A stretch of DNA of 64,000 nucleotides from Dyella jiangningensis (lineage in GTDB: Bacteria > Pseudomonadota > Gammaproteobacteria > Xanthomonadales > Rhodanobacteraceae), in contig NZ_NFZS01000001.1 of assembly GCF_003264855.1 (NCBI RefSeq), positions 1,550,001 through 1,614,000 on the forward strand, given 5' to 3'. Below, one piece after another: positions 1-64,000 of this stretch (positions are counted from its first letter, which is position 1; each line of letters starts with the position of its first letter). The notes under the pieces are model-generated. The model had not been told where the DNA came from. It did no database searches and was given only the letters and a program-made list of their open reading frames with translations. A program made the translations under genes and the position numbers.

Positions 1-1
1 G

Positions 2-898
2 GAATACGCGGCGGCCATCGATGTCTACGGCCAGGACGATGGCGGGCTCTGGCTGCACATCCAGGAATACCGAGCGCCGGCCGACATCCCTGCGGAAACC
101 GCGCGCCACCGCCTGCGCGAGATCGTGCGCGTGGCGGGCGAGGTGCTTGGCGTGCCGCGGGAACGCATCGCGTTGAAGACCCGCGAGCGAGGCAAGGGCG
201 GCTCCAAGTACGGGCAGTTCGATCAGCGCGGCGAGTTCATCGAGGTCGCCGAAGGCGGCCTGCACTTCCTGGTCAACCTCACCGATTACCTGGACACCGG
301 CCTGTTCCTCGACCACCGCCTCGTGCGAGCCAAGGTCCGCGAACTGGCCAAGGGCCGGCGCTTCCTCAACCTGTTCGCCTATACGGCTACCGCCAGCGTG
401 TATGCGGCCGATGGCGGGGCGCAGGACACCACCAGCGTCGATCTCTCCGCGACCTATCTCGATTGGGCGTCCCGCAACCTCGCGCTCAATGGATTCACCG
501 GGGTGAAACACCGCCTGATGCAGGCCGATGCGATGAGCTTCCTGCAGCGCGATCGGGAGCGTTATGGGCTGATCTATGTCGATCCGCCGACGTTTTCCAA
601 CTCCAAGCGCGCCGAGGACTTCGACGTCCAACGCGACCATGTCGAACTGCTGCTGGCGTGCGCCGGTCGTCTGGCGCCGGAGGGCGTGATCGTGTTCTCC
701 AATAATTTCCGCCGGTTCAAGCTGGATCGTGACGCGCTGGATGAACGGTTCAGCATCGAGGATTGGAGCGCGCCCAGCATACCGTTCGACTTCACGCGCC
801 GGGCCGATATCCACGGCTGCTGGATCTTGCGTTTGAACGCCCGGGAGTCGCCTTGGGGCGGCACTGTGAACCACGTCCGCAATCAGGGAAAACGCTGA
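2..898 (+). CDS. rlmKL: 23S rRNA methyltransferase RlmKL, C-terminal part (5' truncated by window edge)
   Basis: This is the RlmK half of the bifunctional 23S rRNA methyltransferase RlmKL (m7G2069 and m2G2445 activities). The frame is open from base 2, so the gene begins outside the window; about 298 residues are visible of a protein that is usually above 700. The visible part is a Rossmann SAM-methyltransferase domain: a [11 protein letters not shown]-binding loop, an Asp-containing strand-2 acidic site (SVDLS) and the NPPY-like motif read as DPPTFSN. The sequence just before the domain resembles the linker that joins RlmL to RlmK. It would act in the cytoplasm on 50S assembly intermediates. 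The family call is firm; the N-terminal THUMP/RlmL half cannot be judged from here. Confidence 0.9.
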
Positions 899-1025
899 AC
901 AAACAACGCGTTTCTGCTCAGTGCCGATTCAGCGCAAAAGCCCGAGCATTGATACCGGCAAAGAGCGGTAGAAGGCATTGTCGAGTCCTTCTGTCGGAAT
1001 CAAGCCTCCCTTGGGAGACAAACTC

Positions 1026-1361
1026 ATGAAAACGAAGATTTCCACCGTCAAGCGCGTTGCACTGGCGACTGCCCTGCTGATCGGCTGCGTCGCCGTCGCA
1101 CCGGCTTTCGCGGGCAGCCATGTGAGCTTGAATGTGGGTATCGGCCTGCCGGTCGTGGGCCCGGCGTACTACGCGCCCGCCCCGGTGGTCTACGCACCGC
1201 CTCCGCCGGTGTATTACGCGCCGGCTCCGGTGGTCTACGGCCCGCCTGCGCCGGTGTATTACGGTCCGGCGGTGGGCGCCACCGTGGTGGTGGGTCATCC
1301 GGGTTATTACCATCGTGGCGGTTACTACTATCGCGGCGGCTACCGTCATTACGGCCACTGA
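1026..1361 (+). CDS. Secreted PXPV/Tyr-Pro repeat protein
   Basis: A 111-residue exported protein. A cleavable signal peptide ends near residue 26 (Ala-Phe-Ala then Gly-Ser-His). The mature part is built of short Pro-Val-Tyr-rich repeats (units such as YYAPAPVVY recurring about four times) and then a Gly-Tyr-His-rich tail. This matches the small PXPV-repeat proteins common in Xanthomonadales and Burkholderia, whose function is unknown; a cell-envelope location is inferred. An ATG 48 bases upstream is in frame, but the start at 1026 has a GGGAG Shine-Dalgarno and begins exactly at the Met-Lys-Thr-Lys signal peptide, so I prefer it. A strong terminator hairpin follows at once. Confidence 0.75.
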   Translation: MKTKISTVKRVALATALLIGCVAVAPAFAGSHVSLNVGIGLPVVGPAYYAPAPVVYAPPPPVYYAPAPVVYGPPAPVYYGPAVGATVVVGHPGYYHRGGYYYRGGYRHYGH

Positions 1362-1388
1362 TCGATCGACCGCTTCAACGCACGAACG

Positions 1389-1416
1389 AAAAAGCCCGGC
1401 ACACGCCGGGCTTTTT
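1389..1416. terminator. Bidirectional intrinsic terminator
   Basis: A perfect 12-bp inverted repeat AAAAAGCCCGGC / GCCGGGCTTTTT with a 4-base loop. It gives a GC stem with a U tract on both strands. It lies between the convergent PXPV-repeat gene and the DUF6491 gene and should end transcription from both sides. Confidence 0.9.
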
Positions 1417-1429
1417 CGTTTTCGGCGCT

Positions 1430-1861
1430 TCAGGGTTGCGTGCCGTGCTTGCCGGCCTTGCTGCCGAGTGCATCGAACTGTGCCTTGTCGATCTTGCCGA
1501 TCGACTGGACGGCACAGGGAGGCTGATCGCGCGAGGCCACGGTCTCGCCGGCCTCGCCGCACATCGCGCCCATGCCCGCCGCCTCGTTCGCTCGATTGGG
1601 TCGAAAGCGCAGGCTCTGGCCGATGCCAAGTTGCGGACACTTCGCTTGCAGCTTGATCAGGTAGCGATCGGGACCGGCACGGGCAATGACGGTCGTCTGG
1701 TCCACTACATACCACTCGTTGACCCGGTCTGGTCGCAGGCATTCGCTGACGGGCCGCAAGGGCGTGTACGCTGGCGTCTTGTCCTGGGCGGCTGCGATGG
1801 GCGCCGGCAGGGCCCATGCGGCCAGGAGGGCCGCAGGCAGAAGGAGAGCAGGAGCGTTCAT
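1430..1861 (-). CDS. DUF6491 family secreted protein
   Basis: A 143-residue exported protein with a signal peptide (hydrophobic stretch ending Ala-Ala-Ala-Gln near residue 26). The mature part carries the DUF6491 pattern: a Cys-Leu ... Arg-Val-Asn ... Trp-Tyr-Val-Val-Asp core, a TVIARAG segment, an Ile-Lys-Leu strand and several spaced Cys that may form disulfides in the periplasm. The family is abundant in Xanthomonadales and its function is unknown. The start is supported by GAGGTGA upstream. It is transcribed alone, divergent from egtB, and ends at the bidirectional terminator shared with the PXPV-repeat gene. Confidence 0.72.
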   Translation of the reverse strand: MNAPALLLPAALLAAWALPAPIAAAQDKTPAYTPLRPVSECLRPDRVNEWYVVDQTTVIARAGPDRYLIKLQAKCPQLGIGQSLRFRPNRANEAAGMGAMCGEAGETVASRDQPPCAVQSIGKIDKAQFDALGSKAGKHGTQP

Positions 1862-2025
1862 ACGTCACCTCGCGTCGGGAGAGACACACCTGTGCCAAGC
1901 GCATTCATTGCACTGCGGCATAACGCATTGTCAGGCAAACGCCATCATCGCATCACACGATGTGAACGGTTCGTACGGCATGGTTTAGTGATGCTTGGGC
2001 ATGATGCGAATCACCTGAAGGTAGA

Positions 2026-2052
2026 GCGTGCACCTGTGCATCCCGTGCACGC
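2026..2052. promoter_or_regulatory. 8-bp inverted repeat upstream of egtB
   Basis: GCGTGCAC and GTGCACGC form a perfect inverted repeat with an 11-base spacer, 24 bases before the egtB start codon. It could be an operator or a leader hairpin for the ergothioneine operon. This is inference from symmetry alone. Confidence 0.3.
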
Positions 2053-2076
2053 TGCCTTCCCGTTCCGGAGGCGGCG

Positions 2077-3330
2077 ATGACGCTCGCGTCTTCGGCCCTG
2101 CAAGCCGAGGCGTTGGTGCTGCGATTCCGGCGAATCCGCTCCCGCAGCTTGGCCTTGTGCGCACCGTTGAGTCCCGAGGACATGCTGGTGCAGTCCATGC
2201 CGGACGCCAGCCCGGCCAAGTGGCATCTCGCGCACACCACCTGGTTCTTCGAGCGCTTCGTGCTCGAACGCGATGCCGTGTACCGGCCGTTGCATCCGGA
2301 GTGGCACTACCTGTTCAACTCGTACTACCAATCGGTGGGACCAATGCATGCGCGTCCGCGCCGCGGGGTTCTTTCGCGGCCGACGGTGCAGCAGATACGC
2401 GGTTATCGCGAACACGTCGATGACGCGGTGGGTGAGCGCCTCATGGGTGGCGTCGATCCGACCACGCTCGCGATCATCGAACTTGGCCTGGAACATGAGC
2501 AGCAACATCAGGAGTTGCTGCTCACCGATATCAAGCACGCCCTGGCCTGCAATCCACTGTTGCCTGCGTATGCGCCGAAGGCCGCACCGGTGGCGGCGAG
2601 CGCGCCAGTGCCGCTGACCTTCATCGAGGGGCGCGAAGGCGTGGTGGAGAGTGGACATGACGGCAACGGCTTCTCGTTCGACAACGAATCGCCGCGCCAT
2701 CGCACGCTGCTGCAACCGCATGCATTGGCTAACCGGTTGGTGACCAATGCCGAGTACGCCGCGTTCGTGCACGACGGCGGCTATCGCGAGCCATCCCTGT
2801 GGTTGTCCGAAGGCTGGGACACGGTGTGCCGCGAGCAGTGGCAGCGGCCGTTGTACTGGCAGGAAGACCTCGCCAGCGAATTCACCCTGGCAGGCGTGCA
2901 GGCGATCGACCCGGAAGCTCCTGTCTCGCACGTCAGCTACTTCGAAGCCGATGCCTTCGCACGCTGGGCCGGTTCGCGCCTGCCCACCGAGGCGGAGTGG
3001 GAAAGCGCCGCATCGACGTTGCCGGTGCAGGGCAACCTGCTCGACACCCATGCCCTGCATCCGCGCGCAGCGGAGCCGCAAGGCGGTCTCCTGCAGATGT
3101 ATGGCGATGTTTGGGAATGGACCGCTTCGCCCTATATCAGTTATCCGGGCTTCCGGCCGCTGGCCGGTTCGCTCGGCGAATACAACGGCAAGTTCATGTG
3201 CGGGCAATGGGTGTTGCGAGGCGGCTCCTGCGCGACGCCGCGCGAGCACATTCGCGCCAGTTACCGAAATTTCTTTCCACCCCATGCGCGCTGGCAGTTC
3301 ATGGGGATACGCCTGGGGCAGGATCGATGA
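2077..3330 (+). CDS. egtB: Ergothioneine biosynthesis sulfoxide synthase EgtB
   Basis: A 417-residue EgtB. The family is a non-haem iron enzyme that joins trimethylhistidine (hercynine) to a thiol donor by oxidative C-S bond formation, the committed step to ergothioneine. An N-terminal DinB-like bundle carries the iron-ligand histidines: His50/His53 in WHLAHTTW and the HEQQH motif near residues 139-143. It is followed by an FGE-sulfatase-type domain (LPTEAEWE, DVWEWT, LRGGSC). The start has a GGAGG ribosome site. The stop overlaps the egtD start by four bases (ATGA), so the two are translationally coupled. No egtA, egtC or egtE lies nearby, so whether gamma-glutamylcysteine or cysteine is the donor cannot be settled here. 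Confidence 0.93.
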   Translation: MTLASSALQAEALVLRFRRIRSRSLALCAPLSPEDMLVQSMPDASPAKWHLAHTTWFFERFVLERDAVYRPLHPEWHYLFNSYYQSVGPMHARPRRGVLSRPTVQQIRGYREHVDDAVGERLMGGVDPTTLAIIELGLEHEQQHQELLLTDIKHALACNPLLPAYAPKAAPVAASAPVPLTFIEGREGVVESGHDGNGFSFDNESPRHRTLLQPHALANRLVTNAEYAAFVHDGGYREPSLWLSEGWDTVCREQWQRPLYWQEDLASEFTLAGVQAIDPEAPVSHVSYFEADAFARWAGSRLPTEAEWESAASTLPVQGNLLDTHALHPRAAEPQGGLLQMYGDVWEWTASPYISYPGFRPLAGSLGEYNGKFMCGQWVLRGGSCATPREHIRASYRNFFPPHARWQFMGIRLGQDR

Positions 3331-4313
3331 ATGTACAAGCCTTTGAGCTCCGCGACGACGATCGTCGCCCGCCTGTCGACGACCTCGTCGGCATCGTGCA
3401 GCGCGGGTTGCGCTTGCAGCCGAAGCGGCTGCCGTCGTGGTTGTTCTACGACGAACGCGGTTCGCAATTGTTCGAGGCGATCTGCGAGCAGCCGGAGTAT
3501 TACCTGACCCGCTGCGAGATCGCGCTCATGGCCACCCACGCCGGCGAAATGGCCGACGTGCTGGGCGAAGAAGTGCGCCTGGTGGAATACGGCAGCGGCA
3601 ATGCGGTGAAGACGCGCATGCTGCTGGAACATCTGCACGCGCCCGTGTCGTACGTGCCGGTGGAGATCTCGGCCGAACCCTTGCGCCGTTGCGTGCAGGA
3701 GATGGCCGAGTGCTTTCCCGCACTGGCAGTGCAGCCACATCCCGGCGACTTCACCCGCCCGCTGCGCCTGCCGATCCCGCCACGCGCGCCGCGGCGTACG
3801 GTGTTGTATTTCCCCGGTTCCACCATCGGCAATTTCGAAGCGCGCGATGCCGCCGAGCTGCTGCGCAAGATGCGCAACGAAATGGGCGATGCCGGCGGCA
3901 TCCTGATCGGCGCCGACCTCAAGAAGGACACGGCCACGATCGAGGCCGCGTACAACGACAAGGCCGGCGTCACCGCGGAATTCACCTTGAACATGCTGGT
4001 GCGCCTCAACCGCGAGATCGGCAGCGATTTCGACCTGGCGTCGTTCCGCCATCGTGCGCACTACAACGCGATGGCAGGACGCATCGAGACGTTCCTGGTC
4101 AGCACGCGCGACCAGAAGGTACGCGTCGGCAAGCAGCTGGTGTCGTTCGCGCCCGAGGAAGCCATGCAGGTCGAATACAGCTGCAAGTATTCACACGAGG
4201 ATTTCGCCGCGCTCGCCGCCAAGGCCGGGCTGGAAGTGGCGCATGCGTGGACGGATCCGCAGGCGATGTTCGCCGTGTACTACCTCGTGCGAGCGGGCGT
4301 GTCCAAGCACTGA
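3327..4313 (+). CDS. egtD: L-histidine N-alpha-methyltransferase EgtD
   Basis: A 328-residue EgtD, which trimethylates histidine with SAM to give hercynine, the substrate of EgtB. The SAM-binding site is seen as VEYGSGNAVKT (residues 86-96), followed by the family motif FPGSTIGNF and a C-terminal half with the substrate-site sequence around VEYSCKYS. Length and motifs match family members. The start ATG overlaps the egtB stop (ATGA). An open frame running upstream through egtB is a shadow and not an N-terminal extension. The two-gene egtBD arrangement is the minimal core of the pathway. Confidence 0.94.
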   Translation: MNVQAFELRDDDRRPPVDDLVGIVQRGLRLQPKRLPSWLFYDERGSQLFEAICEQPEYYLTRCEIALMATHAGEMADVLGEEVRLVEYGSGNAVKTRMLLEHLHAPVSYVPVEISAEPLRRCVQEMAECFPALAVQPHPGDFTRPLRLPIPPRAPRRTVLYFPGSTIGNFEARDAAELLRKMRNEMGDAGGILIGADLKKDTATIEAAYNDKAGVTAEFTLNMLVRLNREIGSDFDLASFRHRAHYNAMAGRIETFLVSTRDQKVRVGKQLVSFAPEEAMQVEYSCKYSHEDFAALAAKAGLEVAHAWTDPQAMFAVYYLVRAGVSKH

Positions 4314-4318
4314 TCGGG

Positions 4319-4351
4319 CGCGAGGCGCGTTCCAGTCGAACGCGCCTCGCG
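4319..4351. terminator. Inverted repeat between convergent egtD and antiporter genes
   Basis: A perfect 14-bp inverted repeat (CGCGAGGCGCGTTC and its complement) with a 5-base loop fills the 41-base gap between two convergent genes. There is no U tract, so it is a strong hairpin with terminator position but not a canonical intrinsic terminator. Confidence 0.6.
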
Positions 4352-4354
4352 GAC

Positions 4355-5512
4355 TCAGGGGCTGAACACCAGCACCAGGAACACCGCGAACATCGACAGG
4401 TGCACCGCGCCTTCCAGCATGGTGGTGCGCCATCCCGAGAAGGTGAGGCTGCTCAACACGAGCGTTGAAGCCAGCAGCACGATGCTCGCCGGCGGCAGGC
4501 CAAGCACCACCGGCTTGCCGGTGAACAGGCCGATGGCGAGCACGGCGGGCACGGTAAGTCCCACGGTGGATGCCGCACCGCCCAGGCACAGGTTGATCGC
4601 GCGGGTGAGTTCGTCGCGGCGGATGGCGACCAGTGCGGAAATGCCTTCGGGCGTGAACACCAGCATGGCGATGATGATGCCGCCCAGCGCATGAGGCGCG
4701 CCCGTGGCCGCGATCCCGTAGTCGAGCACCTTGGCCAGGCTCTTGGACAGGATCACGATCGGCAGGATGTTGAGCAGCAGCAGGGCAACGTGGAACAGCA
4801 TCTCGCCCTTGCGTGGCGTGCGGCGCGGCGGCGGAGGTTGTTCCGGTTCGTTGGCGTCGGAGTCCGAGCGGGGCGCCACGAAATAGCCTTTGTAACGTCC
4901 GGTCTGCAGCCACAGGAACAAGCCGTACAGCGCGATGGTGAGGATCGAGAACGCAGTGGCTTGTACGGACGTCAGCGTGCCGTCCGAGGTGGACGCGGTG
5001 AAGTTGGGCAGCACCAGGGCGATGGTCGCGAGCGGAATGATCACCGCAAGATACGCCGACGCGCCGTGCAGGTTGAAGGCCTGTTCGTGATGGCGAATGC
5101 CGCCGATCAGCAAGCCCAGGCCGACCACGCCGTTCAACACGATCATCAGCACGGCGAACATGGTGTCGCGCGCCAGCGTGGCGGTGTCGCCGGCGCCGAG
5201 CATCACGGCCGAAATCAGCACCACTTCGATGATCACGATGGAAAGGGTGAGCACCAGCGTGCCGACGGGTTCGCCCAGCAGGCTCGCCAGCTCCTCGGCT
5301 TCATGCACGACGCCGAAGGCGACCCACACGATCACGAAGAACAGCCATGCGAACAGCGACAGGCCGATTTCATGGCGACTCAGGTGCGCCATCCAGTCCG
5401 AACCGAAGATGAGGAACAGGCTGACGGTGAGCCAGGCGATGGCGGGGCGGATGAGCATCCTGGGATGGAACATCGGCAGCCCGGGTTGCTGGGCAAGCGC
5501 TTCTTGCGTCAT
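4355..5512 (-). CDS. Calcium:proton antiporter, ChaA/CAX family
   Basis: A 385-residue inner-membrane antiporter of the Ca2+/cation exchanger superfamily. It has two homologous halves of hydrophobic helices. Each half carries its alpha-repeat: an acidic motif HEAEELA plus GEPVGT at residues 70-85 in the first, and FTPEGISAL with a following IRRDE in the second. A short Pro/Glu-rich loop separates the halves. It would extrude Ca2+ (possibly Na+/K+) against protons. An in-frame upstream start exists at 5548, but the ATG at 5512 overlaps the stop of the preceding VOC gene in an ATGA, so coupled translation is likely. Confidence 0.85.
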   Translation of the reverse strand: MTQEALAQQPGLPMFHPRMLIRPAIAWLTVSLFLIFGSDWMAHLSRHEIGLSLFAWLFFVIVWVAFGVVHEAEELASLLGEPVGTLVLTLSIVIIEVVLISAVMLGAGDTATLARDTMFAVLMIVLNGVVGLGLLIGGIRHHEQAFNLHGASAYLAVIIPLATIALVLPNFTASTSDGTLTSVQATAFSILTIALYGLFLWLQTGRYKGYFVAPRSDSDANEPEQPPPPRRTPRKGEMLFHVALLLLNILPIVILSKSLAKVLDYGIAATGAPHALGGIIIAMLVFTPEGISALVAIRRDELTRAINLCLGGAASTVGLTVPAVLAIGLFTGKPVVLGLPPASIVLLASTLVLSSLTFSGWRTTMLEGAVHLSMFAVFLVLVFSP

Positions 5513-5937
5513 ACGATCTCCTGCTCGGAAAACAGCGTGCCGCCCCATTGGATCGGATCGACATCAGCGATGGATTGCGAGAATACCCAGCGATGCCCAC
5601 CGATGTCTTCGACTGCATACTGGCGTTCGCCGTATGGGTGGTCCGCCGGCGGGACGATGATCTTCGCGGCGCAGGCGAGTGCACGCGCATGGTGACTGTG
5701 CACATCCGGCACATGCACCATGGTCGCATGCGTCGCGGCGTCGACGGGCGACTCGGAAGGGTGTTCGATCACGACCATCGACGCGCCGCCATACACGAGC
5801 TGCACGCGGTGGTCGCCGATGCGCAGTCGCTCCTGGAAACCGAATACGCGACACAGCCATGCAGCTGCCTCCCGCACGTCGCGATAGGCCAACTCGGGAA
5901 TGAAGACACCCGGTGGCATGGAACGGTTGCGGATCAT
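5509..5937 (-). CDS. VOC superfamily (glyoxalase/bleomycin-resistance-like) protein
   Basis: A 142-residue single-domain protein with the beta-alpha-beta-beta-beta fold of the vicinal-oxygen-chelate superfamily. The N-terminal strand (VFIPELAYRDVREAAAWLCRVFGF) resembles PhnB/glyoxalase-like members, and the C-terminal half ends in a VEDIGGHRW strand typical of the fold. Substrate is unknown. The start has a good AAGGAG site nine bases upstream. It is translationally coupled to the downstream Ca2+/H+ antiporter gene, though no functional link is evident. A LysR regulator on the same strand lies 52 bases upstream. Confidence 0.78.
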   Translation of the reverse strand: MIRNRSMPPGVFIPELAYRDVREAAAWLCRVFGFQERLRIGDHRVQLVYGGASMVVIEHPSESPVDAATHATMVHVPDVHSHHARALACAAKIIVPPADHPYGERQYAVEDIGGHRWVFSQSIADVDPIQWGGTLFSEQEIV

Positions 5938-5989
5938 GGCAAGTCGCTCCTTCGGATCGGCTGCGCGCAGGTTGCGGCAGGCGATGTTG

Positions 5990-6907
5990 TCAGTCGGTGA
6001 TTTCCAGACCCTTGATGAGCCGCTTGGCCAGGCGCGGCTGCCTCAATTCTCCCAGCCACCATGACAAGGCGCGGCCTTCGTGGTCGCCGCGCCAGGCGAC
6101 GTACAGCGTATTGGGTTCGCGCGGATCAGCCACCTGCTTCTCTACCAGCTCCCCACGCTTGAGCAGGCCCGCCACGCGTTGGCGGGGCAGCCAGCCTACG
6201 CCCAGACCCTGCCGCTGGGCGGTGATCTTCGCGCGCATGCTGGGCAGGGCGAGCGTTGCCTGGCCGCCCACGACGCCATAGGCACGCCCCGCAGAGCTGC
6301 GCGACGTATCGGCCACGACGATGCTGCGGTGATTGGCCAGGGCTTCTCGTTGCAAGGGCTCCGTGGCCTTTGCCAATGGATGACGAGGCGACACGGCGAA
6401 CACCCACTCCATGACGCCCAGCTCGAACCAGCGCAGCTTGGGGATGGCGGGCGGTTCGTTGGTGGCGCCCACGATGAGGTCGGCGCGACCATCGCGCAGG
6501 GCTTCCCAGGTGCCGCCCAGCACTTCGTTGGTGAGGCGCAGCGCGACGCCGGACTGCAAGCCATCGAAGCTGCGGATGACCGGCGCGAGTATGTCGAACT
6601 CGAGGATTTCGTCCGTGACGATCCACAGCCGGTCTTCCCAGCCGCTGGCGATCTGTTTCACGCGGCGGCTGAGGCGCGACACGTCCTGCATGAGGCGCGC
6701 AGCTTCGATGGCGAGCAGTTGCCCGGCCGGCGTGAGTTGCAGTCGATAGCGGCGACGATCGAACAGCAGTGCATCGAAGCGTGCTTCGAGCTGGCGCGCA
6801 GCATGCGAGATGGTGGAGGGCGCCTTGCCGAGCCGTGCCGCGGCGCGCGACAGGCTGCCGCTTTCGCGGATGGCTTCGAGCAGCGCCAGTTCGTCCTCGG
6901 ACAACAT
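5990..6907 (-). CDS. LysR family transcriptional regulator
   Basis: A 305-residue LysR regulator. The N-terminal winged helix-turn-helix is clear at about residues 3-60 (LLEAIRESGSLSRAAARLG then STISHAARQLE), followed by a substrate-binding domain of periplasmic-binding-protein type that would sense a small effector. The start at 6907 is chosen because GAAGGGG precedes it and the HTH begins within a few residues, as is normal for the family; two upstream in-frame starts lack a ribosome site. It sits upstream of, and on the same strand as, the VOC/antiporter pair, which it may control. Effector and targets are unknown. Confidence 0.87.
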   Translation of the reverse strand: MLSEDELALLEAIRESGSLSRAAARLGKAPSTISHAARQLEARFDALLFDRRRYRLQLTPAGQLLAIEAARLMQDVSRLSRRVKQIASGWEDRLWIVTDEILEFDILAPVIRSFDGLQSGVALRLTNEVLGGTWEALRDGRADLIVGATNEPPAIPKLRWFELGVMEWVFAVSPRHPLAKATEPLQREALANHRSIVVADTSRSSAGRAYGVVGGQATLALPSMRAKITAQRQGLGVGWLPRQRVAGLLKRGELVEKQVADPREPNTLYVAWRGDHEGRALSWWLGELRQPRLAKRLIKGLEITD

Positions 6908-7006
6908 GTTCGGCCCCTTCGAACGAGTCAGGGCCATGGTAAGGCAGGCGGAGATGCCATGCCCGTCATCCCGATCAGGGCGGGACAACGGGCAACGGCC
7001 AGCCGA

Positions 7007-10000
7007 TCAGCCGGGCCGGCGTGCGCCCAGCTGTACCAGCACCTCCTGCGCGGCGCGGATACGCTCGCTGGCGCCGGGCAGATCCAGGATCACCTTCAAC
7101 TTGTCCTGGCCGTCCAGCTTGTATACGCGCGGCTGGCTCTGGATCAGGCGGATGATCGCCATCGGCTCGACTTCCGGCTTGTCCCGGAACGTGATGCGGC
7201 CGCCATTGGCGCCGAAGTCCAGCTTGCGGATGCCCAGCGGCGTGGCCATCAGCTTGAGCTGCGCCACCGCGAACAGCTGTTTGGCCGGATCGGGCAGCAG
7301 GCCGAAGCGGTCGATCATCTCCACCTGCAGGTCGCGCAGATGATCCTCGTTGCGCGCGCTGGCGATGCGCTTGTACAGCGTCAGGCGCGTATGCACGTCG
7401 GGCAGGTAGTCGTCGGGAATCAGCGCCGGCAGGTGCAGTTCCACTTCGGTTTCGTGCTCGCTGGACAGGTCGAAGTCGGGCACCTTGCCGGACTTCAGTG
7501 CGCGCACCGCGCGCTCCAGCAGTTCGGTGTAGAGCCCGAAGCCGATCTCCTGGATCTGGCCGGACTGCTCGTCGCCCAGCAGTTCGCCTGCACCGCGGAT
7601 TTCCAGATCATGCGTGGCGAGCGTAAAGCCCGCGCCCAGTTCTTCCAGCGAGGCCAGCGCTTCGAGGCGCTTCTCCGCATCGGCCGTCATCGCCTTGCGG
7701 TCGGGCACCACGAGATAGGCATAGGCGCGATGATGCGAACGTCCCACGCGGCCACGCAGCTGGTGCAGCTGCGCCAGGCCGAAGCGATCGGCACGGTTGA
7801 TGATGATGGTGTTGGCGGTCGGGATGTCGATGCCGGTCTCGATGATGGTGGTGCACACCAGTACGTTGAAACGCTGGCGGTGGAAGTCCGCCATCACGCG
7901 TTCCAGTTCGCGCTCGGGCATCTGGCCATGGGCAATGCCGATGCGCGCCTCGGGAATCAGTTCCTCCACCTCGCGCGCGGCGCGCTCGATGGTGTCCACC
8001 TCGTTATGCAGGAAATACACCTGGCCGCCGCGCTGCAGCTCGCGCTGGAACGCTTCGCGGATCAGTGCCGGTTCCCAGGTGGAAATGAAGGTGCGCACGG
8101 CCATGCGATGCGCAGGCGGCGTGGCGATCAACGAGAGATCGCGCAGCCCGCTCATCGCCATGTTGAGCGTGCGCGGGATCGGCGTGGCCGTCATGGTGAG
8201 CAGGTCGACTTCGGCGCGCAGCTTCTTCAGCTGTTCCTTCTGGCGCACGCCAAAGCGTTGTTCCTCGTCCACCACCACGAGGCCGAGGTTCTTGAAGCGG
8301 ATGTCCGGCGCGAGCAGCTTGTGCGTGCCCACGATCACATCGATCTGCCCGTCGGCGAGGCGCTTGAGCGCCTCGTTCACTTCCTTGGTCGACTTGAAGC
8401 GCGACAGCACGTCCACGCGCACCGGCCAGTCGGCAAAGCGGTCGGCGAAATTGCGGTAGTGCTGCTGGGCGAGCAGGGTGGTGGGCACCAGCACCGCCAC
8501 CTGCTTGCCGGCGGTGGCGGCGGCAAACGCCGCGCGGAGCGCCACTTCGGTCTTGCCGAAACCCACGTCGCCGCAGATCACGCGATCCATCGCCCGCGGC
8601 GCGGCAAGATCCGTGAGTACGGCGTTGATCGCGTGTTCCTGGTCGGGCGTTTCCTCGAACGGGAAGCTGGCGCCGAATTCCTCGACCAGTTGGCGGTCGA
8701 TCGGCAGCGATTCGCCGCCGCGGGCTTCGCGCTGTGCATAGATCGCCAGCAGTTCCGCGGCGACGTCGCGCACCTTCTCGGCGGCCTTGCGGCGTGCACG
8801 TTCCCACGCATCGCCGCCCAGCGAGTGCAGCGGCGCGAGTTCGGGCGCGGTGCCCGTGTAACGGCTGACCAGGCCGAGCTGCGCCACCGGCACGTAGAGC
8901 TTGTCGCCCTTGGCGTACTCGATGGTGAGGAACTCGCCCTCCATCCCGCCCAGTTCCATCGACACCAGGCCCTGGTAGCGTCCCACGCCATGGTCGACGT
9001 GCACGATGGGCGCGCCGATGGTCAGCTCGGTGAGGTCGCGGATGATGCTTTCGGGATCGCGCGCGGCGCCACGACGACGCTTGCGCTCGGTACGCACGCG
9101 CTCGCCGAACAGTTCGCGCTCGGTGAGTACGGTGAGTGCCGGTTCGGTGAGCGCGAAGCCCTGTTCCAGCGATGCGATGGTGATGGCGAAGCGCGGCTTT
9201 TCGTTCGCGGCCACAAAGGCCGTCCAGCCGTCCACTGCATCGGGCTTGAGGCCGGCGCTGGCCAGCTGCTCGATCAACGCCTCACGACGGCCCGCCGAAT
9301 CGGCCGCGATCAGCACGCGGCCCGGGTAGCTCGCCAGGAAGTGGCGCAGCGACGTACCCGGTTCCTCGCCCTTGCGGTTGAGCGGAAGTTCCAGAGCTGG
9401 CTGCGTGCCGCTCGCCTGCGCATGCTCGTGGCCACTCTCGACCAGCTCGATGCGCAAACGCTTGTTGAGTTGCTCGCGCAGCTGTTCGGGTTGCAGATAG
9501 AGCTCCGCCGGCGGCAATACCGGACGCTCGATGTCGTGCGCACGCTGGTCGTAGCGCTCGCCGGTCTGCGTCCAGAACTGTTCTGCCGATTCCATGGCGG
9601 CCTCGCCCAGCAGGAACACAGCGTTGTCGGCGAGGTAGTCGAACAGCGTGGCGGTCTGCTCGAAGAACATCGGCAGGTAGTACTCGATGCCGCCCGGCGT
9701 GACGCCTTCCTTCATGTCCTGGTAGAGCGGACAGCGGCGCACGTCGATGGGGAAGCGCTCGCGCAGGTGCGTGCGGAAATCCTTGGCGGCGTTTTCGGTG
9801 AGCGGGAACTCGCGTGCCGGCAGCAGTTCGATGCGCTCCACCTGCTGCTGCGAGCGCTGCGTTTCCGGGTCGAAGCTGCGGATCGACTCGATCTCGTCGT
9901 CGAACAATTCGATGCGATACGGTTCGGCCGCGCCCATCGGAAAGATGTCGATCAGCGCACCGCGCACGGCGAAGTCGCCTGGCTCGGCCACCTGCGGCAC

Positions 10001-10462
10001 GTTGCGATAACCCGCGGCTTCCAGTCGCCGCTGCTCGGTGGCGAGGTCCAGCTTCTGGCCCTTCTTCACCATCAGCCCGCTGCCGGTGATGTGGCTGCGC
10101 GGGGCGATGCGCTGCATCAGCGTGGCGATCGGCACCACCAGCACGCCGCGTTGCGTGTTCGGCAACTGGAACAGCGTGGCGATGCGCTGGGAGACGATGT
10201 CCGGATGCGGGCTGAACACGTCGTAGGGCAGCGTTTCCCAATCGGGGAAATGCAGCACGGGGAGGTTGCCGGCGAAGACGCGCAGCTCCTCCTCCAGTGC
10301 ATGGGCACGTTGCGTGTCGCGGGTCACCGCGACCAGCAGGCCCTGATGGGTGCGCGCGGCTTCGGCCACCAGCAGGGCGCGCGAGGAGCCATGCGGCGAC
10401 GTCCAGAAACGGCGCTGCTTGGGGCTGGTGGGCAGGGACGGATGCGGGATCGTTTGGGCCAT
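7007..10462 (-). CDS. mfd: Transcription-repair coupling factor Mfd
   Basis: A 1151-residue Mfd, the full length expected. It removes RNA polymerase stalled at DNA lesions and recruits UvrA for nucleotide excision repair. Order of domains: UvrB-like N-terminal region with a DWETLPYD segment, RNA-polymerase-interacting CarD-like domain near 470-560, then a RecG-type double-stranded DNA translocase with Walker A GDVGFGKTE (about residue 630) and Walker B DEEQ (about 730), and a C-terminal TRCF regulatory domain. The frame runs open upstream to 10693, but MAQTIPHPSL at 10462 is the family-like start. A long open frame on the opposite strand is only a shadow. Confidence 0.97.
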   Translation of the reverse strand: MAQTIPHPSLPTSPKQRRFWTSPHGSSRALLVAEAARTHQGLLVAVTRDTQRAHALEEELRVFAGNLPVLHFPDWETLPYDVFSPHPDIVSQRIATLFQLPNTQRGVLVVPIATLMQRIAPRSHITGSGLMVKKGQKLDLATEQRRLEAAGYRNVPQVAEPGDFAVRGALIDIFPMGAAEPYRIELFDDEIESIRSFDPETQRSQQQVERIELLPAREFPLTENAAKDFRTHLRERFPIDVRRCPLYQDMKEGVTPGGIEYYLPMFFEQTATLFDYLADNAVFLLGEAAMESAEQFWTQTGERYDQRAHDIERPVLPPAELYLQPEQLREQLNKRLRIELVESGHEHAQASGTQPALELPLNRKGEEPGTSLRHFLASYPGRVLIAADSAGRREALIEQLASAGLKPDAVDGWTAFVAANEKPRFAITIASLEQGFALTEPALTVLTERELFGERVRTERKRRRGAARDPESIIRDLTELTIGAPIVHVDHGVGRYQGLVSMELGGMEGEFLTIEYAKGDKLYVPVAQLGLVSRYTGTAPELAPLHSLGGDAWERARRKAAEKVRDVAAELLAIYAQREARGGESLPIDRQLVEEFGASFPFEETPDQEHAINAVLTDLAAPRAMDRVICGDVGFGKTEVALRAAFAAATAGKQVAVLVPTTLLAQQHYRNFADRFADWPVRVDVLSRFKSTKEVNEALKRLADGQIDVIVGTHKLLAPDIRFKNLGLVVVDEEQRFGVRQKEQLKKLRAEVDLLTMTATPIPRTLNMAMSGLRDLSLIATPPAHRMAVRTFISTWEPALIREAFQRELQRGGQVYFLHNEVDTIERAAREVEELIPEARIGIAHGQMPERELERVMADFHRQRFNVLVCTTIIETGIDIPTANTIIINRADRFGLAQLHQLRGRVGRSHHRAYAYLVVPDRKAMTADAEKRLEALASLEELGAGFTLATHDLEIRGAGELLGDEQSGQIQEIGFGLYTELLERAVRALKSGKVPDFDLSSEHETEVELHLPALIPDDYLPDVHTRLTLYKRIASARNEDHLRDLQVEMIDRFGLLPDPAKQLFAVAQLKLMATPLGIRKLDFGANGGRITFRDKPEVEPMAIIRLIQSQPRVYKLDGQDKLKVILDLPGASERIRAAQEVLVQLGARRPG

Positions 10463-10526
10463 GCGTACGCGGGATCGGAGGGCGGCTTCGTCGGGCGGCG
10501 CCGCGAAAGCGGGCAAGTGTAACGCG

Positions 10527-10551
10527 AGCGCCCCGGACGGACCGGGGCGCT
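10527..10551 (-). terminator. Hairpin downstream of GNAT gene
   Basis: AGCGCCCCGG and CCGGGGCGCT form a 10-bp perfect stem with a 5-base loop, between the end of the GNAT gene and the start of mfd on the same strand. No U tract follows, so terminator activity is tentative. Confidence 0.45.
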
Positions 10552-10617
10552 GGCTTGGTGACCTGTTGTTGGGGCGCGCTGCCTGCGCGACAACCCTTCC
10601 GCCGTGCGTGGCGCGGA

Positions 10618-11229
10618 TCAGAGCTGCAGGGAGATCTGCGTCGTGCCGGGCTCTTCCGGCGTCAGGCGGCGGACGAAGCCCAGTTCCTTGCACAGGTGCA
10701 GCATGGGGCGGTTCTCCAGCAGCACATAGCCCCAGATCTCATGCAGGCCACGGCGACGGCAGTCGTCCACCAGGCGCTGCATCAGCAAGGCGCCCAGGCC
10801 CTGGCGGGTCCATTCGCGCTCGACCAGCACCGAGAACTCGGCACTGTTGGCGGCTTCGTCGACGTAGATGCGGCCCACGCCGCGGATCTCGGCCGGATGC
10901 ACGGTCTCGTCCATCAGCACGAAGGCGGTTTCCAGGGCAGGATCGATGCGGCAGAGGCGCTGGGCCATCGGCTCGGGCAGCTCGCCCATCGAATGCAGGA
11001 AGCGACGGCGGATGTCTTCGGGAGACAGCCGTCCGAACTGGCGCTTGAGGGCCGCAACGTCTCCCGGTTCGATGCCGCGCAGGCGCAGTTCGCGGCCGTC
11101 GTGGGCATGCACCAGCTCACCTTTCGGGCGTGGCAGCTCGAGGAGGCGTGGCCGGGCAAATCGCTCCCGGCTGCGCAGGGGGAGGGCGCGGCGGGTATTG
11201 GTGAGATCGATCGCGGTGCTCATGGCCAT
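10618..11229 (-). CDS. GNAT family N-acetyltransferase
   Basis: A 203-residue protein. An N-terminal extension of about 40 residues is followed by a GNAT acetyltransferase fold: strand 1 with ELRLRGIEPGD, an acidic-rich middle, the acetyl-CoA pyrophosphate loop REWTRQGLGALLM (Arg/Gln-x-x-Gly-x-Gly/Ala), and the C-terminal EIWGYVLLENRPMLHLCKELGF typical of the superfamily. It resembles the GNAT module of acyl-CoA-synthetase-type Pat enzymes, but no CoA-binding domain is attached. Substrate is unknown. A second in-frame ATG two codons later is equally possible. It is apparently monocistronic. Confidence 0.82.
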   Translation of the reverse strand: MAMSTAIDLTNTRRALPLRSRERFARPRLLELPRPKGELVHAHDGRELRLRGIEPGDVAALKRQFGRLSPEDIRRRFLHSMGELPEPMAQRLCRIDPALETAFVLMDETVHPAEIRGVGRIYVDEAANSAEFSVLVEREWTRQGLGALLMQRLVDDCRRRGLHEIWGYVLLENRPMLHLCKELGFVRRLTPEEPGTTQISLQL

Positions 11230-11404
11230 ACTTTACCGTATTGTGTGCGATGCAACATGAATGAAACTCCTTTTGGAGAGGGCTTCCAAGAGGCTCTATG
11301 TCGCACCGCATTGCCGATGCGGCGCCCACGCGCGGCTATGGCGCCGCTGACACGCCAGAATGCGCCTTTGGAGCATGTCAGTCGGTCGAGGGAGGGTGAA
11401 ATCC

Positions 11405-11794
11405 ATGGCAGCGAGCAAAGGCATGACGGTTGCCCAGCTGGAGGCGCTCTGCGGGCGTCTGCCCGGGGCGACGCGGGACATCAAATGGGGCGCCGACCTG
11501 GTGTTCAGCGTGGGCGGCAAGATGTTCGCCGTGACGCCGGCCGATAGCAGCGAGGCAGGCCGGCTCGCCTTCAAGGTGCCCGATGATCGCTTCCTGGAAC
11601 TCACGGACCAGCCCGGTATCATCGCGTCCCCCTATCTGGCCCGCGCCCGCTGGGTGTCGGTGGTCGAACCCCGGCGATTCACTACCGCCGAACTCGCCAC
11701 GCATATCGAGACCTCCTACGGCCTGGTGCGGGCCAGGCTCACCAAGAAGATGCAGGCGGAACTGGGCCCATGGCCCACGGAGAAAGCGAAGTGA
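11405..11794 (+). CDS. MmcQ/YjbR family DNA-binding-like protein
   Basis: A 129-residue single-domain protein of the MmcQ/YjbR family (double wing fold related to CyaY), with the usual Cys-x-x-Leu-Pro-Gly-Ala start, a KWGADLVFSVGGKMFA core and a C-terminal helix with SYGLVRARL. Members are small cytoplasmic proteins, proposed to bind DNA, of uncertain role. The start at 11405 has a strong GGAGGGTG site; in-frame ATGs upstream do not. Its stop overlaps a GTG that begins the next gene (GTGA), so the pair is translationally coupled. Confidence 0.82.
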   Translation: MAASKGMTVAQLEALCGRLPGATRDIKWGADLVFSVGGKMFAVTPADSSEAGRLAFKVPDDRFLELTDQPGIIASPYLARARWVSVVEPRRFTTAELATHIETSYGLVRARLTKKMQAELGPWPTEKAK

Positions 11795-12186
11795 AGCAAC
11801 ACATCGGAAGCATCGCGCTGGTCGTGGCCGACTACGACGACGCCATTGCCTGGTACACGACGGTGCTTGGTTTCCAGCTGGTCGAGGACACCGACATGGG
11901 CGGTGGCAAGCGCTGGGTCATCGTTGCGCCGCCCGGCGCCACGGAAACACGCCTGTTGCTGGCGAAGGCGTCAGGTGCGGAGCAGGCCGCACGCGTGGGC
12001 GACCAGACTGGCGGCCGCGTCTTCCTGCTGCTGCACACGGATGATTTCTGGCGCGACTACGAGCGCATGCGTGGAGCGGGTGCGGAGTTCTGCGAAGAGC
12101 CGCGCACGGAGAGCTATGGCACCGTGGTGGTGTTCAAGGATCTGTACGGCAACAAGTGGGATTTGCTGCAGCTGGCGTCGCCCTGA
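11791..12186 (+). CDS. VOC family protein
   Basis: A 131-residue glyoxalase-type protein. The domain begins directly with KQHIGSIALVVADYDDAIAWY, the usual N-terminus of this VOC subfamily, and ends with GTVVVFKDLYGNKWDL, the strand that normally carries the metal-ligand Glu/Asp region. I choose the GTG at 11791, which overlaps the stop of the YjbR gene in a GTGA and has GGAG nine bases upstream; an ATG at 11770 would add seven residues with no family support. Substrate is unknown. Confidence 0.8.
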   Translation: MKQHIGSIALVVADYDDAIAWYTTVLGFQLVEDTDMGGGKRWVIVAPPGATETRLLLAKASGAEQAARVGDQTGGRVFLLLHTDDFWRDYERMRGAGAEFCEEPRTESYGTVVVFKDLYGNKWDLLQLASP

Positions 12187-12191
12187 TTCCT

Positions 12192-12274
12192 TGTAGGAGC
12201 GCACCCGCTGCGCGAAGGGCCTACAGCACGGGAAGATCGCCACGCCGCGGTTGCGCACTGGGTGCGCTCCTACA
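12192..12274. repeat. REP-like inverted pair (REPIN), copy 1
   Basis: Two copies of a 24-base unit TGTAGGAGCGCACCC-(G/A)-(C/G)-TGCGC-(G/A)-A face each other across about 35 bases. The same paired unit recurs at 14782-14850. The arrangement fits REP doublets, which are spread by RAYT transposases and often sit downstream of genes; here it lies between convergent genes. Confidence 0.75.
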
Positions 12275-12286
12275 GTGGAGGGGACA

Positions 12287-13195
12287 TCAATCCGCCACGT
12301 CCGGCTCGAAGAAGCTCCAGCGGATGTCCGGGAAGCGCTCCTTCATCGCGCGCTCGACGTCGTTGATGTTGGCGATCAGGGTTGCCTGATCCGGCGCGGG
12401 CGACATGCGGGCCTTGACGGCCACCATCACGTCTGGACCCATCTGCAGCGTGATGAGGTTGAGCACGACGTCCACTTCAGGACGCGCATTGACGAAGGCG
12501 AGCATTTCTTCGCGCCGTGCGGGCTCGACGCCTTGGCCGATCAGCAGCGCCTTCACTTCGTAGGCCACGGCGATGGCGACGACGACCAGCAGTGCGCCGA
12601 TGACGATGGTGCCGATGGCGTCGTAGAGAAGGTTGCCGGTGATCATGGTGGCGAGCACCGCGACGAGCGCGACGCTGAGGCCCAGCAGCGCCGCGAGATC
12701 TTCGCCGAAGATCACCAGCAACTCGCTGGAGCGCGTCTCGTGGAACCATCGCCACAGGCTGCGTTCCCCGCGTGCCTTGTTCACTTCGGTGAGACAGCCG
12801 TGCATCGAGATGGATTCGGCCACCACGCCGAAGCCGAGCACGCCGATGGCCAGCCAGGGCCATTTCAGCGGTTCGGGATGGCTGAGTTTGTGGATGCCTT
12901 CGTAGATCGAAAACATGCCGCCGACGCTGAACAGCAGCATCGCCACCAGGAACGACCAGAAATACGGTGCACGGCCCCAACCCAGCGGATACTCATCCGA
13001 CGGCGGGCGATCGGCCTGGCGCATGCCCAACAGCAGCAGCCCCTGGTTGCCGCAATCGGCGAGTGAGTGCACCGCTTCGGCCATCATCGCCCCCGAGCCG
13101 GTGACGAAGGCGGCGACGAGCTTGCTGATAAAGATGGCGAAGTTGGCGCCGAGAGCGAGCAGGATCGCTCTCAGCGAATTGGCGTGGCCTGACAT
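12287..13195 (-). CDS. Cation diffusion facilitator family transporter
   Basis: A 302-residue inner-membrane cation/proton antiporter of the CDF (SLC30) superfamily. There are about six hydrophobic helices in the first two thirds and a C-terminal cytoplasmic ferredoxin-like domain (PEVDVVLNLITLQMGPD). The helix-2 metal site HSLADCGNQ has the canonical His-x-x-x-Asp. At helix 5 the usual His-x-x-x-Asp reads GEDLAA, as in SLC30A9-like members, so the transported metal (Zn, Co, Fe or Mn) cannot be given. It is transcribed alone and ends just after a REP doublet. Start ATG at 13195 begins MSGHANSL, a common N-terminus in this group. Confidence 0.86.
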   Translation of the reverse strand: MSGHANSLRAILLALGANFAIFISKLVAAFVTGSGAMMAEAVHSLADCGNQGLLLLGMRQADRPPSDEYPLGWGRAPYFWSFLVAMLLFSVGGMFSIYEGIHKLSHPEPLKWPWLAIGVLGFGVVAESISMHGCLTEVNKARGERSLWRWFHETRSSELLVIFGEDLAALLGLSVALVAVLATMITGNLLYDAIGTIVIGALLVVVAIAVAYEVKALLIGQGVEPARREEMLAFVNARPEVDVVLNLITLQMGPDVMVAVKARMSPAPDQATLIANINDVERAMKERFPDIRWSFFEPDVAD

Positions 13196-13241
13196 CGTGC
13201 ATTCCCTTGGACGAAGGCCACAGTGTAAACGGCGACTGCCG

Positions 13242-13757
13242 TCAGTGGACCACGCCCACGCCGATGCCGAAGCTCACGTTGGACTTGCCGCTCTCCATTT
13301 CGGCGGCCGTCCACACATGCGACTGCGCCACGCTCACCGTGGGAAACACGTAACCGGCCTCGCCCACGTTGCCGTTGCGGCTGCCGGTGATGCGGCCAGT
13401 GAGCGTGATCAGCGAACCGGAGGGATAGTCGAACGATTCGACATAACCCGGCACGACGGCGACGAAGCGACCCCAGCCGCCGCCGTTGTCCACCTTGGGA
13501 CGCTGCGAGCTGTCCAGCGGGTAGCCAAGGATCTCGATCTCGCTGTGGTCGTGGAAGTTGTTCACCTGCACGATGCGGCCGCCCCAGATCACGTCTGCGT
13601 TCGCAAAGCGCTCTGGCGATTGCGCCACCGCGTTCGGAGGAACCGCGATGGTGTTGGTCGAAGGCTTGTAGATCGGCGCGGGAGCGCATGCGGCCAGAGC
13701 CGTCAGGCTGGCGATCGCCATGCCGCGAAGCAGATAGGAAGCGAGACGGACAGGCAT
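13242..13757 (-). CDS. Slp family outer membrane lipoprotein
   Basis: A 171-residue lipoprotein of the Slp family (starvation-inducible/carbon-starvation lipoprotein of enterobacteria). The lipobox is LTALAAC with lipidated Cys24, and Ala at +2 predicts outer-membrane sorting. The mature part shows the Slp pattern VIWGGRIVQVNNF, then EILGYPLDSSQRP, then a GRFVAVVPGYVESFDY segment. Role in other bacteria: acid or starvation survival, mechanism unknown. The start at 13757 has CGGAG seven bases upstream; longer open frame upstream is a shadow of rlmJ. It is co-directional with rlmJ, 91 bases downstream of it. Confidence 0.88.
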   Translation of the reverse strand: MPVRLASYLLRGMAIASLTALAACAPAPIYKPSTNTIAVPPNAVAQSPERFANADVIWGGRIVQVNNFHDHSEIEILGYPLDSSQRPKVDNGGGWGRFVAVVPGYVESFDYPSGSLITLTGRITGSRNGNVGEAGYVFPTVSVAQSHVWTAAEMESGKSNVSFGIGVGVVH

Positions 13758-13848
13758 GACAGGCTCCGGCGTTCCAGACGGGGACGCCATGAGCTTAGCC
13801 GGCCTCGGGCAAGCGTGGTAGGCAACAGCGGTGCATGTCGCCCGGCGT

Positions 13849-14730
13849 TCAGGCCTGGGTTTCTTCCACCAGCCAGTCGAGGCGCCATTCGGCCCGGCGT
13901 TCCTGCGAGAGCAGCGGTGCCATGGCGCGCAGCGAATCGCGCAGCACGTCGTCGAGCTTCCAGGGCGCGTTGAGGATGACCATGCCCGAACCATTGAGGC
14001 GCAGCGGTGAATCGTCGGGATGCACGAGCAGTTCGGCACGCAGCACACGGCGGGCGCCGCAACGCTGCAGCCAGCGGTGGAAGGGTTGCACCTGGCTGCG
14101 CAGCTTGATCGGGTACCAGACGGCATAGACGCCGGTGGGCCAGCGCTGCAGGGCCAGCTTGAGCGCCTGCTCGATCACGCGGTACTCGGCGTCCTGCGCC
14201 TCGTAGGGCGGATCGATCAGCACCAGGCCGCGCTTTTCCTTGGGCGGCAGCAACGCCTTCAGCGCTTCATAACCGTTGCGCTCATGGACATGGACGCGGT
14301 GATCGTGGCGGAACAGCTCGCGCAGGCGCGTGGCTTCTTCCGGGTGCAGTTCGCACAGCTGCGCGCTGTCGGTTTCGCGCATGGCGTTCGCCACCTGCAA
14401 GGGCGAGCCTGGATAAAGCTTCAGGCCGTGTTCGTTGCCCGGTACGCGGAGGATCGCGTCCAGCCAGCGGCGCAGCAGCGGCGGCAGTGGTTCGGAACGC
14501 CCACCGGAGGCATGGAGATCGGGGAACAGCAGGCGCGCGATGCCGTCCTTGTATTCGCCCGTCTTGCCGGCCTCGGTGCTGTCCAGCGCATAGCAGCCGC
14601 TGCCGGCATGGGTGTCGACGAAGGCGAACGGCGTGGCCTTGGCCTGCAAGGCTTCGATCAGCGCGAACAGCACCGTGTGCTTGAGGACATCGGCGAAGTT
14701 GCCGGCGTGGTAGGCGTGACGGTAGTTCAT
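13849..14730 (-). CDS. rlmJ: 23S rRNA (adenine2030-N6)-methyltransferase RlmJ
   Basis: A 293-residue RlmJ, which methylates A2030 of 23S rRNA. The N-terminal signature YRHAYHAGNFADVLKH (residues 3-18) and the catalytic motif IV DPPY (173-176) are both present, with the inserted helical domain between SAM motifs X and IV as in the family. I set the start at MNYRHAY; an ATG two codons earlier is possible and neither has a clear ribosome site. A REP doublet lies about 50 bases upstream, so the promoter must be close or within it. Confidence 0.93.
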   Translation of the reverse strand: MNYRHAYHAGNFADVLKHTVLFALIEALQAKATPFAFVDTHAGSGCYALDSTEAGKTGEYKDGIARLLFPDLHASGGRSEPLPPLLRRWLDAILRVPGNEHGLKLYPGSPLQVANAMRETDSAQLCELHPEEATRLRELFRHDHRVHVHERNGYEALKALLPPKEKRGLVLIDPPYEAQDAEYRVIEQALKLALQRWPTGVYAVWYPIKLRSQVQPFHRWLQRCGARRVLRAELLVHPDDSPLRLNGSGMVILNAPWKLDDVLRDSLRAMAPLLSQERRAEWRLDWLVEETQA

Positions 14731-14781
14731 GGTCATGGAGGCGCCGGATGGCAGGCGATTATACGGCCCCGCCGCCTCCAC

Positions 14782-14850
14782 TGTAGGAGCGCACCCAGTG
14801 CGCGATCGACGCCCCATTCCACGCGGTCGCGCACTGGATGCGCTCCTGCA
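14782..14850. repeat. REP-like inverted pair (REPIN), copy 2
   Basis: Same 24-base unit as at 12192-12274, in inverted orientation with a 21-base spacer. Here it lies between the divergent rlmJ gene and the copper operon. The right arm differs from the left at two positions. This and the first copy are the only two I found in the window. Confidence 0.75.
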
Positions 14851-14920
14851 TGGGACTGCACGTCTTGCGGAGCCACCTCCAGAGTTGAGCGGGTGGTGCG
14901 ACGGTGGCTATGCTCCCGTC

Positions 14921-15268
14921 ATGACCCGCCATCTTTTCCGTCATCTGCGTCGTTGCCGCGCCCTGTTCGCGCTGGCTCTGTGCGCGTGGCTGGCGCTGGG
15001 CAGCGCGGCGTGGGCGCAGCCCGAGGATTGCTGCGCGTCGATGGCGGCGTCGATGGGCATGTCAGTGCCGCACGCGCCGGACCATGGCGCGGCGCATTCG
15101 ATCACGATGGCAGCTGACGGCTGCTGTGCGCATGCCTCGGTCAGCGTGCCGCCGTCGTCATGGGGGCCGGTAGCCGAGGCAGAGCCTGCCAGCCAGGGCT
15201 GGCTGTCGCGTCGGGAGACGGCGCCCCAGCCGGTATACGAACCGCCCTTGCGACCGCCGGTCGCCTGA
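14921..15268 (+). CDS. Small secreted Cys/His/Met protein preceding copAB (CopL-like position)
   Basis: A 115-residue exported protein. A signal peptide (hydrophobic core at residues 14-30) ends near Ala-Gln/Pro-Glu. The mature part begins with a CC pair (37-38), then Met- and His-rich sequence (SMGMSVPHAPDHG), a second CCAH group (68-71) and a Pro-rich tail. These are soft-metal ligands. It sits 80 bases before copA on the same strand, the place occupied in Xanthomonas by copL, a regulatory/metal-binding protein needed for copper-induced copAB expression. Sequence likeness to CopL is only compositional, so I name it by position. It probably binds Cu in the periplasm. Confidence 0.65.
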   Translation: MTRHLFRHLRRCRALFALALCAWLALGSAAWAQPEDCCASMAASMGMSVPHAPDHGAAHSITMAADGCCAHASVSVPPSSWGPVAEAEPASQGWLSRRETAPQPVYEPPLRPPVA

Positions 15269-15348
15269 TTCTCCGTTCGATGCACGGGGCCGGATCATCG
15301 GCCGATTCGACGCGCCCGCCTCGCGGGCACGACTGACGGAGCAGGACC

Positions 15349-17076
15349 ATGAACAAGCAGGAACCGCGCGGCTTTCAACTGCCGCGTCGGCGTTTCGTCC
15401 AGGGGCTGGCGCTGGGTGGCGTCGCCGCTGGCCTGGGACTTTGGCGCGGCGACGCGCTGGCCCAGATCGCCATGCCGCGCGCCGAACTCCGCGGCAACCA
15501 TTTCGAACTGGAGATCGGCGAGCTGCCGGTCGACTACACCGGGCGCAAGCGCATCGCCACGGTGGTGAATGGGCAGCTGCCCGCGCCGCTGCTGCGCTGG
15601 CGCCAGGGCGACACGGTGACGCTGCGCGTGCGCAACCGGCTGCGCGAAACCAGCTCCATCCACTGGCACGGCATCGTGTTGCCGGCGGACATGGACGGCG
15701 TGCCCGGCCTGAGTTTCGACGGCATACCGCCTGGCGGCGAATACGTCTATCGCTTCACGGTGAACCAGGCGGGCACGTACTGGTACCACAGCCATTCGCG
15801 CTTCCAGGAGCAGACCGGGCTGTATGGCCCGATCGTGGTCGAGCCGCGCGATGGCGAGCGCCACGCGGCGGATCGCGACTACGTGGTGCTGTTGAACGAC
15901 TGGACCGATCTCGACCCGGAAACCGTCTACGCCAACCTGAAGAAGCAGGGCGGTTACTACAACGTCGGCAAGCGTACGGTGGGCGACTTCCTGCGCGATG
16001 CGGGGCGCGACGGCCTGTCGGGCGCGCTGGCCGAACGGCGCATGTGGAACCAGATGCGCATGGACCCCACCGACCTGGCCGACGTTTCCGCCGTGGCCTA
16101 CACGTATCTGGTGAACGGGCAGACGCCGGCCGGCAATTGGACAGGACTGTTCAACGCGGGCGAGAAGATCCGGCTGCGCTTCATCAATGGCTCGTCGATG
16201 ACCTTCTTCGATGTGCGCATCCCGGGTTTGAAGATGACCGTGGTGGCGGCCGACGGGCAGGCGATCGAGCCGGTGAGCGTGGATGAGTTCCGCATCGGTA
16301 CGGCCGAAACCTACGACGTGATCGTGCAGCCGTCCGCTGATCGCGCGTGGACCATCTTCGCCCAGAGCATGGATCGCACGGGTTACGCACGCGCCACGCT
16401 TGCGCCTCGCATCGGCATGACGGCCGACGTGCCGTCGCTCGATCCGCGTCCGCTGCTGAGCATGGGCGACATGATGGGCGCGATGGATCACGGCGGCATG
16501 GGGCACGACATGTCCGGCATGGACATGATGGCGATGCCCGGCATGTCGATGTCGATGCACCACGAGCCTGCGCCTTCGCTGAAGACCGGGCCGGAGGTCG
16601 ACATGCGAGTGGCCGCGCCGCGACGCAACCTCGACGATCCTGGCGTGGGGTTGCGCGACAACGGCCGCCGGGTGCTCAGCTATGCGGACCTGCACGCGAT
16701 CGATGCGCCGATCTCGCCGAACGTCGACCGCGAACTCACCCTGCACCTCACCGGCAACATGGAGCGTTACCTGTGGTCGTTCGACGGCAGGCGCGCCTCG
16801 GCCGCGGAGCCGCTGCGCTTCCGCCATGGCGAGCACCTGCGCGTGACGCTGGTGAACGACACCATGATGACCCACCCGATCCACCTGCATGGCATGTGGA
16901 GCGAGCTGGAGTCGCCGGACGGCTCGTTCCAGGCGCGCAAGCACACGGTGATGGTGCAGCCGGCGCAGCAGCTGAGTTATCGCGTGAGCGCCGATGCCCC
17001 GGGACGCTGGGCGTACCACTGCCATCTGCTCTACCACATGGAGGCGGGCATGTTCCGCGAGGTGGTGGTGGCATGA
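15349..17076 (+). CDS. copA: Copper resistance multicopper oxidase CopA
   Basis: A 575-residue periplasmic multicopper oxidase (PcoA/CopA type) that oxidises Cu(I) and confers copper resistance. A twin-arginine signal RRRFVQG occurs at residues 13-19, so it is exported folded with its copper. Copper sites: HWHG (105-108), WYHSHS (145-150), HPIHLHG (about 510) and HCHLLYHMEAGM (about 558-569). A Met/His-rich insertion lies near residues 371-404, as in CopA proteins that bind extra Cu(I). The start has an upstream GGAGCAGG. Its stop overlaps copB in an ATGA. Confidence 0.96.
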   Translation: MNKQEPRGFQLPRRRFVQGLALGGVAAGLGLWRGDALAQIAMPRAELRGNHFELEIGELPVDYTGRKRIATVVNGQLPAPLLRWRQGDTVTLRVRNRLRETSSIHWHGIVLPADMDGVPGLSFDGIPPGGEYVYRFTVNQAGTYWYHSHSRFQEQTGLYGPIVVEPRDGERHAADRDYVVLLNDWTDLDPETVYANLKKQGGYYNVGKRTVGDFLRDAGRDGLSGALAERRMWNQMRMDPTDLADVSAVAYTYLVNGQTPAGNWTGLFNAGEKIRLRFINGSSMTFFDVRIPGLKMTVVAADGQAIEPVSVDEFRIGTAETYDVIVQPSADRAWTIFAQSMDRTGYARATLAPRIGMTADVPSLDPRPLLSMGDMMGAMDHGGMGHDMSGMDMMAMPGMSMSMHHEPAPSLKTGPEVDMRVAAPRRNLDDPGVGLRDNGRRVLSYADLHAIDAPISPNVDRELTLHLTGNMERYLWSFDGRRASAAEPLRFRHGEHLRVTLVNDTMMTHPIHLHGMWSELESPDGSFQARKHTVMVQPAQQLSYRVSADAPGRWAYHCHLLYHMEAGMFREVVVA

Positions 17077-18029
17077 ACCGGCGAATGATTCCGGGCATCG
17101 CACTGGCGCTGGGCGCCTGTGCGCCATCGATGCTGCTGGCGCAAAGTGCCGACATGCAGGACATGCCCGGCATGTCCATGCAGCATGCACCGCAGACCGA
17201 TCCCCATGCGGGCCATCACGCGACGACCAAGCCGGCCGACAGCGCGCAGGTGCATGACGGCATGGACCACTCCGGCCATGACATGCCCGCTACCGGCGAA
17301 GCGACGCTTCCGCCCAACGACCATGTACCGCCGCCTCCGCCCCAGCACGCCATGCCCGCCATGACGCGGGAGCAGATGGGCGCATTGATGCAGATGGACG
17401 ATGCGTCGGCGACGGGCATGCTGTTGTTCGATCGCCTTGAGCGGACGCGCAGCACATCCGGTGACTACGCCACGAGCTGGGAGGCGGAGGGATGGCTCGG
17501 CAATCCCATCGATCGCCTGTGGGTGAAAGCCGAAGGCGAGCGCGGCAGCGACGGCACCGAAGGCCGCGCCGATGTGTTGTGGAGCCACGCCTGGGCCAGT
17601 TTCTGGGATGCACAGCTCGGTGCGCGGCAGGATTTTGGCCGAGGACCGACACGGCAATGGGCCGCTGTCGGTGTGCAGGGCCTGGCGCCGTACTGGTTCG
17701 AAACGCAGGCGACGTTCTATGCGGGCGAGCAGGGGCGCACGGCGTTGAGGCTCGAAGCCAGCTACGAACTGTTGTTCACGCAACGCTTGATCCTGGAGCC
17801 CAAACTCGAACTCAACCTGTACGGCAAGGATGATCCGCAGCGTGGCGTGTCGTCGGGCCTGTCGGATGTGGAGGCCGGGCTGCGCCTGCGCTATGAGTTC
17901 AGCCGCAAGTTCGCGCCCTATGTCGGCGTGAACTGGACGCGGCGCTACGGTGATAGCCAGGCGCCTGGCGCGCCCGCGTTCCATGCCCGCGAAACGATCT
18001 GGGTGGCTGGCGTACGCTGGTGGTTGTAA
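17073..18029 (+). CDS. copB: Copper resistance outer membrane protein CopB
   Basis: A 318-residue CopB. After a signal peptide (about 24 residues) comes a Met/His-rich region to about residue 105 (MPGMSMQHA, GMDHSGHDM and similar), a likely Cu-binding segment. The C-terminal 210 residues are the PF05275 beta-barrel domain with alternating aromatic strands and a final RWWL, a normal outer-membrane C-terminus. It is thought to sequester or pass copper at the outer membrane with CopA. The ATG overlaps the copA stop by four bases, so synthesis is coupled. No copC/copD follows. Confidence 0.94.
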   Translation: MNRRMIPGIALALGACAPSMLLAQSADMQDMPGMSMQHAPQTDPHAGHHATTKPADSAQVHDGMDHSGHDMPATGEATLPPNDHVPPPPPQHAMPAMTREQMGALMQMDDASATGMLLFDRLERTRSTSGDYATSWEAEGWLGNPIDRLWVKAEGERGSDGTEGRADVLWSHAWASFWDAQLGARQDFGRGPTRQWAAVGVQGLAPYWFETQATFYAGEQGRTALRLEASYELLFTQRLILEPKLELNLYGKDDPQRGVSSGLSDVEAGLRLRYEFSRKFAPYVGVNWTRRYGDSQAPGAPAFHARETIWVAGVRWWL

Positions 18030-18051
18030 CTCGCCTGACGGTGAAGTGGGT

Positions 18052-18073
18052 GCGGGCGGCTGCAGCCGCCCGC
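18052..18073. terminator. Hairpin between convergent copB and NAD(P)-binding protein gene
   Basis: A perfect 22-bp palindrome: stem GCGGGCGGC, loop TGCA, stem GCCGCCCGC. It sits in the 51-base gap between convergent genes. There is no U run, but the position and stem strength support a bidirectional terminator. Confidence 0.6.
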
Positions 18074-18080
18074 GGAAAGC

Positions 18081-18722
18081 TCAGTAGGCCACCGTGATGC
18101 GCCTGCGGCTCGCATCGCCTTTTTCGATGCGGTCGAGCAGGGCGACCGCGTAGTCGGCAACGCTGATCTGGCTCTTGCCGTTGGCGTCCACCAGCAGTTG
18201 ATCGCCACCGACGCGGTACGTGCCGGTGCGCGGGCCATCCTCGATCAGGGCGGCCGGACTGATAAACGTCCAATCGATCGGGGACCGGCTGGCGCGAAAT
18301 ACGTCCAGTGCCTTGCCCTGGCCGGCTGCTTCGGGCTTCCAGGCGTCAGGGAAGTGCGGGTCGTCCATCACCAGCACGCCCGGAGCGGTCTCCAGCGAGC
18401 CGGCGCCGCCGACCCATGCAAAGCGCTTCACGCCTGCGGCGGGCAGGTTGTCCAGCAACACGGCCGCATTGACCGGAATGACGTCGTTGTCGCCATCGCG
18501 GCGCGCGGAAAGGCTGGCGACGGCGGCATCCGCGCCGCGCACGGCGTCCAGCCACGTCTCCGGCTTGCCGACGTCGCCGGTGACCACGCTGAGTCGGGGA
18601 TTGCGGGTGGACAGGCGCGATGGATCGCGCACGATGGCGGTGACGTCGTAGCCGCGCGCCAGCGCTTCGTCGAGGATGGCGTGACCGATATGGCCGGTGG
18701 CGCCGAACAGGGCAATCTTCAT
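18081..18722 (-). CDS. NAD(P)-binding protein, NmrA/atypical SDR type
   Basis: A 213-residue atypical short-chain dehydrogenase-like protein. It has an N-terminal dinucleotide-binding loop GATGHIGHAI (Gly-x-x-Gly-x-x-Gly) and a VVTGDV strand that would contact the adenine. No SDR Tyr-x-x-x-Lys pair is obvious; the protein resembles YwnB/NmrA-type NAD(P)H-binding proteins that act as redox sensors or reductases. Divergent from a LysR gene with a 165-base spacer, the classic layout in which LysR controls the neighbour. GGAG lies ten bases before the start. Confidence 0.82.
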   Translation of the reverse strand: MKIALFGATGHIGHAILDEALARGYDVTAIVRDPSRLSTRNPRLSVVTGDVGKPETWLDAVRGADAAVASLSARRDGDNDVIPVNAAVLLDNLPAAGVKRFAWVGGAGSLETAPGVLVMDDPHFPDAWKPEAAGQGKALDVFRASRSPIDWTFISPAALIEDGPRTGTYRVGGDQLLVDANGKSQISVADYAVALLDRIEKGDASRRRITVAY

Positions 18723-18853
18723 GGGACAGGGACTCCAGCAACGGGTGGGGTGCCGGCGAGCGAGGGCGCGGGGTTCATGAATGCGTCGCCGGTACCGGGC
18801 TGAGGCAAAGCATGCGCCTCTGATCGACGTGGATAAACGCATCAAACGGGAAT

Positions 18854-18880
18854 TCACTGTAAAGTTTGGCTTGACAGTGA
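18854..18880. promoter_or_regulatory. Inverted repeat in the LysR divergent promoter region
   Basis: TCACTGT and ACAGTGA are a perfect 7-bp inverted repeat with 13 bases between, ending seven bases before the LysR start codon. Size and place fit a LysR-type operator overlapping its own promoter. Binding is inferred. Confidence 0.45.
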
Positions 18881-18887
18881 GGCGTCC

Positions 18888-19787
18888 ATGTCCAGCGAAG
18901 TGAATCTCAACCGGTTGGCGGTGTTCGTGGCGCTGGTGCGTGCCGGCTCGTTCACGGCGGCTGCCGAAACGCTGGGCATGACCAAGGCGATGGTGAGCCA
19001 GCATCTGGCGAAGCTGGAGCAGGAACTCGGCGTCACCCTGGTACTGCGCAGCACCCGGCGCATGACGCTCACCGAAGCGGGGAGCACGTTCCACGCTGCC
19101 TGCGCTCGCATCCTCGCCGAGGCGGAGGCGGCGATCGAACAGGTGGGCAGCGACCAGGAGAAGCCCAGCGGCACGCTGCGGCTTACCGCCACCAGCGATT
19201 ACGGCACCTCGGTGGTGGCGCCGGCCCTGGCCGACTTCATGCGCAGCCATCCGCAACTGCAGACCGACCTGGTGCTGAGCGACCACGTGAGCGACCTGAT
19301 CGCCGAACGCTTCGATCTGGCCATCCGCATGGGTTGGTTGCGCGATTCGAATCTGCGTTCGACGCGGCTGGGCAGCTTCCGCCAGCTGCTGGTCGCTTCG
19401 CCGGGCTATCTTGCTGGCCGGGGCGAGCCGCGCAGCCTGGCGGAGTTGCCATCGCTGGCATGGGTGTCGCTCGCGCTGTTGTCTTCCCCGCTGCGCTGGA
19501 CGTTCACGGCACCCGATGGTTCACGCCGTACCGTGCGCATGAAGCAGGCGGCGCAAGCCAACAACGTGGTGGCAGCGCATGCCCTGGTGCGCCACGGCGC
19601 CGGCGTCAGCGTGCTGCCGGACTACCTGGTCACCGACGACATCCGCGAAGGCCGCCTCGTGCCGCTGCTGGCGCAGTACCGTCTGCCCGAAGGCGGCATC
19701 CACGCGGTGTATCCGGGGCGGCAGCCGCCGGCCAAGGTGCGTGCGTTCATCGGGCATCTGCGCGCCTGGCTTGCCGCGCAGACATGA
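18888..19787 (+). CDS. LysR family transcriptional regulator
   Basis: A 299-residue LysR regulator with the HTH at residues 6-65 (FVALVRAGSFTAAAETLGMTKAMVSQHL within it) and a substrate-binding domain after residue 90. It belongs to the CrgA/AaeR-like group that often controls a neighbouring reductase or efflux gene. Divergent from the NmrA-type gene, with an inverted repeat close to the start codon. Ends five bases before the convergent EamA gene, so there is no room for a separate terminator. Confidence 0.9.
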   Translation: MSSEVNLNRLAVFVALVRAGSFTAAAETLGMTKAMVSQHLAKLEQELGVTLVLRSTRRMTLTEAGSTFHAACARILAEAEAAIEQVGSDQEKPSGTLRLTATSDYGTSVVAPALADFMRSHPQLQTDLVLSDHVSDLIAERFDLAIRMGWLRDSNLRSTRLGSFRQLLVASPGYLAGRGEPRSLAELPSLAWVSLALLSSPLRWTFTAPDGSRRTVRMKQAAQANNVVAAHALVRHGAGVSVLPDYLVTDDIREGRLVPLLAQYRLPEGGIHAVYPGRQPPAKVRAFIGHLRAWLAAQT

Positions 19788-19791
19788 GGCG

Positions 19792-20721
19792 TCATTCGAC
19801 GACGTTGTGGCTTTCCGCGGTGCCCAGCAGTTCGGGCTGCGTGGCCTTTCCCTGCTGTCGACTCAGCAGCGGATGCATGAACACGGCCGCGAGGATCACC
19901 GCCACGCCTGCGTAGAACCAACCGTCCAGTTCGCGCTGCTCGCCCAGCATGAGCATGGCCAGCACGATGGCGTAGACGGGTTCCAGGTTCGTCACCATCT
20001 GCGTGCCGAACGCGCTCATGTGGCGCAGTGCCACCAGCGCGAGCGCGAACGGAAGCAGCGTGCAGCCGAACGAGAGCAGCACCAGCAGCGCGGCATCGTG
20101 CAGGCTGGGCACCACGAAGGCGGCGCCCGTGTGCGGCAGTAGTGGCGCCAATACGGTAAGGAACAGCGTGCCGGTGCCGAGCTCGATGCAGGTCACCGTG
20201 AGCGGGTCACCGTGTTCCACCAGGCGCTTGTTGTAGGAGCCGAACAGGGCCACCAGCAAGGCGGAGAACGCACCCACGGCGATGCCGAGCCGCATGTCGA
20301 CAGGAACGCCGCCGACCACCATCGCCACGCCGGGCACGACGGCCACGCCGATCAGCAGCTCGCGCGGATCGAACTTGCGCCGGGCGATCCATGGTTCCAC
20401 CAGCGCGAGGAACACCGGCCCCAAGGCGATGCAGGTGGCGGCGACGGACGCGTTGGCAAGCTTGATCGCGGCATAGAACGTCAGCCAATGCAGCGACACC
20501 AGTACGCCGATGCCGGCGTAGGACCAGCGCAATCGCACGGGCATGGCCTTGAGCCCCCGCCAGACGCGCGGCATCAGCAGCAACGAGCCGGAGACCAGCA
20601 ACATGCGCCACCACACCAGCGGCAAGGCAGGCAGGGTGATCAGCTTGCCCAGGATGGCGGTGAAGCCCCATAGCAGGACGCAGAAGTGGATCTGCCAGCG
20701 GGCTTTGGTGACGGATTGCAT
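19792..20721 (-). CDS. EamA/DMT family transporter
   Basis: A 309-residue inner-membrane protein of the drug/metabolite transporter superfamily, with ten predicted hydrophobic helices in two EamA repeats (first half opening with FCVLLWGFTAILGK, second with LFGSYNKRLVEHGDP). Such proteins export amino acids or other small metabolites; the substrate cannot be deduced. The C-terminal tail is short and cytoplasmic. It converges on the LysR gene and has its own promoter region of about 60 bases before the divergent side of the AsmA gene. Confidence 0.86.
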   Translation of the reverse strand: MQSVTKARWQIHFCVLLWGFTAILGKLITLPALPLVWWRMLLVSGSLLLMPRVWRGLKAMPVRLRWSYAGIGVLVSLHWLTFYAAIKLANASVAATCIALGPVFLALVEPWIARRKFDPRELLIGVAVVPGVAMVVGGVPVDMRLGIAVGAFSALLVALFGSYNKRLVEHGDPLTVTCIELGTGTLFLTVLAPLLPHTGAAFVVPSLHDAALLVLLSFGCTLLPFALALVALRHMSAFGTQMVTNLEPVYAIVLAMLMLGEQRELDGWFYAGVAVILAAVFMHPLLSRQQGKATQPELLGTAESHNVVE

Positions 20722-20785
20722 GGACGTACATCGACGGGAACGGGGCGGCGCATTCTAGCGTCGCCGCCGCGTAAGTAGTGCGCAG

Positions 20786-22957
20786 TCACTGCTTTTGTGC
20801 GGTTTTCGGCGGATTTTTGGTCGAAGGCGGCGTGGCCTTCGACGGATTGCGCATCTGTTCGAGCACGGCGGCGCAGGCGTTGTCGGGCTCGCCCTTGCTG
20901 GTGACCACCAGCGGCAGCAGGGCCGCCACGGGCGCGGCGAGCACGCCCAGCGCCACGGCGCCGCCACCGCGCAGGATCAGTGGACCAGGCTGGACGCCCA
21001 CGTCCGGGTTCTTCAAGGTGCCCTTCACATAGAGCGGCGAGCGCAGCGACAGCACGCGCAGGCCTTTCGAGTTCGGGTGCACGTCCAGATCCAGTTTTTC
21101 GTTGGCGAAGTTGACCGTGCCATCGATGTTGACGGTGGCATCTTCGGTGTCGAACACGAACAGGCGTGTCTGGAACAGGCCATTGGTGGCGGCGAGATCC
21201 GAGGCGGCGCAGTTGATCTTCACCGTCTTGTCGCCGAACAGCTTGCTGATGATGATGTTGCCCACGTTGAGTCCGGCAGTCTCCAGCAAGGCCTTGCTGA
21301 TCGCGCCGTCGTTCATCAGCAGCTTCACCTCGCCGCTGGAGGTGCCCAGCAACTCGCTCACCGAATTGCCACGCGCGTCGAGGGTGGCATCGCCATTGAT
21401 CTCGCCGAAGCTGGTTCGCATCGGTTCGAATTTCGGAAACAATTCCTTGAGCTTGAGGTGGCGTGCGCCGAGCTTGATGTTGCCCTGCATGGGCGTGCGG
21501 CTGCCGTCGAGGCTCAGGTTGCTGTTGACCTTGCCACCGGCCAGGTCGAAGGAGAGCGGATCGAGGCGAAGCACGCCGTTGTCCATGACCACGTGCGTGG
21601 AGAGCGCATCGATGGGCAGGGATGCATCGCGCACGATATGCCCGGCGCTGAACTGCACGTCGGCGTCCATGGCGCGCCAGCGATCCGTGCGGAACGGCTC
21701 GACCGGCAGCGCCTTGTCGGACGGTTGCGGCGTGGCGTCGCCGCGGCGTTGCTTCTCCGCATTGGTGTCGGCGCCGATCAGCGGGGCGAGGTCAGCGAAG
21801 CGCAGTACCTGCGATTTCACTTCGCCGGCCAGCTTGGGGCGCGGGCCGCCGGTGTCGAACGTCACGTTGCCGGCGATATCGCTGCCGCCGACACGGCCGC
21901 GGAAGTTTTCATAGGAGAAGTGGCTGTCACCTCGCTTGAGGTTCGCCTTGAGATGACCCTGCGTCGCGAAGGGCGGCGTGTCGGGCAGCGTGACGCCAAT
22001 CAGCGGATACAGCTTGGCCATGCTGGCGCCGGAGAACCACAGGCGGATGTCGAGCGCAGCCAGGTGCAGCGGATCGGTAAACGTGCCCACGAAGGCGATG
22101 TGGCTGTCGTCCACATGGATGTTGGCCTGCAGCGGGAAGGGCTGGTCGGTCTGCTGCAGCGCGAGCACCCCGCCGGTCTTGCCGGTGCCTTTCACCGGCT
22201 CGCCCTGGTAGCGGCCCTCGGCCTGCCAGGCGAACTGATAGGCGGCGTGCGTACTGCCTGGCCGGCTTTCATCCTTCGCGTTGGCCTTGGCCACCGCCTG
22301 TCGAGCGCCGGCGCCGGCGACCTTGCCCGCCTGCTCGGCGGCATCGGCGGATTGCTGCGCCACGATCTGGTCGTAGGGAATCGCCTGTTGCAACGGTTCC
22401 ACCGTGATCTTCAGGTTTGCCTTGTTTACCGCGTCGTCGAAGGTGATCTCCGAGTGGTCGAAACCGACGGCGTGCAGGTCGAGCGCCCAGCTGGACGGCT
22501 GGGCGCTCTTGCCGAAGGTGAAGTCCCAGGTGGCGCGGCCCTGGGCGTCGCGCTCCAGGTCGATGCGCGGACGCACCACGTAGAGCGTGGGAATCTCCAC
22601 GTGATGGAACAGCAGGCGCAACGGTGCGAGGCGGAATCGCACGGCATCCAGTTGAGCGAACTGCAATTGCTTGGCCCAGTCGGGATTGCCGATGACGATG
22701 TCCCGCGCCTGCAGCGTGGGCCAAGGCACCCATGCCGCAAGGCCGCCTTCCCCCGGCTCGCGCGCCCAGCTGACCGTGATGTCGCCCTGGATGACGAAGG
22801 GACGGCCAATGGTCTGGCTGACGCGCTCGTTGATGGTGGGCTTGAGCCGATTCCAGTCGAACGTGGCGACGATGAAGATCGCCGCCGCGATCAACAGCAG
22901 CAGGACGGCCACCGGTGCGTAGACGAACCACATCAGCCTTCGGCTGCGCCAGGACAT
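20786..22957 (-). CDS. AsmA family protein
   Basis: A 723-residue envelope protein. One N-terminal transmembrane anchor (residues about 12-32) is followed by a large periplasmic part with the AsmA pattern: FDWNRLKPTINERVSQTIGRPFVIQGDITVSW near the start and the C-terminal DGAISKALLETAGLNVGN / NIDGTVNFANEKLDL segment. AsmA-like proteins form beta-groove bridges implicated in phospholipid transport and outer membrane assembly. The start at 22957 is set by AGGAGG six bases upstream; the frame extends further but without support. It ends in a Lys/Pro-rich tail. The gene stands alone. Confidence 0.88.
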   Translation of the reverse strand: MSWRSRRLMWFVYAPVAVLLLLIAAAIFIVATFDWNRLKPTINERVSQTIGRPFVIQGDITVSWAREPGEGGLAAWVPWPTLQARDIVIGNPDWAKQLQFAQLDAVRFRLAPLRLLFHHVEIPTLYVVRPRIDLERDAQGRATWDFTFGKSAQPSSWALDLHAVGFDHSEITFDDAVNKANLKITVEPLQQAIPYDQIVAQQSADAAEQAGKVAGAGARQAVAKANAKDESRPGSTHAAYQFAWQAEGRYQGEPVKGTGKTGGVLALQQTDQPFPLQANIHVDDSHIAFVGTFTDPLHLAALDIRLWFSGASMAKLYPLIGVTLPDTPPFATQGHLKANLKRGDSHFSYENFRGRVGGSDIAGNVTFDTGGPRPKLAGEVKSQVLRFADLAPLIGADTNAEKQRRGDATPQPSDKALPVEPFRTDRWRAMDADVQFSAGHIVRDASLPIDALSTHVVMDNGVLRLDPLSFDLAGGKVNSNLSLDGSRTPMQGNIKLGARHLKLKELFPKFEPMRTSFGEINGDATLDARGNSVSELLGTSSGEVKLLMNDGAISKALLETAGLNVGNIIISKLFGDKTVKINCAASDLAATNGLFQTRLFVFDTEDATVNIDGTVNFANEKLDLDVHPNSKGLRVLSLRSPLYVKGTLKNPDVGVQPGPLILRGGGAVALGVLAAPVAALLPLVVTSKGEPDNACAAVLEQMRNPSKATPPSTKNPPKTAQKQ

Positions 22958-23070
22958 CCATTGCCTCCTGCAATGACCGGCTGGTGCCGGTCGTCGACTC
23001 ACTCTTATCCGCGACAACGGCAAATTTTCGTAGTGATGGCGTCCACGCGCTCAGCGGAAATTCATGCCAT

Positions 23071-23865
23071 TCACGCTTCGTCCTCGCTTCCTTCGGCTTT
23101 CCAGTAGCCTGTCGCACGCAACCATTCCTTGGGAATGTTGCGTTCATCGGAAAGATATTGGCGCATGCGTCGCGCGCGTGAGGATTCCGCGGCGATCCAC
23201 CAGAACGTGTCGCCCGATGGCGTGGGCAAGCGTTGCAGCGCGTGTTCCAGCAGCTGGCTGGTGGCGGCATCGAGGTTGTCGCGTTCGAACCAGGCGAAGT
23301 CGACCTGGGCGCGCGATTCGAGCGTCTGTCGATCCGCGCTGCCGGGAATTTCCATCAGTACGATGGCGTGCGCGCCGTACGGCAGTTCCTCGAGCCAGCG
23401 GCTGACCGCGGGCAAGGCGGTTTCGTCGCCGATCATCACGTAGTGATCGAAGTCATCCGCCACCACGAAGGACCCGCGCGGACCGCCGGCGCCGATGCGT
23501 TGCCCCGGCTCGGCCTGTTCGGCCCACCTGGCGGCGGGGCCGTCGCCGTGAAGCACGAAATCCACCGTGAGCTCGTTGACTTCGGCGTCGTAGCGGCGGG
23601 GCGTGTAGTCGCGCATCGGTGAAGGTTCGACACCTTCGGGAAATTCCAGGCGTCCCTGGCCGGGTGTGGGGAGTACGAGCTGGCCTGCGCGATTGGGGAA
23701 GAACAGCTTCGTGTGGTCGTCCGGTGAAGCGCTGTGGAAGCCGCGCAACGCCTCGCCGCCAAACACCACGCGCTGCATGTGCGGCGTGATGCGCTGCGTG
23801 CGCAGTACCTCGATCTCGCGAAGCACCACCGTGTGGCGCTGCATCTGATGGGCATGTCGGGTCAT
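23071..23865 (-). CDS. Siderophore-interacting protein / NADPH ferric-chelate reductase (YqjH/ViuB type)
   Basis: A 264-residue flavoprotein of the siderophore-interacting family (FAD-binding_9 plus SIP C-terminal NAD(P)-binding domain). The FAD site is seen as MRDYTPRRYD (Arg-x-Tyr-Thr-x-Arg) and GPRGSF; the C-terminal half has GDETALPAVSRWLEELP and a FWWIAAESS segment. Members such as E. coli YqjH and Vibrio ViuB reduce ferric siderophores in the cytoplasm to free iron. It lies 21 bases downstream of a PadR regulator gene on the same strand, so they form an operon equivalent to the E. coli yqjI/yqjH pair, though there the two genes are divergent. Confidence 0.88.
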   Translation of the reverse strand: MTRHAHQMQRHTVVLREIEVLRTQRITPHMQRVVFGGEALRGFHSASPDDHTKLFFPNRAGQLVLPTPGQGRLEFPEGVEPSPMRDYTPRRYDAEVNELTVDFVLHGDGPAARWAEQAEPGQRIGAGGPRGSFVVADDFDHYVMIGDETALPAVSRWLEELPYGAHAIVLMEIPGSADRQTLESRAQVDFAWFERDNLDAATSQLLEHALQRLPTPSGDTFWWIAAESSRARRMRQYLSDERNIPKEWLRATGYWKAEGSEDEA

Positions 23866-23886
23866 GGGGAGTGATCTCGATGGGGG

Positions 23887-24414
23887 TCAGTCGTCGGGTT
23901 CGGCGGCGATCTCGCTGGCGGCGTGTTCCAGCAGTGCCGCGACGCGTTTCGCTTCGGATGCGTTCCATGCGGTGCCGCGTGCCATCAGCGCGTGCTTCAC
24001 CGCATGCATGGCGTGCCGCACGGCCGGTGGCAAGGCCATCTTTGCGGCGATCCGTACGGCATGGCGTGTGCGCAGCGTCATGGCGTCGACGGCATCGTGG
24101 TGGTCGGCCAGGAACCGACGTCCCTGCGCCGTGACGGTATAGAGCTTGCGGCCACCGTGTTCCTGGTCGACCTGCAGCAACCCCAGCTCCTCGAGCATGG
24201 TCAACGTGGGGTAGATCGCGCCAGGACTGGGCGCGTAGTGGCCGTGGAACATGTCCGCGATGCGGTGGATCAATTCATACCCGTGGCCTGGTTGCTGTTC
24301 GAGCAGGGCCAGCAGCAACAGCTTCAGGTCGCCATGTCCCAGCAGGCGTTGGCCGCTGGAGCGGTCCGGATCGCCGCGCAGTGCGGCCTTGGCTCGGCGT
24401 GACGGATCGTGCAT
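23887..24414 (-). CDS. PadR family regulator, YqjI-like
   Basis: A 175-residue PadR-type winged-helix repressor. The core RLLGHGDLKLLLLALLEQQPGHGYELI, then SPGAIYPTLTMLEE, matches the YqjI branch, whose E. coli member represses the ferric reductase gene yqjH and responds to nickel through a Cys/His-rich N-terminal tail. That tail is missing here: the first 20 residues are Arg/Asp/Ser-rich with one His and no Cys, so metal sensing, if any, must work differently. The C-terminal helix region (HAMHAVKHAL) would dimerise. The gene precedes the siderophore reductase and has a perfect palindromic repeat just before its start. Confidence 0.85.
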   Translation of the reverse strand: MHDPSRRAKAALRGDPDRSSGQRLLGHGDLKLLLLALLEQQPGHGYELIHRIADMFHGHYAPSPGAIYPTLTMLEELGLLQVDQEHGGRKLYTVTAQGRRFLADHHDAVDAMTLRTRHAVRIAAKMALPPAVRHAMHAVKHALMARGTAWNASEAKRVAALLEHAASEIAAEPDD

Positions 24415-24422
24415 GGCGTTGA

Positions 24423-24456
24423 TTTCGATATATCAAAATAAAACGATATATCGAAA
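24423..24456. promoter_or_regulatory. Perfect 12-bp inverted repeat, probable PadR/YqjI-type operator
   Basis: TTTCGATATATC and GATATATCGAAA flank a 10-base A-rich spacer, starting nine bases upstream of the PadR start codon. It is a striking AT-rich island in GC-rich DNA and each arm contains the near-palindrome GATATATC. Autoregulation of the PadR-reductase operon is the simplest reading; it could also affect the divergent DUF4349 gene. Confidence 0.7.
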
Positions 24457-24528
24457 TGATATCCGGGGCAAGTCGAGGGCAACGTCTGTGGCAGACTCAT
24501 CCGGAACCGGGATCCAGGAAGGGTTGTC

Positions 24529-25311
24529 ATGCGTGCACGCAAGTGGATGTTTGCGGTGCTGGCCGTGCTGTTGCTGGCTGGCTGTTCAAGAAAGCAGGAG
24601 GTGGCGCCCGCCACGTTGACGGGCGAGGCGGCGAAAGCGGGTGCAAAGCTCGCTTACGAACATGCCGTCGGTATCGAGCTGCCGAAGGCGCAGATCGACG
24701 CCAGGGTGGGCGCCGTGCGCGAGGCCTGTGAAACGCAGCGCTTCGGCGCATGCAACGTATTGCGCATCACGCAGGGTGAATGGCGTTCCTCGTTGGTGGT
24801 TCGCGCGACGCCAGGCGCCGTCGAGCCCCTGGTCGGCATGGCGGGGCAAGGCGGCAAGTTCGTTTCGCGCGAAACGCATGCGGAGGATCTGGCGGATGCG
24901 GTGAACGACAACCAGCGCAAGCAGGCGCAACTGGATGCCTATGCCAGGCGGCTGGACGAACTGGCTTCACGCAGGGATCTCGCCGTTGCCGACCTGATGG
25001 CGTTGAGCCACGAGCAGGCACAGGTACAGCAGCAGCGCGAATCGTTGCAGGGCGAGGCTGCCATGCAGCAGCGGCGGCTCGACACCAACCTGTTGGAGCT
25101 GGATTTCCACGATGCCGATGCCGGCTCACGCGGGCATCGGTTGAGTGCGTCACTCAGCGGACTGCTCGACCAGCTGATCGAGGGTGTCGGCGATGCGCTG
25201 TCCGCGGTCGCTTATGGCCTGCCGTTCCTGCTGCTTGCGCTGCCGCTGGCACTCGCCTGGCGATGGGCATGGCGCCGCATCGTCAGGCGGAGGAACCATC
25301 CCGGGACGTGA
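24529..25311 (+). CDS. DUF4349 domain lipoprotein
   Basis: A 260-residue lipoprotein. The lipobox LLLAGC puts the lipidated Cys near residue 19. It has the DUF4349 build: an N-terminal beta region with GEWRSSLVVRATPGAVEPLV, a central coiled coil (about residues 105-180, rich in Gln/Arg/Leu: QLDAYARRLDELASRRD), then a C-terminal transmembrane helix (LPFLLLALPLALAWRW) and a basic tail. An anchor at both ends suggests a periplasmic inner-membrane protein. Function unknown. It diverges from the PadR operon and converges on the cyclophilin gene, 17 bases away. Confidence 0.8.
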   Translation: MRARKWMFAVLAVLLLAGCSRKQEVAPATLTGEAAKAGAKLAYEHAVGIELPKAQIDARVGAVREACETQRFGACNVLRITQGEWRSSLVVRATPGAVEPLVGMAGQGGKFVSRETHAEDLADAVNDNQRKQAQLDAYARRLDELASRRDLAVADLMALSHEQAQVQQQRESLQGEAAMQQRRLDTNLLELDFHDADAGSRGHRLSASLSGLLDQLIEGVGDALSAVAYGLPFLLLALPLALAWRWAWRRIVRRRNHPGT

Positions 25312-25328
25312 CGGCGGCGAGGCGCAGC

Positions 25329-26267
25329 TCAGGGCTGCGCTTTCGCCTCGCGGACCGGGATGTTGATGCTGCACAGGTCGATCTTGCCGGCCGGGTTGCG
25401 ATAGAAGTCGTCGCGGCGATTGCGCTTGGCTTCGATCAACGCGGTGAAGGTGGCGCTGTCGGTGCGCAGCACTTCGATCTTCGGCCGCTGTTCCGGTGGC
25501 AGTTCGGAGGCGAGCTGGATGGCGCTAATGCCCACGCGCTGCTCGGGCTTGTCGTAGAAGCCGAGCGGGCCGGTGCCGCGCGGCAGGCCCGAGAGATATT
25601 CCATGCCCTGCAGCACGCGGCCGACCACGGCGAGGTTGCGATCGAGTCCACGGGGCGCCTGGCCGATCACGACGTACAGGCCGGTGCCGCTGCCGGTTTC
25701 CGGGTCGGCGTCGCGTCCCACGCCCACCATGCCGTAGCAGTGCGTGAGCCATTCCTGTCCGTGCGCCTTGTCGCGCCCCACCGGGAAGCCTTGGGAGAAG
25801 CCGACTTCCGGCGCGTAGACGTCACCGTCGGGCAGGCGCGTGAACGGCAGCTTCGCATCGAACGGTCGCGTGTATTCCGGCGGCAGTTTCGCCTTGGCGC
25901 TGCCCAGCGGCTTGAGCTTGCTCTTGTCGCCGTTGTCGTCGTCTTCCGGGTCGCCCCACTGGGTCACGAAGTTGTCCTGCACGCGCACGATGGCGAGGCC
26001 ATCGAAATAGTGCTCGCGCACCAGCGTGCGGATGTTGGCGACGTGCAGGGGCGTGAAATCCGGCGCCAGTTCGATCAGCACCTGGCCCTTGGGCAGCGTC
26101 ATGATCAGCAGGTTCTGCGGATCGGGCGTGCGCCATTCCTGCGGCTGCGACTTGGCCAGCAATTCCTTCGGCGTTGGTGTATGTGCGGCGGGCTGGTCGG
26201 CCGCGATGGCGGCCACGGGCAGGGCAATGGCGAATGCGATGGCGGCAGCAAGGCAGTGGCGCAGCAT
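25329..26267 (-). CDS. Secreted cyclophilin-type peptidylprolyl isomerase
   Basis: A 312-residue exported protein with a signal peptide ending at Ala-Ala-Asp near residue 23. A divergent cyclophilin domain follows (QVLIELAPDFTPLHVANIRTLVREHYFDGLAIVRVQDNFVTQWGD as split motifs), with a later FVVIGQAPRGLDRNLAVVGRVLQGM-type segment. It is longer than E. coli PpiA owing to an acidic insertion (PEDDDNGDKSK) and a C-terminal extension of about 60 residues. It would catalyse Pro cis-trans isomerisation of periplasmic proteins. I prefer the ATG at 26267; a start five codons earlier is possible. Catalytic efficiency is uncertain because some conserved active-site residues are changed. Confidence 0.86.
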   Translation of the reverse strand: MLRHCLAAAIAFAIALPVAAIAADQPAAHTPTPKELLAKSQPQEWRTPDPQNLLIMTLPKGQVLIELAPDFTPLHVANIRTLVREHYFDGLAIVRVQDNFVTQWGDPEDDDNGDKSKLKPLGSAKAKLPPEYTRPFDAKLPFTRLPDGDVYAPEVGFSQGFPVGRDKAHGQEWLTHCYGMVGVGRDADPETGSGTGLYVVIGQAPRGLDRNLAVVGRVLQGMEYLSGLPRGTGPLGFYDKPEQRVGISAIQLASELPPEQRPKIEVLRTDSATFTALIEAKRNRRDDFYRNPAGKIDLCSINIPVREAKAQP

Positions 26268-26401
26268 GGGGTCCCCCGGCATTGGAAAGACCTCACGGTA
26301 GCAGAGCGGCGAGCTGCCCATAAAGCGCGCGTGATGCTTGCTGTCGCCATCCCGGCAATAGGTTGCACTGCGCGAATCGGATCAGCCGACCGTGCCGCGG
26401 T

Positions 26402-27370
26402 TCACCATGGCAAGGCTTGGAAGGGCGCTGCAGGCGACACATGCTCCAGCGCACCGCCGCTTGCATGGGCCACGGCATCGTGTGCGTGCAGGCTTTCGTG
26501 GTGAGCGACGCGGACGTTGAAGCCGGCAACGCCAGGATCGCCTTCAAGTGCCTGCTGGATCCGTCGCGCAGCATCCTCGCAGAACATGAGGTTGCCACCG
26601 TTGGCGAGCGCGAAGGCCTGTTCGTCTTCCCGTTTCACGGCGGTCTGCACGGCGGTGCCCAACGCGTGTTCGGCACGATCGAGCAGCGCGATGAGCGACA
26701 GCGATGCATCCGGTGCGGGGCGCACGCGAAGATGTGCGGTGCTGCGTTGCGCATGTGGCGTGGCGACGATGCCTTGTTCGCTGCCCAGCCACGCCATGAC
26801 AGCGGCATGATCCAAGGAAGCGCCAGGGGAAAAGGCCTCGGCAAACTGCTGCTGGATGAGCTGGCGCGAAAGCGCTGCCGACGCGGGGCAGGTGGACGAG
26901 TAGACCACGTCGGTACCGAGTTCGAAACGGTAACCGTGTTCCGACAGGCTCGCCTCCAGGCACACCGGATACGCGCGCCAGCCATGGTTGCTGCTGCGCA
27001 GGGCCGCACGGCGTACGAGCACCTCGAAGCGAAGGTGGATGCAGGCACGATCGGCGATGCCTTCGTGCGAATGAAGGAAGGCCCGCAGCAGTCGTTCCAA
27101 CGATGCCGCATCGACGGGTTCGCCGCCCAGGTGCGCATCGGCCAGCAGATACAAGCGCGACATGTGGATGCCGCGCTGCTGCGCCCGGACCAGGTTGACG
27201 AACATGTCGACCTTCGCCGCCGTGCGTTGCATTTCGCCGCCGCCTGCATCGAAGCACACCGGCAGCGCGATGCCTTCCATGCCGACCCATTCAAGGCGCC
27301 CGATCGCACCCGTCGTTGCATCACTGCCGACGTCGGGGAGCGGGCGTACGGCGCTGTCTCTGTTCTTCAC
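26402..27370 (-). CDS. folE2: GTP cyclohydrolase FolE2 (type IB)
   Basis: A 322-residue GTP cyclohydrolase IB, which makes dihydroneopterin triphosphate for folate. It has the tunnel-fold motifs of FolE2: RLEWVGMEGIALPV near the N-terminus, VDMFVNLVRAQQRGIHMSRLY split over two strands, the conserved Cys161 in SSTCPASAALS, and a late MFCEDAARRIQQAL. FolE2 uses other metals besides zinc and often replaces FolE under zinc shortage, but I see no Zur box. The start is a GTG with a weak ribosome site. It is 20 bases after the subtilase gene on the same strand, so it may be read from the sigma-factor operon. Confidence 0.88.
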   Translation of the reverse strand: MKNRDSAVRPLPDVGSDATTGAIGRLEWVGMEGIALPVCFDAGGGEMQRTAAKVDMFVNLVRAQQRGIHMSRLYLLADAHLGGEPVDAASLERLLRAFLHSHEGIADRACIHLRFEVLVRRAALRSSNHGWRAYPVCLEASLSEHGYRFELGTDVVYSSTCPASAALSRQLIQQQFAEAFSPGASLDHAAVMAWLGSEQGIVATPHAQRSTAHLRVRPAPDASLSLIALLDRAEHALGTAVQTAVKREDEQAFALANGGNLMFCEDAARRIQQALEGDPGVAGFNVRVAHHESLHAHDAVAHASGGALEHVSPAAPFQALPW

Positions 27371-27390
27371 CGGGGCATCCGTGGGTGTGC

Positions 27391-28695
27391 TCAGGGCGAC
27401 GCGGGATGCTGCGTGCGCAGCGCAGCGACCGCTGCCGCGGCATCGACCTGCAGCTTGCCCTGGGTGGTCTTGCTGGAGCGCAGCAGCAGGTCATGCACGG
27501 CACTCGCATCGAGCCTGGGCGCGATGGCCAGCAACAACGCCACGATGCCGCTCACGTGGGCGGCGGCCATCGAAGAGCCCGTGGTGAAGTCATAGCCACC
27601 GCCGGGCTGGGTGGTGAGGATGTCGTTGCCGGGCGCACTGAGCACGCCCGGCGGTGCGGGGGAAGGCCCGCTTGCCCTCACCACGATGACGCCGGGCGCA
27701 TCGTTCGGAAAGCCGCCGTTGTTGCCTTCCGGCGGCATGGCGGCAATGACGATGCGGCCCTGGCGCAGCAGTTCGCCGAGCAGTCGATTGAGCAACGGAT
27801 CGGCCGGACCGCCGAGGCTGAGGTTGACGATGCGCGCGTCGGTGTCGATGACCGCGGCCAGGGCCTTGGCGAGCGTGAAGGAATTGCAGTGCGCACCGCT
27901 GCCCGATGCGGGCAGATACCAGCAGGCCTTGTAGACGTCGAGCATCGCCTTGGGCGCGATGCCCACGATGCCCTGATGGTTGTCGCCGATGGCCGAGATG
28001 ATGCCGGCCACTTCGGTGCCGTGGCTGTCGGCGTTGAAAGCCGCGACATCGACATCCACGAGGTTGCGGGCCCGGACGACGCTTCCCTGGATATCGGGAT
28101 GCATCATGTCCACGCCCGTATCGACGACGGCGACGTGCACGCCATCGCCTCGGGTGACGTTGTGCGCGAGCGCGGCGTCCGTCTCGACGAAGCCTCGCTG
28201 CAGGTTCGCATACGGATCGTTGTACTGGTGCGCGGCCTGAGCCGTATCGCCGTAGACGGCGTAATCCTGCAGCGGTTGCGCAAGCTGCACGCGGTTGTCC
28301 CTGGACAGCGTGTCGAGCAGGGCTTCGCGCGTCATGCCCGGGGGCGGCTCGAGCACGATGCAGTAGAGATCCAGCGATTTGATGGGCCAGCCGGTGATCT
28401 CGCGGATGCCGTAGCTCTGCTTCAGCGCGGCCAGCGTGGATACCGCACGCTGGCCCGCGCCATACGTACCGGCGGGCGTGTAGCCGAGCAGGCTGGAGCC
28501 CGCGTGCGTGGCCGGGGGATCGAGCGGGTTGGCGACCGCCAGCACGATGTCGCGGCTCGTATCCATCGCCTGCACGTTGGCGATCGGGCCCTGCGCGGCA
28601 TCGCCGCTATCGGGCATGGTGGGCCGCGGCGGCGTGCACGCCGCCAGCGCGGCGAGCGCCACGATCAACAGGCATGCGGGAACGCCATGCTTCAT
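27391..28695 (-). CDS. Subtilisin-like (S8) serine peptidase lipoprotein
   Basis: A 434-residue S8 peptidase. The lipobox LAALAAC (Cys20) predicts a lipoprotein. After an N-terminal region of about 140 residues that may act as a prodomain comes the catalytic domain with Asp192 (VVDTGVD), His225 (SHGTEVAG) and Ser375 (GSSMAAAH). The oxyanion Asn region is in the PPEGNNGG segment. It would work at the cell surface or in the periplasm. It is the last gene of a coupled trio: its start overlaps the stop of the anti-sigma gene by four bases. A role in cutting the anti-sigma factor is possible but not shown. Confidence 0.9.
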   Translation of the reverse strand: MKHGVPACLLIVALAALAACTPPRPTMPDSGDAAQGPIANVQAMDTSRDIVLAVANPLDPPATHAGSSLLGYTPAGTYGAGQRAVSTLAALKQSYGIREITGWPIKSLDLYCIVLEPPPGMTREALLDTLSRDNRVQLAQPLQDYAVYGDTAQAAHQYNDPYANLQRGFVETDAALAHNVTRGDGVHVAVVDTGVDMMHPDIQGSVVRARNLVDVDVAAFNADSHGTEVAGIISAIGDNHQGIVGIAPKAMLDVYKACWYLPASGSGAHCNSFTLAKALAAVIDTDARIVNLSLGGPADPLLNRLLGELLRQGRIVIAAMPPEGNNGGFPNDAPGVIVVRASGPSPAPPGVLSAPGNDILTTQPGGGYDFTTGSSMAAAHVSGIVALLLAIAPRLDASAVHDLLLRSSKTTQGKLQVDAAAAVAALRTQHPASP

Positions 28696-29321
28696 GGGGC
28701 GGAGGCGATGGGCTCGGCGAGGCGGATGCCGTGCGTGCTGCGCAGCTTCTGCAGCGCGTCCTTCGGCGAGGCGGATGCGCCAGCCACCACCACGGTGTAC
28801 GCGCCCACTTCATTGGGGCCATCGATCACCTGCAGGTGCAGCGAGTGGAGCAGGCCGTTCCACTCCGCCAGTTTCATGGTGTCCTCGGGCACGACATGGA
28901 TCGATCCGGAAGGCAGCGGTGCGGTCGCCTGGCTCAACGTCCGGTAATCCGGCTGGTTTTCGGACCACAGCCTGGCACCGAGCACGCCGATGCCGATGGC
29001 CTGCACCAGCACGGCGGCCACCAGGGCGCGCGTCACCCAGCCCGTGCGCGGGCGTTGGGTAGTCGCATGCGTATCGGGTGCATCGATGCGGGCAAGCAGG
29101 CGGCGCAGCCCGGCGTCCGCATCGACCGGGATATCCGGCGGCAGCGAAATGGCCAGGCGCAGGCGGCTCTGCTGCTCGAATTCGAGGCGGCACGCTTCGC
29201 ACTGGGACAGGTGCTGCGTAAGCCATTCGTCCTGTTCGTGGCTGGCGCTGTTCTGCAGCGACCAGGGCATCGCCTCCCACGCGCGGGCACAATCCTTGCC
29301 GATGTCCGTCGGAAGCTTCAT
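28692..29321 (-). CDS. Anti-sigma factor with ZAS-type zinc finger
   Basis: A 209-residue single-pass membrane protein. Residues about 28-45 carry the zinc anti-sigma motif His-x-x-x-Cys-x-x-Cys (HLSQCEAC). A transmembrane helix runs at about 97-115 (ALVAAVLVQAIGIGVLGARL). The periplasmic C-terminal domain of about 90 residues (SIHVVPEDTMKLAEWN, VVVAGASASP) is probably the sensor. It should hold the upstream-encoded ECF sigma factor inactive at the membrane. Both ends overlap its neighbours by four bases (ATGA), tying it to the sigma factor before and the peptidase after. Confidence 0.87.
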   Translation of the reverse strand: MKLPTDIGKDCARAWEAMPWSLQNSASHEQDEWLTQHLSQCEACRLEFEQQSRLRLAISLPPDIPVDADAGLRRLLARIDAPDTHATTQRPRTGWVTRALVAAVLVQAIGIGVLGARLWSENQPDYRTLSQATAPLPSGSIHVVPEDTMKLAEWNGLLHSLHLQVIDGPNEVGAYTVVVAGASASPKDALQKLRSTHGIRLAEPIASAP

Positions 29322-29899
29322 GGCATGCTCTCTTTACGAATGGGCGGATCTCCCGCAAGTGCCGGCAGGGTGTTGCGCAGCTTGACCCGCGCATGGAACA
29401 GGCGCGCCTTCACCGTGCCTACCGGGCACTGCATGATGACGGCGACATCATCGAGGGTGTGGCCGAGGCCGTAGACCAGCTCGACGACGACGCGCTGGTC
29501 GGCGGAGAGCCGGCTGAGCCCCTTCGCCAGCCAGTCGCGCAGCTCGCGGTCCTCGTCGGGACAATGGGCAGGGAAGCGGTCTTCCTGCATGTCCTCTTCC
29601 ACCGGCTCATCGCCGTGCTGGCGCAGCGCCTTGAGGCCGCAGCGGTAGGCAATGCCGATGATCCAGGTGGAAACGCGCGAGTCGCCATGGAACGTCCCGG
29701 CCTTTTGCCAGGCGATCCAGAAGCAGTCGTTGATGACCTCCTCGATGACGTCGGGGCGCCGCGTCAACCGGGAGAGAAAGCGGCATAGACGACCGTGGTA
29801 GCTGCGATACAGCACGGCCAACGCGGCGCGATCGCCAGCCGACATGCGTTGAAGCAGCATGCGGTCGGTCGCGTCTGCATCGATGTCGGCTTCGTTCAT
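29318..29899 (-). CDS. ECF-type RNA polymerase sigma factor
   Basis: A 193-residue sigma-70-family factor of ECF type. Region 2 covers about residues 20-90 (LYRSYHGRLCRFLSRLT, VINDCFWIAWQKAGTF, STWIIGIAYRCGLKALR) and region 4 about 125-180 (LSADQRVVVELVYGLGHTLDDVA, then PVGTVKARLFHARVKLR). There is an acidic linker between them. It would direct polymerase to its own regulon, probably including this operon. It starts the tightly overlapping sigma/anti-sigma/subtilase set. No bipartite autoregulatory promoter could be picked out with confidence in the 69 bases upstream. Confidence 0.9.
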   Translation of the reverse strand: MNEADIDADATDRMLLQRMSAGDRAALAVLYRSYHGRLCRFLSRLTRRPDVIEEVINDCFWIAWQKAGTFHGDSRVSTWIIGIAYRCGLKALRQHGDEPVEEDMQEDRFPAHCPDEDRELRDWLAKGLSRLSADQRVVVELVYGLGHTLDDVAVIMQCPVGTVKARLFHARVKLRNTLPALAGDPPIRKESMP

Positions 29900-29968
29900 G
29901 GCCGTCTCAAAACGGTGGTGGGTTGCCCCGTGAGTGCCCCGTCAGCGGCAAAAGGTTGTCCCGCGGCG

Positions 29969-30772
29969 TCAAAACGACCATGAGATCGTCGCGATCCACG
30001 GCGCCGTATCCGGATAGCCGTGCCGGTGCGCGAGCCCGGAAGTCGCCACGCGGTCCACCTCCACGCGCCAGGGACCGTTGTTCCAGAGCAGGCCGGCATG
30101 GCCGTAGCTGTAGGTGTCGTGGCTTTCGTATTCGTAGCGCCCATGGCCGTGCCCATAGTACGCGTAGTAGCTGTAGGCGGTCTGGGTCACGCCCAGGCCC
30201 GCGGACAACGCAAAATGCCGGGGCAGGGGCCAATGGAAGCCGATATCGGCGGCGCCGTGCAGATGGTGGTCGGTCTTGCCCGCGGGGTAGATGGCCGACA
30301 CGCCCAGCGTGAGCACATCCCGGTAGATCCAGCCCAGCCCGGCTTCGGTGCGGTCAAAGCCGCGTGCGTGCGGATTGCCGGGGTAGTCGTAATAGACGAG
30401 GTTGGCCTGCATCTGCCAGTCCGGCGACAGCGACCAGGAACGCGCGATCTGGGCGAGCGCTTCGGCAAGGCGATCGGGCTTGCGCGCCTCCACGCTGGCT
30501 GAGGCCCCCAGTGACCAGCCCTTCGCAAACGACCAGGCCAGCGCGCCCTGCAGCACCGGTGTCTGCGGTGTCACCGCCTGGCCGCGGTCCACCAGCTGTG
30601 AACTCAGCGCGACGGTGCCGCTTACATTCGACGATTGCGCGTGGGCGGCGAGGGGCAGGCAGGCAGCGAAGCACAGCGCCAGGCGACGCGAGCGACTGCT
30701 TGCGCCGATGCGATCACCGGCATGGCGGCGACGTCGGAGCGAGCCTGCGGACGGCATGCGAGGCGAGGTCAT
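29969..30772 (-). CDS. TIGR02001-type outer membrane protein
   Basis: A 267-residue predicted beta-barrel protein. An Arg-rich N-terminus precedes a signal peptide (LALCFAACLPLAAHAQ, ending near residue 46); the start may therefore be later than the first ATG. The mature part has alternating aromatic strands, begins with SGTVALSSQLVDRGQ and ends with ISWSF, a terminal Phe expected for the BAM machinery. This matches the TIGR02001 family of uncharacterised outer membrane proteins in Xanthomonadales and others. A YAYYGHGHGRYEYESHD loop is His/Tyr-rich and may face outside. Upstream of the sigma factor operon on the same strand, 69 bases apart. Confidence 0.78.
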   Translation of the reverse strand: MTSPRMPSAGSLRRRRHAGDRIGASSRSRRLALCFAACLPLAAHAQSSNVSGTVALSSQLVDRGQAVTPQTPVLQGALAWSFAKGWSLGASASVEARKPDRLAEALAQIARSWSLSPDWQMQANLVYYDYPGNPHARGFDRTEAGLGWIYRDVLTLGVSAIYPAGKTDHHLHGAADIGFHWPLPRHFALSAGLGVTQTAYSYYAYYGHGHGRYEYESHDTYSYGHAGLLWNNGPWRVEVDRVATSGLAHRHGYPDTAPWIATISWSF

Positions 30773-31311
30773 GGGCGGTCAGGCCTGCCGGTAGCGCCGC
30801 TGCGGAAGCCCGCAGGTCGAGAGCGGCGCCACGAGAGAACCGTCCAGGCACCGCCCTCGTCACGTGCACGCCCATCAAGGGCTTGATCCGTGCGACACCC
30901 TCGGCGCATGCGCCGCTCCCCGGCATGAAGTCCAGCGGAGTTTATACGGCCGGAGGGCCAAGGCGCGTGTTCGATGGAGCGCGCCGGCAAGCCGGCAACG
31001 TCGCAGCGCAGCTTCTCTTCCGGACGTGTCGTGTCATTCGCGGTTTTCCGCTGCGCTGTACGTCGCCTCACCACGTATCCATGAAAGTGGAGGTCATCCC
31101 GCCGGTTGGGACGGATATCGGGAGGGTGAGTGCCGCCAGCGTCGCGAAAGGTTGCACGCATCGCGTGGTCCCGTGACGCGACGAGGACCGTGCGGGTTCA
31201 AGCCTCGAATGCCGTCGACGTGGTGATCGATGGTGCGAGCGCAACCTTTCCACAGCCAGTGGGCACTCAGCTAACGACATCGCTCACGCGCGTTCTCGCC
31301 GGGCCACGGAC
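30773..31311. other. Non-coding spacer upstream of the polysaccharide locus
   Basis: About 540 bases without a credible gene: the open frames here have no ribosome site or family likeness. It separates the outer-membrane-protein gene from the first polysaccharide gene, on opposite strands, so both promoters should lie in it. A 10-bp inverted repeat (GAAAGGTTGC at 31146-31155 and GCAACCTTTC at 31241-31250) encloses 85 bases about 60 bases before the polysaccharide start. A short GCCGGC-AA-GCCGGC repeat occurs near 30983. I recognise no JUMPStart element. Confidence 0.5.
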
Positions 31312-31746
31312 ATGGACATCGAACGAATCCAGTTGCAGCAGCATGGCGACAACCGCGGCATGCTCATCGCGTTGGAAAAGGATCGCAACGTGCCGTTCGA
31401 GATCCGGCGCGTGTATTACCTGTTCGCCACCAAGTGCGACGTCCATCGCGGCATGCACGCGCATCGCAACCTCAACCAGCTGGCGGTGACGGTGCGCGGC
31501 TCGGTCACCTTCCTGCTCGACGACGGCAGCGGTCCGTGTGAAGTCGTGCTCAACGATCCATCGCAGGGCCTTCTGCTGCGCCGCATGGTGTGGCGCGAGA
31601 TGTACGACTTCACCGAGGACTGCGTGCTGATGGTGCTGGCCGACCAGCTGTACGACCCGGCCGATTACATCACCGACTACGCGCTGTTCCTGCACGAGGT
31701 AGGACACGCCTACCAGGGAGACATGGCGGCATGCCAAGGCGGTTAG
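31312..31746 (+). CDS. dTDP-sugar 3,4-ketoisomerase, FdtA/QdtA-type cupin
   Basis: A 144-residue cupin of the WxcM/FdtA family. Members convert dTDP-4-keto-6-deoxyglucose to the 3-keto isomer, the first step to dTDP-Fuc3N or dTDP-Qui3N. The fold is visible as IQLQQHGDNRGMLIALE, then the conserved MHAHRNLNQLAV pair of histidines, and a WREMYDFTEDCVLMVLADQLYDPADYI tail typical of the group. Whether the product is galacto (FdtA) or gluco (QdtA) cannot be told. It opens the polysaccharide operon; rmlA and rmlB, which make the substrate, are not in the window. It overlaps the next gene by 16 bases. Confidence 0.88.
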   Translation: MDIERIQLQQHGDNRGMLIALEKDRNVPFEIRRVYYLFATKCDVHRGMHAHRNLNQLAVTVRGSVTFLLDDGSGPCEVVLNDPSQGLLLRRMVWREMYDFTEDCVLMVLADQLYDPADYITDYALFLHEVGHAYQGDMAACQGG

Positions 31747-32396
31747 TGCTCATCGGCGCGGGTGAGCTGGCGCTGATCGCCTGCGAATACTTCCAGCATG
31801 ACAGCGACTACGACGTGGTCGCCTTCAGCGTCGACCGCGAATACGTGCAACAGCCGACGCTGGCCGAGCGGCCCGTGGTTCCGTACGAAGAACTGGAAAC
31901 GCATTACCCGCCGTCGGACTACGACGCATTCGTGGCCATTCCTTCCAGCCAGCTCAACCGGCTGCGCACGCGCTTCTACCAGGACGCCAAGGCGAAGGGA
32001 TACCGCTTCGCCACTTACGTCAGCTCGCACACTTTCGTATGGCGCAATGCGGAGATCGGCGAGAACAGCTTCATCTTCGAGAACAACGTCATCCAGCCGT
32101 TCGTGCGCATCGGCAACAACTGCATCCTGTGGAGCGGCAACCACGTCGGCCATCGCACGGTGATCCGCGACAACGTGTTCGTCGCCTCCCACGCGGTGAT
32201 CTCCGGCTACTGCGACATCGGCGAGAACAGCTTCATCGGCGTCAACACCACCTTCAACGATCACGTGAAAGTCGCGCAGGACAATGTGATCGGCTCCGGC
32301 GCGCTGGTGACGCGCGATACGGAAGCCGGGCGGGTCTATGTCGGTTCGCCCGCGCGCGCGGTGCCCGATCGATCCAGCTTCGACGTGAGGCTTTGA
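31731..32396 (+). CDS. NeuD/PglD-type sugar acyltransferase (left-handed beta helix)
   Basis: A 221-residue acyltransferase. The N-terminal 80 residues are a Rossmann-like PglD_N domain (RRLVLIGAGELALIACEY) and the rest is a left-handed beta helix of hexapeptide repeats (IGENSFIFENNVI, IGNNCILWSGNHVGH, IGENSFIGVNTTF). The His in NHVGHRTVI is the likely catalytic base. It probably N-acetylates or N-acylates the 3-amino group formed by the downstream aminotransferase, the job of FdtC/QdtC. The ATG overlaps the ketoisomerase gene, which supports coupled use of the two enzymes. Confidence 0.84.
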   Translation: MPRRLVLIGAGELALIACEYFQHDSDYDVVAFSVDREYVQQPTLAERPVVPYEELETHYPPSDYDAFVAIPSSQLNRLRTRFYQDAKAKGYRFATYVSSHTFVWRNAEIGENSFIFENNVIQPFVRIGNNCILWSGNHVGHRTVIRDNVFVASHAVISGYCDIGENSFIGVNTTFNDHVKVAQDNVIGSGALVTRDTEAGRVYVGSPARAVPDRSSFDVRL

Positions 32397-32401
32397 CGCC
32401 C

Positions 32402-33355
32402 ATGTTCGACTGGACCAAGAAGGGGCTGGTCTTCGATACCGCCCACCAGGGCGTGGGTGGCTGGATGGCGCATTCGGCGCTGACGCCCACGCCCTGGCGC
32501 ATCGACGACGACCTGATCCGCGTCTACGCGGGCTTTCGCGACGAGGACGGCGTCAGCCGGATCGGCTACGTGGACGTGCTGGCCGACGATCCTTCGTCGA
32601 TCGTGCGCATCAGCGGCGAGCCGGTGCTGGATGTCGGGCGCGGCGGATGCTTCGACGACAGCGGCATGATCCTGGGCGACCTGGTGGACACGCCCGACGG
32701 CCTGACCATGTTCTACGTGGGCTTCCAGCGCGTGGCGCGGGCCAAGTTCCTCGCCTTCACCGGCCTGGCGATTTCACGCGATGGCGGCGAACGCTTCGAG
32801 CGCATGCAGGAGACGCCGATCCTGGACCGCGCGCCCGGGCGCAGCACCATCGGCGCCGTGCATTCGGTGCTGCGCGAGGGCGACCGCTGGCGGCTGTGGT
32901 ACGCGGTGGGCGACGACTGGGAAGTGATCGACGGACGCCCGTTTCCGCGATACCACATCCGTTGCGTGGAGACGGACGACCTGGCGGCGATACCGCGCGA
33001 AGACCATGTGTGCCTGCAGCCGCGCGGCAACGAATACCGTATCGGCCGTCCGCGTGTTTACCGGTGGGGCGATGGTTACGCCATGTACTTCACGCGCGGC
33101 AACACCACGGGCGAGTACTTTCCCGGGCTTGCCTACAGCGCCGACGGCATCCACTGGGAGCGCCACGACGAAGCACTGGGCCTCTCGCTGTCGCCCAGCG
33201 GATGGGATTCGCGCGTCATCTGCTATCCGTCGCTGATCCGCCAGCGCGACAAGCTGTTGATGTTCTACAACGGCAACGACATGGGTGTGGACGGATTCGG
33301 CCTGGCCGAAACCGTGCTGCCACGCCGCAATGGTGGTTTCCATGCTCGCGGTTAG
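32402..33355 (+). CDS. Five-bladed beta-propeller protein, GH43/GH32-like
   Basis: A 317-residue cytoplasmic-looking protein (no signal peptide) with a glycosidase-type five-bladed propeller: repeated Trp/Tyr/Asp-rich blades such as DDLIRVYAGFRDEDG, DGLTMFYVGFQR, RWRLWYAVGDDW and LLMFYNGNDMG. Similar proteins are often found in O-antigen and capsule loci, annotated as glycosyl hydrolase family 43/130-like. The acidic residues Asp in VYAGFRDEDG and Glu in LGEP-like positions may be catalytic, but I cannot assign a reaction; a phosphorylase or transferase role is as likely as hydrolysis. Start six bases after the acyltransferase stop. Confidence 0.68.
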   Translation: MFDWTKKGLVFDTAHQGVGGWMAHSALTPTPWRIDDDLIRVYAGFRDEDGVSRIGYVDVLADDPSSIVRISGEPVLDVGRGGCFDDSGMILGDLVDTPDGLTMFYVGFQRVARAKFLAFTGLAISRDGGERFERMQETPILDRAPGRSTIGAVHSVLREGDRWRLWYAVGDDWEVIDGRPFPRYHIRCVETDDLAAIPREDHVCLQPRGNEYRIGRPRVYRWGDGYAMYFTRGNTTGEYFPGLAYSADGIHWERHDEALGLSLSPSGWDSRVICYPSLIRQRDKLLMFYNGNDMGVDGFGLAETVLPRRNGGFHARG

Positions 33356-34271
33356 GCCGTACAGGCCCACCGATGCGGCCACCTGGGACACGGTGGTCGC
33401 CGAGTCGAGAAACGGCGTGCTGCTGCATCGGCGCGCTTACATGGACTACCACGCGGATCGCTTCACCGATGGCTCCCTCATCGTCGAACGCAACGGCGTC
33501 GCCGTGGCGGTGCTTCCCGCCAACGTGCAGGGCGGCACGGCGGTGAGCCATGGCGGGCTCACCTATGGTGGGCTGATCTCCACCAGCGCCTTACGCGCGG
33601 AATCGACGCTGGAGGTGTTCGGGAAGATCGCCGGGTTCTATCGTTCGAACGGCATCGACAGGCTGATCTACAAGGCGGTGCCGCATATCTTCCACGGTTA
33701 TCCCGCCGAGGAAGACCTGTATGCGCTGCATCGGTCCGGCGCGCGCTTGAGGCGACGTGATATCGCATCGGTGATTGCGCTGCGGGAGCCCTTCCGCTTC
33801 ACCGACGAGCGCAGGCGCGCAGTGAACAAGGCGCGCGACGCCGGTATTCATGTCCAGTCGAACGCCGATCCGGCGAGCTTCCATGCCCTGCTGACGGAGG
33901 TGCTGCGCAGGCATGACGCCGTGCCCACCCATCGGCTGGACGAGCTGCGCCTGCTGCAGTCGCGCTTCCCGGAACACATCGTGCTTTACGAGGCGCGGCG
34001 CGACGACGAATTGCTTGCCGGCGCCGTGCTCTACGACTTCGGACGCGTCGTGCATACCCAGTATCTCGCCGCCTCGGAAGAAGGGCGACGGCTGAATGCG
34101 CTCAGCCTGCTGCTGGCGGAACTCATCGATCGCTATGCGGGGCGCCATTATTTCTCCTTCGGGATCTCCACCGAGCAGGAGGGCCAGGTGCTCAACGGCG
34201 GCCTGGTCGCGCAGAAGGAGTACTTCGGCGCGCGCGGCATCGCGCACGATTTCTACGAGTGGGTGCTCTGA
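33342..34271 (+). CDS. GNAT/FemAB-type N-acyltransferase
   Basis: A 309-residue protein with the double-GNAT build of the FemAB-like (PF13480) group. The N-terminal half has [17 protein letters not shown] and a [10 protein letters not shown] strand; the second half has [14 protein letters not shown] and a [22 protein letters not shown]-like strand followed by [15 protein letters not shown]. Such enzymes transfer acetyl or aminoacyl groups and are common in polysaccharide loci, where they often acylate an amino sugar. With the NeuD-like enzyme upstream, two acylation steps are possible. The start at 33342 overlaps the previous gene by 14 bases; another ATG lies at 33330. Confidence 0.75.
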
Positions 34272-35383
34272 TGGGCGTTTGCTTTCTCAGCGCCAGGGAC
34301 ATGAACGCCCGGCACGCGGACGAGCTGAAGGCCGCGGCGGCCCGGGTGATCGATTCAGGCTGGTACATCCTCGGCGAGGAGGTGGCCGCCTTCGAGCGCG
34401 AATTTGCCGCCTATTGCGGCGTGCGTCATGCCGTGGGCGTGGGCAACGGACTCGACGCGCTGTCGCTGATCCTGCGCGGCTACAAGGAACTCGGCCTCTT
34501 GCGTGAGGGCGACGAAGTCATCGTGCCGGGCAATACCTTCATCGCCAGCTTCCTGGCGATCACCGAGAACCGGCTGGTGCCCGTGCCCGTCGAGCCGGAT
34601 CCGACGACGTTCAACCTCGATCCCGCGCGCGTGGAGGACGCCATCGGGCCGCGTACGCGCGCCGTCATGGCGGTGCATCTGTACGGCCAGCTCGCTGACA
34701 TGGCCGCGCTGTCCGCGCTGGCGCGGCAGCACGGGCTGCTGCTGGTCGAAGATGCCGCGCAGGCGCATGGCGCGAGCAGTGCGGGACGCAAGGCCGGCGC
34801 CTGGGGCGACGCGGCGGGCTTCAGCTTCTTCCCCACCAAGAACCTGGGGGCGCTGGGCGACGGCGGCGCCGTCGTCACCGACGACGACGCCCTTGCCAGG
34901 CGTGTCGCCACGCTGCGCAACTATGGTTCCGAGACGAAATACCACCACGCCTGCCAGGGCATCAATTCGCGGCTCGACGAGATGCAGGCCGCGATGCTCC
35001 GGGTCAAGCTGAAGTACCTGGACGAGGACATCGCCCTTCGTCGTGCGGTGGCGCGCCGTTACCTGGCGGCCATCCGGCATCCGGAGGTGCTGCTTCCTAC
35101 CGTGCTCGACGAAGAACGCCACGCCTGGCACCTGTTCGTGGTGCGCAGCGATCGACGCGATGCCTTGCAGCGGCACCTGCAGCACCATGGCGTGCAGAGC
35201 CAGGTCCATTATCCGGTGCCGCCGCACCTGCAGCCGGCCTATCCGCGGCTGCATGACGTGCGGCTGCCGCTGACCGAACGCCTGCACCGCGAAGTGCTCA
35301 GCCTGCCCATGGGGCCGACGCTGGACGAGGACGCCGTCCATCAGGTGATCGACGCCTGCCTGGCGTTCGGGGGCGCGGCATGA
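34271..35383 (+). CDS. dTDP-3-keto-6-deoxyhexose aminotransferase (DegT/DnrJ/EryC1, FdtB/QdtB-type)
   Basis: A 370-residue PLP aminotransferase of the sugar aminotransferase family. The Schiff-base lysine is Lys190 in [15 protein letters not shown], preceded by the phosphate/ring contact EDAAQAHGA. With the ketoisomerase three genes upstream it would make a dTDP-3-amino-3,6-dideoxyhexose using glutamate. The start ATG overlaps the stop of the previous gene by one base (TGATG), and the stop overlaps the flippase gene (ATGA). A GTG 12 bases earlier is less likely. Confidence 0.9.
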
Positions 35384-36654
35384 ACCTCATGCGGGCCAGT
35401 GTCTACACCGCCGCGTCCACTGCGGCGCGCCTGCTCGCCGGCCTGGTGGTGATCAAGCTGGTGGCGTGGTTCGCGGGACCCGAAGGCGTGGGCAGGCTGG
35501 GCCAGTTCATGAGCCTGATGTCGCTGCTCGCCGTGCTCGCCGGCGGTGGCATCAGCGCGGGCATCGTGAAGTACGTGGCGGAGTACCGCGACGACCCGCA
35601 GCGCCTGCAGCGCCTGCTCGGCGCCGCCCTGTGGTACGCACTTGGCGCGTCGTTGCTGATGGGCGTGGTCACGTTGCTCTTCAGCGTGCCGCTGGCGCGC
35701 TGGCTGCTTGGCGATGGGCGCTATGCGGATCTCATCCGCATCCTCGCCGTTGCGCAGCTGGGCATCGCGCTGGCCAACTACGTGCTGGCAGTGATCAACG
35801 GCTTCATGGACGTGCGTCGCCTGGCGCTGGTGCAGATCGCCGGGTCGGTGCTCAACGTGGCGCTGGTGGCGTGGCTGTCGCACTGGCTGCAGCTGTACGG
35901 CGCGCTGCTGGCGCTGGTGCTGGGGCAGACGCTATGGCTTGCCGTGGGCGTGCCGGCCTGGTGGCGCAGCCCGTATTTCCAGCGCGGCATGCTGCGCCTG
36001 CGATTCGACCGGGAGATGATCGGTCGCCTTGCCGGTTTCTCGGTGATGACGCTCACCGCGGCCCTGCTGTCGCCGTTGGTGAACATCGCGGTGCGCGATC
36101 ATCTCGCTGCCCAGTTCGGATGGGAACAGGTGGGTTACTGGCAGGCGGTGAGCAAGGTGTCGGATGCCTACCTGCTGTTCATCACCACGGCCATCAACGT
36201 CTATTACCTGCCCAAGCTCGCCTCGATCGACGATCGCGCGCTGCTCGCCCTGGAAATACGCAACGCCTACCGCTTTTTGCTTCCGCTGGTGGTGCTGCTC
36301 GCCCTTGCGATCTTCATCGCGCGAGGCTGGGTGACCGCGTTGCTCTTCAGCGAGGGGTTCGCACCCGCCAATGTTCTGTACGGTCCGCAACTGGCGGGCG
36401 ACGTGATCAAGATCGCGTCGTTCGTCCTCTCCTACCTGATGCTGGCGAAGGCGATGACACGCCTGTTCGTCGCGTCCGAATGCGTGTTTGCGGCCAGCTA
36501 CCTCGGGCTGGTGTACCTGTTCACGGCGAGCTTTGGCCTGGTCGGCGCGGTGTACGCCTTCGCGGCCAACTACACGCTGTATTTCCTGTTCAACGCGTGG
36601 GTCGCGCGCCGCTTCCTGGGAGGGCTGGGCCAATGGTCGCCGCAATACCCATGA
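35380..36654 (+). CDS. Polysaccharide flippase Wzx, WzxE-like
   Basis: A 424-residue inner-membrane protein with about twelve hydrophobic helices, from the MATE/MOP-type flippases. The start ([24 protein letters not shown] then [11 protein letters not shown], and [14 protein letters not shown]) is the pattern of O-antigen translocases of the WzxE group. It would flip undecaprenyl-diphosphate-linked repeat units to the periplasm. It sits after the sugar-nucleotide genes and before the GT2 and polymerase genes, as expected in a Wzx/Wzy-dependent locus. Start and stop both overlap neighbours by four bases. Confidence 0.87.
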
Positions 36655-37580
36655 GCGCACCGGCGCTGCCGCTGGTTTCCGTGCTCATCCCGGCGTTCAA
36701 CCACGAGCGCTTCATCGAACGCTGCCTGGACAGCGTGCTGGAGGACCCGTATCCGGCCAAGGAGCTCGTCATCATCGACGATGGCTCCACGGACGGCACG
36801 GCGGCGCGGATCGATGCGTGGATAGCGCGGCATCGGCACGAGATTCCGGTGGAATACGTGTACCGTGACAATCGCGGCATCGCGGCCACCTTGAACGAAC
36901 TGGCCGCGCGTGCGCGGGGCGAGTTCCTGCGCCTGGGCGCCAGCGATGACTACCTGCTGCCCGGCGGACTGGCGGCCATGGTGGACTACCTGTCGGCGCA
37001 TGCGCGCAAGTGGGCGGTGATCGGCGATTCGATGGTGGTCGACCAGGACGGACGCAAGCTGCACGAGAGCGGCATGCGCGACCTGCATCGTGCCGACAAG
37101 CGACTTTACGCGTCGGACGAAGGCATCCGCCTGGCGGTCATCACCCAATGGGCGATCGGCGGGCCGGTGGCGCTGGTGCGCAAGCGCGCACTGGAAACCG
37201 TGGCCGGATGGAGCGAAAGCCTGCGCATCGACGACTGGGATTTCTTCCTGCGGCTGGCGGCCCACGATGCCATCGGCTTCATCGACGTCAACGTCTGCGC
37301 CTATCGCATCCACGGCACCAACCTGAGCCGCACGCGCGACGGCAGGGCGAGGGTGCTCAACCTGCTCGAAGCGCAGAACGTCGCGATGCGGCGCGAATGC
37401 CTGTTCCAGGAGCCGTACCGCACCCTGCTGAGGGCGCAGTCGCACTACCTGGGCGCGAAGATCGCGTTCCTGCAGCGGCGGTTCGCTTCGGTGGCCGTCC
37501 ACATGGTGGTGTACCTGTCGCTGGTGGCGACCTCGCGGATCAAGTTGCGCACGGCGCTGCACCTGGCGGAGGGCGCATGA
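36651..37580 (+). CDS. Family 2 glycosyltransferase
   Basis: A 309-residue GT-A fold glycosyltransferase. The nucleotide-sugar site is VSVLIPAFNHERFIERCLDSVL plus DDGSTDGT near residues 36-43; the acceptor/metal region has GASDDYLLPGG. The later DDWDFFLRLA motif is typical of GT2 chain-forming enzymes. The donor cannot be told from sequence. An ATG six codons earlier is in frame, but the one at 36651 forms an ATGA with the wzx stop. Its own stop overlaps the polymerase gene in another ATGA. Confidence 0.88.
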   Translation: MSAPALPLVSVLIPAFNHERFIERCLDSVLEDPYPAKELVIIDDGSTDGTAARIDAWIARHRHEIPVEYVYRDNRGIAATLNELAARARGEFLRLGASDDYLLPGGLAAMVDYLSAHARKWAVIGDSMVVDQDGRKLHESGMRDLHRADKRLYASDEGIRLAVITQWAIGGPVALVRKRALETVAGWSESLRIDDWDFFLRLAAHDAIGFIDVNVCAYRIHGTNLSRTRDGRARVLNLLEAQNVAMRRECLFQEPYRTLLRAQSHYLGAKIAFLQRRFASVAVHMVVYLSLVATSRIKLRTALHLAEGA

Positions 37581-38719
37581 GGGCCTTGCTGCGATTGCCG
37601 TCGGCCTATCTCTGCCTGCCCATGCTGCTGACATGCGGGCTCACGATGTTCGTCTACGACCTGCCGCCGGGCTATATGGAAGGCATCGTCCTGCTCATGA
37701 CGGCGTCCGGCGCGATCATGGTGTTCGACGTGATGGCGGGGCTGCGGCTGCCGTCCTCGGCGGCGTTCCTGGCCCATCGTTATGTCGGCACGCGGGAATC
37801 CTTCGTGGCGCTGGCGTTCGCCGCTTTCATCATCGTGTTCTGCGTGCTCGACCTCACGCTGTTCCCGATTCCATTGATCGACGCGCCGTCGTCGTATGCG
37901 CGCATGGAGGGCGGGCGCGATCACGTGCGCCATATTTCCGACATGTGCTGGGTACTGCCGCCCATCGGCATGCTGTGTGTGCGGAACAAGTGGCTGCGTA
38001 CCACGCTGGTGCTGATCGGCCTGGTCTTTCCGGTGCTGGTGATCGATCGCAACCGCATCTTCGCCGCCTTGTTCTCGACCGCCCTCGTGATGGTTTTCCG
38101 CAGGGATGCCTCACGTCCGTTGCCGTGGAGGACGGTGCTGGTGCTGGCGATCGTCGGCGCCACGGTGTTTTCGGTGCTAGGCGTGCTGCGATCCGGCACG
38201 CTGGAGACGGTCGCCTTGCCGTTCAGCGACGACTACCGATCGATGCCGGTAGGCGTGCGCTGGCTGCTGCTCTATGCCAGTGCGGGGCCGTACAACTTCG
38301 CTTCGCTGCTGGCCAAGCACTATGCGAATGCCACGTTCCTGATCAACCAGGTGGTGCCGATGGCGGGTTCGGTGGCGACGGCCGGCACCGATATCCCCTT
38401 GGATGCGTCGAACATCAACGTGGGTTCGGAGTTCCTGCCGTTCCTGCTGGCGTTGGGTCCGGTCGGTGCCATCGCCTCGATGATCGCGCTGTATGCATGG
38501 CTGCGCTGGAGCGTCTCGCGCCTGTATCCGCGCGCGTCGCTGTTCGGCCTGCTGATCTTCCTTCGCATGTCCTACGTCTGCCTGATGTCGCCGTTCGCCC
38601 CGCAGGCGTTCACTTGGACCAATGCCGGCTTCATCGCCGTCTGCCTGCTGCTGCAGGCGCTGGTGGCGCTGCTGCCGAATCGCCGCGAAACCGCCACAGC
38701 CATCGGGATATCGACATGA
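37577..38719 (+). CDS. Wzy-like O-antigen/polysaccharide polymerase
   Basis: A 380-residue inner-membrane protein with about ten hydrophobic helices and a larger periplasmic loop in the middle (around LETVALPFSDDYRSMPVGVRW). Polymerases are poorly conserved, so the call rests on topology, size and position between the GT2 and Wzz-like genes. The motif VIDRNRIFAALFSTAL resembles the oligosaccharide-repeat polymerase family. It would join repeat units in the periplasm. Start ATGA-overlaps the GT2 gene; stop ATGA-overlaps the next. Confidence 0.68.
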   Translation: MRALLRLPSAYLCLPMLLTCGLTMFVYDLPPGYMEGIVLLMTASGAIMVFDVMAGLRLPSSAAFLAHRYVGTRESFVALAFAAFIIVFCVLDLTLFPIPLIDAPSSYARMEGGRDHVRHISDMCWVLPPIGMLCVRNKWLRTTLVLIGLVFPVLVIDRNRIFAALFSTALVMVFRRDASRPLPWRTVLVLAIVGATVFSVLGVLRSGTLETVALPFSDDYRSMPVGVRWLLLYASAGPYNFASLLAKHYANATFLINQVVPMAGSVATAGTDIPLDASNINVGSEFLPFLLALGPVGAIASMIALYAWLRWSVSRLYPRASLFGLLIFLRMSYVCLMSPFAPQAFTWTNAGFIAVCLLLQALVALLPNRRETATAIGIST

Positions 38720-39558
38720 ACTTCAAAGAGCCGACGACCATGGAAAGAGACGAGATCTACCTGATCGACATGTGGCGCATCCTGGTCCGCGAATGGAAGT
38801 GGTGCCTGGCCGTGCTGGTGGTGGTGCTGGCCGTCACGTATGCGTTCGCGCATCTGGTGCGGCGGCAATGGGAGGCGTCGGCCTGGATACTGATCGGGCA
38901 GGTAGGGCAGGTGCCGCCGGGGCAGGACCCCAAGGTGGAGCCGATCGCGCGCGTGCTGGAACGCTTGCAGACGGCGGCCTTCCAGGACGAGGTCACGACG
39001 AGCCTCGGCCTGGCGCACGATTCGCGCACGGCGCAGCTCTACCGCAAGAGCATGAAGCTCGAACCCTTGCCGTACGCCGGGCCGATGGTGAGGGTGAACG
39101 TGCGCGGCGATTCGCCTGCCCAGGCGCGCCAGCTTGCCGAGGCGACGGTAGCGCGCCTGCGTGCCGTGCATCGGGACATGGAATCCACGCCGCTGTCGCT
39201 GGCGCATGGCCGCCTGGACGAAGTAAAGGCGGAGCTGAAGGAAGCCATCGCCGATCGCGACCGCCTGGTGCAGGCTGCCGGCAAGGACGAGGCGAGCGGG
39301 AAGGGCGCGTCATTGGCCAGCGTGATGCTGGCCAGTCGCAACGAGGACATCCGCAACCTGCAGATGCAGCAGAGCGATCTGGTGACGCGCCTGAGCGCCA
39401 GTTTCACCTACGAGACGTCGTTGCCCTGGCCCGTCTACGTGCCGGAGCGACAGGCGTTTCCCAATCCCGTGCTGACCTACGGCATCGGCCTGCTGGCGGG
39501 ACTCGGGCTGGGTGTTTTCGCCGGTGTCGCGCGGAACGCCGCGCGGCGCAGGGCATAG
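38716..39558 (+). CDS. Wzz-type chain length determinant
   Basis: A 280-residue protein with the Wzz/PCP architecture: a cytoplasmic N-terminus with YLIDMWRILVREWKW, TM1 (about residues 31-52), a periplasmic region with helices and coiled coil (DEVKAELKEAIADRDRLVQA), and TM2 near 258-276 (GIGLLAGLGLGVFAGVA). The Pro-rich stretch before TM2 (YVPERQAFPNPVLTY) is the usual PCP motif. There is no tyrosine kinase domain, so it is PCP-1-like and fits LPS O-antigen more than capsule. An ATG eight codons later is an alternative start. Confidence 0.82.
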   Translation: MNFKEPTTMERDEIYLIDMWRILVREWKWCLAVLVVVLAVTYAFAHLVRRQWEASAWILIGQVGQVPPGQDPKVEPIARVLERLQTAAFQDEVTTSLGLAHDSRTAQLYRKSMKLEPLPYAGPMVRVNVRGDSPAQARQLAEATVARLRAVHRDMESTPLSLAHGRLDEVKAELKEAIADRDRLVQAAGKDEASGKGASLASVMLASRNEDIRNLQMQQSDLVTRLSASFTYETSLPWPVYVPERQAFPNPVLTYGIGLLAGLGLGVFAGVARNAARRRA

Positions 39559-39605
39559 CCAGGCGCTTCGTCCACGCGTGGCCTTGCGCGAATCATTCAA
39601 CCAAA

Positions 39606-39659
39606 GCCGCGCGCCGCGGCACTCACCGCACAAGGGATGACGCCGCGCGACACGCGGCG
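39606..39659. other. GC-rich hairpins between the two halves of the polysaccharide locus
   Basis: Two short inverted repeats: GCCGCG-CGC-CGCGGC (39606-39620) and CGCCGCG-CGACA-CGCGGCG (39641-39659). They lie in a 137-base gap, the only sizeable gap in the operon. They may slow or partly end transcription; there is no U tract. Confidence 0.35.
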
Positions 39660-39695
39660 CGTGGCATCGGTCAAAGGCAGCGAGTCGGAGCGTGA

Positions 39696-40583
39696 ATGGA
39701 CATGAGCGGGCAACACGGACCGGGAGGCATGCCGAACGGCGCCGTGCGGATGGAGCGCGGGAGCGATTGGACTTCATCGCTGGATGAAGGCCAGCTGCTC
39801 GATACCCAGCATGCCTTCGACAGCGTGGCCGCCGACTACGATGGCCCTCGCGGGAACAATGAGCTGATCCAACGCATGCGCGTGTCGCTGTGGGAAACCG
39901 TGCTGGAGAAGGTTCCGGTGGGTTCGGACCTGCTGGACCTGGGCTGCGGCACCGGCATCGACGCCATCGAATTTGCACGTTGTGGTTACCAGGTGACCGC
40001 CACCGACTGGTCCCCTCAGATGGTCGGGCGCACGAGGTCGCGTGCCGCCGTCGCGGGAATGGAATCCCGCGTGACGGCTACGCATCTCGGCATCCATCAG
40101 CTCGGCCAACTCCAGGAGCAGTTCGACGGCATCTACTCGAATTTCGGGCCCCTCAATTGCGTTCCCGACATGCCAGCCGTGGCGGGTGAATGCGCTCGAC
40201 TGCTCAGGCCCGGCGGTCACCTGGTCTTTTCCGTCATCGGTCGCATCTGTCCGTGGGAGGTGCTGCATTACGTCTCGCGCGGCCGCTTCAGGCGCGCGGG
40301 TGTACGCGCCAGCCGCGGCGCCACGGCCGTGGGCATGAACCGCCACACGATCTGGACCTACTACTACCTGCCGCGCGAGTTCTATCGCGCGTTCGCCGAA
40401 CACTTCACGCTGGAAAGCTACCGCGCGCTCAGCCTGTTCCTGCCGCCGCCGTACCTGGTGGACTACTACCGCCGGCATCGCCGCTGGTGCGAACGGCTGG
40501 GCAGGCTGGACGACCGCCTCGGCGGATGGCCCTTGCTGCGCGAGATGGGCGATCACTTCCTCATCGTGATGCGGCGCCGGTGA
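39696..40583 (+). CDS. Class I SAM-dependent methyltransferase
   Basis: A 295-residue methyltransferase. The SAM motif LLDLGCGTGID lies at about residues 80-90, the second acidic motif in TDWSPQMV, and the post-motif region has SNFGPLNCVPDMP, then ARLLRPGGHLVFSVIG. A long C-terminal part (FYRAFAEHFTLESYR, YYRRHRRWCERLGRLDDRL) probably binds the acceptor. Substrate unknown; a glycan or its lipid carrier is plausible from context. Start has GGAGCGTGA upstream. It opens the second half of the locus after a 137-base gap. Confidence 0.83.
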   Translation: MDMSGQHGPGGMPNGAVRMERGSDWTSSLDEGQLLDTQHAFDSVAADYDGPRGNNELIQRMRVSLWETVLEKVPVGSDLLDLGCGTGIDAIEFARCGYQVTATDWSPQMVGRTRSRAAVAGMESRVTATHLGIHQLGQLQEQFDGIYSNFGPLNCVPDMPAVAGECARLLRPGGHLVFSVIGRICPWEVLHYVSRGRFRRAGVRASRGATAVGMNRHTIWTYYYLPREFYRAFAEHFTLESYRALSLFLPPPYLVDYYRRHRRWCERLGRLDDRLGGWPLLREMGDHFLIVMRRR

Positions 40584-40596
40584 CGCGGTGGACGCC

Positions 40597-41826
40597 ATGC
40601 CGCCATCGCCGAGCGTTCGCCTTCATCATGCGGGCACCGTGCTGCCGGACGGCGTATCGCGCGCGCCGTTGTCCACGCGATGCGGCCGCGTGGCGACCTC
40701 GTCGGCGCCCGGCGCCTACCGGATCGATCTGCGCGACCACCTGGTTTTTCCCGGGCTGATCAACGCGCATGACCACCTGCAGGTGAACGCGGTGCCTCCG
40801 CTGGCGCATGGCGCGCCATTCGCCAACAGTTATGCGTGGATCGAGGCGTTCCAGCCCCATTTCGACGATGCGCAGGTCGTCGCCGCCCTGCGTCATCCCA
40901 AGGCGCTGCGCCTTTGGCAGGGTGCGCTGAAGAACCTTTTGGCCGGCACCACCTGCGTGGCGCACCATGACCCCTGGCATCCGGCATTGGATGCCGACGG
41001 TTTTCCCGTGGCGCTGGTACGCGATGCCGGCTGGAGCTATGCCCTCGGCTGGCCGCAATACGGTCCGCCCCCGCAGCGCAGTCACGCGGAGACCTCGCCG
41101 GAACAACCATGGATGATCCATCTGGCGGAAGGCACCGATGAGGTGGCGCAGTCGGAACTGGCTGCGCTGGACGCGATGGGATGCCTGGCGTCGAACAGCG
41201 TGCTGGTCCACGGCGTCGGCCTGCGCGAGTGCGACATCGAACGGATCATCGACGTCGGCGCTGCCGTGGTGTGGTGTCCGTCGAGCAACCTGGCCCTGCT
41301 GGGCGCAACGCTCGATCCGCAGCGACTTCGTCGACTGCATCGTGCTGGATGCCTTGCGCTGGGAACCGACTCGCGCCTGAGCGGTGCGCGCGACCTGCTG
41401 GAAGAGATGCGCGTCGCGCTGGTCCAGTCGTCGCTCACGCCACGGGACGTGCTGGCGCTGGCGACCACGGAAGCCGCGCGCATCCTGCGTCTCGGCGTGC
41501 GAGGCAGCCTGCTGCCCGGCGCGCCGGCCGACATGGTGATCGTGGAAGACCTGGGTGGCGACGAAGCGGGCTGCCTGCTGGGCCTGGAGCGCAGCGAGAT
41601 ACGTGCCGTGGTACGCGACGGCGTGCCGCGCATCGCCGATCCCGATTTCGCCGAATGGTTCGACGTCGCCGGCGTCGCGACGGTGCCCGTGATGCTCGAT
41701 GGACGTCCGAAACTGCTGGCACGGGAGCTGGCGGACGCGGCGCTGCTGGCGATCGAGCCGGGGCTGGAGCTTGCCATCGCCGCCGAAGGCCACGATGCCG
41801 GGCTTCGCAGGGAGGCGCAGCGGTGA
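40597..41826 (+). CDS. Amidohydrolase superfamily protein in a polysaccharide locus
   Basis: A 409-residue metal-dependent hydrolase of the amidohydrolase (cytosine deaminase/ATZ-TRZ-like) group. Metal-site features: His-x-His in NAHDHLQ (about 57-62), HLAEG, VHGVGL and the Asp in LGTDSRLSG. The C-terminal strand set (LGVRGSLLPGAPADMVIVED) is the small composite domain of the superfamily. Such enzymes hydrolyse amides, imines or amidines. In this setting it may deacylate or deaminate a modified sugar, but no known polysaccharide enzyme of this kind comes to mind. I prefer the ATG at 40597 to a GTG nine bases earlier. Confidence 0.75.
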   Translation: MPPSPSVRLHHAGTVLPDGVSRAPLSTRCGRVATSSAPGAYRIDLRDHLVFPGLINAHDHLQVNAVPPLAHGAPFANSYAWIEAFQPHFDDAQVVAALRHPKALRLWQGALKNLLAGTTCVAHHDPWHPALDADGFPVALVRDAGWSYALGWPQYGPPPQRSHAETSPEQPWMIHLAEGTDEVAQSELAALDAMGCLASNSVLVHGVGLRECDIERIIDVGAAVVWCPSSNLALLGATLDPQRLRRLHRAGCLALGTDSRLSGARDLLEEMRVALVQSSLTPRDVLALATTEAARILRLGVRGSLLPGAPADMVIVEDLGGDEAGCLLGLERSEIRAVVRDGVPRIADPDFAEWFDVAGVATVPVMLDGRPKLLARELADAALLAIEPGLELAIAAEGHDAGLRREAQR

Positions 41827-42524
41827 TGTCGCGTCCGCCGATACTCGATCCGCTCGAAGCCTATGCGCTGTGGGCGCCCCATTATCCGGCGCACGCGCAC
41901 AACCCGGTGATGCAGGCCGAGCAACGCGCCATGCTCGGCCTCATGCCGGGGGATCTCGACGGCTATTCGGTGCTCGACGCCGGCTGCGGCAGTGGGCGAT
42001 ACGTGCTGCATGCGCTGCATCGTGGTGCCACGCGGGTCACGGGCGTGGATGCGTCGTCCGCCATGCTCGATCGCGCCAGCGAGGAGCTGGCGGGCGCGCA
42101 GGGCCACGCCACCGTCGAACTGGTGCAGGGTGACGTGACGCATCTGCCGATGCCCAACGCCTGGGCCGATCTCACGCTGAGCGGCCTGGTGCTTGGCCAC
42201 CTCGACAACCTGGAAAGCGCATTGGCGGAGCTGCGACGCGTCACCCGCCCCGGTGGTCTGCTGCTGTGCAGCGACGTGCACCCGGTCGGGCACGCGCTGG
42301 GTTGGCTGCGCGATTTCCGGTCCGGCGGCCAACGCTACGCCGTGCGCCACACCACGCATCTGTACAGCCATTGGCACGCCGCATGCGCTGCGCTGGGGCT
42401 GGAGATCGAGCACGTGCTCGAACCCATGCTGGATCCCGCGGACATCCCCAAAGGCGCGCATTTCGATCCGCTGGCGCTGGAAGTGCCGGTGGCCATCGTG
42501 TTCCAGCTGCGGCGGACGCCCTGA
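41826..42524 (+). CDS. Class I SAM-dependent methyltransferase (ubiE/type 11)
   Basis: A 232-residue methyltransferase_11-type protein. SAM motif VLDAGCGSGRY at about residues 48-58, acidic residue in TGVDASSAML, then GDVTHLPMPNAWADLTLSGLVLGH as split motifs and LRRVTRPGGLLLCSDVHP. No dedicated acceptor domain is evident. Its ATG overlaps the amidohydrolase stop by one base, so the two act together. A second methyltransferase lies two genes upstream, and the next gene is a B12-type radical SAM enzyme, so the product of this part of the operon is likely to be heavily modified. Confidence 0.84.
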   Translation: MSRPPILDPLEAYALWAPHYPAHAHNPVMQAEQRAMLGLMPGDLDGYSVLDAGCGSGRYVLHALHRGATRVTGVDASSAMLDRASEELAGAQGHATVELVQGDVTHLPMPNAWADLTLSGLVLGHLDNLESALAELRRVTRPGGLLLCSDVHPVGHALGWLRDFRSGGQRYAVRHTTHLYSHWHAACAALGLEIEHVLEPMLDPADIPKGAHFDPLALEVPVAIVFQLRRTP

Positions 42525-42543
42525 CGCTTTCCGGACCAAGCCC

Positions 42544-44049
42544 ATGACCCACACCCTGCTGATCAACCCCACCATCACCTCGCGTTCCAGCGCGCGCTTT
42601 CCGCTGTCGCTGCTGAACCTCGCCGCGACGCTGGACCGGACCGGGCAAAGCCGTATCATCGACGGCAACGTGGACCGCGACGTCGTCAATGAAACCCTGC
42701 GTGCGATGGAAGGCGACCGCTTCGACGCCGTGGGCATCAGCGTGATGGGCGGGCCGCAACTGGCGCCGGCGATCGCGCTTTCCAAGGCGATACGCGCGCG
42801 CCATCCACGCGTGCCGATCACCTGGGGCGGCTACTTTCCGACACTCAACACCGAAGCGGCGCTTGCGGCACCGTATGTGGACTACGCCATCCGGGGACAG
42901 GGCGAGCAGACCTTCAGCGAGCTGGTCGCGGCGCTGGGCAAGGCCGCCGTGCCCGATGTCGCGGCCATCGCCGGACTCTCGTGGAAGCATGGCGGCGCCA
43001 TCGTCCACAATGCACCGCGCCACTTTACGTATACCGACCCCGGGCGGGTGCTGCCGTACGACAAGCTCGGCGATCCGCGCCGCTATCTGGCGCGCACCTA
43101 TCTTGGACGACGCACGGTGGCGCACCAGGCGGCGATCGGCTGTCGTTTCCATTGCACGTTCTGTGGCGTGGCGGCGATGTTCGGCGGCACCACCATGCTG
43201 TCGTCCGCGGAACGCCTCGACCGCGACCTGCGCTACTTCAAGCACGAGCTGGGCGCCGACTCGGTGCAGTACTTCGACAACAACTTCTTCGACCGCGAGG
43301 AAGACATGATCCCGCTGCTCGAAGTCATGGCGCGCCATGAACTGCCCTGGTGGTGCTTCGCGCGCTCCGACGCATTGTTGAAGCTGTCCGACCATGCATG
43401 GAAGCTGGTGCGCAAGAGCAAGCTGCGCATGGCCTACATCGGCGCGGAATCGCCCAGCGGCCAGATGCTCAAGGAGATCCGCAAGGGCACGCGGCCCGAC
43501 CAGACCGTGGCGGCGGTGGAGATGTGCCGCCGACATGGCGTGATCCCCGAGCTCTCCTTCATGGTGGCACCACCGGAGAACACGGAAGAGGAGACCGAAC
43601 ACACCTTCGAGTTCATCCGCGAACTGAAGAAGATCAACCCGCATACCGAGATCGTGATCTACGTGTATACGCCACTGCCGGTGCACAGCCAGCACGAGAA
43701 GGATCGCGCCAAGCGGCCGTCGGCGCCGCTGTTCGATCTCAACGGCGAGCAGGTGGTGTTTCCGACGACGGTGGAAGAGTGGGCGCAACCGCAGTGGGTC
43801 AACTACACCTGCCATGCCGATGCGCCGTGGTTGACGGACCGCATGCGCCAGCGCATCCACGATTTCGTCACCGTGCTGCGCTGCCGCTATCCCACCGTGC
43901 AGGACATGCGCTCGCCGCCCTGGGCCAAGCGAGCGCTGAGCACCGCGGCGTCGTGGCGTTATCGCTTCCGTCGCTACGACCGGCCGTGGGAGCTCAATCT
44001 CGCCAATCGCCTGGTGCGCCTGCGCATGCCACAGGTCTCGGGGCTCTGA
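42544..44049 (+). CDS. B12-binding domain radical SAM protein
   Basis: A 501-residue enzyme. The N-terminal 130 residues form a cobalamin-binding-type Rossmann domain (TLLINPTITSRSS, VGISVMGGPQLAPAIALSK, PITWGGYFPTLN). The radical SAM domain carries the [4Fe-4S] motif CRFHCTFC at 200-207, then SVQYFDNNFFD and IGAESPSG. The C-terminal 130 residues are an extra domain of unknown role. Members of this group methylate sp3 carbons or phosphinates or rearrange sugars. The usual DxHxxG B12 motif is not present, so cobalamin may bind base-on in another way or not at all. Next to two methyltransferases and two GT4 genes. Confidence 0.86.
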   Translation: MTHTLLINPTITSRSSARFPLSLLNLAATLDRTGQSRIIDGNVDRDVVNETLRAMEGDRFDAVGISVMGGPQLAPAIALSKAIRARHPRVPITWGGYFPTLNTEAALAAPYVDYAIRGQGEQTFSELVAALGKAAVPDVAAIAGLSWKHGGAIVHNAPRHFTYTDPGRVLPYDKLGDPRRYLARTYLGRRTVAHQAAIGCRFHCTFCGVAAMFGGTTMLSSAERLDRDLRYFKHELGADSVQYFDNNFFDREEDMIPLLEVMARHELPWWCFARSDALLKLSDHAWKLVRKSKLRMAYIGAESPSGQMLKEIRKGTRPDQTVAAVEMCRRHGVIPELSFMVAPPENTEEETEHTFEFIRELKKINPHTEIVIYVYTPLPVHSQHEKDRAKRPSAPLFDLNGEQVVFPTTVEEWAQPQWVNYTCHADAPWLTDRMRQRIHDFVTVLRCRYPTVQDMRSPPWAKRALSTAASWRYRFRRYDRPWELNLANRLVRLRMPQVSGL

Positions 44050-44053
44050 CCCG

Positions 44054-45190
44054 GTGGCTCCGCTGCACGTCGCCCAGATCAACTTCATACCTCCGCCGGC
44101 CACCTGGGAACCGGACGAGGTGTTCCACCATTGGCCTTCGCTGCCGGATGTGGCCGAAGCGGTGCATGGCAGTGGCACGCGCGTTTCGGTGATTCAGCTG
44201 GCCTCGCGCGATGCGCGTGTCACGCGCCGTGGCGTCGACTACCGCTTCGCGAGCATCGCACAGGCGCATCGTCCTTCGGAGCGCGGCCGACTGGTGGCAC
44301 GGTGTCTCGAATCGCTCGATGTCGACGTCATCCACGTCAACGGGCTGGGTTTCGCCGATGAAACCTTCGCCATGGCTCGCCAGGTGGGCGACATCCCCGT
44401 CGTGCTGCAGGACCACGCGAATCGGCCGCCGCGCTGGTGGCGGCGAGGATCGTGGCGCCGCAGCCATCGCGTCGTGTCGGGCGTGGCGTTCACCGCCGCC
44501 GAGCAGGCGCGGCCGTTCTTCGATGCGGGCCTGTTCGACGCGTCGATCCCGCTGTTCGAGATTCCCGAATCCAGCAGTCGCTTCACGGTGGGGAGTCGCG
44601 CGCAGGCTCGCTCCGAAACGGGTCTCCACGGCGATCCCTGCGTGCTCTGGGTGGGACACCTGAATCGCAACAAGGATCCGTTGACCATGCTGGACGGCGT
44701 CGCCCAGGCCGTATCGCGCCTGCCGGGGCTGCAGCTGTGGTGCGTCTTCGGCAATGCGCCGTGGATGGATGAAGTGCGCCAGCGCATCGAGCACGACGAA
44801 CGCCTGGCCGGCCGCGTGCATCTCATGGGCAAGGTGGATCACGCGCACGTCGAGCGGCTCATGCGCGCCGCGGACGTCTATGTTTCGGCCAGTCACGTGG
44901 AAGGCAGCGGTTATGCGCTGCTCGAAGCAATGGCGTGCGGGGTGATGCCGGTGGTCACCGACATTCCATCGTTCCGCGCTTTTACGGCAGGCGGCACCGT
45001 AGGCCAGCTCTGGCCGCGGGGCGATGCCTCCGCACTCGCCGCATCGCTGGTGCATGCCGCGACGAACCGCGTGCCACGCGAGCACGTGCGCGCACACTTC
45101 GACGCCGCGCTTTCCTTCGACGTGGTGGGCCGGCTGTGGAGCCGCGCGTACGCACAGCTGGTGAAGCGGCACCTGCGGAGAGCCTCGTGA
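44054..45190 (+). CDS. Family 4-type glycosyltransferase
   Basis: A 378-residue GT-B fold protein. The C-terminal donor domain has the GT4 pattern: LWVGHLNRNKDPLTMLDGVAQA, RVHLMGKVDHAHVERLMRAADVYVSASHVEGSGYALLEAMACG with the Glu-x7-Glu pair. The N-terminal half (acceptor side) is more divergent. The start is a GTG four bases after the radical SAM stop. The stop overlaps the next glycosyltransferase gene in a GTGA, so these two enzymes are probably made in equal amounts and act in sequence. Confidence 0.85.
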   Translation: MAPLHVAQINFIPPPATWEPDEVFHHWPSLPDVAEAVHGSGTRVSVIQLASRDARVTRRGVDYRFASIAQAHRPSERGRLVARCLESLDVDVIHVNGLGFADETFAMARQVGDIPVVLQDHANRPPRWWRRGSWRRSHRVVSGVAFTAAEQARPFFDAGLFDASIPLFEIPESSSRFTVGSRAQARSETGLHGDPCVLWVGHLNRNKDPLTMLDGVAQAVSRLPGLQLWCVFGNAPWMDEVRQRIEHDERLAGRVHLMGKVDHAHVERLMRAADVYVSASHVEGSGYALLEAMACGVMPVVTDIPSFRAFTAGGTVGQLWPRGDASALAASLVHAATNRVPREHVRAHFDAALSFDVVGRLWSRAYAQLVKRHLRRAS

Positions 45191-46299
45191 AGCTGGCGCT
45201 GGTCGTGCCGGGCGGCGTGGATCGCACGGGCGAGTTCCGCGTCATTCCGGTGCTGCTGGCCTTGATCGAACGGCTGGCGCGCGTGCACGAGGTGCACGTG
45301 TTCGCGTTGCGCCAGGAACCGGCGCCGGACTGCTGGGGCCTGGCGGGTGCGACCGTCCACAACATTGGCGACGGCTGGTCGCGCGTCCGCGCCATCGCCG
45401 CCATCCGCACCGAGCACCGCCGCCAACCGTTCGACCTGGTGCACGCGATCTTCTCCGGCTCGTGCGGCCTGGTCGCGGTGGCGGCGGCGCGGCTACTGGG
45501 CCTGCCAAGCCTGGTGCACATCGCCGGCGGCGAACTCGTGGCCATGCACGACATCGACTATGGCGGCCGCCGCCGCTGGAAAGGCCGGTTGCGCGAGGCC
45601 GTGGTCTTGCGTGCCGCCGACATCGTGACCGGAGCCAGCGGGCCGATCGTCGATTCGCTGCGCGCGCTGGGTATCGCGGCGAGGCGCGTGCCGCTCGGCG
45701 TCGACCTACGTTCGTGGCCGCCGATCTGTCCCCGCGAACGCAGCCATGCCACCGCCAGGCTGATCCATGTCGCCAGCCTCAATCGCGTGAAGGACCAGCC
45801 GACCTTGCTGCGTGCGCTGGCGGTGCTGGCGCGGCAGGGCGTGGCATTCCACATGGATATCGTCGGCGTGGACACCCTGCAGGGCGAAGTGCATGACCTC
45901 GTGCGCCAGCTCGACCTGGAGCGGCATGTGCGTCTGCTCGGTTTCAAGACGCAGCGGGAACTTCGCCCCCTGATGGAAGCGGCGGACCTGCTGGTGATGT
46001 CGTCGTGCCATGAAGCCGGCCCCCTGGTGCTGCTGGAAGCCGCCGCCGTCGGCGTGCCCACGGTGGGCACCGCGGTGGGGCACATTGCCGAATGGTCGCC
46101 CTCAGCCGCTGTGGCCGTACCGGTGGGCGATTGGCGCGCGCTGGCCGGCGCCATTGCGCAGGTGCTGTCCGACGAGCCGCGGCGATTGCGCATGGCCCTG
46201 GCGGCGCAGCGCAAATCCATGCTGGAAGATGCCGACTACACGGCCAAGTCGTTCGAGGCGTTGTACCTGCAGGTGCTTACCGACGGTCTCGACGACTGA
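45187..46299 (+). CDS. Family 4 glycosyltransferase
   Basis: A 370-residue GT4 enzyme. N-terminal GGVDRTGEFRVIPVLLALIERLA, a middle HIAGGELVA segment, then the donor domain: IHVASLNRVKDQPTLLRALAVL, VRLLGFKTQRELRPLMEAADLLVMSSCHEAGPLVLLEAAAVGVPTVGT, with the conserved Glu residues. The GTG start overlaps the upstream GT4 stop. It is the last gene of the locus on this strand and ends nine bases before the convergent nucleotidyltransferase gene. Confidence 0.87.
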   Translation: MKLALVVPGGVDRTGEFRVIPVLLALIERLARVHEVHVFALRQEPAPDCWGLAGATVHNIGDGWSRVRAIAAIRTEHRRQPFDLVHAIFSGSCGLVAVAAARLLGLPSLVHIAGGELVAMHDIDYGGRRRWKGRLREAVVLRAADIVTGASGPIVDSLRALGIAARRVPLGVDLRSWPPICPRERSHATARLIHVASLNRVKDQPTLLRALAVLARQGVAFHMDIVGVDTLQGEVHDLVRQLDLERHVRLLGFKTQRELRPLMEAADLLVMSSCHEAGPLVLLEAAAVGVPTVGTAVGHIAEWSPSAAVAVPVGDWRALAGAIAQVLSDEPRRLRMALAAQRKSMLEDADYTAKSFEALYLQVLTDGLDD

Positions 46300-46308
46300 C
46301 GCGCCCGG

Positions 46309-47520
46309 CTAGGTCGCCGGCGATTCCAACCCGACGCGCACCGCAAACATCGTATCCATGCGCGGCACGGGTTGGGTCAGCCAGGTGAGCACACGTCGCT
46401 TCTGCGGTGCCGTGACCCAGCGCTGGTCACGCAACCACAGCTGTGTGCGGACCATGTCCTTGCGCTGCTGGATCGCTTCCTGCGGTGGCCGTATGCGGTG
46501 CTTCACGTATTGCACGGCATCGCCGAGCGAGCGTGACCATTCGATGCCGGGAAACGCGTGCAGCCACAGGTCGGAGCAGGAGACCTGGGTCAGGGTCTGG
46601 TGGCGGGAGATGGACCGCAGGATCGTCGGGCACGCGGCATGCAGTCGATTCAGTACCGCCTCGGGAACGGTAACCGGGTAGTAACGCGCCGCCATCGCCA
46701 GCGGCGGAAACGCCCACCATGCCGGCGCTGCGGCGCGTTCATCGAGGCAGCGATCCCAATCGTCCGGCGACATGCGTGCCGACAGCTGGGCAATGTCGTG
46801 CACATGCAGCAGGCGCAGGCTGCGGTTGCAGATATTGCCGGCCGCGTGCAGCAGCAGGTGACGCATCAATGCGCCCGTCGACGGATAGCCATTCAGTCCG
46901 GCGCGGGGCTGCGAGGGATGAATCTGTTCGGAGATGTCCGCGACGGAAACGGGCAGGCGCTCCCGGATGTGGGCATGCAGTTCGATATTGATCGGCGTGT
47001 CGCGATGTTCACCCAGCACGGCAGGTGGTTCGGCCGCGCGTGGCTTGAACACGCGGTGCTTCCATTGCTCGAACGACGTCACGTAGCCGAGCTGCAGCAG
47101 CAGTCGCGAAGTGCGCTCGACGTCCGCTTCGCGCACGAGCAGGTCGATGTCCGCCATGGGGCGTTCGCCGGGCACGTAGAGGCCCATCGCATGCAGTGCG
47201 CAACCTTTCAGTGGCACCAGGGCCACGCCGGCGGAACGTGCGGCCTGGTCGATCCGCTCCAGCAGGGCCACGATCCGCTGGTGGCGCAATGCGACATGCT
47301 CGCGCTGCGCGGAGAGGAAGTGCCGCCACTCGGGCACGTCCCACGTGCAGCCCCGGCCGAGCAGGGGCGACACGCCGTGCACCGCGGACGATACCGCGGC
47401 CAGTCGCCATTCCAGCTCGCTCCAGTCGGGTGTTGCGCTTCCCGGCTGCGCCAGTTCCGCCGCCAGCGCCTCGGTGGTGCGGTGCAGGCCTTCCTTGATG
47501 ATCTTCAGTGGGGGCAGCAT
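46309..47520 (-). CDS. PF14907-type nucleotidyltransferase family protein
   Basis: A 403-residue protein of the uncharacterised nucleotidyltransferase family (PF14907). The catalytic site is MADIDLLV near residues 123-130, with an earlier LVPLKGCALHAMGLYVPGERP that matches the family's Lys-Gly core. The rest is helical. Members sit in lasso-peptide, exosortase and EPS loci together with HPr-kinase-like proteins and may adenylylate or otherwise tag a peptide or protein. Here it follows a radical SAM gene by 10 bases on the same strand. The start has no clear ribosome site, so translation may depend on the upstream gene. Confidence 0.78.
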   Translation of the reverse strand: MLPPLKIIKEGLHRTTEALAAELAQPGSATPDWSELEWRLAAVSSAVHGVSPLLGRGCTWDVPEWRHFLSAQREHVALRHQRIVALLERIDQAARSAGVALVPLKGCALHAMGLYVPGERPMADIDLLVREADVERTSRLLLQLGYVTSFEQWKHRVFKPRAAEPPAVLGEHRDTPINIELHAHIRERLPVSVADISEQIHPSQPRAGLNGYPSTGALMRHLLLHAAGNICNRSLRLLHVHDIAQLSARMSPDDWDRCLDERAAAPAWWAFPPLAMAARYYPVTVPEAVLNRLHAACPTILRSISRHQTLTQVSCSDLWLHAFPGIEWSRSLGDAVQYVKHRIRPPQEAIQQRKDMVRTQLWLRDQRWVTAPQKRRVLTWLTQPVPRMDTMFAVRVGLESPAT

Positions 47521-47530
47521 GCGTTGGTGC

Positions 47531-49015
47531 TCAGAGTGATGCCTGGGCCTTGCACGGCGAGGCGACGATCGGCTGTGGCGGCGCGCCTTCGGTGCGGTGT
47601 TCGGTCTCGCTGGCAATCAATGCCTCCCAGCGTGCATCGAGCGCAGCCCACGCGCCTTCGTCCTGTTGCCGGGAGGCCGCGGCCTGTTGCAGCGTGACCT
47701 GCTCGTGCAGCAGATCGCGGAAGCTGCGATAGAACCCGGAGTCGTAGGCGCCGCGGAACATCATCGCCAGGTCGTTGCTCTCGCGCCAATGCGTCTTTTC
47801 GCCGAGCTGCGCCTTCACCTGCTCGTAGAACTTCGTGCCGGGCAGCGGATAGGACACGCTCACGCCGATGTCGTCCGGCGCGGCCCGTTCGACCAGCTCG
47901 CGCGTGGCCAGCAGATCGGGCAGCTGTTCGCCCAGATAACCGAGCTGGATGAAGAAGCCCACGCGAATGCCCGCGGCGCCGAAGCGTTCGCGCGCGGCGA
48001 TGAGGTCGGCGACGTGGGTTCCCTTGTTCATGCGGTCCAGCACGCGCTGGCTGCCGCTTTCGGCGCCCAGCCAGGCTTCGGCGCAGCCCGCGCGCTTCAG
48101 TGCGGCGGCCATGCGCTCGCTGATCAGGTCGGCGCGCGTCTGGATGGTGAAGGGGACGGAGCCGTCGGCGGCTTCGAGGTGTTCCGCGAATTCCTCCACC
48201 CAGTTCACGTGGAAGCCGAAAATGTCATCGGCCATCCAGACATGGTCGGGATGGAAACTCGCCTTCAGGTGGCTCATCTCCTCGGCCACGTCCTGCGCGG
48301 TCCGGCGGTTGTAATGGTTGCCCCAGATCGGTTTGGCGCACCAGTTGCAGCGGAACGGGCAGCCGCGCGACGCGGCCATGTTCAGGCTGAAATAGCCGTG
48401 CCGCTCCTGCCACATCGCGCGGTAGCGATCGACGTCGACCAGATCCCACGCGGGATGGCCGACGATGCGCGGATCGGGCGGCAGCACGCCCACGCGCGTC
48501 AGTCGTGTTTCTCCGCTGTCCAGCGAAGCCACGCCGGCGATGCCTGATACCCAGGCATGCATGTCGATATCCGGCGCGCGTTCGAGCCGGCTTATCAGCT
48601 CGATCAGCGGTGCGACGCCTTCGCCGATCAGCACGGCATGCGCGCCCGCCGCGAGAAAGGCCTCGGGCTGGTCCGAGGCGTCCGATCCGGCCACGATCAC
48701 CCGGGCGCCGGTGGCACGCGCGTCGCCGATCATCTGGCAGGCCGCTTCGCGCATGCGCGCCAGGCACATCTTGGTGAGGTAGTTGAAGTTGTCCTCGTAG
48801 AGCACGACCACGTCGGGACGGCGTGCACGCACCTCCTCGCCGAAGGCTTGCTCGTCGTCCGCCAGCATCGCGTCGAACAGGGCGACGTCGTGTCCCATGC
48901 GTCGCAGCAAGGCAGCGACCTGGATGGTGGCCAGCGGGGGATAGGGTTTGCCACGCTCCCACTGTTTCCGGTCGAACCTCAGGTAATAGGAGTGGCCGAC
49001 CTGGATCGTTAGCAT
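47531..49015 (-). CDS. B12-binding-type radical SAM protein
   Basis: A 494-residue enzyme. The N-terminal part is a B12-binding-like Rossmann fold (HSYYLRFDRKQW, IQVAALLRRMGHDVALFDAM, VVVLYEDNFNYLTKMCL). The radical SAM cluster motif is GCPFRCNWC at about 217-226; later come DDIFGFHVNWVEEFAEHL, LGAESGSQRVLDRMNKGT and a tail rich in Gln/Glu. It differs from the other radical SAM protein at 42544 and shares only the domain plan. It is divergent from the HPr-kinase-like gene. The start at 49015 is chosen because family members begin with MLTIQVG-like strands; the frame stays open to 49093. Confidence 0.84.
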   Translation of the reverse strand: MLTIQVGHSYYLRFDRKQWERGKPYPPLATIQVAALLRRMGHDVALFDAMLADDEQAFGEEVRARRPDVVVLYEDNFNYLTKMCLARMREAACQMIGDARATGARVIVAGSDASDQPEAFLAAGAHAVLIGEGVAPLIELISRLERAPDIDMHAWVSGIAGVASLDSGETRLTRVGVLPPDPRIVGHPAWDLVDVDRYRAMWQERHGYFSLNMAASRGCPFRCNWCAKPIWGNHYNRRTAQDVAEEMSHLKASFHPDHVWMADDIFGFHVNWVEEFAEHLEAADGSVPFTIQTRADLISERMAAALKRAGCAEAWLGAESGSQRVLDRMNKGTHVADLIAARERFGAAGIRVGFFIQLGYLGEQLPDLLATRELVERAAPDDIGVSVSYPLPGTKFYEQVKAQLGEKTHWRESNDLAMMFRGAYDSGFYRSFRDLLHEQVTLQQAAASRQQDEGAWAALDARWEALIASETEHRTEGAPPQPIVASPCKAQASL

Positions 49016-49214
49016 TGCCGGGAAGCCTCTATCGGGACGCGCCACAGCGGCGCGCGGGCGCCGGATCCGGCCGTTTTCGCCGTCCAGGCACATCGCTCAG
49101 TTGGACGTGAGTGCCCGATGGCGGTGCGTGGGTTGCCTGCGCGGCGAAAAATATTTGGATGTCCGTTCGCCTGGCGATGTGCTATCACATGAATGGCCTT
49201 CCATTCCTGCATCC

Positions 49215-50237
49215 ATGGCGACGTTTTCCTTTTCCGATACCGGCGAATCGAGCCTCGATCCGTTTCTTGAGAGGACCGGACGGCGCGACGTCGTGCACGC
49301 CAGCGCGCTGGGCGGCGACTTCCGCTTCGAAAGCGACAGCCCCGAACTGTTGCAGCTGGCGCGGCTCGCCTACGAGGGCTTGCCCGCGCATCGGCTGTCG
49401 GTGTCGCCACCGGCATTCCATGTCGAGCTTCGCCTGCTCGAACGCCGCGTGGATGCGCCAGCGGACGAGCCGCCTCCGGTACGCGCGCAATCGGGCGCAG
49501 GCCTGCTTTGCGGCGTGATGGACGAATGCAACTACGTCGTGATGTCGCCGCAGGAGGGCAGGGCGTTGGTGGTGGCCTCGCGCGACATGCTGGCCAGGCC
49601 TTATCACCTGCGCTACGAGCTCATCGAGTTCGCGGTGTTTACCATGGCGACGCGCCGGCTTGGCCTGGTGCCCTTGCATGGCGCGTGCGTGGGACGACAT
49701 GGGCGCGGCCTGCTGCTGCTCGGCGCCAGCGGCGCCGGCAAGTCCACGCTGGCCTTGCACAGCTTGCTGGGCGGCCTGGACTTTCTCGCGGAAGACGCCG
49801 TTTTCGTCGAGCCCACGAGCCTGCTCGCCACGGGCGTCGCCAACTTCCTGCATGTGAAGGCCGACGCGCTTGGCTTCATCGGCGACGAGGCCGTGCGCTC
49901 GTGGATTCGCGAAGCACCGGTGATCCGCCGCCGCAGCGGCGTGGAGAAACACGAGGCGGATTTGCGCCACGCGCCCGTGCCATCCAGCGGTGGCCCGCTG
50001 GAGCTGGTCGGTGCCGTGTTCGTGTCGGGCCAGCGGGCGGCGGATGCCGATCCGCTGCTGCGCCGCATGCCAACCGACGCCACCGCCTCGCGCCTGGTGG
50101 CCGACCAGCCTTACGCCTCGGGTCAGCCCGGCTGGGCACCGTTCCAGCAGCGCATGGTCGAGCGCGGCGTCTATGAGCTGCGTCGCGGATCGCATCCCAA
50201 GGCGTCGGTCGACGCCTTGCTGGGCTTGCTCGCCTGA
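49215..50237 (+). CDS. HPr-kinase/phosphorylase-like protein
   Basis: A 340-residue protein whose C-terminal half resembles the HprK kinase domain: Walker A GASGAGKSTLAL at about 170-181, then LGGLDFLAEDAVFV (capturing Asp of Walker B-like site). The N-terminal 150 residues are not the DRTGG domain of true HprK. This is the pattern of HprK-related kinases found in EPS/exosortase and lasso-peptide loci, some of which phosphorylate a peptide's C-terminal Ser. No PTS HPr gene is nearby. The frame is open from a TTG at 49101, so the exact start is uncertain; the ATG at 49215 is my choice. Confidence 0.76.
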   Translation: MATFSFSDTGESSLDPFLERTGRRDVVHASALGGDFRFESDSPELLQLARLAYEGLPAHRLSVSPPAFHVELRLLERRVDAPADEPPPVRAQSGAGLLCGVMDECNYVVMSPQEGRALVVASRDMLARPYHLRYELIEFAVFTMATRRLGLVPLHGACVGRHGRGLLLLGASGAGKSTLALHSLLGGLDFLAEDAVFVEPTSLLATGVANFLHVKADALGFIGDEAVRSWIREAPVIRRRSGVEKHEADLRHAPVPSSGGPLELVGAVFVSGQRAADADPLLRRMPTDATASRLVADQPYASGQPGWAPFQQRMVERGVYELRRGSHPKASVDALLGLLA

Positions 50238-50350
50238 CGACACAGGCAACCCTTTGCCGCCGGGCGGGCACTCACCGCCATGGTCATTCGGTGCGTGGCA
50301 AGAAGCCTCGCATCGATCCGGTCATCGTCCGTCAACGTGAGTGAGCGAGC

Positions 50351-52096
50351 ATGGCAGTCCATCCAGCACGGGCGAATGACCGGGCTCACGACACCTGGCA
50401 CCTCGTATGGGCATCGCTGACGCGTGCAGACGTCACGGGGCTGGTCGTTTACGTCGTGCTTTCGCTCGCAGCGGCCCTGGCTGGCGGCATCGCCGCTGTC
50501 GCGCTCGTGCCCCTGATCCAGCCAGATCACGTATGGCCGATCGCTGCGCGCATTTCCGGCATGGAGGGCGGCATGGCGATGCGCGTCGCCGTCTTCGCCG
50601 TCGCCATGGGCAGCTTCGCGTGGTTGCGATGGCAGGCCGCGCGATGCGGCGCGCGCCAGATCAGCGCCTACGGGATGCGCCTGCGACGACAGGTGCACGC
50701 GCGTCTCATCGACGCCTCGCTGGGTTCGCTGGCCGACGCCACCTCGGCCGAGATCGCCCACGTCCTCACGCACAATGTCGAAGTCATCGTGCAGGGCTTG
50801 AGCGCGCTGCAGCAGTTGCTGCTGGCCGGCCTCACATGCGCGGTGAGCCTGGGCCTCGCGCTATGGGTGTCGCCGCCGCTGGCGTTCGCGGCGCCGTTGC
50901 TGGCCGGCGTAGGCTTGCTGGCATCGCGTCTGTTCGGACGCGAGCAATCGGAAGTCGCGCGCCAGTACGTCGCGGACATGACGCGCCTTTTCTGGCACAG
51001 CGAAGATTTTCCGCGGCGCCTTCGCCACGTGCGTTCCTTCGGCCGCGAGGATGCCGAGAAGGCGGGCTATGCGGATGTCTCCGCGCGGCTCGGGCACGGC
51101 TATCGGCGGCAGCTCGAACTGGTGGCCAGCGGGCGGCTGGTGCTCGAATTGCTGGCCGCACTGGGCATTTCAGGCATCTTCCTGTTCGCGCAGCGTTGGC
51201 GGGGCGTGGACCAGGCGTCGGTCATCGCGGTGTGCCTGCTGCTCGGCCGCCTGTTGCCCTATCTCGTGTCTACCCGACAGAGCTTCCAGCAGCTGCGCTC
51301 GGCCGGACCCGCGCTCGAACTGCGGGAACGCTACATGCGCATGCCGCCGGCGCTCGCATCCACGTCCGCGACTCCGACAGGCGAGCGTCGCGATGCGTTG
51401 CATGTCGAACGCATGAACGTGGTACCACCCATGCCCGGCATCCTGGTCGAGCACCTGCCGTTGATTCCCGGCGAGATGACGCTGATTTCCGGCGATTCGG
51501 GCATCGGCAAGAGCAGCCTGGTGGATGCGCTGGCCGGGATGGCGGCGCCACAGGGTTTCAAGGCGCGCGCAGGCGGCCACGACATCGACTTCGACGACTA
51601 TCGCCAACGCGTGCGCAACAGCGCCTACGTGAGCCAGAGCGTGCGGCCATGGCAACGCACGGTACGCGAATGCCTGCATTGGGCCGATCCGCACGCCAGC
51701 GACGAGGTGTTGCATGGCGTGCTGAAGGACGTCGGCCTGGACCTGAGGCTCTCCACCTCGCGGCAGGGTCTCGACACCGATCTGCACAGTTCGTCCAGCC
51801 GTCTTTCCGGCGGCGAACTGCAGCGCCTGCTGCTCGCACAGGTGATCCTGCGGCAGCCTTACATCGCCTTGCTGGATGAGGCGACCAGTGCGCTGGATAC
51901 CGCGTCGGAGCTGCGCGTGCTGGCGGCGTTGAAGGCGCGGCTTCCGCACACCGTGCTCATCGTGGTATCGCACCGGCTGGGTGTCGCCGCGTTGGCCGAG
52001 CAGCAACTCGATATCGGTGGCGGCCAGTCCGCTGCGTTGACGCGACGGACCTCGCGCGAGCAGGAGCCCTCGGGCCGGCGAACGATGCATTCCTGA
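50351..52096 (+). CDS. ABC transporter, fused permease and ATPase
   Basis: A 581-residue half-transporter. Six hydrophobic helices cover about residues 25-300. The ATPase domain has Walker A GDSGIGKSSL (381-390), Q-loop in SAYVSQSVRPW, signature SGGELQRLLLAQ (about 487), Walker B IALLDEATSALD (505-516) and the H-loop VSHR. There is no N-terminal peptidase domain, so it would not process a leader. Size and fold are like McjD/PadeD-type peptide exporters and MsbA-like lipid transporters. It follows the kinase-like gene by 113 bases on the same strand. Confidence 0.86.
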   Translation: MAVHPARANDRAHDTWHLVWASLTRADVTGLVVYVVLSLAAALAGGIAAVALVPLIQPDHVWPIAARISGMEGGMAMRVAVFAVAMGSFAWLRWQAARCGARQISAYGMRLRRQVHARLIDASLGSLADATSAEIAHVLTHNVEVIVQGLSALQQLLLAGLTCAVSLGLALWVSPPLAFAAPLLAGVGLLASRLFGREQSEVARQYVADMTRLFWHSEDFPRRLRHVRSFGREDAEKAGYADVSARLGHGYRRQLELVASGRLVLELLAALGISGIFLFAQRWRGVDQASVIAVCLLLGRLLPYLVSTRQSFQQLRSAGPALELRERYMRMPPALASTSATPTGERRDALHVERMNVVPPMPGILVEHLPLIPGEMTLISGDSGIGKSSLVDALAGMAAPQGFKARAGGHDIDFDDYRQRVRNSAYVSQSVRPWQRTVRECLHWADPHASDEVLHGVLKDVGLDLRLSTSRQGLDTDLHSSSSRLSGGELQRLLLAQVILRQPYIALLDEATSALDTASELRVLAALKARLPHTVLIVVSHRLGVAALAEQQLDIGGGQSAALTRRTSREQEPSGRRTMHS

Positions 52097-52224
52097 GCGG
52101 TCGTGCCGAATGCGTAGGTGCGCATGATGGATGCGCATGCTCGACGTGTCGGCCCCGGAGTGGTGAAATCGCGCCGTGCCGCGCGGCTTGCGCGGATCGC
52201 ATCCTCGCCACGTGAGCCAGGCCT

Positions 52225-53196
52225 ATGGATCGTCTCGACGCCATGAAAGTCTTCGTCGCCGCGCTCGACGAGGGCAGCCTCGCCGGGGCGAGCCGCAAGA
52301 CAGGACGCTCGGCCGCAGCGGTGAGTCGCGCCATCGCCTTTCTCGAGGAGCACGTGGGCGTGCCCTTGCTGCACCGGACCACGCGTTCGCTCAAGCTGAG
52401 CGAGGCGGGCGAGCGGTATGCGGCGGCTTGCCGAAAGGTACTGGCCGATCTCGAAGAGGCGGATCGCAACGCCGCCGGCGAGCGCTCGGTGCCGCGCGGC
52501 ACGCTGACCATCACTTCGACCGTGTTTGCCGGCGTGGAGATCCTGCGTTCCATCGTCGATGCCTTCATGGACGAGTACCCGACCGTCAGCGTGCGCATGC
52601 ACATGCTGGAGCGGCCGGTGAACCTGATCGACGAGGGCATGGACCTCGCGCTGCGCATCACGCATCTGGCCGATTCGTCGCTGGTGGCGCAGCGCGTCGG
52701 CGAGGTGCGTCGCGTGGTCGTGGCGTCGCCGCGCTACCTGGCGACGCATCCACGCATCAAGGAGCCCGCCGATCTCGCCAAGCATGCCATCGTGACCATG
52801 GCGCACATGGGCCAGGATTCGTGGAGCTTTCCTCCGCAGGAAGGTTCTTCGGTGCCGCGCGCGGTGTCGTTCACGCCGCGGCTGGTGATCAACAACGTGC
52901 GTGGCGCGATTTCCTCGGTGGTGGATGGCCATGGTGTGTCGCGACTGTTGTCCTATCACGTGGCGCCGGAGATAAACCGCGGCGAGCTGCGCATCGTGCT
53001 GGCCGACGCCGAGCCCGCGGCCATACCGGTGAATCTCGTATCGCCCTTCGGTCGCCTGGCGGTGCCCAAGGTGCGTGCCTTCGCGGATTTCGCCCTGCCG
53101 CGTCTTCGTGCCCAGTTCGCGGCGCTCATGCCTGCGCCGGAAACATCGCCATCGACGCCGATTCGTACGCGGCGCGGAAGAATGTCTGCCGGATAG
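52225..53196 (+). CDS. LysR family transcriptional regulator
   Basis: A 323-residue LysR regulator. HTH at residues 1-60 (MKVFVAALDEGSLAGASRKTGRSAAAVSRAIAFLEEHV split across helices) and effector domain from about 92 (GTLTITSTVFAGVEILR). It has the DsdC/PecT-like subgroup feature of an extended C-terminus of about 25 residues, Arg/Pro/Ser-rich. It may control the SDR, tautomerase and MFS genes that follow on the same strand. Effector unknown. Confidence 0.9.
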   Translation: MDRLDAMKVFVAALDEGSLAGASRKTGRSAAAVSRAIAFLEEHVGVPLLHRTTRSLKLSEAGERYAAACRKVLADLEEADRNAAGERSVPRGTLTITSTVFAGVEILRSIVDAFMDEYPTVSVRMHMLERPVNLIDEGMDLALRITHLADSSLVAQRVGEVRRVVVASPRYLATHPRIKEPADLAKHAIVTMAHMGQDSWSFPPQEGSSVPRAVSFTPRLVINNVRGAISSVVDGHGVSRLLSYHVAPEINRGELRIVLADAEPAAIPVNLVSPFGRLAVPKVRAFADFALPRLRAQFAALMPAPETSPSTPIRTRRGRMSAG

Positions 53197-53301
53197 CAGG
53201 GATTCGCTAATCGCTGTTGCACGCCTAGATTCGTGGCCGTCGGACCTGTCGGCCCGATCGGCATCACGCCGACATCCATGAATCTTCGGAGTCAACACAT
53301 C

Positions 53302-54012
53302 ATGAACAACGCACGCAAAGTGGTCGTCGTCACCGGCGCCTCGCAAGGCATCGGCGCCGGCCTGGTACAGGCATTCCGCGATCGCGACTATCGCGTCGTC
53401 GCCAATTCGCGCTCCATCAAGCCCTCGAACGATCCGGACATTCTGGCGGTGGCGGGCGACGTCGCCGACCCGGACGTGGCCAGGCGCATCGTGAGCGAGG
53501 CCATGGCGCGCTTCGGCCGCATCGACACGCTGGTCAACAATGCCGGCATCTTCATGGCCAAGCCGTTCACGGCGTATACCGCCGAGGACTACACCAATAC
53601 GCTGTCGGTCAACCTGAATGGCTTCTTCCATATCACGCAGGCGGCGCTCAGCGAGATGGAGAAGCAGGGCAGCGGCCACGTGGTCAATGTCACCACCAGC
53701 CTCACCGATCATGCGATCGACGGCGTGCCGTCGGTACTTGCCTCGCTGACCAAGGGCGGCCTCAACTCGGCCACGAAGTCACTGGCGGTCGAGTACGCCA
53801 AGCGCGGCATCCGCGTGAACGCCGTCTCGCCTGGCGTGATCAAGACGCCGATGCATGCGCCCGAGACGCACGAGTGGCTCGCCGCGCTGCATCCAGTGAA
53901 CCGCCTCGGTGAGATCAACGATGTCGCACAGGCGGTCATCTTCCTCGAAAGCGCAAGCTTCGTGACCGGTGAAATCCTGCACGTCGACGGCGGCCAGAGC
54001 GCGGGCCATTGA
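53302..54012 (+). CDS. SDR family oxidoreductase without the catalytic Tyr
   Basis: A 236-residue classical-type short-chain dehydrogenase. The cofactor site is TGASQGIGAGL and NNAGIF is intact. At the catalytic site the expected Tyr-x-x-x-Lys reads Ala-Ser-Leu-Thr-Lys (ASLTKGGL), so the Tyr is Ala, though Lys and the catalytic Ser region (VTTSL) remain. This SLTKGG variant recurs in a recognised SDR subgroup, so activity may be unusual rather than lost. The start at 53302 has GGAG ten bases before it; ATG at 53278 is less supported. Confidence 0.85.
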   Translation: MNNARKVVVVTGASQGIGAGLVQAFRDRDYRVVANSRSIKPSNDPDILAVAGDVADPDVARRIVSEAMARFGRIDTLVNNAGIFMAKPFTAYTAEDYTNTLSVNLNGFFHITQAALSEMEKQGSGHVVNVTTSLTDHAIDGVPSVLASLTKGGLNSATKSLAVEYAKRGIRVNAVSPGVIKTPMHAPETHEWLAALHPVNRLGEINDVAQAVIFLESASFVTGEILHVDGGQSAGH

Positions 54013-54064
54013 TGCTTCACTGGGCGGACGTTCGCGTCCGCCACCCGCCCCACGGAGAACGAAC

Positions 54065-54301
54065 ATGCCTTTCGTCAACATCAAGGTCACACGCGAGGGA
54101 GCGGCCCCCGGTCGCAGCTCGGTTGCGCCCGAGGAGAAGGCGGCGCTGATCAAGGGTGTCAGCGAATTGTTGCTGCACGTGTTGGACAAACCGCTGGACT
54201 CCACCTTCGTCGTGATCGATGAAGTAGAGATGGAGAACTGGGGTTGGGGCGGGTTGCCCGCCGCCGAGTTCCGCAGGCAACGAGCCGCCGGCAAATCCTA
54301 A
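54065..54301 (+). CDS. Tautomerase family protein (4-oxalocrotonate tautomerase-like)
   Basis: A 78-residue protein. After loss of Met the N-terminal Pro is the catalytic base of the tautomerase superfamily (PFVNIKVT). The rest, with KAALIKGVSELLLHVLDKP and FVVIDEVEMENWGWGG, fits the one-domain form that assembles as a hexamer. GGAGAACGAAC precedes the ATG. The 52-base gap after the SDR gene suggests one transcript; both may handle a carbonyl or enol substrate controlled by the LysR protein upstream. Natural substrate unknown. Confidence 0.86.
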   Translation: MPFVNIKVTREGAAPGRSSVAPEEKAALIKGVSELLLHVLDKPLDSTFVVIDEVEMENWGWGGLPAAEFRRQRAAGKS

Positions 54302-54454
54302 TCCCCCCTCCCGCCCCATCGCTGCTTGCCGGCTGTGCGCAACGGCGACGTGAGTGGCATCCGGCCTCACGCGTGGCCCTGGGGTCGCCCGATCGTCGAT
54401 ACCCACAGGGTTTGTTGCCAGGGATGGTCATTCACTCGTCTGGAAGTCATCTTC

Positions 54455-55645
54455 ATGCATGCGTCTTCGTCCAGCAGCTGGCGCGCCACGCTCGCCGGCT
54501 TGAGCGCCAGTCTTGTCGGTATCGGGCTGGCGCGTTTTGCGTATACGCCGTTGTTGCCCGCGATCATCGATGCGCATTGGTTCGCGGCGTCGGCCGCGGC
54601 GTATCTCGGCGCGGCCAATCTGGCCGGCTATCTCGCGGGTGCGGTGCTTGCACGTGGCATGGCGCGCCGGATGGGCGCGGCGGCAGCCATCCGGTTGATG
54701 ATGGTCGTCGCCACGCTGGCTTTGCTTGCCTGCGCGCTGCCGGTGTCCTTTATCTGGTTCTTCAGCTGGCGCTTCGCATCAGGTTTCGCCGGTGGCGTCT
54801 TGATGGTGCTGGCGGCGCCGACGGTGCTTCCACGGGTGCCGCCGTCACGGCGCGGGCTTGCTGGTGGCGTGATCTTCATGGGCGTAGGCGTGGGCATCGC
54901 GTTGTCGGGCACGCTCGTTCCGTTGCTGCTTCGCGAGGGGCTGACCATTACCTGGCTTGGCTTGGGCGCGATGGCGGCGCTGCTCACGCTTGCCTCGTGG
55001 AGCAGCTGGCCACGGGAAGGCGTTCACGAGACCACCACCTCGCCACACGCGCCCATGCACGGCAACAGCAGATTGCGCGTGCTCTATGCGGGTTATGGAC
55101 TCAACGCCGTCGGCCTGGTGCCGCACATGATCTTCCTGGTTGATTTCGTGGCGCACGGGCTCGGCCTGGGTCTGCATGCGGGTGCCGCGTACTGGGTGAT
55201 GTTCGGCATCGGCGCGTTGATCGGGCCATTGGCCACGGGACATCTGGCCGATCGCACGGGATTCGGACCCGCCTTGCGCCTTGCCTTCCTGATCGAAGCC
55301 GTGGCGGTGCTGCTGCCTGCCTTGGGGCTGGGGCAGTTCGCGCTCATGGTATCGAGCGTGGTGGTCGGTGCCTTCACTCCGGGTATCGTGCCGCTGGCCC
55401 TCGGGCGTGTGCATGAACTGCTGCCGCATCATGCCGAGGATCAGAAGGCGGCGTGGAGCGCAGCCACCACCAGCTTCGCGGTACTGCAGGCCACGGCCGC
55501 CTACGGCATGTCGTTCCTGTTCGCGCACAACGGCGGCGAGTATCCGTGGCTGTTCGTCATCGGTGCGACAGCCATGGTGCTGGCCCTCGCGATCGATCTC
55601 GTCGCCGCCGTCGCCGGGGCCGGGCGGCGTTTCCCGGTGACCTGA
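54455..55645 (+). CDS. MFS transporter, YbfB/YjiJ family
   Basis: A 396-residue inner-membrane transporter with twelve predicted helices. It matches the YbfB/YjiJ group: LAGLSASLVGIGLARFAYTPLLPAI at the start, VLARGMARRMGAA for the motif A region, and SAATTSFAVLQATAAYG in the second half. Sugar or drug export has been suggested for relatives, without proof. The frame extends upstream to 54326 from a TTG, but the ATG at 54455 begins just before helix 1. It is the last gene on this strand before the bufferin region, 153 bases after the tautomerase gene. Confidence 0.86.
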   Translation: MHASSSSSWRATLAGLSASLVGIGLARFAYTPLLPAIIDAHWFAASAAAYLGAANLAGYLAGAVLARGMARRMGAAAAIRLMMVVATLALLACALPVSFIWFFSWRFASGFAGGVLMVLAAPTVLPRVPPSRRGLAGGVIFMGVGVGIALSGTLVPLLLREGLTITWLGLGAMAALLTLASWSSWPREGVHETTTSPHAPMHGNSRLRVLYAGYGLNAVGLVPHMIFLVDFVAHGLGLGLHAGAAYWVMFGIGALIGPLATGHLADRTGFGPALRLAFLIEAVAVLLPALGLGQFALMVSSVVVGAFTPGIVPLALGRVHELLPHHAEDQKAAWSAATTSFAVLQATAAYGMSFLFAHNGGEYPWLFVIGATAMVLALAIDLVAAVAGAGRRFPVT

Positions 55646-55667
55646 CGCCTGGCGTGCGTGGTGTGGC

Positions 55668-55988
55668 TCAGAGTGGCTGGTCCGAGGACGTGGCGACGGT
55701 CGATGCCAGCTTGTTGACCGGGGCATCGTTCGCCACGTCGACCGGTTGAGGAGCCAGCTGCGAGGGATAGTCGACATTCCAGTCGACGCGATCGCCGGCC
55801 TCGCCACGATGCGGGTCCGGCAGCAGCCTGGACTGCACGGCCACCTGGTAAGTCGCCGCTGACGGCTGCTGCACGGCCTCGTCGGCCATCGCGAGGTGGG
55901 AGACGCCGAGCGCGACAGCGCCCAACAACAATGCGTTGATCACGCGGCGAGGGAGGGGCGGGGTCCGGGTGGAAGGCGAAAGGTTCAT
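55668..55988 (-). CDS. Small secreted protein of unknown function, downstream of bufC
   Basis: A 106-residue exported protein. A basic N-terminus, a hydrophobic core at about residues 18-33 and AMA/DEAV suggest cleavage near residue 36. The mature 70 residues are polar and rich in Ala, Val, Gln and Pro (QPSAATYQVAVQSRLLPDP), with no Cys and no recognised domain. A GGAG lies eight bases before the start. It is on the same strand as the bufferin genes and starts 78 bases after bufC, so it may belong to that transcript. It is not a bufferin itself because Cys is lacking. Confidence 0.6.
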   Translation of the reverse strand: MNLSPSTRTPPLPRRVINALLLGAVALGVSHLAMADEAVQQPSAATYQVAVQSRLLPDPHRGEAGDRVDWNVDYPSQLAPQPVDVANDAPVNKLASTVATSSDQPL

Positions 55989-56066
55989 GATGAGCTCCAG
56001 GGGATGTGGGGGATGAAGCGTGGTGTGAGGCGATGCCTAGGTTCTTCGTTGCTAAGGCGTGAGCGG

Positions 56067-56870
56067 TTACATGGCGGCGGGCGATGTCGCGTGATCGATG
56101 TCGAGCGTTTCGCCGCCTTCATCGCCGTGGATCTCGACGACGATGCCCGCCGCGATCCACTCGGCGAGCAGGGTGCCCGCCTTGGCGATGCCGGCTTCCT
56201 CACCGAGGTGGTCGACCAGGCTCTCGCACAGCGAGGCGAAGCGATCGTCGTCGCACAGCGAGCTGATCGCCGCGAACTCGATGGCGTCGATCGGCTTCAA
56301 CTGGCAAGAGAAGCCACGCCGCCACGCGATGAGGCCCGCAGGCACGTCCAGCATCGCGCCGTCGGGAGCCTCGACACCGTCCTGCCATGCAGACCACACG
56401 GCGTAGGCGTTCGTCGTGGCCGGCCGTTCGCGCAACGAGGCGTTGAGCGCGAGACGGGCATTGTCCCAATCAACCTGCGCCAGCGTGCTTGGCGGCATGA
56501 GCGCGGTATCCGTGGCGACGAACGCTTCCGACAGCGCCCATTCGATCCACGCCAGCTCGTGCAGGTCGGGATGATCCGGGAAGCGTTCGCGCAGCGTGTC
56601 GCCGAAATCGGCGCCATACGCATCGAGCGTCCAGGCGTGTGGCGGATGATCGTCGATATGCGCGACGGCCAACTGGCGAAAGGCATCGGCGCCCATGCGA
56701 GCCAGAAGGAGGGGGTAGCTCGCTTCCAGGCAGCCCACCAGTTGGACGCGGTAGTTGTTCTGGTAGACGGTGAGTCCGTGCGCGGCACCTGCGTCCAGGT
56801 GCTGCTCGACGGCAGCGGACGAAGTCACCAGCCACTGCCGGAAATCGCGTTGGAGTTCGGCGAGCTTCAT
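56067..56870 (-). CDS. bufC: HvfC/BufC-type (DUF2063) RiPP partner protein
   Basis: A 267-residue DUF2063 protein, the partner that helps the DUF692/MNIO enzyme bind its precursor peptide. The N-terminal domain is clear: LAELQRDFRQWLV, YQNNYRVQLVGCLEASYPLLLARMGADAFRQLA and FAWIEWAL-like helices. The C-terminal half (GEEAGIAKAGTLLAEWIAAGIVVEI) is the winged region that recalls a peptide-recognition element. Database name 'putative DNA-binding' is misleading for these. The start overlaps the bufB stop by four bases (ATGA). Confidence 0.87.
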   Translation of the reverse strand: MKLAELQRDFRQWLVTSSAAVEQHLDAGAAHGLTVYQNNYRVQLVGCLEASYPLLLARMGADAFRQLAVAHIDDHPPHAWTLDAYGADFGDTLRERFPDHPDLHELAWIEWALSEAFVATDTALMPPSTLAQVDWDNARLALNASLRERPATTNAYAVWSAWQDGVEAPDGAMLDVPAGLIAWRRGFSCQLKPIDAIEFAAISSLCDDDRFASLCESLVDHLGEEAGIAKAGTLLAEWIAAGIVVEIHGDEGGETLDIDHATSPAAM

Positions 56871-57712
56871 GCCGCCTCCGCCACGTCGCGCGAGCGGCAG
56901 GCGATATCGCGCGCCGTGTCGAGTTCGTCGAGAAGGTCTGCCAGCGGCGGAATCGCTCCGTCGCGTTCGATCATGGTGGCCACGGGGCCGAGGCGCAACA
57001 TGGCTTTCGCATACAGCGACCACACGTCGTCGTTCACCGCTTGGTCGTGCGTATCGATCAGCAGTCCATCGCCTTGCGTATGACCGGCCAAATGGATCTG
57101 CCGCACGCGATCAGCCGGAATGCCGTGCAGATAGACGTCCGCGTCCCAGCCATGGTTCTGCGTGCTGACGAAGATGTTGTTGATGTCGAGCAGCAGTCCG
57201 CAGCCGGTACGCCTGGACATCTCGTTGAGGAATTCCCACTCGGCCATGGTCGATGCCTCGAAGGTGAGGTAGCTCGACGGGTTTTCGAACAGCATCGAGC
57301 GGCCCATCGCCTCCTGCGCCATATCGATGTTCCGGCACACCACGGCAAGGGTTTCCTCGGTGTAAGGCAGCGGCAGCAGGTCGTGCGAGTTGAAATGCGC
57401 AAAGCGCGACCAGCTCAGGTGATCGGACACGAACAGCGGTTCGATGCGATCCACCAACGTGCGCAGGCGACGCAGGTAGCCGGGGTTGAGCCCATCGGCC
57501 GAACCGATCGACATCGACACGCCATGCAGGGCCACCGGATGCTTCTCGCGCACGCGGCGCAGGATGTCCAGCGGCTGCCCGCCGTCCACCATGAAGTTTT
57601 CCGAGATCACTTCGACGAAATCGACGGGCACGTCGCCGTCGAGGAAATCGCGGTAATGCTCCCGGCGCAGGCCCAGGCCAAAACCAGCGAACGTCGGTGG
57701 GGGATTGAACAT
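56867..57712 (-). CDS. bufB: DUF692/MNIO bufferin maturase
   Basis: A 281-residue multinuclear non-haem iron oxidase (MNIO, DUF692). This family converts Cys residues of RiPP precursors into oxygenated heterocycles (oxazolone/thioamide in methanobactin by MbnB; 5-thiooxazole in bufferins). The TIM-barrel metal site is visible as ALHGVSMSI, SDHLSWS, FENPSSY, LLLDINNIFVS, QIHLAGH, IDTHDQAV and ERDG, giving the expected His, Asp, Glu and Asn ligands. The start has GGAG seven bases upstream. It follows the bufA1-like gene by 53 bases and is coupled to bufC. Confidence 0.92.
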   Translation of the reverse strand: MFNPPPTFAGFGLGLRREHYRDFLDGDVPVDFVEVISENFMVDGGQPLDILRRVREKHPVALHGVSMSIGSADGLNPGYLRRLRTLVDRIEPLFVSDHLSWSRFAHFNSHDLLPLPYTEETLAVVCRNIDMAQEAMGRSMLFENPSSYLTFEASTMAEWEFLNEMSRRTGCGLLLDINNIFVSTQNHGWDADVYLHGIPADRVRQIHLAGHTQGDGLLIDTHDQAVNDDVWSLYAKAMLRLGPVATMIERDGAIPPLADLLDELDTARDIACRSRDVAEAA

Positions 57713-57765
57713 GGCGTGCTCCGAAAGGCTGGATAGGGAAGGGACCCGGGCGGGCCCCGTGCGGC

Positions 57766-58053
57766 TTACTGCTTGGGTTCGGTGAGCGTGCCGCCGGCGG
57801 CGAGGCAGGCGCTCTTGGTCTTCACGACGACACCCTGGCCCTTGCAATCATTGAGGCCCTTGCAGTCGTGCTTGGCGGTGGCGCAGAGGCTCTCGCCCTT
57901 GCAGGAATTGACGCCGTAGCAGCGGCCCGGCTCTTCCTTCTGCACGCCCTGGTCGGCGGCGCGCACCGGCGAGGCGATGGAGGCAACGGCGAGGGCGACG
58001 AGGGCGGCGGCAGCGGCGAAGCTGGTGCGGGGTTTGATGGCGATCGTGCTCAT
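57766..58053 (-). CDS. bufA1: BufA1-type (DUF2282) bufferin precursor
   Basis: A 95-residue DUF2282 protein. A long signal peptide (residues 1-32, cleaving after Val-Arg-Ala) is characteristic: bufferins are exported by Sec and hold copper in the periplasm. The mature 63 residues contain six Cys at 45, 51, 57, 64, 70 and 83, spaced about six apart in repeats of Cys-Lys-Gly or Cys-Tyr-Gly (RCYGVNSCKGE, HDCKGLNDCKGQG). Such Cys are modified by BufB in characterised relatives. It lies upstream of bufB with a 53-base gap and downstream of an alpha/beta hydrolase gene. Confidence 0.9.
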   Translation of the reverse strand: MSTIAIKPRTSFAAAAALVALAVASIASPVRAADQGVQKEEPGRCYGVNSCKGESLCATAKHDCKGLNDCKGQGVVVKTKSACLAAGGTLTEPKQ

Positions 58054-58093
58054 GGGATGGTTCCTTGGTGGTGGGTCGAGGAGGGAGGGGGAC

Positions 58094-58849
58094 TTACTTG
58101 ACGCTCTTGGCGGCGTCTTCGATCACTTTCGCGACCGCTTCGGGCTGCGAGATGTAGACGACGTGGCTGGCCTTGATTTCGGTGACCTTGGAGCCGGCGC
58201 GCTGGTACATCCAGCGCTGCAGGTCGGGGCTGAGCGCGTGGTCGTCGGTGGTCACCACGGCCCAGGTGGGCTTGCTGTGCCACGCGGCGACAGCCATCGT
58301 GGTGCCGAACGCGGCGGCGGTGGCCGGCACCTGCGACACCGCCATGAAGTCGGTGCGATTCCTGGTGAGATCACCGGCGAAATCGGTACCGAACTTCTTC
58401 GCATCGAAGTAGAGATGGCCATCGCGCGTCGGCACCACGTCATTGCTCGGCGCCGGCATCGAGCCGACCAGCTGCGAGAGGCTCTCGCCGACATCCGGCT
58501 GCAGCGCGGCGACGTACACCAGCGCCTTCACCTTGTCGCGATTGCCGGCCTCGGTGATCACCGTGCCGCCGTAGCTGTGGCCGACCAGCACGACCGGACC
58601 ATCCTGGCGACGGATCAGTTCACGCGCCTGCTCGACGTCGTCGGCCAGCGATTCGATATGAGGCTGCGCGACGGTGACGGTGTAGCCCTTGTGGATGAGG
58701 ATGTCGTGGACGACGCGCCAGCCGGAGCCGTCGACGAAGGCGCCCGGCACGATGACGATGTTCTTTACGCTAGTTGGCGCGGCATCGGCGGCGAAGGCCG
58801 GTGCGGTGGAGGCCATCAGCGCGATGGCGACAAACAGCAGCTTGCGCAT
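58094..58849 (-). CDS. Secreted alpha/beta hydrolase inside the bufferin run
   Basis: A 251-residue exported protein with a signal peptide (residues 1-22, ending AFAAD). The alpha/beta-hydrolase fold is plain: VIVPGAFVDGSGW, the nucleophile elbow GHSYGG with its catalytic Ser, and a late ASHVVYISQPEAVAKVI segment holding the His. Catalytic Asp lies near TTDDHALSP. It resembles EstC/pyrethroid-hydrolase-like alpha/beta-hydrolases, which have varied substrates. AGGA is eight bases before the start. It sits between doxX and bufA1 with 40-50 base gaps and so probably shares their transcript. Confidence 0.84.
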   Translation of the reverse strand: MRKLLFVAIALMASTAPAFAADAAPTSVKNIVIVPGAFVDGSGWRVVHDILIHKGYTVTVAQPHIESLADDVEQARELIRRQDGPVVLVGHSYGGTVITEAGNRDKVKALVYVAALQPDVGESLSQLVGSMPAPSNDVVPTRDGHLYFDAKKFGTDFAGDLTRNRTDFMAVSQVPATAAAFGTTMAVAAWHSKPTWAVVTTDDHALSPDLQRWMYQRAGSKVTEIKASHVVYISQPEAVAKVIEDAAKSVK

Positions 58850-58898
58850 GGAGTGCGTTCCTTGAGTCTGGATCAGAAGAGAGAGAGGGAGCGGAAGC

Positions 58899-59378
58899 TC
58901 AGTGCCGTTCGCGCCGTGCATGCCAGAGGTGGTCGAGCGACCAGTCACCGGCACCGCGCAACACCAGCGGCAACAGCAGGGCCGCCCAGCTGAGGTGCGT
59001 GGGCCACGCATCGGGATAGACGAAGATCTCGATCACCAGCGTCATCGCCAACAGGGCCAGCGCAGACATCCGCGTGAACAGGCCGAGCACCAGCAGCAGG
59101 GGAAACAGGTGTTCGGCGCCGGTGGCAAGTCGAGCTGCCCAGTCCGACGGAATCAGCGGCAACGCGTATTCCGAGGCGAACAGCTCGTAGGTCGACGGCT
59201 TGATCGAAAGGAAACCTTCGACCTTGGTGCGGCCCGACTGGAAGAACACCGCGGCAATGCCCAGGCGCGCCACCAGCGGTATCAGCGCGTCGGGTAACCG
59301 GTGCGATCCGCGGGCAGCCAGCGACGGAGCGTCGCTGGCCGGCAAAGCGGGCGACCACGTCCGCTCCGCGGTGTTCAC
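58899..59378 (-). CDS. DoxX family membrane protein
   Basis: A 159-residue DoxX protein with four hydrophobic helices ([25 protein letters not shown] begins the first; [27 protein letters not shown] the next two). DoxX proteins often accompany bufferin and other MNIO loci and are thought to link to quinone or thiol redox at the inner membrane. The start is a GTG overlapping the bufA2 stop (GTGA); an open frame running through bufA2 upstream is a shadow. About 35 residues precede the first helix. Confidence 0.87.
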
Positions 59379-59650
59379 GACTTGGCCTCGAGGGAGCCGT
59401 GCCCCTTGGGCGTCTCGATAGTGGTGCAGGTGCCCTTCTTGACCAGTACCCAGGCATTGCCCTGGTAGTCGACCTTGGAGGTACCCGCGCAGGTGGTGCC
59501 AGGGCCGGCGGCGCAATCGTTCTTGCCGGCCTGGGCAACGCCGTAGCATTTTTCCATCGGGGTCTTGGCTTCGTCGGCGTGGACGGAACCGGCGAGCGCG
59601 GCGAGGCTCAGGGCAAACGAGGCGGCAAGGGCGGCGTGCGTACGCTTCAT
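59375..59650 (-). CDS. bufA2: BufA2-type bufferin precursor
   Basis: A 91-residue secreted protein. The signal peptide ends at His-Ala/Asp-Glu (residue 25). The mature part has four Cys at 35, 46, 54 and 75 in the BufA2 pattern: [34 protein letters not shown] and [16 protein letters not shown]. Compared with the bufA1-like precursor it has fewer Cys and conserved Gly/Asp/Trp between them. AAGGA lies seven bases before the ATG. No second MNIO gene is seen near, so BufB at 56867 would have to serve both precursors, or another maturase lies elsewhere in the genome. Coupled to doxX. Confidence 0.9.
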
Positions 59651-59688
59651 GGGGCGATCCTTTGGTGATGGGTGAGTGAGGTGTGGAT

Positions 59689-60099
59689 TCAGACGAGCGT
59701 GATCGTGACGTCGATGTTTCCGCGGGTGGCCTTGGAGTACGGGCAGGTCTGGTGCGCGGCGTCGATCAGCGACTGCGCAACGGCGCGGTCGAGACCCGGC
59801 AGCGACACGGCAAGGCGTGCCTGCAGGACGTAACCGCTCTCGCCATTGGCCAGGTCGATCTCGGCGGACACGGCGGTGCCGGCGGGCAGGGCGATCTTGT
59901 TGGCGCGGGCCGCCAGGGTCATTGCGCCGATGAAGCAGGCCGACCAGCCCGCGCCAAACAGCTGCTCCGGGTTGGTGCCGGTGCCGCTGGAGCCGGGCGT
60001 CGAAAGCTTGATGTCGAGGCGACCATCGTCGCTGCGGCTCTGGCCGTCGCGGCCGCCGGTGGTATGGGTCTTGCCGGTGTAGAGGATGGTGCTGGACAT
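59689..60099 (-). CDS. ohr: Organic hydroperoxide resistance protein, Ohr
   Basis: A 136-residue OsmC-fold peroxidase of the Ohr group, which reduces organic and fatty acid hydroperoxides with lipoyl groups as donors. Catalytic Cys55 (GWSACFIG) and resolving Cys119 (HQTCPYS) are in place, with the TGTNPEQLF and KATRGNIDV motifs. AAGGA precedes the start by nine bases. It lies 38 bases upstream of bufA2 on the same strand, so it may be the first gene of the bufferin transcript; no ohrR is beside it. Confidence 0.92.
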
Positions 60100-60226
60100 G
60101 GCGGTTTTCCTTGGGAGTGGGTGGTCATGGCTGGTGATCAGCCGGTGTGCATAGGAAACCGTCGGCGGGTATCCCTCGTGTGTCCCGCGATGGGCCAAAA
60201 CGCATCGAAATGTGTAGTTGCGGGCG

Positions 60227-60300
60227 TTGGATACATTTGGATACAAGTCCGCCGCGCCCGGCGTCGCTGGCGCCCTGGGCGCTTGTACAAAGCGATACAA
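60227..60300. promoter_or_regulatory. Two pairs of 10-bp-spaced GATACA-type repeats in a divergent promoter
   Basis: In the 304-base gap between ohr and the redoxin gene, TTGGATACA is repeated with GATACA beginning at 60230 and 60240. A second pair, TGTACAA at 60284 and GATACAA at 60294, has the same 10-base step, 54 bases from the first. A 10-base step puts both half-sites on one DNA face, as in sites of OmpR-family regulators, and such a regulator is coded 0.7 kb away. I see nothing else notable in this gap. Confidence 0.55.
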
Positions 60301-60403
60301 AAAGCCTGTTCGGCCGACATGCCCGGGATAAACGGGGTTGTTCCAATGCATGCACACAGGATGCGCACCCGCCGCGCGTCCACTGCCTATGGAGACCCCG
60401 ACC

Positions 60404-60946
60404 ATGATTTCCCTTCGTTACGCAGCCGCCGCCCTCGCCCTCGTGGCGGCACTGTTCGCCGCCTGGCCCGGTACCGGCAGCGTCGCCAACGCCGGCACGC
60501 CCGTTGCCCAGGCAACAGCCCCCGATTTCACCGGCGCCACGCGCTGGTTCAACTCGTCACCGCTGTCCATGGATCAACTGAGGGGCAAGGTGGTGCTGGT
60601 GGAGTTCTGGACGCGCGAATGCATCAATTGCCTTCACGTGCTGCCGCACACCAAGGAGCTCTATCAGCGCTACGCAGGCGATGGCTTGGTCGTGGTCGGC
60701 GTGCACACGCCCGAGTACGACGAAGAACGCGATCCCGCCGCGTTGAAGGCAGCCATCCAGCGCCTGGGCATCACCTATCCGGTGGCCCAGGACAACGAGA
60801 GCCATGTGTGGAATGCCTACGGCAACCAGTTCTGGCCAGCCATCTATCTGATCGATCAGAACGGGAAGGTGGTGTATCGCCACGTGGGTGAGGGAAACTA
60901 CGAGCAGACCGAGGCCGCTGTCCGCAAGCTGCTGGGCAAGGCCTGA
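60404..60946 (+). CDS. Periplasmic TlpA-like redoxin
   Basis: A 180-residue exported thioredoxin-fold protein. A signal peptide or N-terminal anchor spans residues 1-32. The active site is Cys-Ile-Asn-Cys (73-76) in VEFWTRECINCLHVLP; a cis-Pro occurs in QFWPAIYLI. The longer helix after strand 3 (PEYDEERDPAALKAAIQRLGI) marks the DsbE/TlpA/DipZ-C-like group. It would reduce or isomerise thiols, or protect Cys ligands for copper, in the periplasm. GGAG lies ten bases before the ATG at 60404; ATGs further up lack one. Divergent from ohr and 40 bases before the response regulator gene. Confidence 0.87.
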   Translation: MISLRYAAAALALVAALFAAWPGTGSVANAGTPVAQATAPDFTGATRWFNSSPLSMDQLRGKVVLVEFWTRECINCLHVLPHTKELYQRYAGDGLVVVGVHTPEYDEERDPAALKAAIQRLGITYPVAQDNESHVWNAYGNQFWPAIYLIDQNGKVVYRHVGEGNYEQTEAAVRKLLGKA

Positions 60947-60986
60947 CTCACGCACCACCGCACGCCATCCAACCAACGGAGACGGC

Positions 60987-61727
60987 ATGGAACATGTCGA
61001 TCACATCCTCGTCGTCGATGACGACCACGGCATCCGCACCGGCATCGTGGACTACCTGCGCAAGAACGGCCTGCGCGCGACCCCGGCCGCCGATGGACGG
61101 GAGATGTTCGCGCAGCTGGATACCTCGGCGTTCGACCTGGTCGTGCTCGACATCATGATGCCGGGCGACGATGGCCTGGTGCTGTGCCGCAACCTGCGCA
61201 GCGGCAAGCATCGCCACGTGCCCGTCGTGCTGCTGACGGCGCGTGACGATGAAACCGATCGCATCATCGGCCTGGAAATGGGCGCGGACGACTATGTCAC
61301 CAAGCCGTTCTCGCCGCGCGAACTGCTGGCGCGCATCAAGGCGGTGATTCGCCGTACGCGCATGCTGCCACCGAACCTGCGCGTCACCGAAACCAGCGAA
61401 ACGATCTCGTTCGGCCGCTGGCGCCTGGACACCACCGCGCGTCATCTGCTGGACGAGGACGGCACGGTGGTGTCGCTGAGCGGCGCGGAGTTCCGACTGC
61501 TGCGCGTGTTCCTCGATCACCCGCAACGCGTGCTCTCGCGCGACCAGCTGCTCAACCTCACGCAGGGCAGGGACGCAGAGTTGTTCGACCGCTCCATCGA
61601 TCTGCTGGTGAGCCGCCTGCGCCAACGCCTGCTCGACGGCGCCAGGGATCAGGCCTACATCAAGACCGTGCGCAGCGAAGGCTACGTGTTCAGCATGCCG
61701 GTGACCGTGCACGGGCCGGGCGCATGA
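60987..61727 (+). CDS. OmpR-family response regulator
   Basis: A 246-residue regulator. The receiver domain has the acidic pocket DDD (11-13), phospho-acceptor Asp55 (VVLDIMMPG), Thr in LLTARD and Lys in TKPFSP. The C-terminal winged helix (about 140-240) has the OmpR pattern: LSGAEFRLLRVFLDHPQRVLSRDQLL, then DRSIDLLVSRLRQRL and IKTVRSEGYVF. GGAGACGGC precedes the ATG. The ATGA overlap with the histidine kinase gene makes a co-translated pair. It may bind the GATACA repeats at 60227-60300 and thereby control both divergent transcripts. Confidence 0.93.
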   Translation: MEHVDHILVVDDDHGIRTGIVDYLRKNGLRATPAADGREMFAQLDTSAFDLVVLDIMMPGDDGLVLCRNLRSGKHRHVPVVLLTARDDETDRIIGLEMGADDYVTKPFSPRELLARIKAVIRRTRMLPPNLRVTETSETISFGRWRLDTTARHLLDEDGTVVSLSGAEFRLLRVFLDHPQRVLSRDQLLNLTQGRDAELFDRSIDLLVSRLRQRLLDGARDQAYIKTVRSEGYVFSMPVTVHGPGA

Positions 61728-63040
61728 ACGTGGCTGCCGCACCGAGCCGGCACTGGCTGCCGCCCAGCATGGCCGCGCGCCTGTACCTCATCATTTTCGC
61801 CGGGCTGATGCTGGCGCAGGGCCTGTCGTTCGCGCTGCTGTACTTCGAGCGCATGCAGAGCGCGACGGCGGTGATGTTCAATACGCTGGAGCACGACGTC
61901 GGCACGTCCGTCGCCGTGTTCGACCGGCTGCCGGCCGACGAACGCCCGCGCTGGCTCAACCGGCTGGAGCGCGACAACTACTTCTACATCCTCGGCGCCG
62001 GCGCGCCGGGGCACACGCTGGCGACGCAACGATCGAAGGGCGCGGTGGACATGATCGCCCGTGAAGTCGGCCCCGATTACCACGTCTACGGCAACACTAC
62101 GTCCATGTCGCCGGAACGCTACCAGGTGCACTTCACCCTGCACGATGGCGCGCCGCTGACGCTGGAGATCACGCCGCATATGAAGCCCGTGGCCTCCTGG
62201 CTGCCGTTCGTGTTCGTGCTGCAGGTGGTGTTGCTGCTGCTGTGTACCTGGTTCGCCGTGCGACTGGCGACGCGCCCGCTGGCCACGCTGGCCGAAGCCG
62301 CCGATGCGATGAAGCCCACGGCCGACGGCCCGCGCATGTCGCAGGACGGCCCCACCGAAGTGGCGCGCGCGGCGCGGGCGTTCAACACCATGCAGGACCG
62401 CATCGCCCAGCACCTTAAGGAGCGCCTGCACATCCTCGCGTCCATCTCGCACGACCTGCAGACGCCGATCACGCGCATGCGCCTGCATGTGGAGGCGCTG
62501 GACGAATCGCCCGAGCAGGACAAGCTGCTGGATGACCTGCGCGAGATGGAACACCTCGTGCGCGAGGGCGTGGCCTATGCGCGCAGTGCGCATGGTGGGG
62601 CGGAAACGCCGGTGCGCATCAATCTCGGCTCGTTCCTGGAAAGCCTCGCGTTCGACTATCAGGACGTCGGGCAACCGGTGTCGCTGTCGGGCACCATCGA
62701 TGGCACGTCCATGGTGCGCGCGCAGGCGCTGCGGCGCGTGCTCGGCAATCTGGTGGACAACGCGATCAAGTACGGCGGCTCGGCGGAGATCGGCGCGAAG
62801 CGCGATCCGCAAGGCGCGTTGTGCATCACCGTGTCCGATCGCGGTCCGGGCATTCCCGAAGGCGAACTCGAACGCGTGCTGCAGCCGTTCTACCGGTTGG
62901 AGTCTTCGCGCAATCGCAACACGGGCGGCTCGGGCCTGGGATTGGCGATTGCCGCGCAGTTGACCAGCTCCATCGGCGGACAACTGACATTGAGCCGTCG
63001 CGACGGCGGTGGGCTCACCGCAACGGTGTCGCTGCCCTGA
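61724..63040 (+). CDS. Membrane histidine kinase with HAMP domain
   Basis: A 438-residue sensor kinase. TM1 lies at about residues 20-42, a periplasmic sensor domain of about 110 residues follows (PERPRWLNRLERDNYFYIL and similar, no obvious Cu-binding His/Met cluster), then TM2 (FVFVLQVVLLLLCTWFAV). HAMP follows, then the phospho-acceptor His243 in SISHDLQTP. The ATPase has the N box (LGNLVDNAIKYG), G1 (SDRGPGIP) and G2 (GGSGLGLAI). It resembles EnvZ/QseC-type kinases in plan. The input signal is unknown; copper or thiol stress is inferred only from neighbours. It is coupled to the response regulator. Confidence 0.92.
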   Translation: MNVAAAPSRHWLPPSMAARLYLIIFAGLMLAQGLSFALLYFERMQSATAVMFNTLEHDVGTSVAVFDRLPADERPRWLNRLERDNYFYILGAGAPGHTLATQRSKGAVDMIAREVGPDYHVYGNTTSMSPERYQVHFTLHDGAPLTLEITPHMKPVASWLPFVFVLQVVLLLLCTWFAVRLATRPLATLAEAADAMKPTADGPRMSQDGPTEVARAARAFNTMQDRIAQHLKERLHILASISHDLQTPITRMRLHVEALDESPEQDKLLDDLREMEHLVREGVAYARSAHGGAETPVRINLGSFLESLAFDYQDVGQPVSLSGTIDGTSMVRAQALRRVLGNLVDNAIKYGGSAEIGAKRDPQGALCITVSDRGPGIPEGELERVLQPFYRLESSRNRNTGGSGLGLAIAAQLTSSIGGQLTLSRRDGGGLTATVSLP

Positions 63041-63042
63041 CC

Positions 63043-63072
63043 ACGATGCGCTCCCCGCAAGGAGCGCATCGT
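63043..63072. terminator. Hairpin between convergent kinase and SDR genes
   Basis: ACGATGCGCTCC and GGAGCGCATCGT form a perfect 12-bp stem with a CCGCAA loop, two bases after the kinase stop and 22 before the end of the convergent SDR gene. It lacks a U run, but its position and strength suggest a bidirectional terminator. Confidence 0.6.
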
Positions 63073-63094
63073 TCCCGGTTCCGCGTATCGAGAC

Positions 63095-63907
63095 TCAGGC
63101 GACCTGTTTGCGGGCCACGCCGTAGCGTGCCGCAGGCTGGGCATGCGACAGGTTCGGCGCCAGCTGTTGGCGCGCGCCTTCGAATGCGGACCAGTCGGCC
63201 GCGTTGGGCAGCGCGGGAATGGTGACGAGTTCACCCTGGTCGAGGCCGGCCAGCGAGGCGTCGACCATGTCTTCCGAACTCATCACGATCTGGGTCGGCA
63301 GATGTTCGATCGGCACGCCGGCCACGCCCCAGAACTCGGTTGCGGTGGCGCCCGGCAACACCGCCTGCACGCGCACACCCTTGCCGGACAGCTCGTGATG
63401 CAGCGATTGGGTGAAAGCAAGCACGAACGCCTTGGTGCCGCCGTACACGCCGTTGAGCAGCTCGGGAGCAATGGCCACGATCGACGCGATGTTGATGATG
63501 GTGCCGCCGCCACGCGCCACCAGGCCCGGTGCCGCCGCGTGGGTGAGACGCGTCAGTGCGCTCACGTTGAGCGAGATCATCTCCTCCATCTTGTCGATGT
63601 CCGAGTCGAGCAGCGGCGCACCGGCGCCGAAACCCGCGTTGTTCACCAGTGTCGTGATGCTCTGGTCCTTGCGCAGTAGCTCTTCGACCCGGGCCAGCTC
63701 GGCCTTGTTGTTCAGGTCGGCAGGGAAGATCTGGACCGAGCGCCCGGTGGCGTCGGTGAGGTGCTTCGCCAGCCGGTTGAGACGATCGCGATTGCGCGCC
63801 ACGAGGATGAGGTCGTAGCCGCGGCGGGCCAGGCGGTCGGCGTAGACGGCGCCAATGCCGGAAGAAGCACCGGTAATGAGGGCGGTGCCGAGGTGTCGGG
63901 TGTTCAT
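63095..63907 (-). CDS. SDR family NAD(P)-dependent oxidoreductase
   Basis: A 270-residue classical short-chain dehydrogenase. The cofactor loop ITGASSGIGA and NNAGFG are intact; the catalytic Ser lies in NIASIVA, and Tyr-x-x-x-Lys is YGGTK. The Asp/Arg pattern after strand 2 (VARNRDRLN) favours NADP. It resembles the DltE/YqjQ group of short-chain dehydrogenases; the substrate is unknown. GGAG precedes the start by about ten bases. It converges on the two-component system. The 93 bases upstream to the window edge hold its promoter region and maybe that of a divergent gene outside. Confidence 0.9.
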   Translation of the reverse strand: MNTRHLGTALITGASSGIGAVYADRLARRGYDLILVARNRDRLNRLAKHLTDATGRSVQIFPADLNNKAELARVEELLRKDQSITTLVNNAGFGAGAPLLDSDIDKMEEMISLNVSALTRLTHAAAPGLVARGGGTIINIASIVAIAPELLNGVYGGTKAFVLAFTQSLHHELSGKGVRVQAVLPGATATEFWGVAGVPIEHLPTQIVMSSEDMVDASLAGLDQGELVTIPALPNAADWSAFEGARQQLAPNLSHAQPAARYGVARKQVA

Positions 63908-64000
63908 GAATGAGGCTCCAAGTGGCCGGCGGTATGCCGGTTTCCCTGGCGGCTGTTGTACGCTGGCCCCGGAATGGCTTAAATGTCGTATATGCCACGT

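What the first reader, a model, noticed from the sequence alone, without database searches (positions are those of the whole stretch)
55668..60099. Composite bufferin locus: two precursor classes served by one MNIO maturase
Directly seen: two small secreted Cys proteins of different pattern (six Cys and four Cys), one DUF692 gene and one DUF2063 gene, all on one strand with short gaps or overlaps. Known: bufferins are copper-binding RiPPs whose Cys are oxidised by BufB with BufC. In described loci each precursor type usually has its own B/C set. Here BufA2 is separated from BufB by doxX, a hydrolase and bufA1. Either one maturase accepts both cores or BufA2 is modified elsewhere.
Basis: partly seen in the sequence, partly recalled or inferred. 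Interest (0 to 1): 0.85.

Follow-up and report, generated by a model that had tools for sequence, protein, structure and literature searches.

The report
Two copper peptides, one modifying enzyme
A soil bacterium encodes two different small peptides of a copper-binding kind but only one enzyme pair likely to finish them; the same arrangement recurs in other proteobacteria, so it is a ready test of whether one such enzyme can serve two kinds of peptide.

Summary
The transcribed order is Ohr, Buf1, DoxX, alpha/beta hydrolase, Buf2, BufB, BufC, with gaps of 53 bp or less and two 4-bp overlaps. The layout is not a one-off. Of the 80 nearest BufB relatives kept from a genome scan, 78 have Buf1 nearby (the other two lie at contig ends), 78 have Buf2, and all 80 have one MNIO in the fetched stretch. 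In 10 of 48 such genomes searched whole, the composite locus holds the only MNIO and the only DUF2282 found. These BufBs form one clade nested in Buf2-type MNIOs. In a sister locus type each precursor usually has its own MNIO. Best reading: a Buf2-lineage BufBC also matures Buf1. Modification itself is unproven. A matching gene list was catalogued in Pseudomonas ('Pep4', 2021), and MNIOs with several substrates have been suggested in print. New variant of a known kind.

The parts
59689..60099 (-). Ohr/OsmC-family peroxiredoxin, first gene of the run
   Evidence: TIGR03561 166.6 bits (cut-off 88.85); present in 13 of 15 composite loci of the family; absent from most other scan loci
59375..59650 (-).
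   Evidence: PF10048 88.9 bits; only DUF2282 match in the genome
58899..59378 (-). DoxX-family membrane protein (HvfX-like)
   Evidence: PF07681 62.2 bits; NF050144 56.6 bits, below its cut-off of 80
58094..58849 (-). secreted-looking alpha/beta hydrolase-fold protein, Ser92/Asp203/His229 in this copy
   Evidence: PF12697 86.3 bits; hit in 71 of 80 scan loci; Ser replaced in 28 of 71 aligned proteins
57766..58053 (-).
   Evidence: NF050166 88.5 bits, cut-off 60; only over-cut-off match in the genome
56867..57712 (-). BufB, MNIO (DUF692) maturase; Asp251 followed by Gly252
   Evidence: NF050167 376.4 bits, cut-off 310; only MNIO match in the genome; composite clade of Buf2-type MNIOs
56067..56870 (-). 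BufC, DUF2063 (PME-type 1) partner protein
   Evidence: PF09836 69.4 bits; only DUF2063 match in the genome; NF050145 (HvfC) 25.9 bits, below its cut-off of 142
55668..55988 (-). 106-aa secreted-looking ORF without Cys; lineage-specific, probably not core
   Evidence: no Pfam/NCBIfam match; seen in 1 of 15 related composite loci at 27 bits
60338..60946 (+). divergent TlpA/ResA-like thiol-disulfide protein (longest ORF; the start may lie further in)
   Evidence: PF08534 61 bits; in 14 of 15 family composite loci
60990..63040 (+). divergent two-component system: response regulator 60990-61727, histidine kinase 61724-63040
   Evidence: PF00072/PF00486 and PF02518/PF00512/PF00672; regulator in 14 of 15 family composite loci

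Best explanation
This is a composite bufferin operon. One Buf2-lineage MNIO/DUF2063 complex (BufB-BufC) converts selected Cys of two secreted precursors, Buf2 (6 Cys) and Buf1 (4 Cys, DUF2282), probably to 5-thiooxazoles, before Sec export; the two products then bind excess copper in the periplasm. DoxX, Ohr and the hydrolase-fold protein act alongside, and the divergent two-component system probably regulates the run. Shown here by sequence: gene content and order, single MNIO and single partner in the genome, conserved linkage across genera, MNIO phylogeny. Inferred: modification of both precursors, the chemistry, copper binding, regulation.
For: One MNIO, one DUF2063, one DUF2282 and one over-cut-off Buf2 match in a 99.99% complete genome. 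Of 80 scan loci, 78 have Buf1, 78 have Buf2 and all 80 have exactly one MNIO (over 100 bits) in the fetched stretch; the two loci without Buf1 end at a contig edge. The linkage survives changes of gene order and, in 7 of 78, of Buf1 strand. In 10 of 48 composite genomes searched whole, the only MNIO and the only DUF2282 found lie together on one contig; in 10 of 15 composite genomes of the family no Buf1-type MNIO was found. Buf1 keeps its four Cys in the 78 scan copies (75 by pattern, 3 read by eye). BufB is nested in Buf2-type MNIOs, beside the Buf2 MNIO of a sister locus type in which Buf1 usually has its own MNIO. Buf1 and Buf2 profiles are related (hhalign probability 96.3). The residue after the catalytic Asp, Asp in Cys-Lys (Buf2) MNIOs according to PMC13097082, is something else in 25 of 96 composite-clade rows against 3 of 79 other Buf2-type rows; in the window it is Gly, as in 7 of 7 Buf1-partnered MNIOs of the sister loci.
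Against: No modification, expression or metal binding was measured. Most composite BufBs (71 of 96 rows) keep the Asp; PMC13097082 found that FonB variants at this site (F250A, F250D) still make the product, although F250D also accepted one substrate variant that the wild type did not, so the residue is a weak predictor. The Cys-Ala variant at the third Buf2 Cys, which would have tied the two cores together, also occurs outside composite loci and is missing in sphingomonad composites. PMC12452194 (section 19) reports that areas of the MNIO network correspond to specific precursor families. Conserved linkage could also reflect a need for unmodified Buf1. 38 of the 48 composite genomes searched whole have more than one MNIO match, and I did not classify those extra MNIOs.
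Confidence: 0.72

Rival explanations
1. Only Buf2 is modified. Buf1 lost its own maturase and is now exported as an unmodified Cys protein with another job (thiol buffer or partner of DoxX).
For: Sister loci usually give Buf1 its own MNIO (7 of 8); the eighth, L053, lacks that MNIO but keeps a BufC-like gene and Buf1; PMC12452194 explicitly leaves open that some precursors stay unmodified.
Against: Buf1 keeps all four Cys in the 78 scan copies and the two central Cys keep nearly constant contexts; it stays near BufBC in each of the 78 scan loci that do not end at a contig edge, through gene-order changes.
Confidence: 0.17
2. Buf1 is modified in trans by another MNIO encoded elsewhere.
For: 38 of 48 composite genomes searched whole have more than one MNIO match; 5 of 15 composite genomes of the family also hold a Buf1-type MNIO.
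Against: The window's genome has one MNIO match; 10 of 48 others also have a single MNIO and a single DUF2282. In the family's composite genomes, 15 of the 22 further MNIOs are Buf2-type, 5 are Buf1-type beside their own DUF2282 gene and 2 are very distant.
Confidence: 0.05
3. The operon serves oxidative, chlorine or thiol stress rather than copper; the peptides quench oxidants or other metals.
For: Neighbours are Ohr, a TlpA-like protein and DoxX; [quoted passage not shown]
Against: Characterised bufferins bind copper and improve growth in excess copper (PMC12452194, discussion); Ohr is absent from most scan loci outside Dyella/Luteibacter.
Confidence: 0.2
4. Two unrelated transcription units that happen to lie side by side.
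For: In sphingomonad loci Buf1-DoxX lies on the opposite strand (7 of 78 loci).
Against: Gaps of 53 bp or less and two 4-bp overlaps in the window run; no promoter-like hit in 55500-60500 and the one terminator-like hit lies inside bufC; synteny across genera.
Confidence: 0.03

Closest known systems
'Pep4' putative gene cluster of Pseudomonas fluorescens strains (PMC8719888, passages read)
   Same: Listed as DUF2282 peptide, DoxX, hydrolase, short peptide without conserved domain, DUF692, DUF2063, hydrolase: the same core list in the same order.
   Different: In the passages read the second peptide is not recognised as a Buf2 bufferin and a shared maturase is not discussed; the window has no second hydrolase right after BufC.
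Buf2 (Buf_6/12Cys) bufferin cluster (PMC12452194)
   Same: Buf2-BufB-BufC core; the MNIO is Buf2-type by tree.
   Different: Carries in addition Buf1, DoxX and a hydrolase-fold gene in the same run.
Buf1 (DUF2282) bufferin cluster, Caulobacter vibrioides type (PMC12452194)
   Same: DUF2282 precursor with four Cys, here followed by DoxX, a core gene of such clusters.
   Different: No Buf1-type MNIO; no sigma or anti-sigma family among the window genes scanned with Pfam.
Two-set locus of family relatives (L050-L057 here)
   Same: Buf1, DoxX, Buf2, BufB2, BufC2 in one run; BufB2 and DoxX are the nearest kin of the composite ones on the trees made.
   Different: Buf1 has its own MNIO (7 of 8) and a BufC-like gene (weak hits, 7 of 8); no hydrolase hit.
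Captophorins (PMC13097082)
   Same: MNIO plus PME1 partner with a Cys-rich precursor; that definition includes DUF2282 and Cys-Lys precursors; 5-thiooxazole is proposed as the common product.
   Different: The products whose structures were worked out there (fontiphorin, oxazolin, gonophorin) have EGKCG repeats, with Phe after the catalytic Asp in that MNIO group; the sections read do not treat one MNIO with two precursor categories.

Membership tests
Bufferin/captophorin gene cluster | MNIO of the bufferin maturase family | tested here: met
   NF050167 376.4 bits over a cut-off of 310
Bufferin/captophorin gene cluster | adjacent DUF2063 (PME-type 1) partner | tested here: met
   PF09836 69.4 bits over 27.2; 4-bp overlap with bufB
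Bufferin/captophorin gene cluster | Cys precursor recognised by a bufferin family model | tested here: met
   PF10048 88.9 bits and NF050166 88.5 bits, both over cut-off
Bufferin/captophorin gene cluster | Sec signal peptide on the precursor | tested here: inconclusive
   Judged by eye from the alignments only; no signal-peptide program was run
Bufferin/captophorin gene cluster | Cys converted to thiooxazole, copper binding | not testable with these tools
   needs mass spectrometry, UV and metal assays
Buf1 (DUF2282) family | DUF2282 model match and four conserved Cys | tested here: met
   PF10048 88.9 bits; four Cys
Buf1 (DUF2282) cluster | Buf1-type MNIO in the cluster | tested here: not met
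   The only MNIO is on the Buf2 side of the tree
Buf2 (6/12-Cys) family | Buf2 model match and six Cys | tested here: met
   NF050166 88.5 bits over 60; six Cys
Buf2 (6/12-Cys) family | multiple Cys-Lys motifs | tested here: met
   Three Cys-Lys; the third Cys is followed by Ala
Active alpha/beta hydrolase | Ser-His-Asp triad | tested here: inconclusive
   Present in the window; Ser lost in 28 of 71 aligned proteins while Asp and His stay in 71 of 71; triad positions assigned by motif, no structure

The most novel reading that the evidence does not exclude
The composite BufB clade is bispecific: a Buf2 maturase that took over Buf1 after the dedicated Buf1 maturase was lost. The hydrolase-fold protein, whose catalytic Ser is often replaced while Asp and His are kept, is a non-catalytic third component of this two-product system (a periplasmic carrier or holder for the mature peptides).
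Probability: 0.22. Interest if true: 0.75.

Novelty: new variant of a known kind. Interest (0 to 1): 0.55.

Why it matters
[quoted passage not shown] Strains with a single MNIO and two different precursor families in one operon make that question directly testable, and the sister loci with one maturase per precursor supply natural controls. If BufBC takes both cores, MNIO recognition would be broad (perhaps through signal peptide and partner protein) rather than set by the core, which matters for predicting and engineering these peptides.

Tried and rejected
Cys-Ala at the third Buf2 Cys as a mark of the composite class: rejected as diagnostic. It is frequent in composite loci but absent in sphingomonad ones and present in some other Buf2 loci.

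Another residue in place of Asp after the catalytic Asp as the cause of dual specificity: kept only as a hint. 71 of 96 composite rows keep Asp, and FonB variants at this site still make product, with one change in substrate tolerance reported (PMC13097082, section 14). The comparison set of 79 other Buf2-type rows includes four loci (L077, L080-L082) that have Buf1 near a single MNIO; L080 had no letter at this position and was not counted.

Direction of change (loss of the Buf1 maturase from a two-set ancestor, or gain): not settled. MNIO and DoxX trees put the two locus types side by side, but the Buf1 tree is too short to resolve it. L053 shows a two-set type locus without the Buf1 MNIO.

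Promoter and terminator scan: no promoter-like hit (0.5 expected) and one terminator-like hit inside bufC (2.6 expected) in 55500-60500; uninformative beyond agreeing with one run.

A fold-based look at the hydrolase-fold protein was planned and could not be run. The original bufferin paper did not appear in the library listings that I saw and was not read.

Selection notes: the 80 scan loci are the best 80 of 298 relatives, so the 78 of 80 count describes the nearest kin of the query, not all Buf2-type MNIOs. 48 genomes were searched and 2 were not held; completeness of those genomes was not given. The 40 control loci were taken from the top of the over-cut-off Buf2 rows without DUF2282 nearby; 34 MNIOs came from them. 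Nearness of DUF2282 and Buf2 was read by eye from the listings. The BUF1 and DoxX trees used every third scan locus.
Full report
WHAT IS THERE. On the minus strand, in transcription order, the window has Ohr (60099-59689), a 4-Cys DUF2282 protein (59650-59375), DoxX (59378-58899), a secreted-looking alpha/beta hydrolase-fold protein (58849-58094), a 6-Cys protein (58053-57766), an MNIO (57712-56867), a DUF2063 protein (56870-56067) and a 106-aa ORF (55988-55668). Gaps from Ohr to BufC are 38, 49, 40 and 53 bp, with 4-bp overlaps at Buf1/DoxX and BufB/BufC. Family models settle the names: DUF2282 88.9 bits for the 4-Cys protein, BufA2 88.5 bits (cut-off 60) for the 6-Cys protein, MNIO_BufB 376.4 bits (cut-off 310), DUF2063 69.4 bits. 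The maturase lies next to Buf2, and Buf1 is the distal one.

NO SECOND MATURASE FOUND. The window's genome (4.76 Mb, 7 contigs, 99.99% complete) has one PF05114 match, one DUF2282, one over-cut-off Buf2 (its second, sub-threshold match is the Buf1 gene itself) and one DUF2063.

HOW COMMON IS IT IN THE FAMILY. In 117 genomes of the family, 86 have an MNIO, 41 a DUF2282 and 45 an over-cut-off Buf2. Reading the coordinates together by eye, 15 of the 117 genomes (16 loci, window included) have DUF2282 about 1.5 kb upstream of Buf2-MNIO on one strand. All 15 loci fetched besides the window (L035-L049) have Buf1-DoxX-hydrolase-Buf2-BufB-BufC; 13 also have Ohr, and 14 have the divergent TlpA-like gene and response regulator. 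In 10 of the 15 composite genomes no Buf1-type MNIO was found; their other MNIOs are composite or Buf2-type, plus one very distant MNIO each in G053 and G068. The other 5 do hold a Buf1-type MNIO, beside its own DUF2282 gene. A second locus type (L050-L057, 8 loci) has Buf1-MNIO-BufC-DoxX-Buf2-MNIO-BufC; the Buf1 MNIO is found in 7 of 8 and the Buf1-side BufC-like gene in 7 of 8 (weak scores). In L053 the Buf1 MNIO is missing, while Buf1 and the BufC-like gene are 12 bp apart.

HOW COMMON OUTSIDE. A scan of genome contigs with an alignment of 11 composite BufBs found 298 relatives and kept 80: Dyella, Luteibacter, Pseudomonas, Burkholderia/Paraburkholderia/Caballeronia, Cupriavidus, Massilia, Duganella, Undibacterium, Novosphingobium, Sphingomonas and others. 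Of the 80 loci, 78 have Buf1, 78 have Buf2, 77 have both, 71 have the hydrolase-fold gene and all 80 have one MNIO in the fetched stretch. The two without Buf1 (L103, L155) lie at a contig end; L130 and L155 lack Buf2. Order varies: 32 are Buf1-DoxX-hydrolase-Buf2-BufB-BufC, 16 have the same with Ohr in front, 10 are Buf1-hydrolase-Buf2-BufB-BufC-DoxX, and 7, all from sphingomonads, have Buf1-DoxX on the other strand and no hydrolase hit. Of 50 of these loci handed to a whole-genome search, 48 were searched: 10 genomes have exactly one MNIO and exactly one DUF2282, together on one contig; they are from Pseudomonas, Cupriavidus, Novosphingobium/Sphingobium and an Oxalobacteraceae bacterium. The other 38 have more than one MNIO match; I did not classify those.

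In a class-wide sample of 369 genomes the composite layout of the window was seen only in the window's own genome. Outside it, DUF2282 and an over-cut-off Buf2 lie within about 12 kb in 8 loci. Two of these have two full sets (L076, L078). Five have one MNIO near both (L075, L077, L080-L082; the MNIO of L080 is split over two ORFs). One has Buf1-DoxX about 10 kb away from Buf2-BufBC (L079). L075, a 5.2-kb stretch that ends with its contig, is the mirror case: its single MNIO is Buf1-type by tree.

WHERE THE MATURASE COMES FROM. In a tree of 75 family MNIOs the 16 composite ones form one clade (SH-aLRT 99) inside the Buf2-type side, beside the Buf2 MNIO of the two-set loci and L059. With scan and control loci added, the composite clade is 96 rows with support 98-99 and contains none of the 34 MNIOs from 40 control loci. 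DoxX of composite and two-set loci also group together (support 89). So the composite locus looks like a two-set locus without the Buf1 maturase and its partner, with a hydrolase-fold gene added; the direction of change is not proven.

CAN ONE ENZYME TAKE BOTH. Buf1 keeps four Cys in the 78 scan copies (75 by pattern, 3 by eye), mostly DCAA and [ST]CA[GA] around the two central Cys, which PMC12452194 names as the modified ones in Buf1. Buf1 and Buf2 profiles align over signal peptide and core (probability 96.3, E 2e-9, 15 sequences each). PMC13097082 (section 14) reports that the residue after the catalytic Asp is Phe in Lys-Cys MNIOs, Asp in Cys-Lys (Buf2) MNIOs and unconserved in DUF2282 MNIOs. 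Here it is Asp in 76 of 79 other Buf2-type rows but something else in 25 of 96 composite rows (3 against 8 changes on the tree), Gly in the window, and Gly in 7 of 7 Buf1 MNIOs of the two-set loci. This fits relaxed specificity but is weak: most composite enzymes keep Asp, and FonB variants at this site still made product (one, F250D, accepted a substrate variant that the wild type did not). A Cys-Ala variant at the third Buf2 Cys is common in composite loci but not diagnostic.

A SIDE FINDING. The hydrolase-fold protein keeps Asp203 and His229 in 71 of 71 aligned proteins (window plus 70 scan loci), while the nucleophile is Ser in 43, Gly in 16 and Asp in 12. An operon member this widely kept that so often lacks its nucleophile suggests a non-catalytic role. 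The number of independent losses was not counted.

WHAT IS IN PRINT. PMC12452194 (abstract, sections 14, 18, 19, 21 and passages read) reports tandem precursor genes, suggests that some MNIOs may have more than one substrate, notes genomes with several precursors and one MNIO/PME-type 1 pair, and leaves it open whether a single complex modifies several precursors. PMC13097082 (abstract, sections 7, 10, 13, 14 read) gives 5-thiooxazole as the common product. PMC8719888 (passages read) lists 'Pep4' in Pseudomonas: DUF2282 peptide, DoxX, hydrolase, short peptide, DUF692, DUF2063, hydrolase. PMC12538549 (passages read) describes a one-precursor copper-binding RiPP cluster. Other papers were seen as search listings only. 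I found no paper that describes a Buf1+Buf2, one-MNIO class in the searches, but supplementary cluster tables could not be opened and the original bufferin paper was not read.

VERDICT. New variant of a known kind.

Noticed in passing
window 58849-58094 and homologues in L083-L162: Secreted-looking alpha/beta hydrolase-fold protein in 71 of 80 scan loci; the catalytic Ser is replaced by Gly or Asp in 28 of 71 aligned proteins while Asp203 and His229 never change, suggesting a pseudo-hydrolase.
   Followed up: partly
L053 5562-6587: A two-set type locus without the Buf1 MNIO that keeps Buf1 and a BufC-like gene, 12 bp apart: a possible natural intermediate between the two-set and composite layouts.
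   Followed up: partly
L075 3429-4896: Mirror composite: Buf2-Buf1-BufB-BufC-DoxX with a Buf1-type MNIO (EWD in place of ERD) as the only MNIO on the short fetched stretch.
   Followed up: partly
L080 4218-5098; L043 3506-4346: The MNIO (L080) and BufC (L043) are each split over two overlapping ORFs, either damaged genes or assembly errors.
   Followed up: no
L130 4728-7586: Massilia polaris locus with one BufBC and Buf1 but no Buf2 detected and only a short hydrolase-fold ORF; another locus of the same strain, L113, has both precursors.
   Followed up: no
window 60338-63040: Divergent TlpA-like gene followed by an OmpR-type response regulator and histidine kinase; the first two are kept beside 14 of 15 composite loci in the family: likely regulator of the operon.
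   Followed up: partly
L203 2385-3314; L204 3732-4805: Very distant MNIOs (about 180 bits with the local profile) with no bufferin gene hit nearby: a different MNIO family in two relatives.
   Followed up: no
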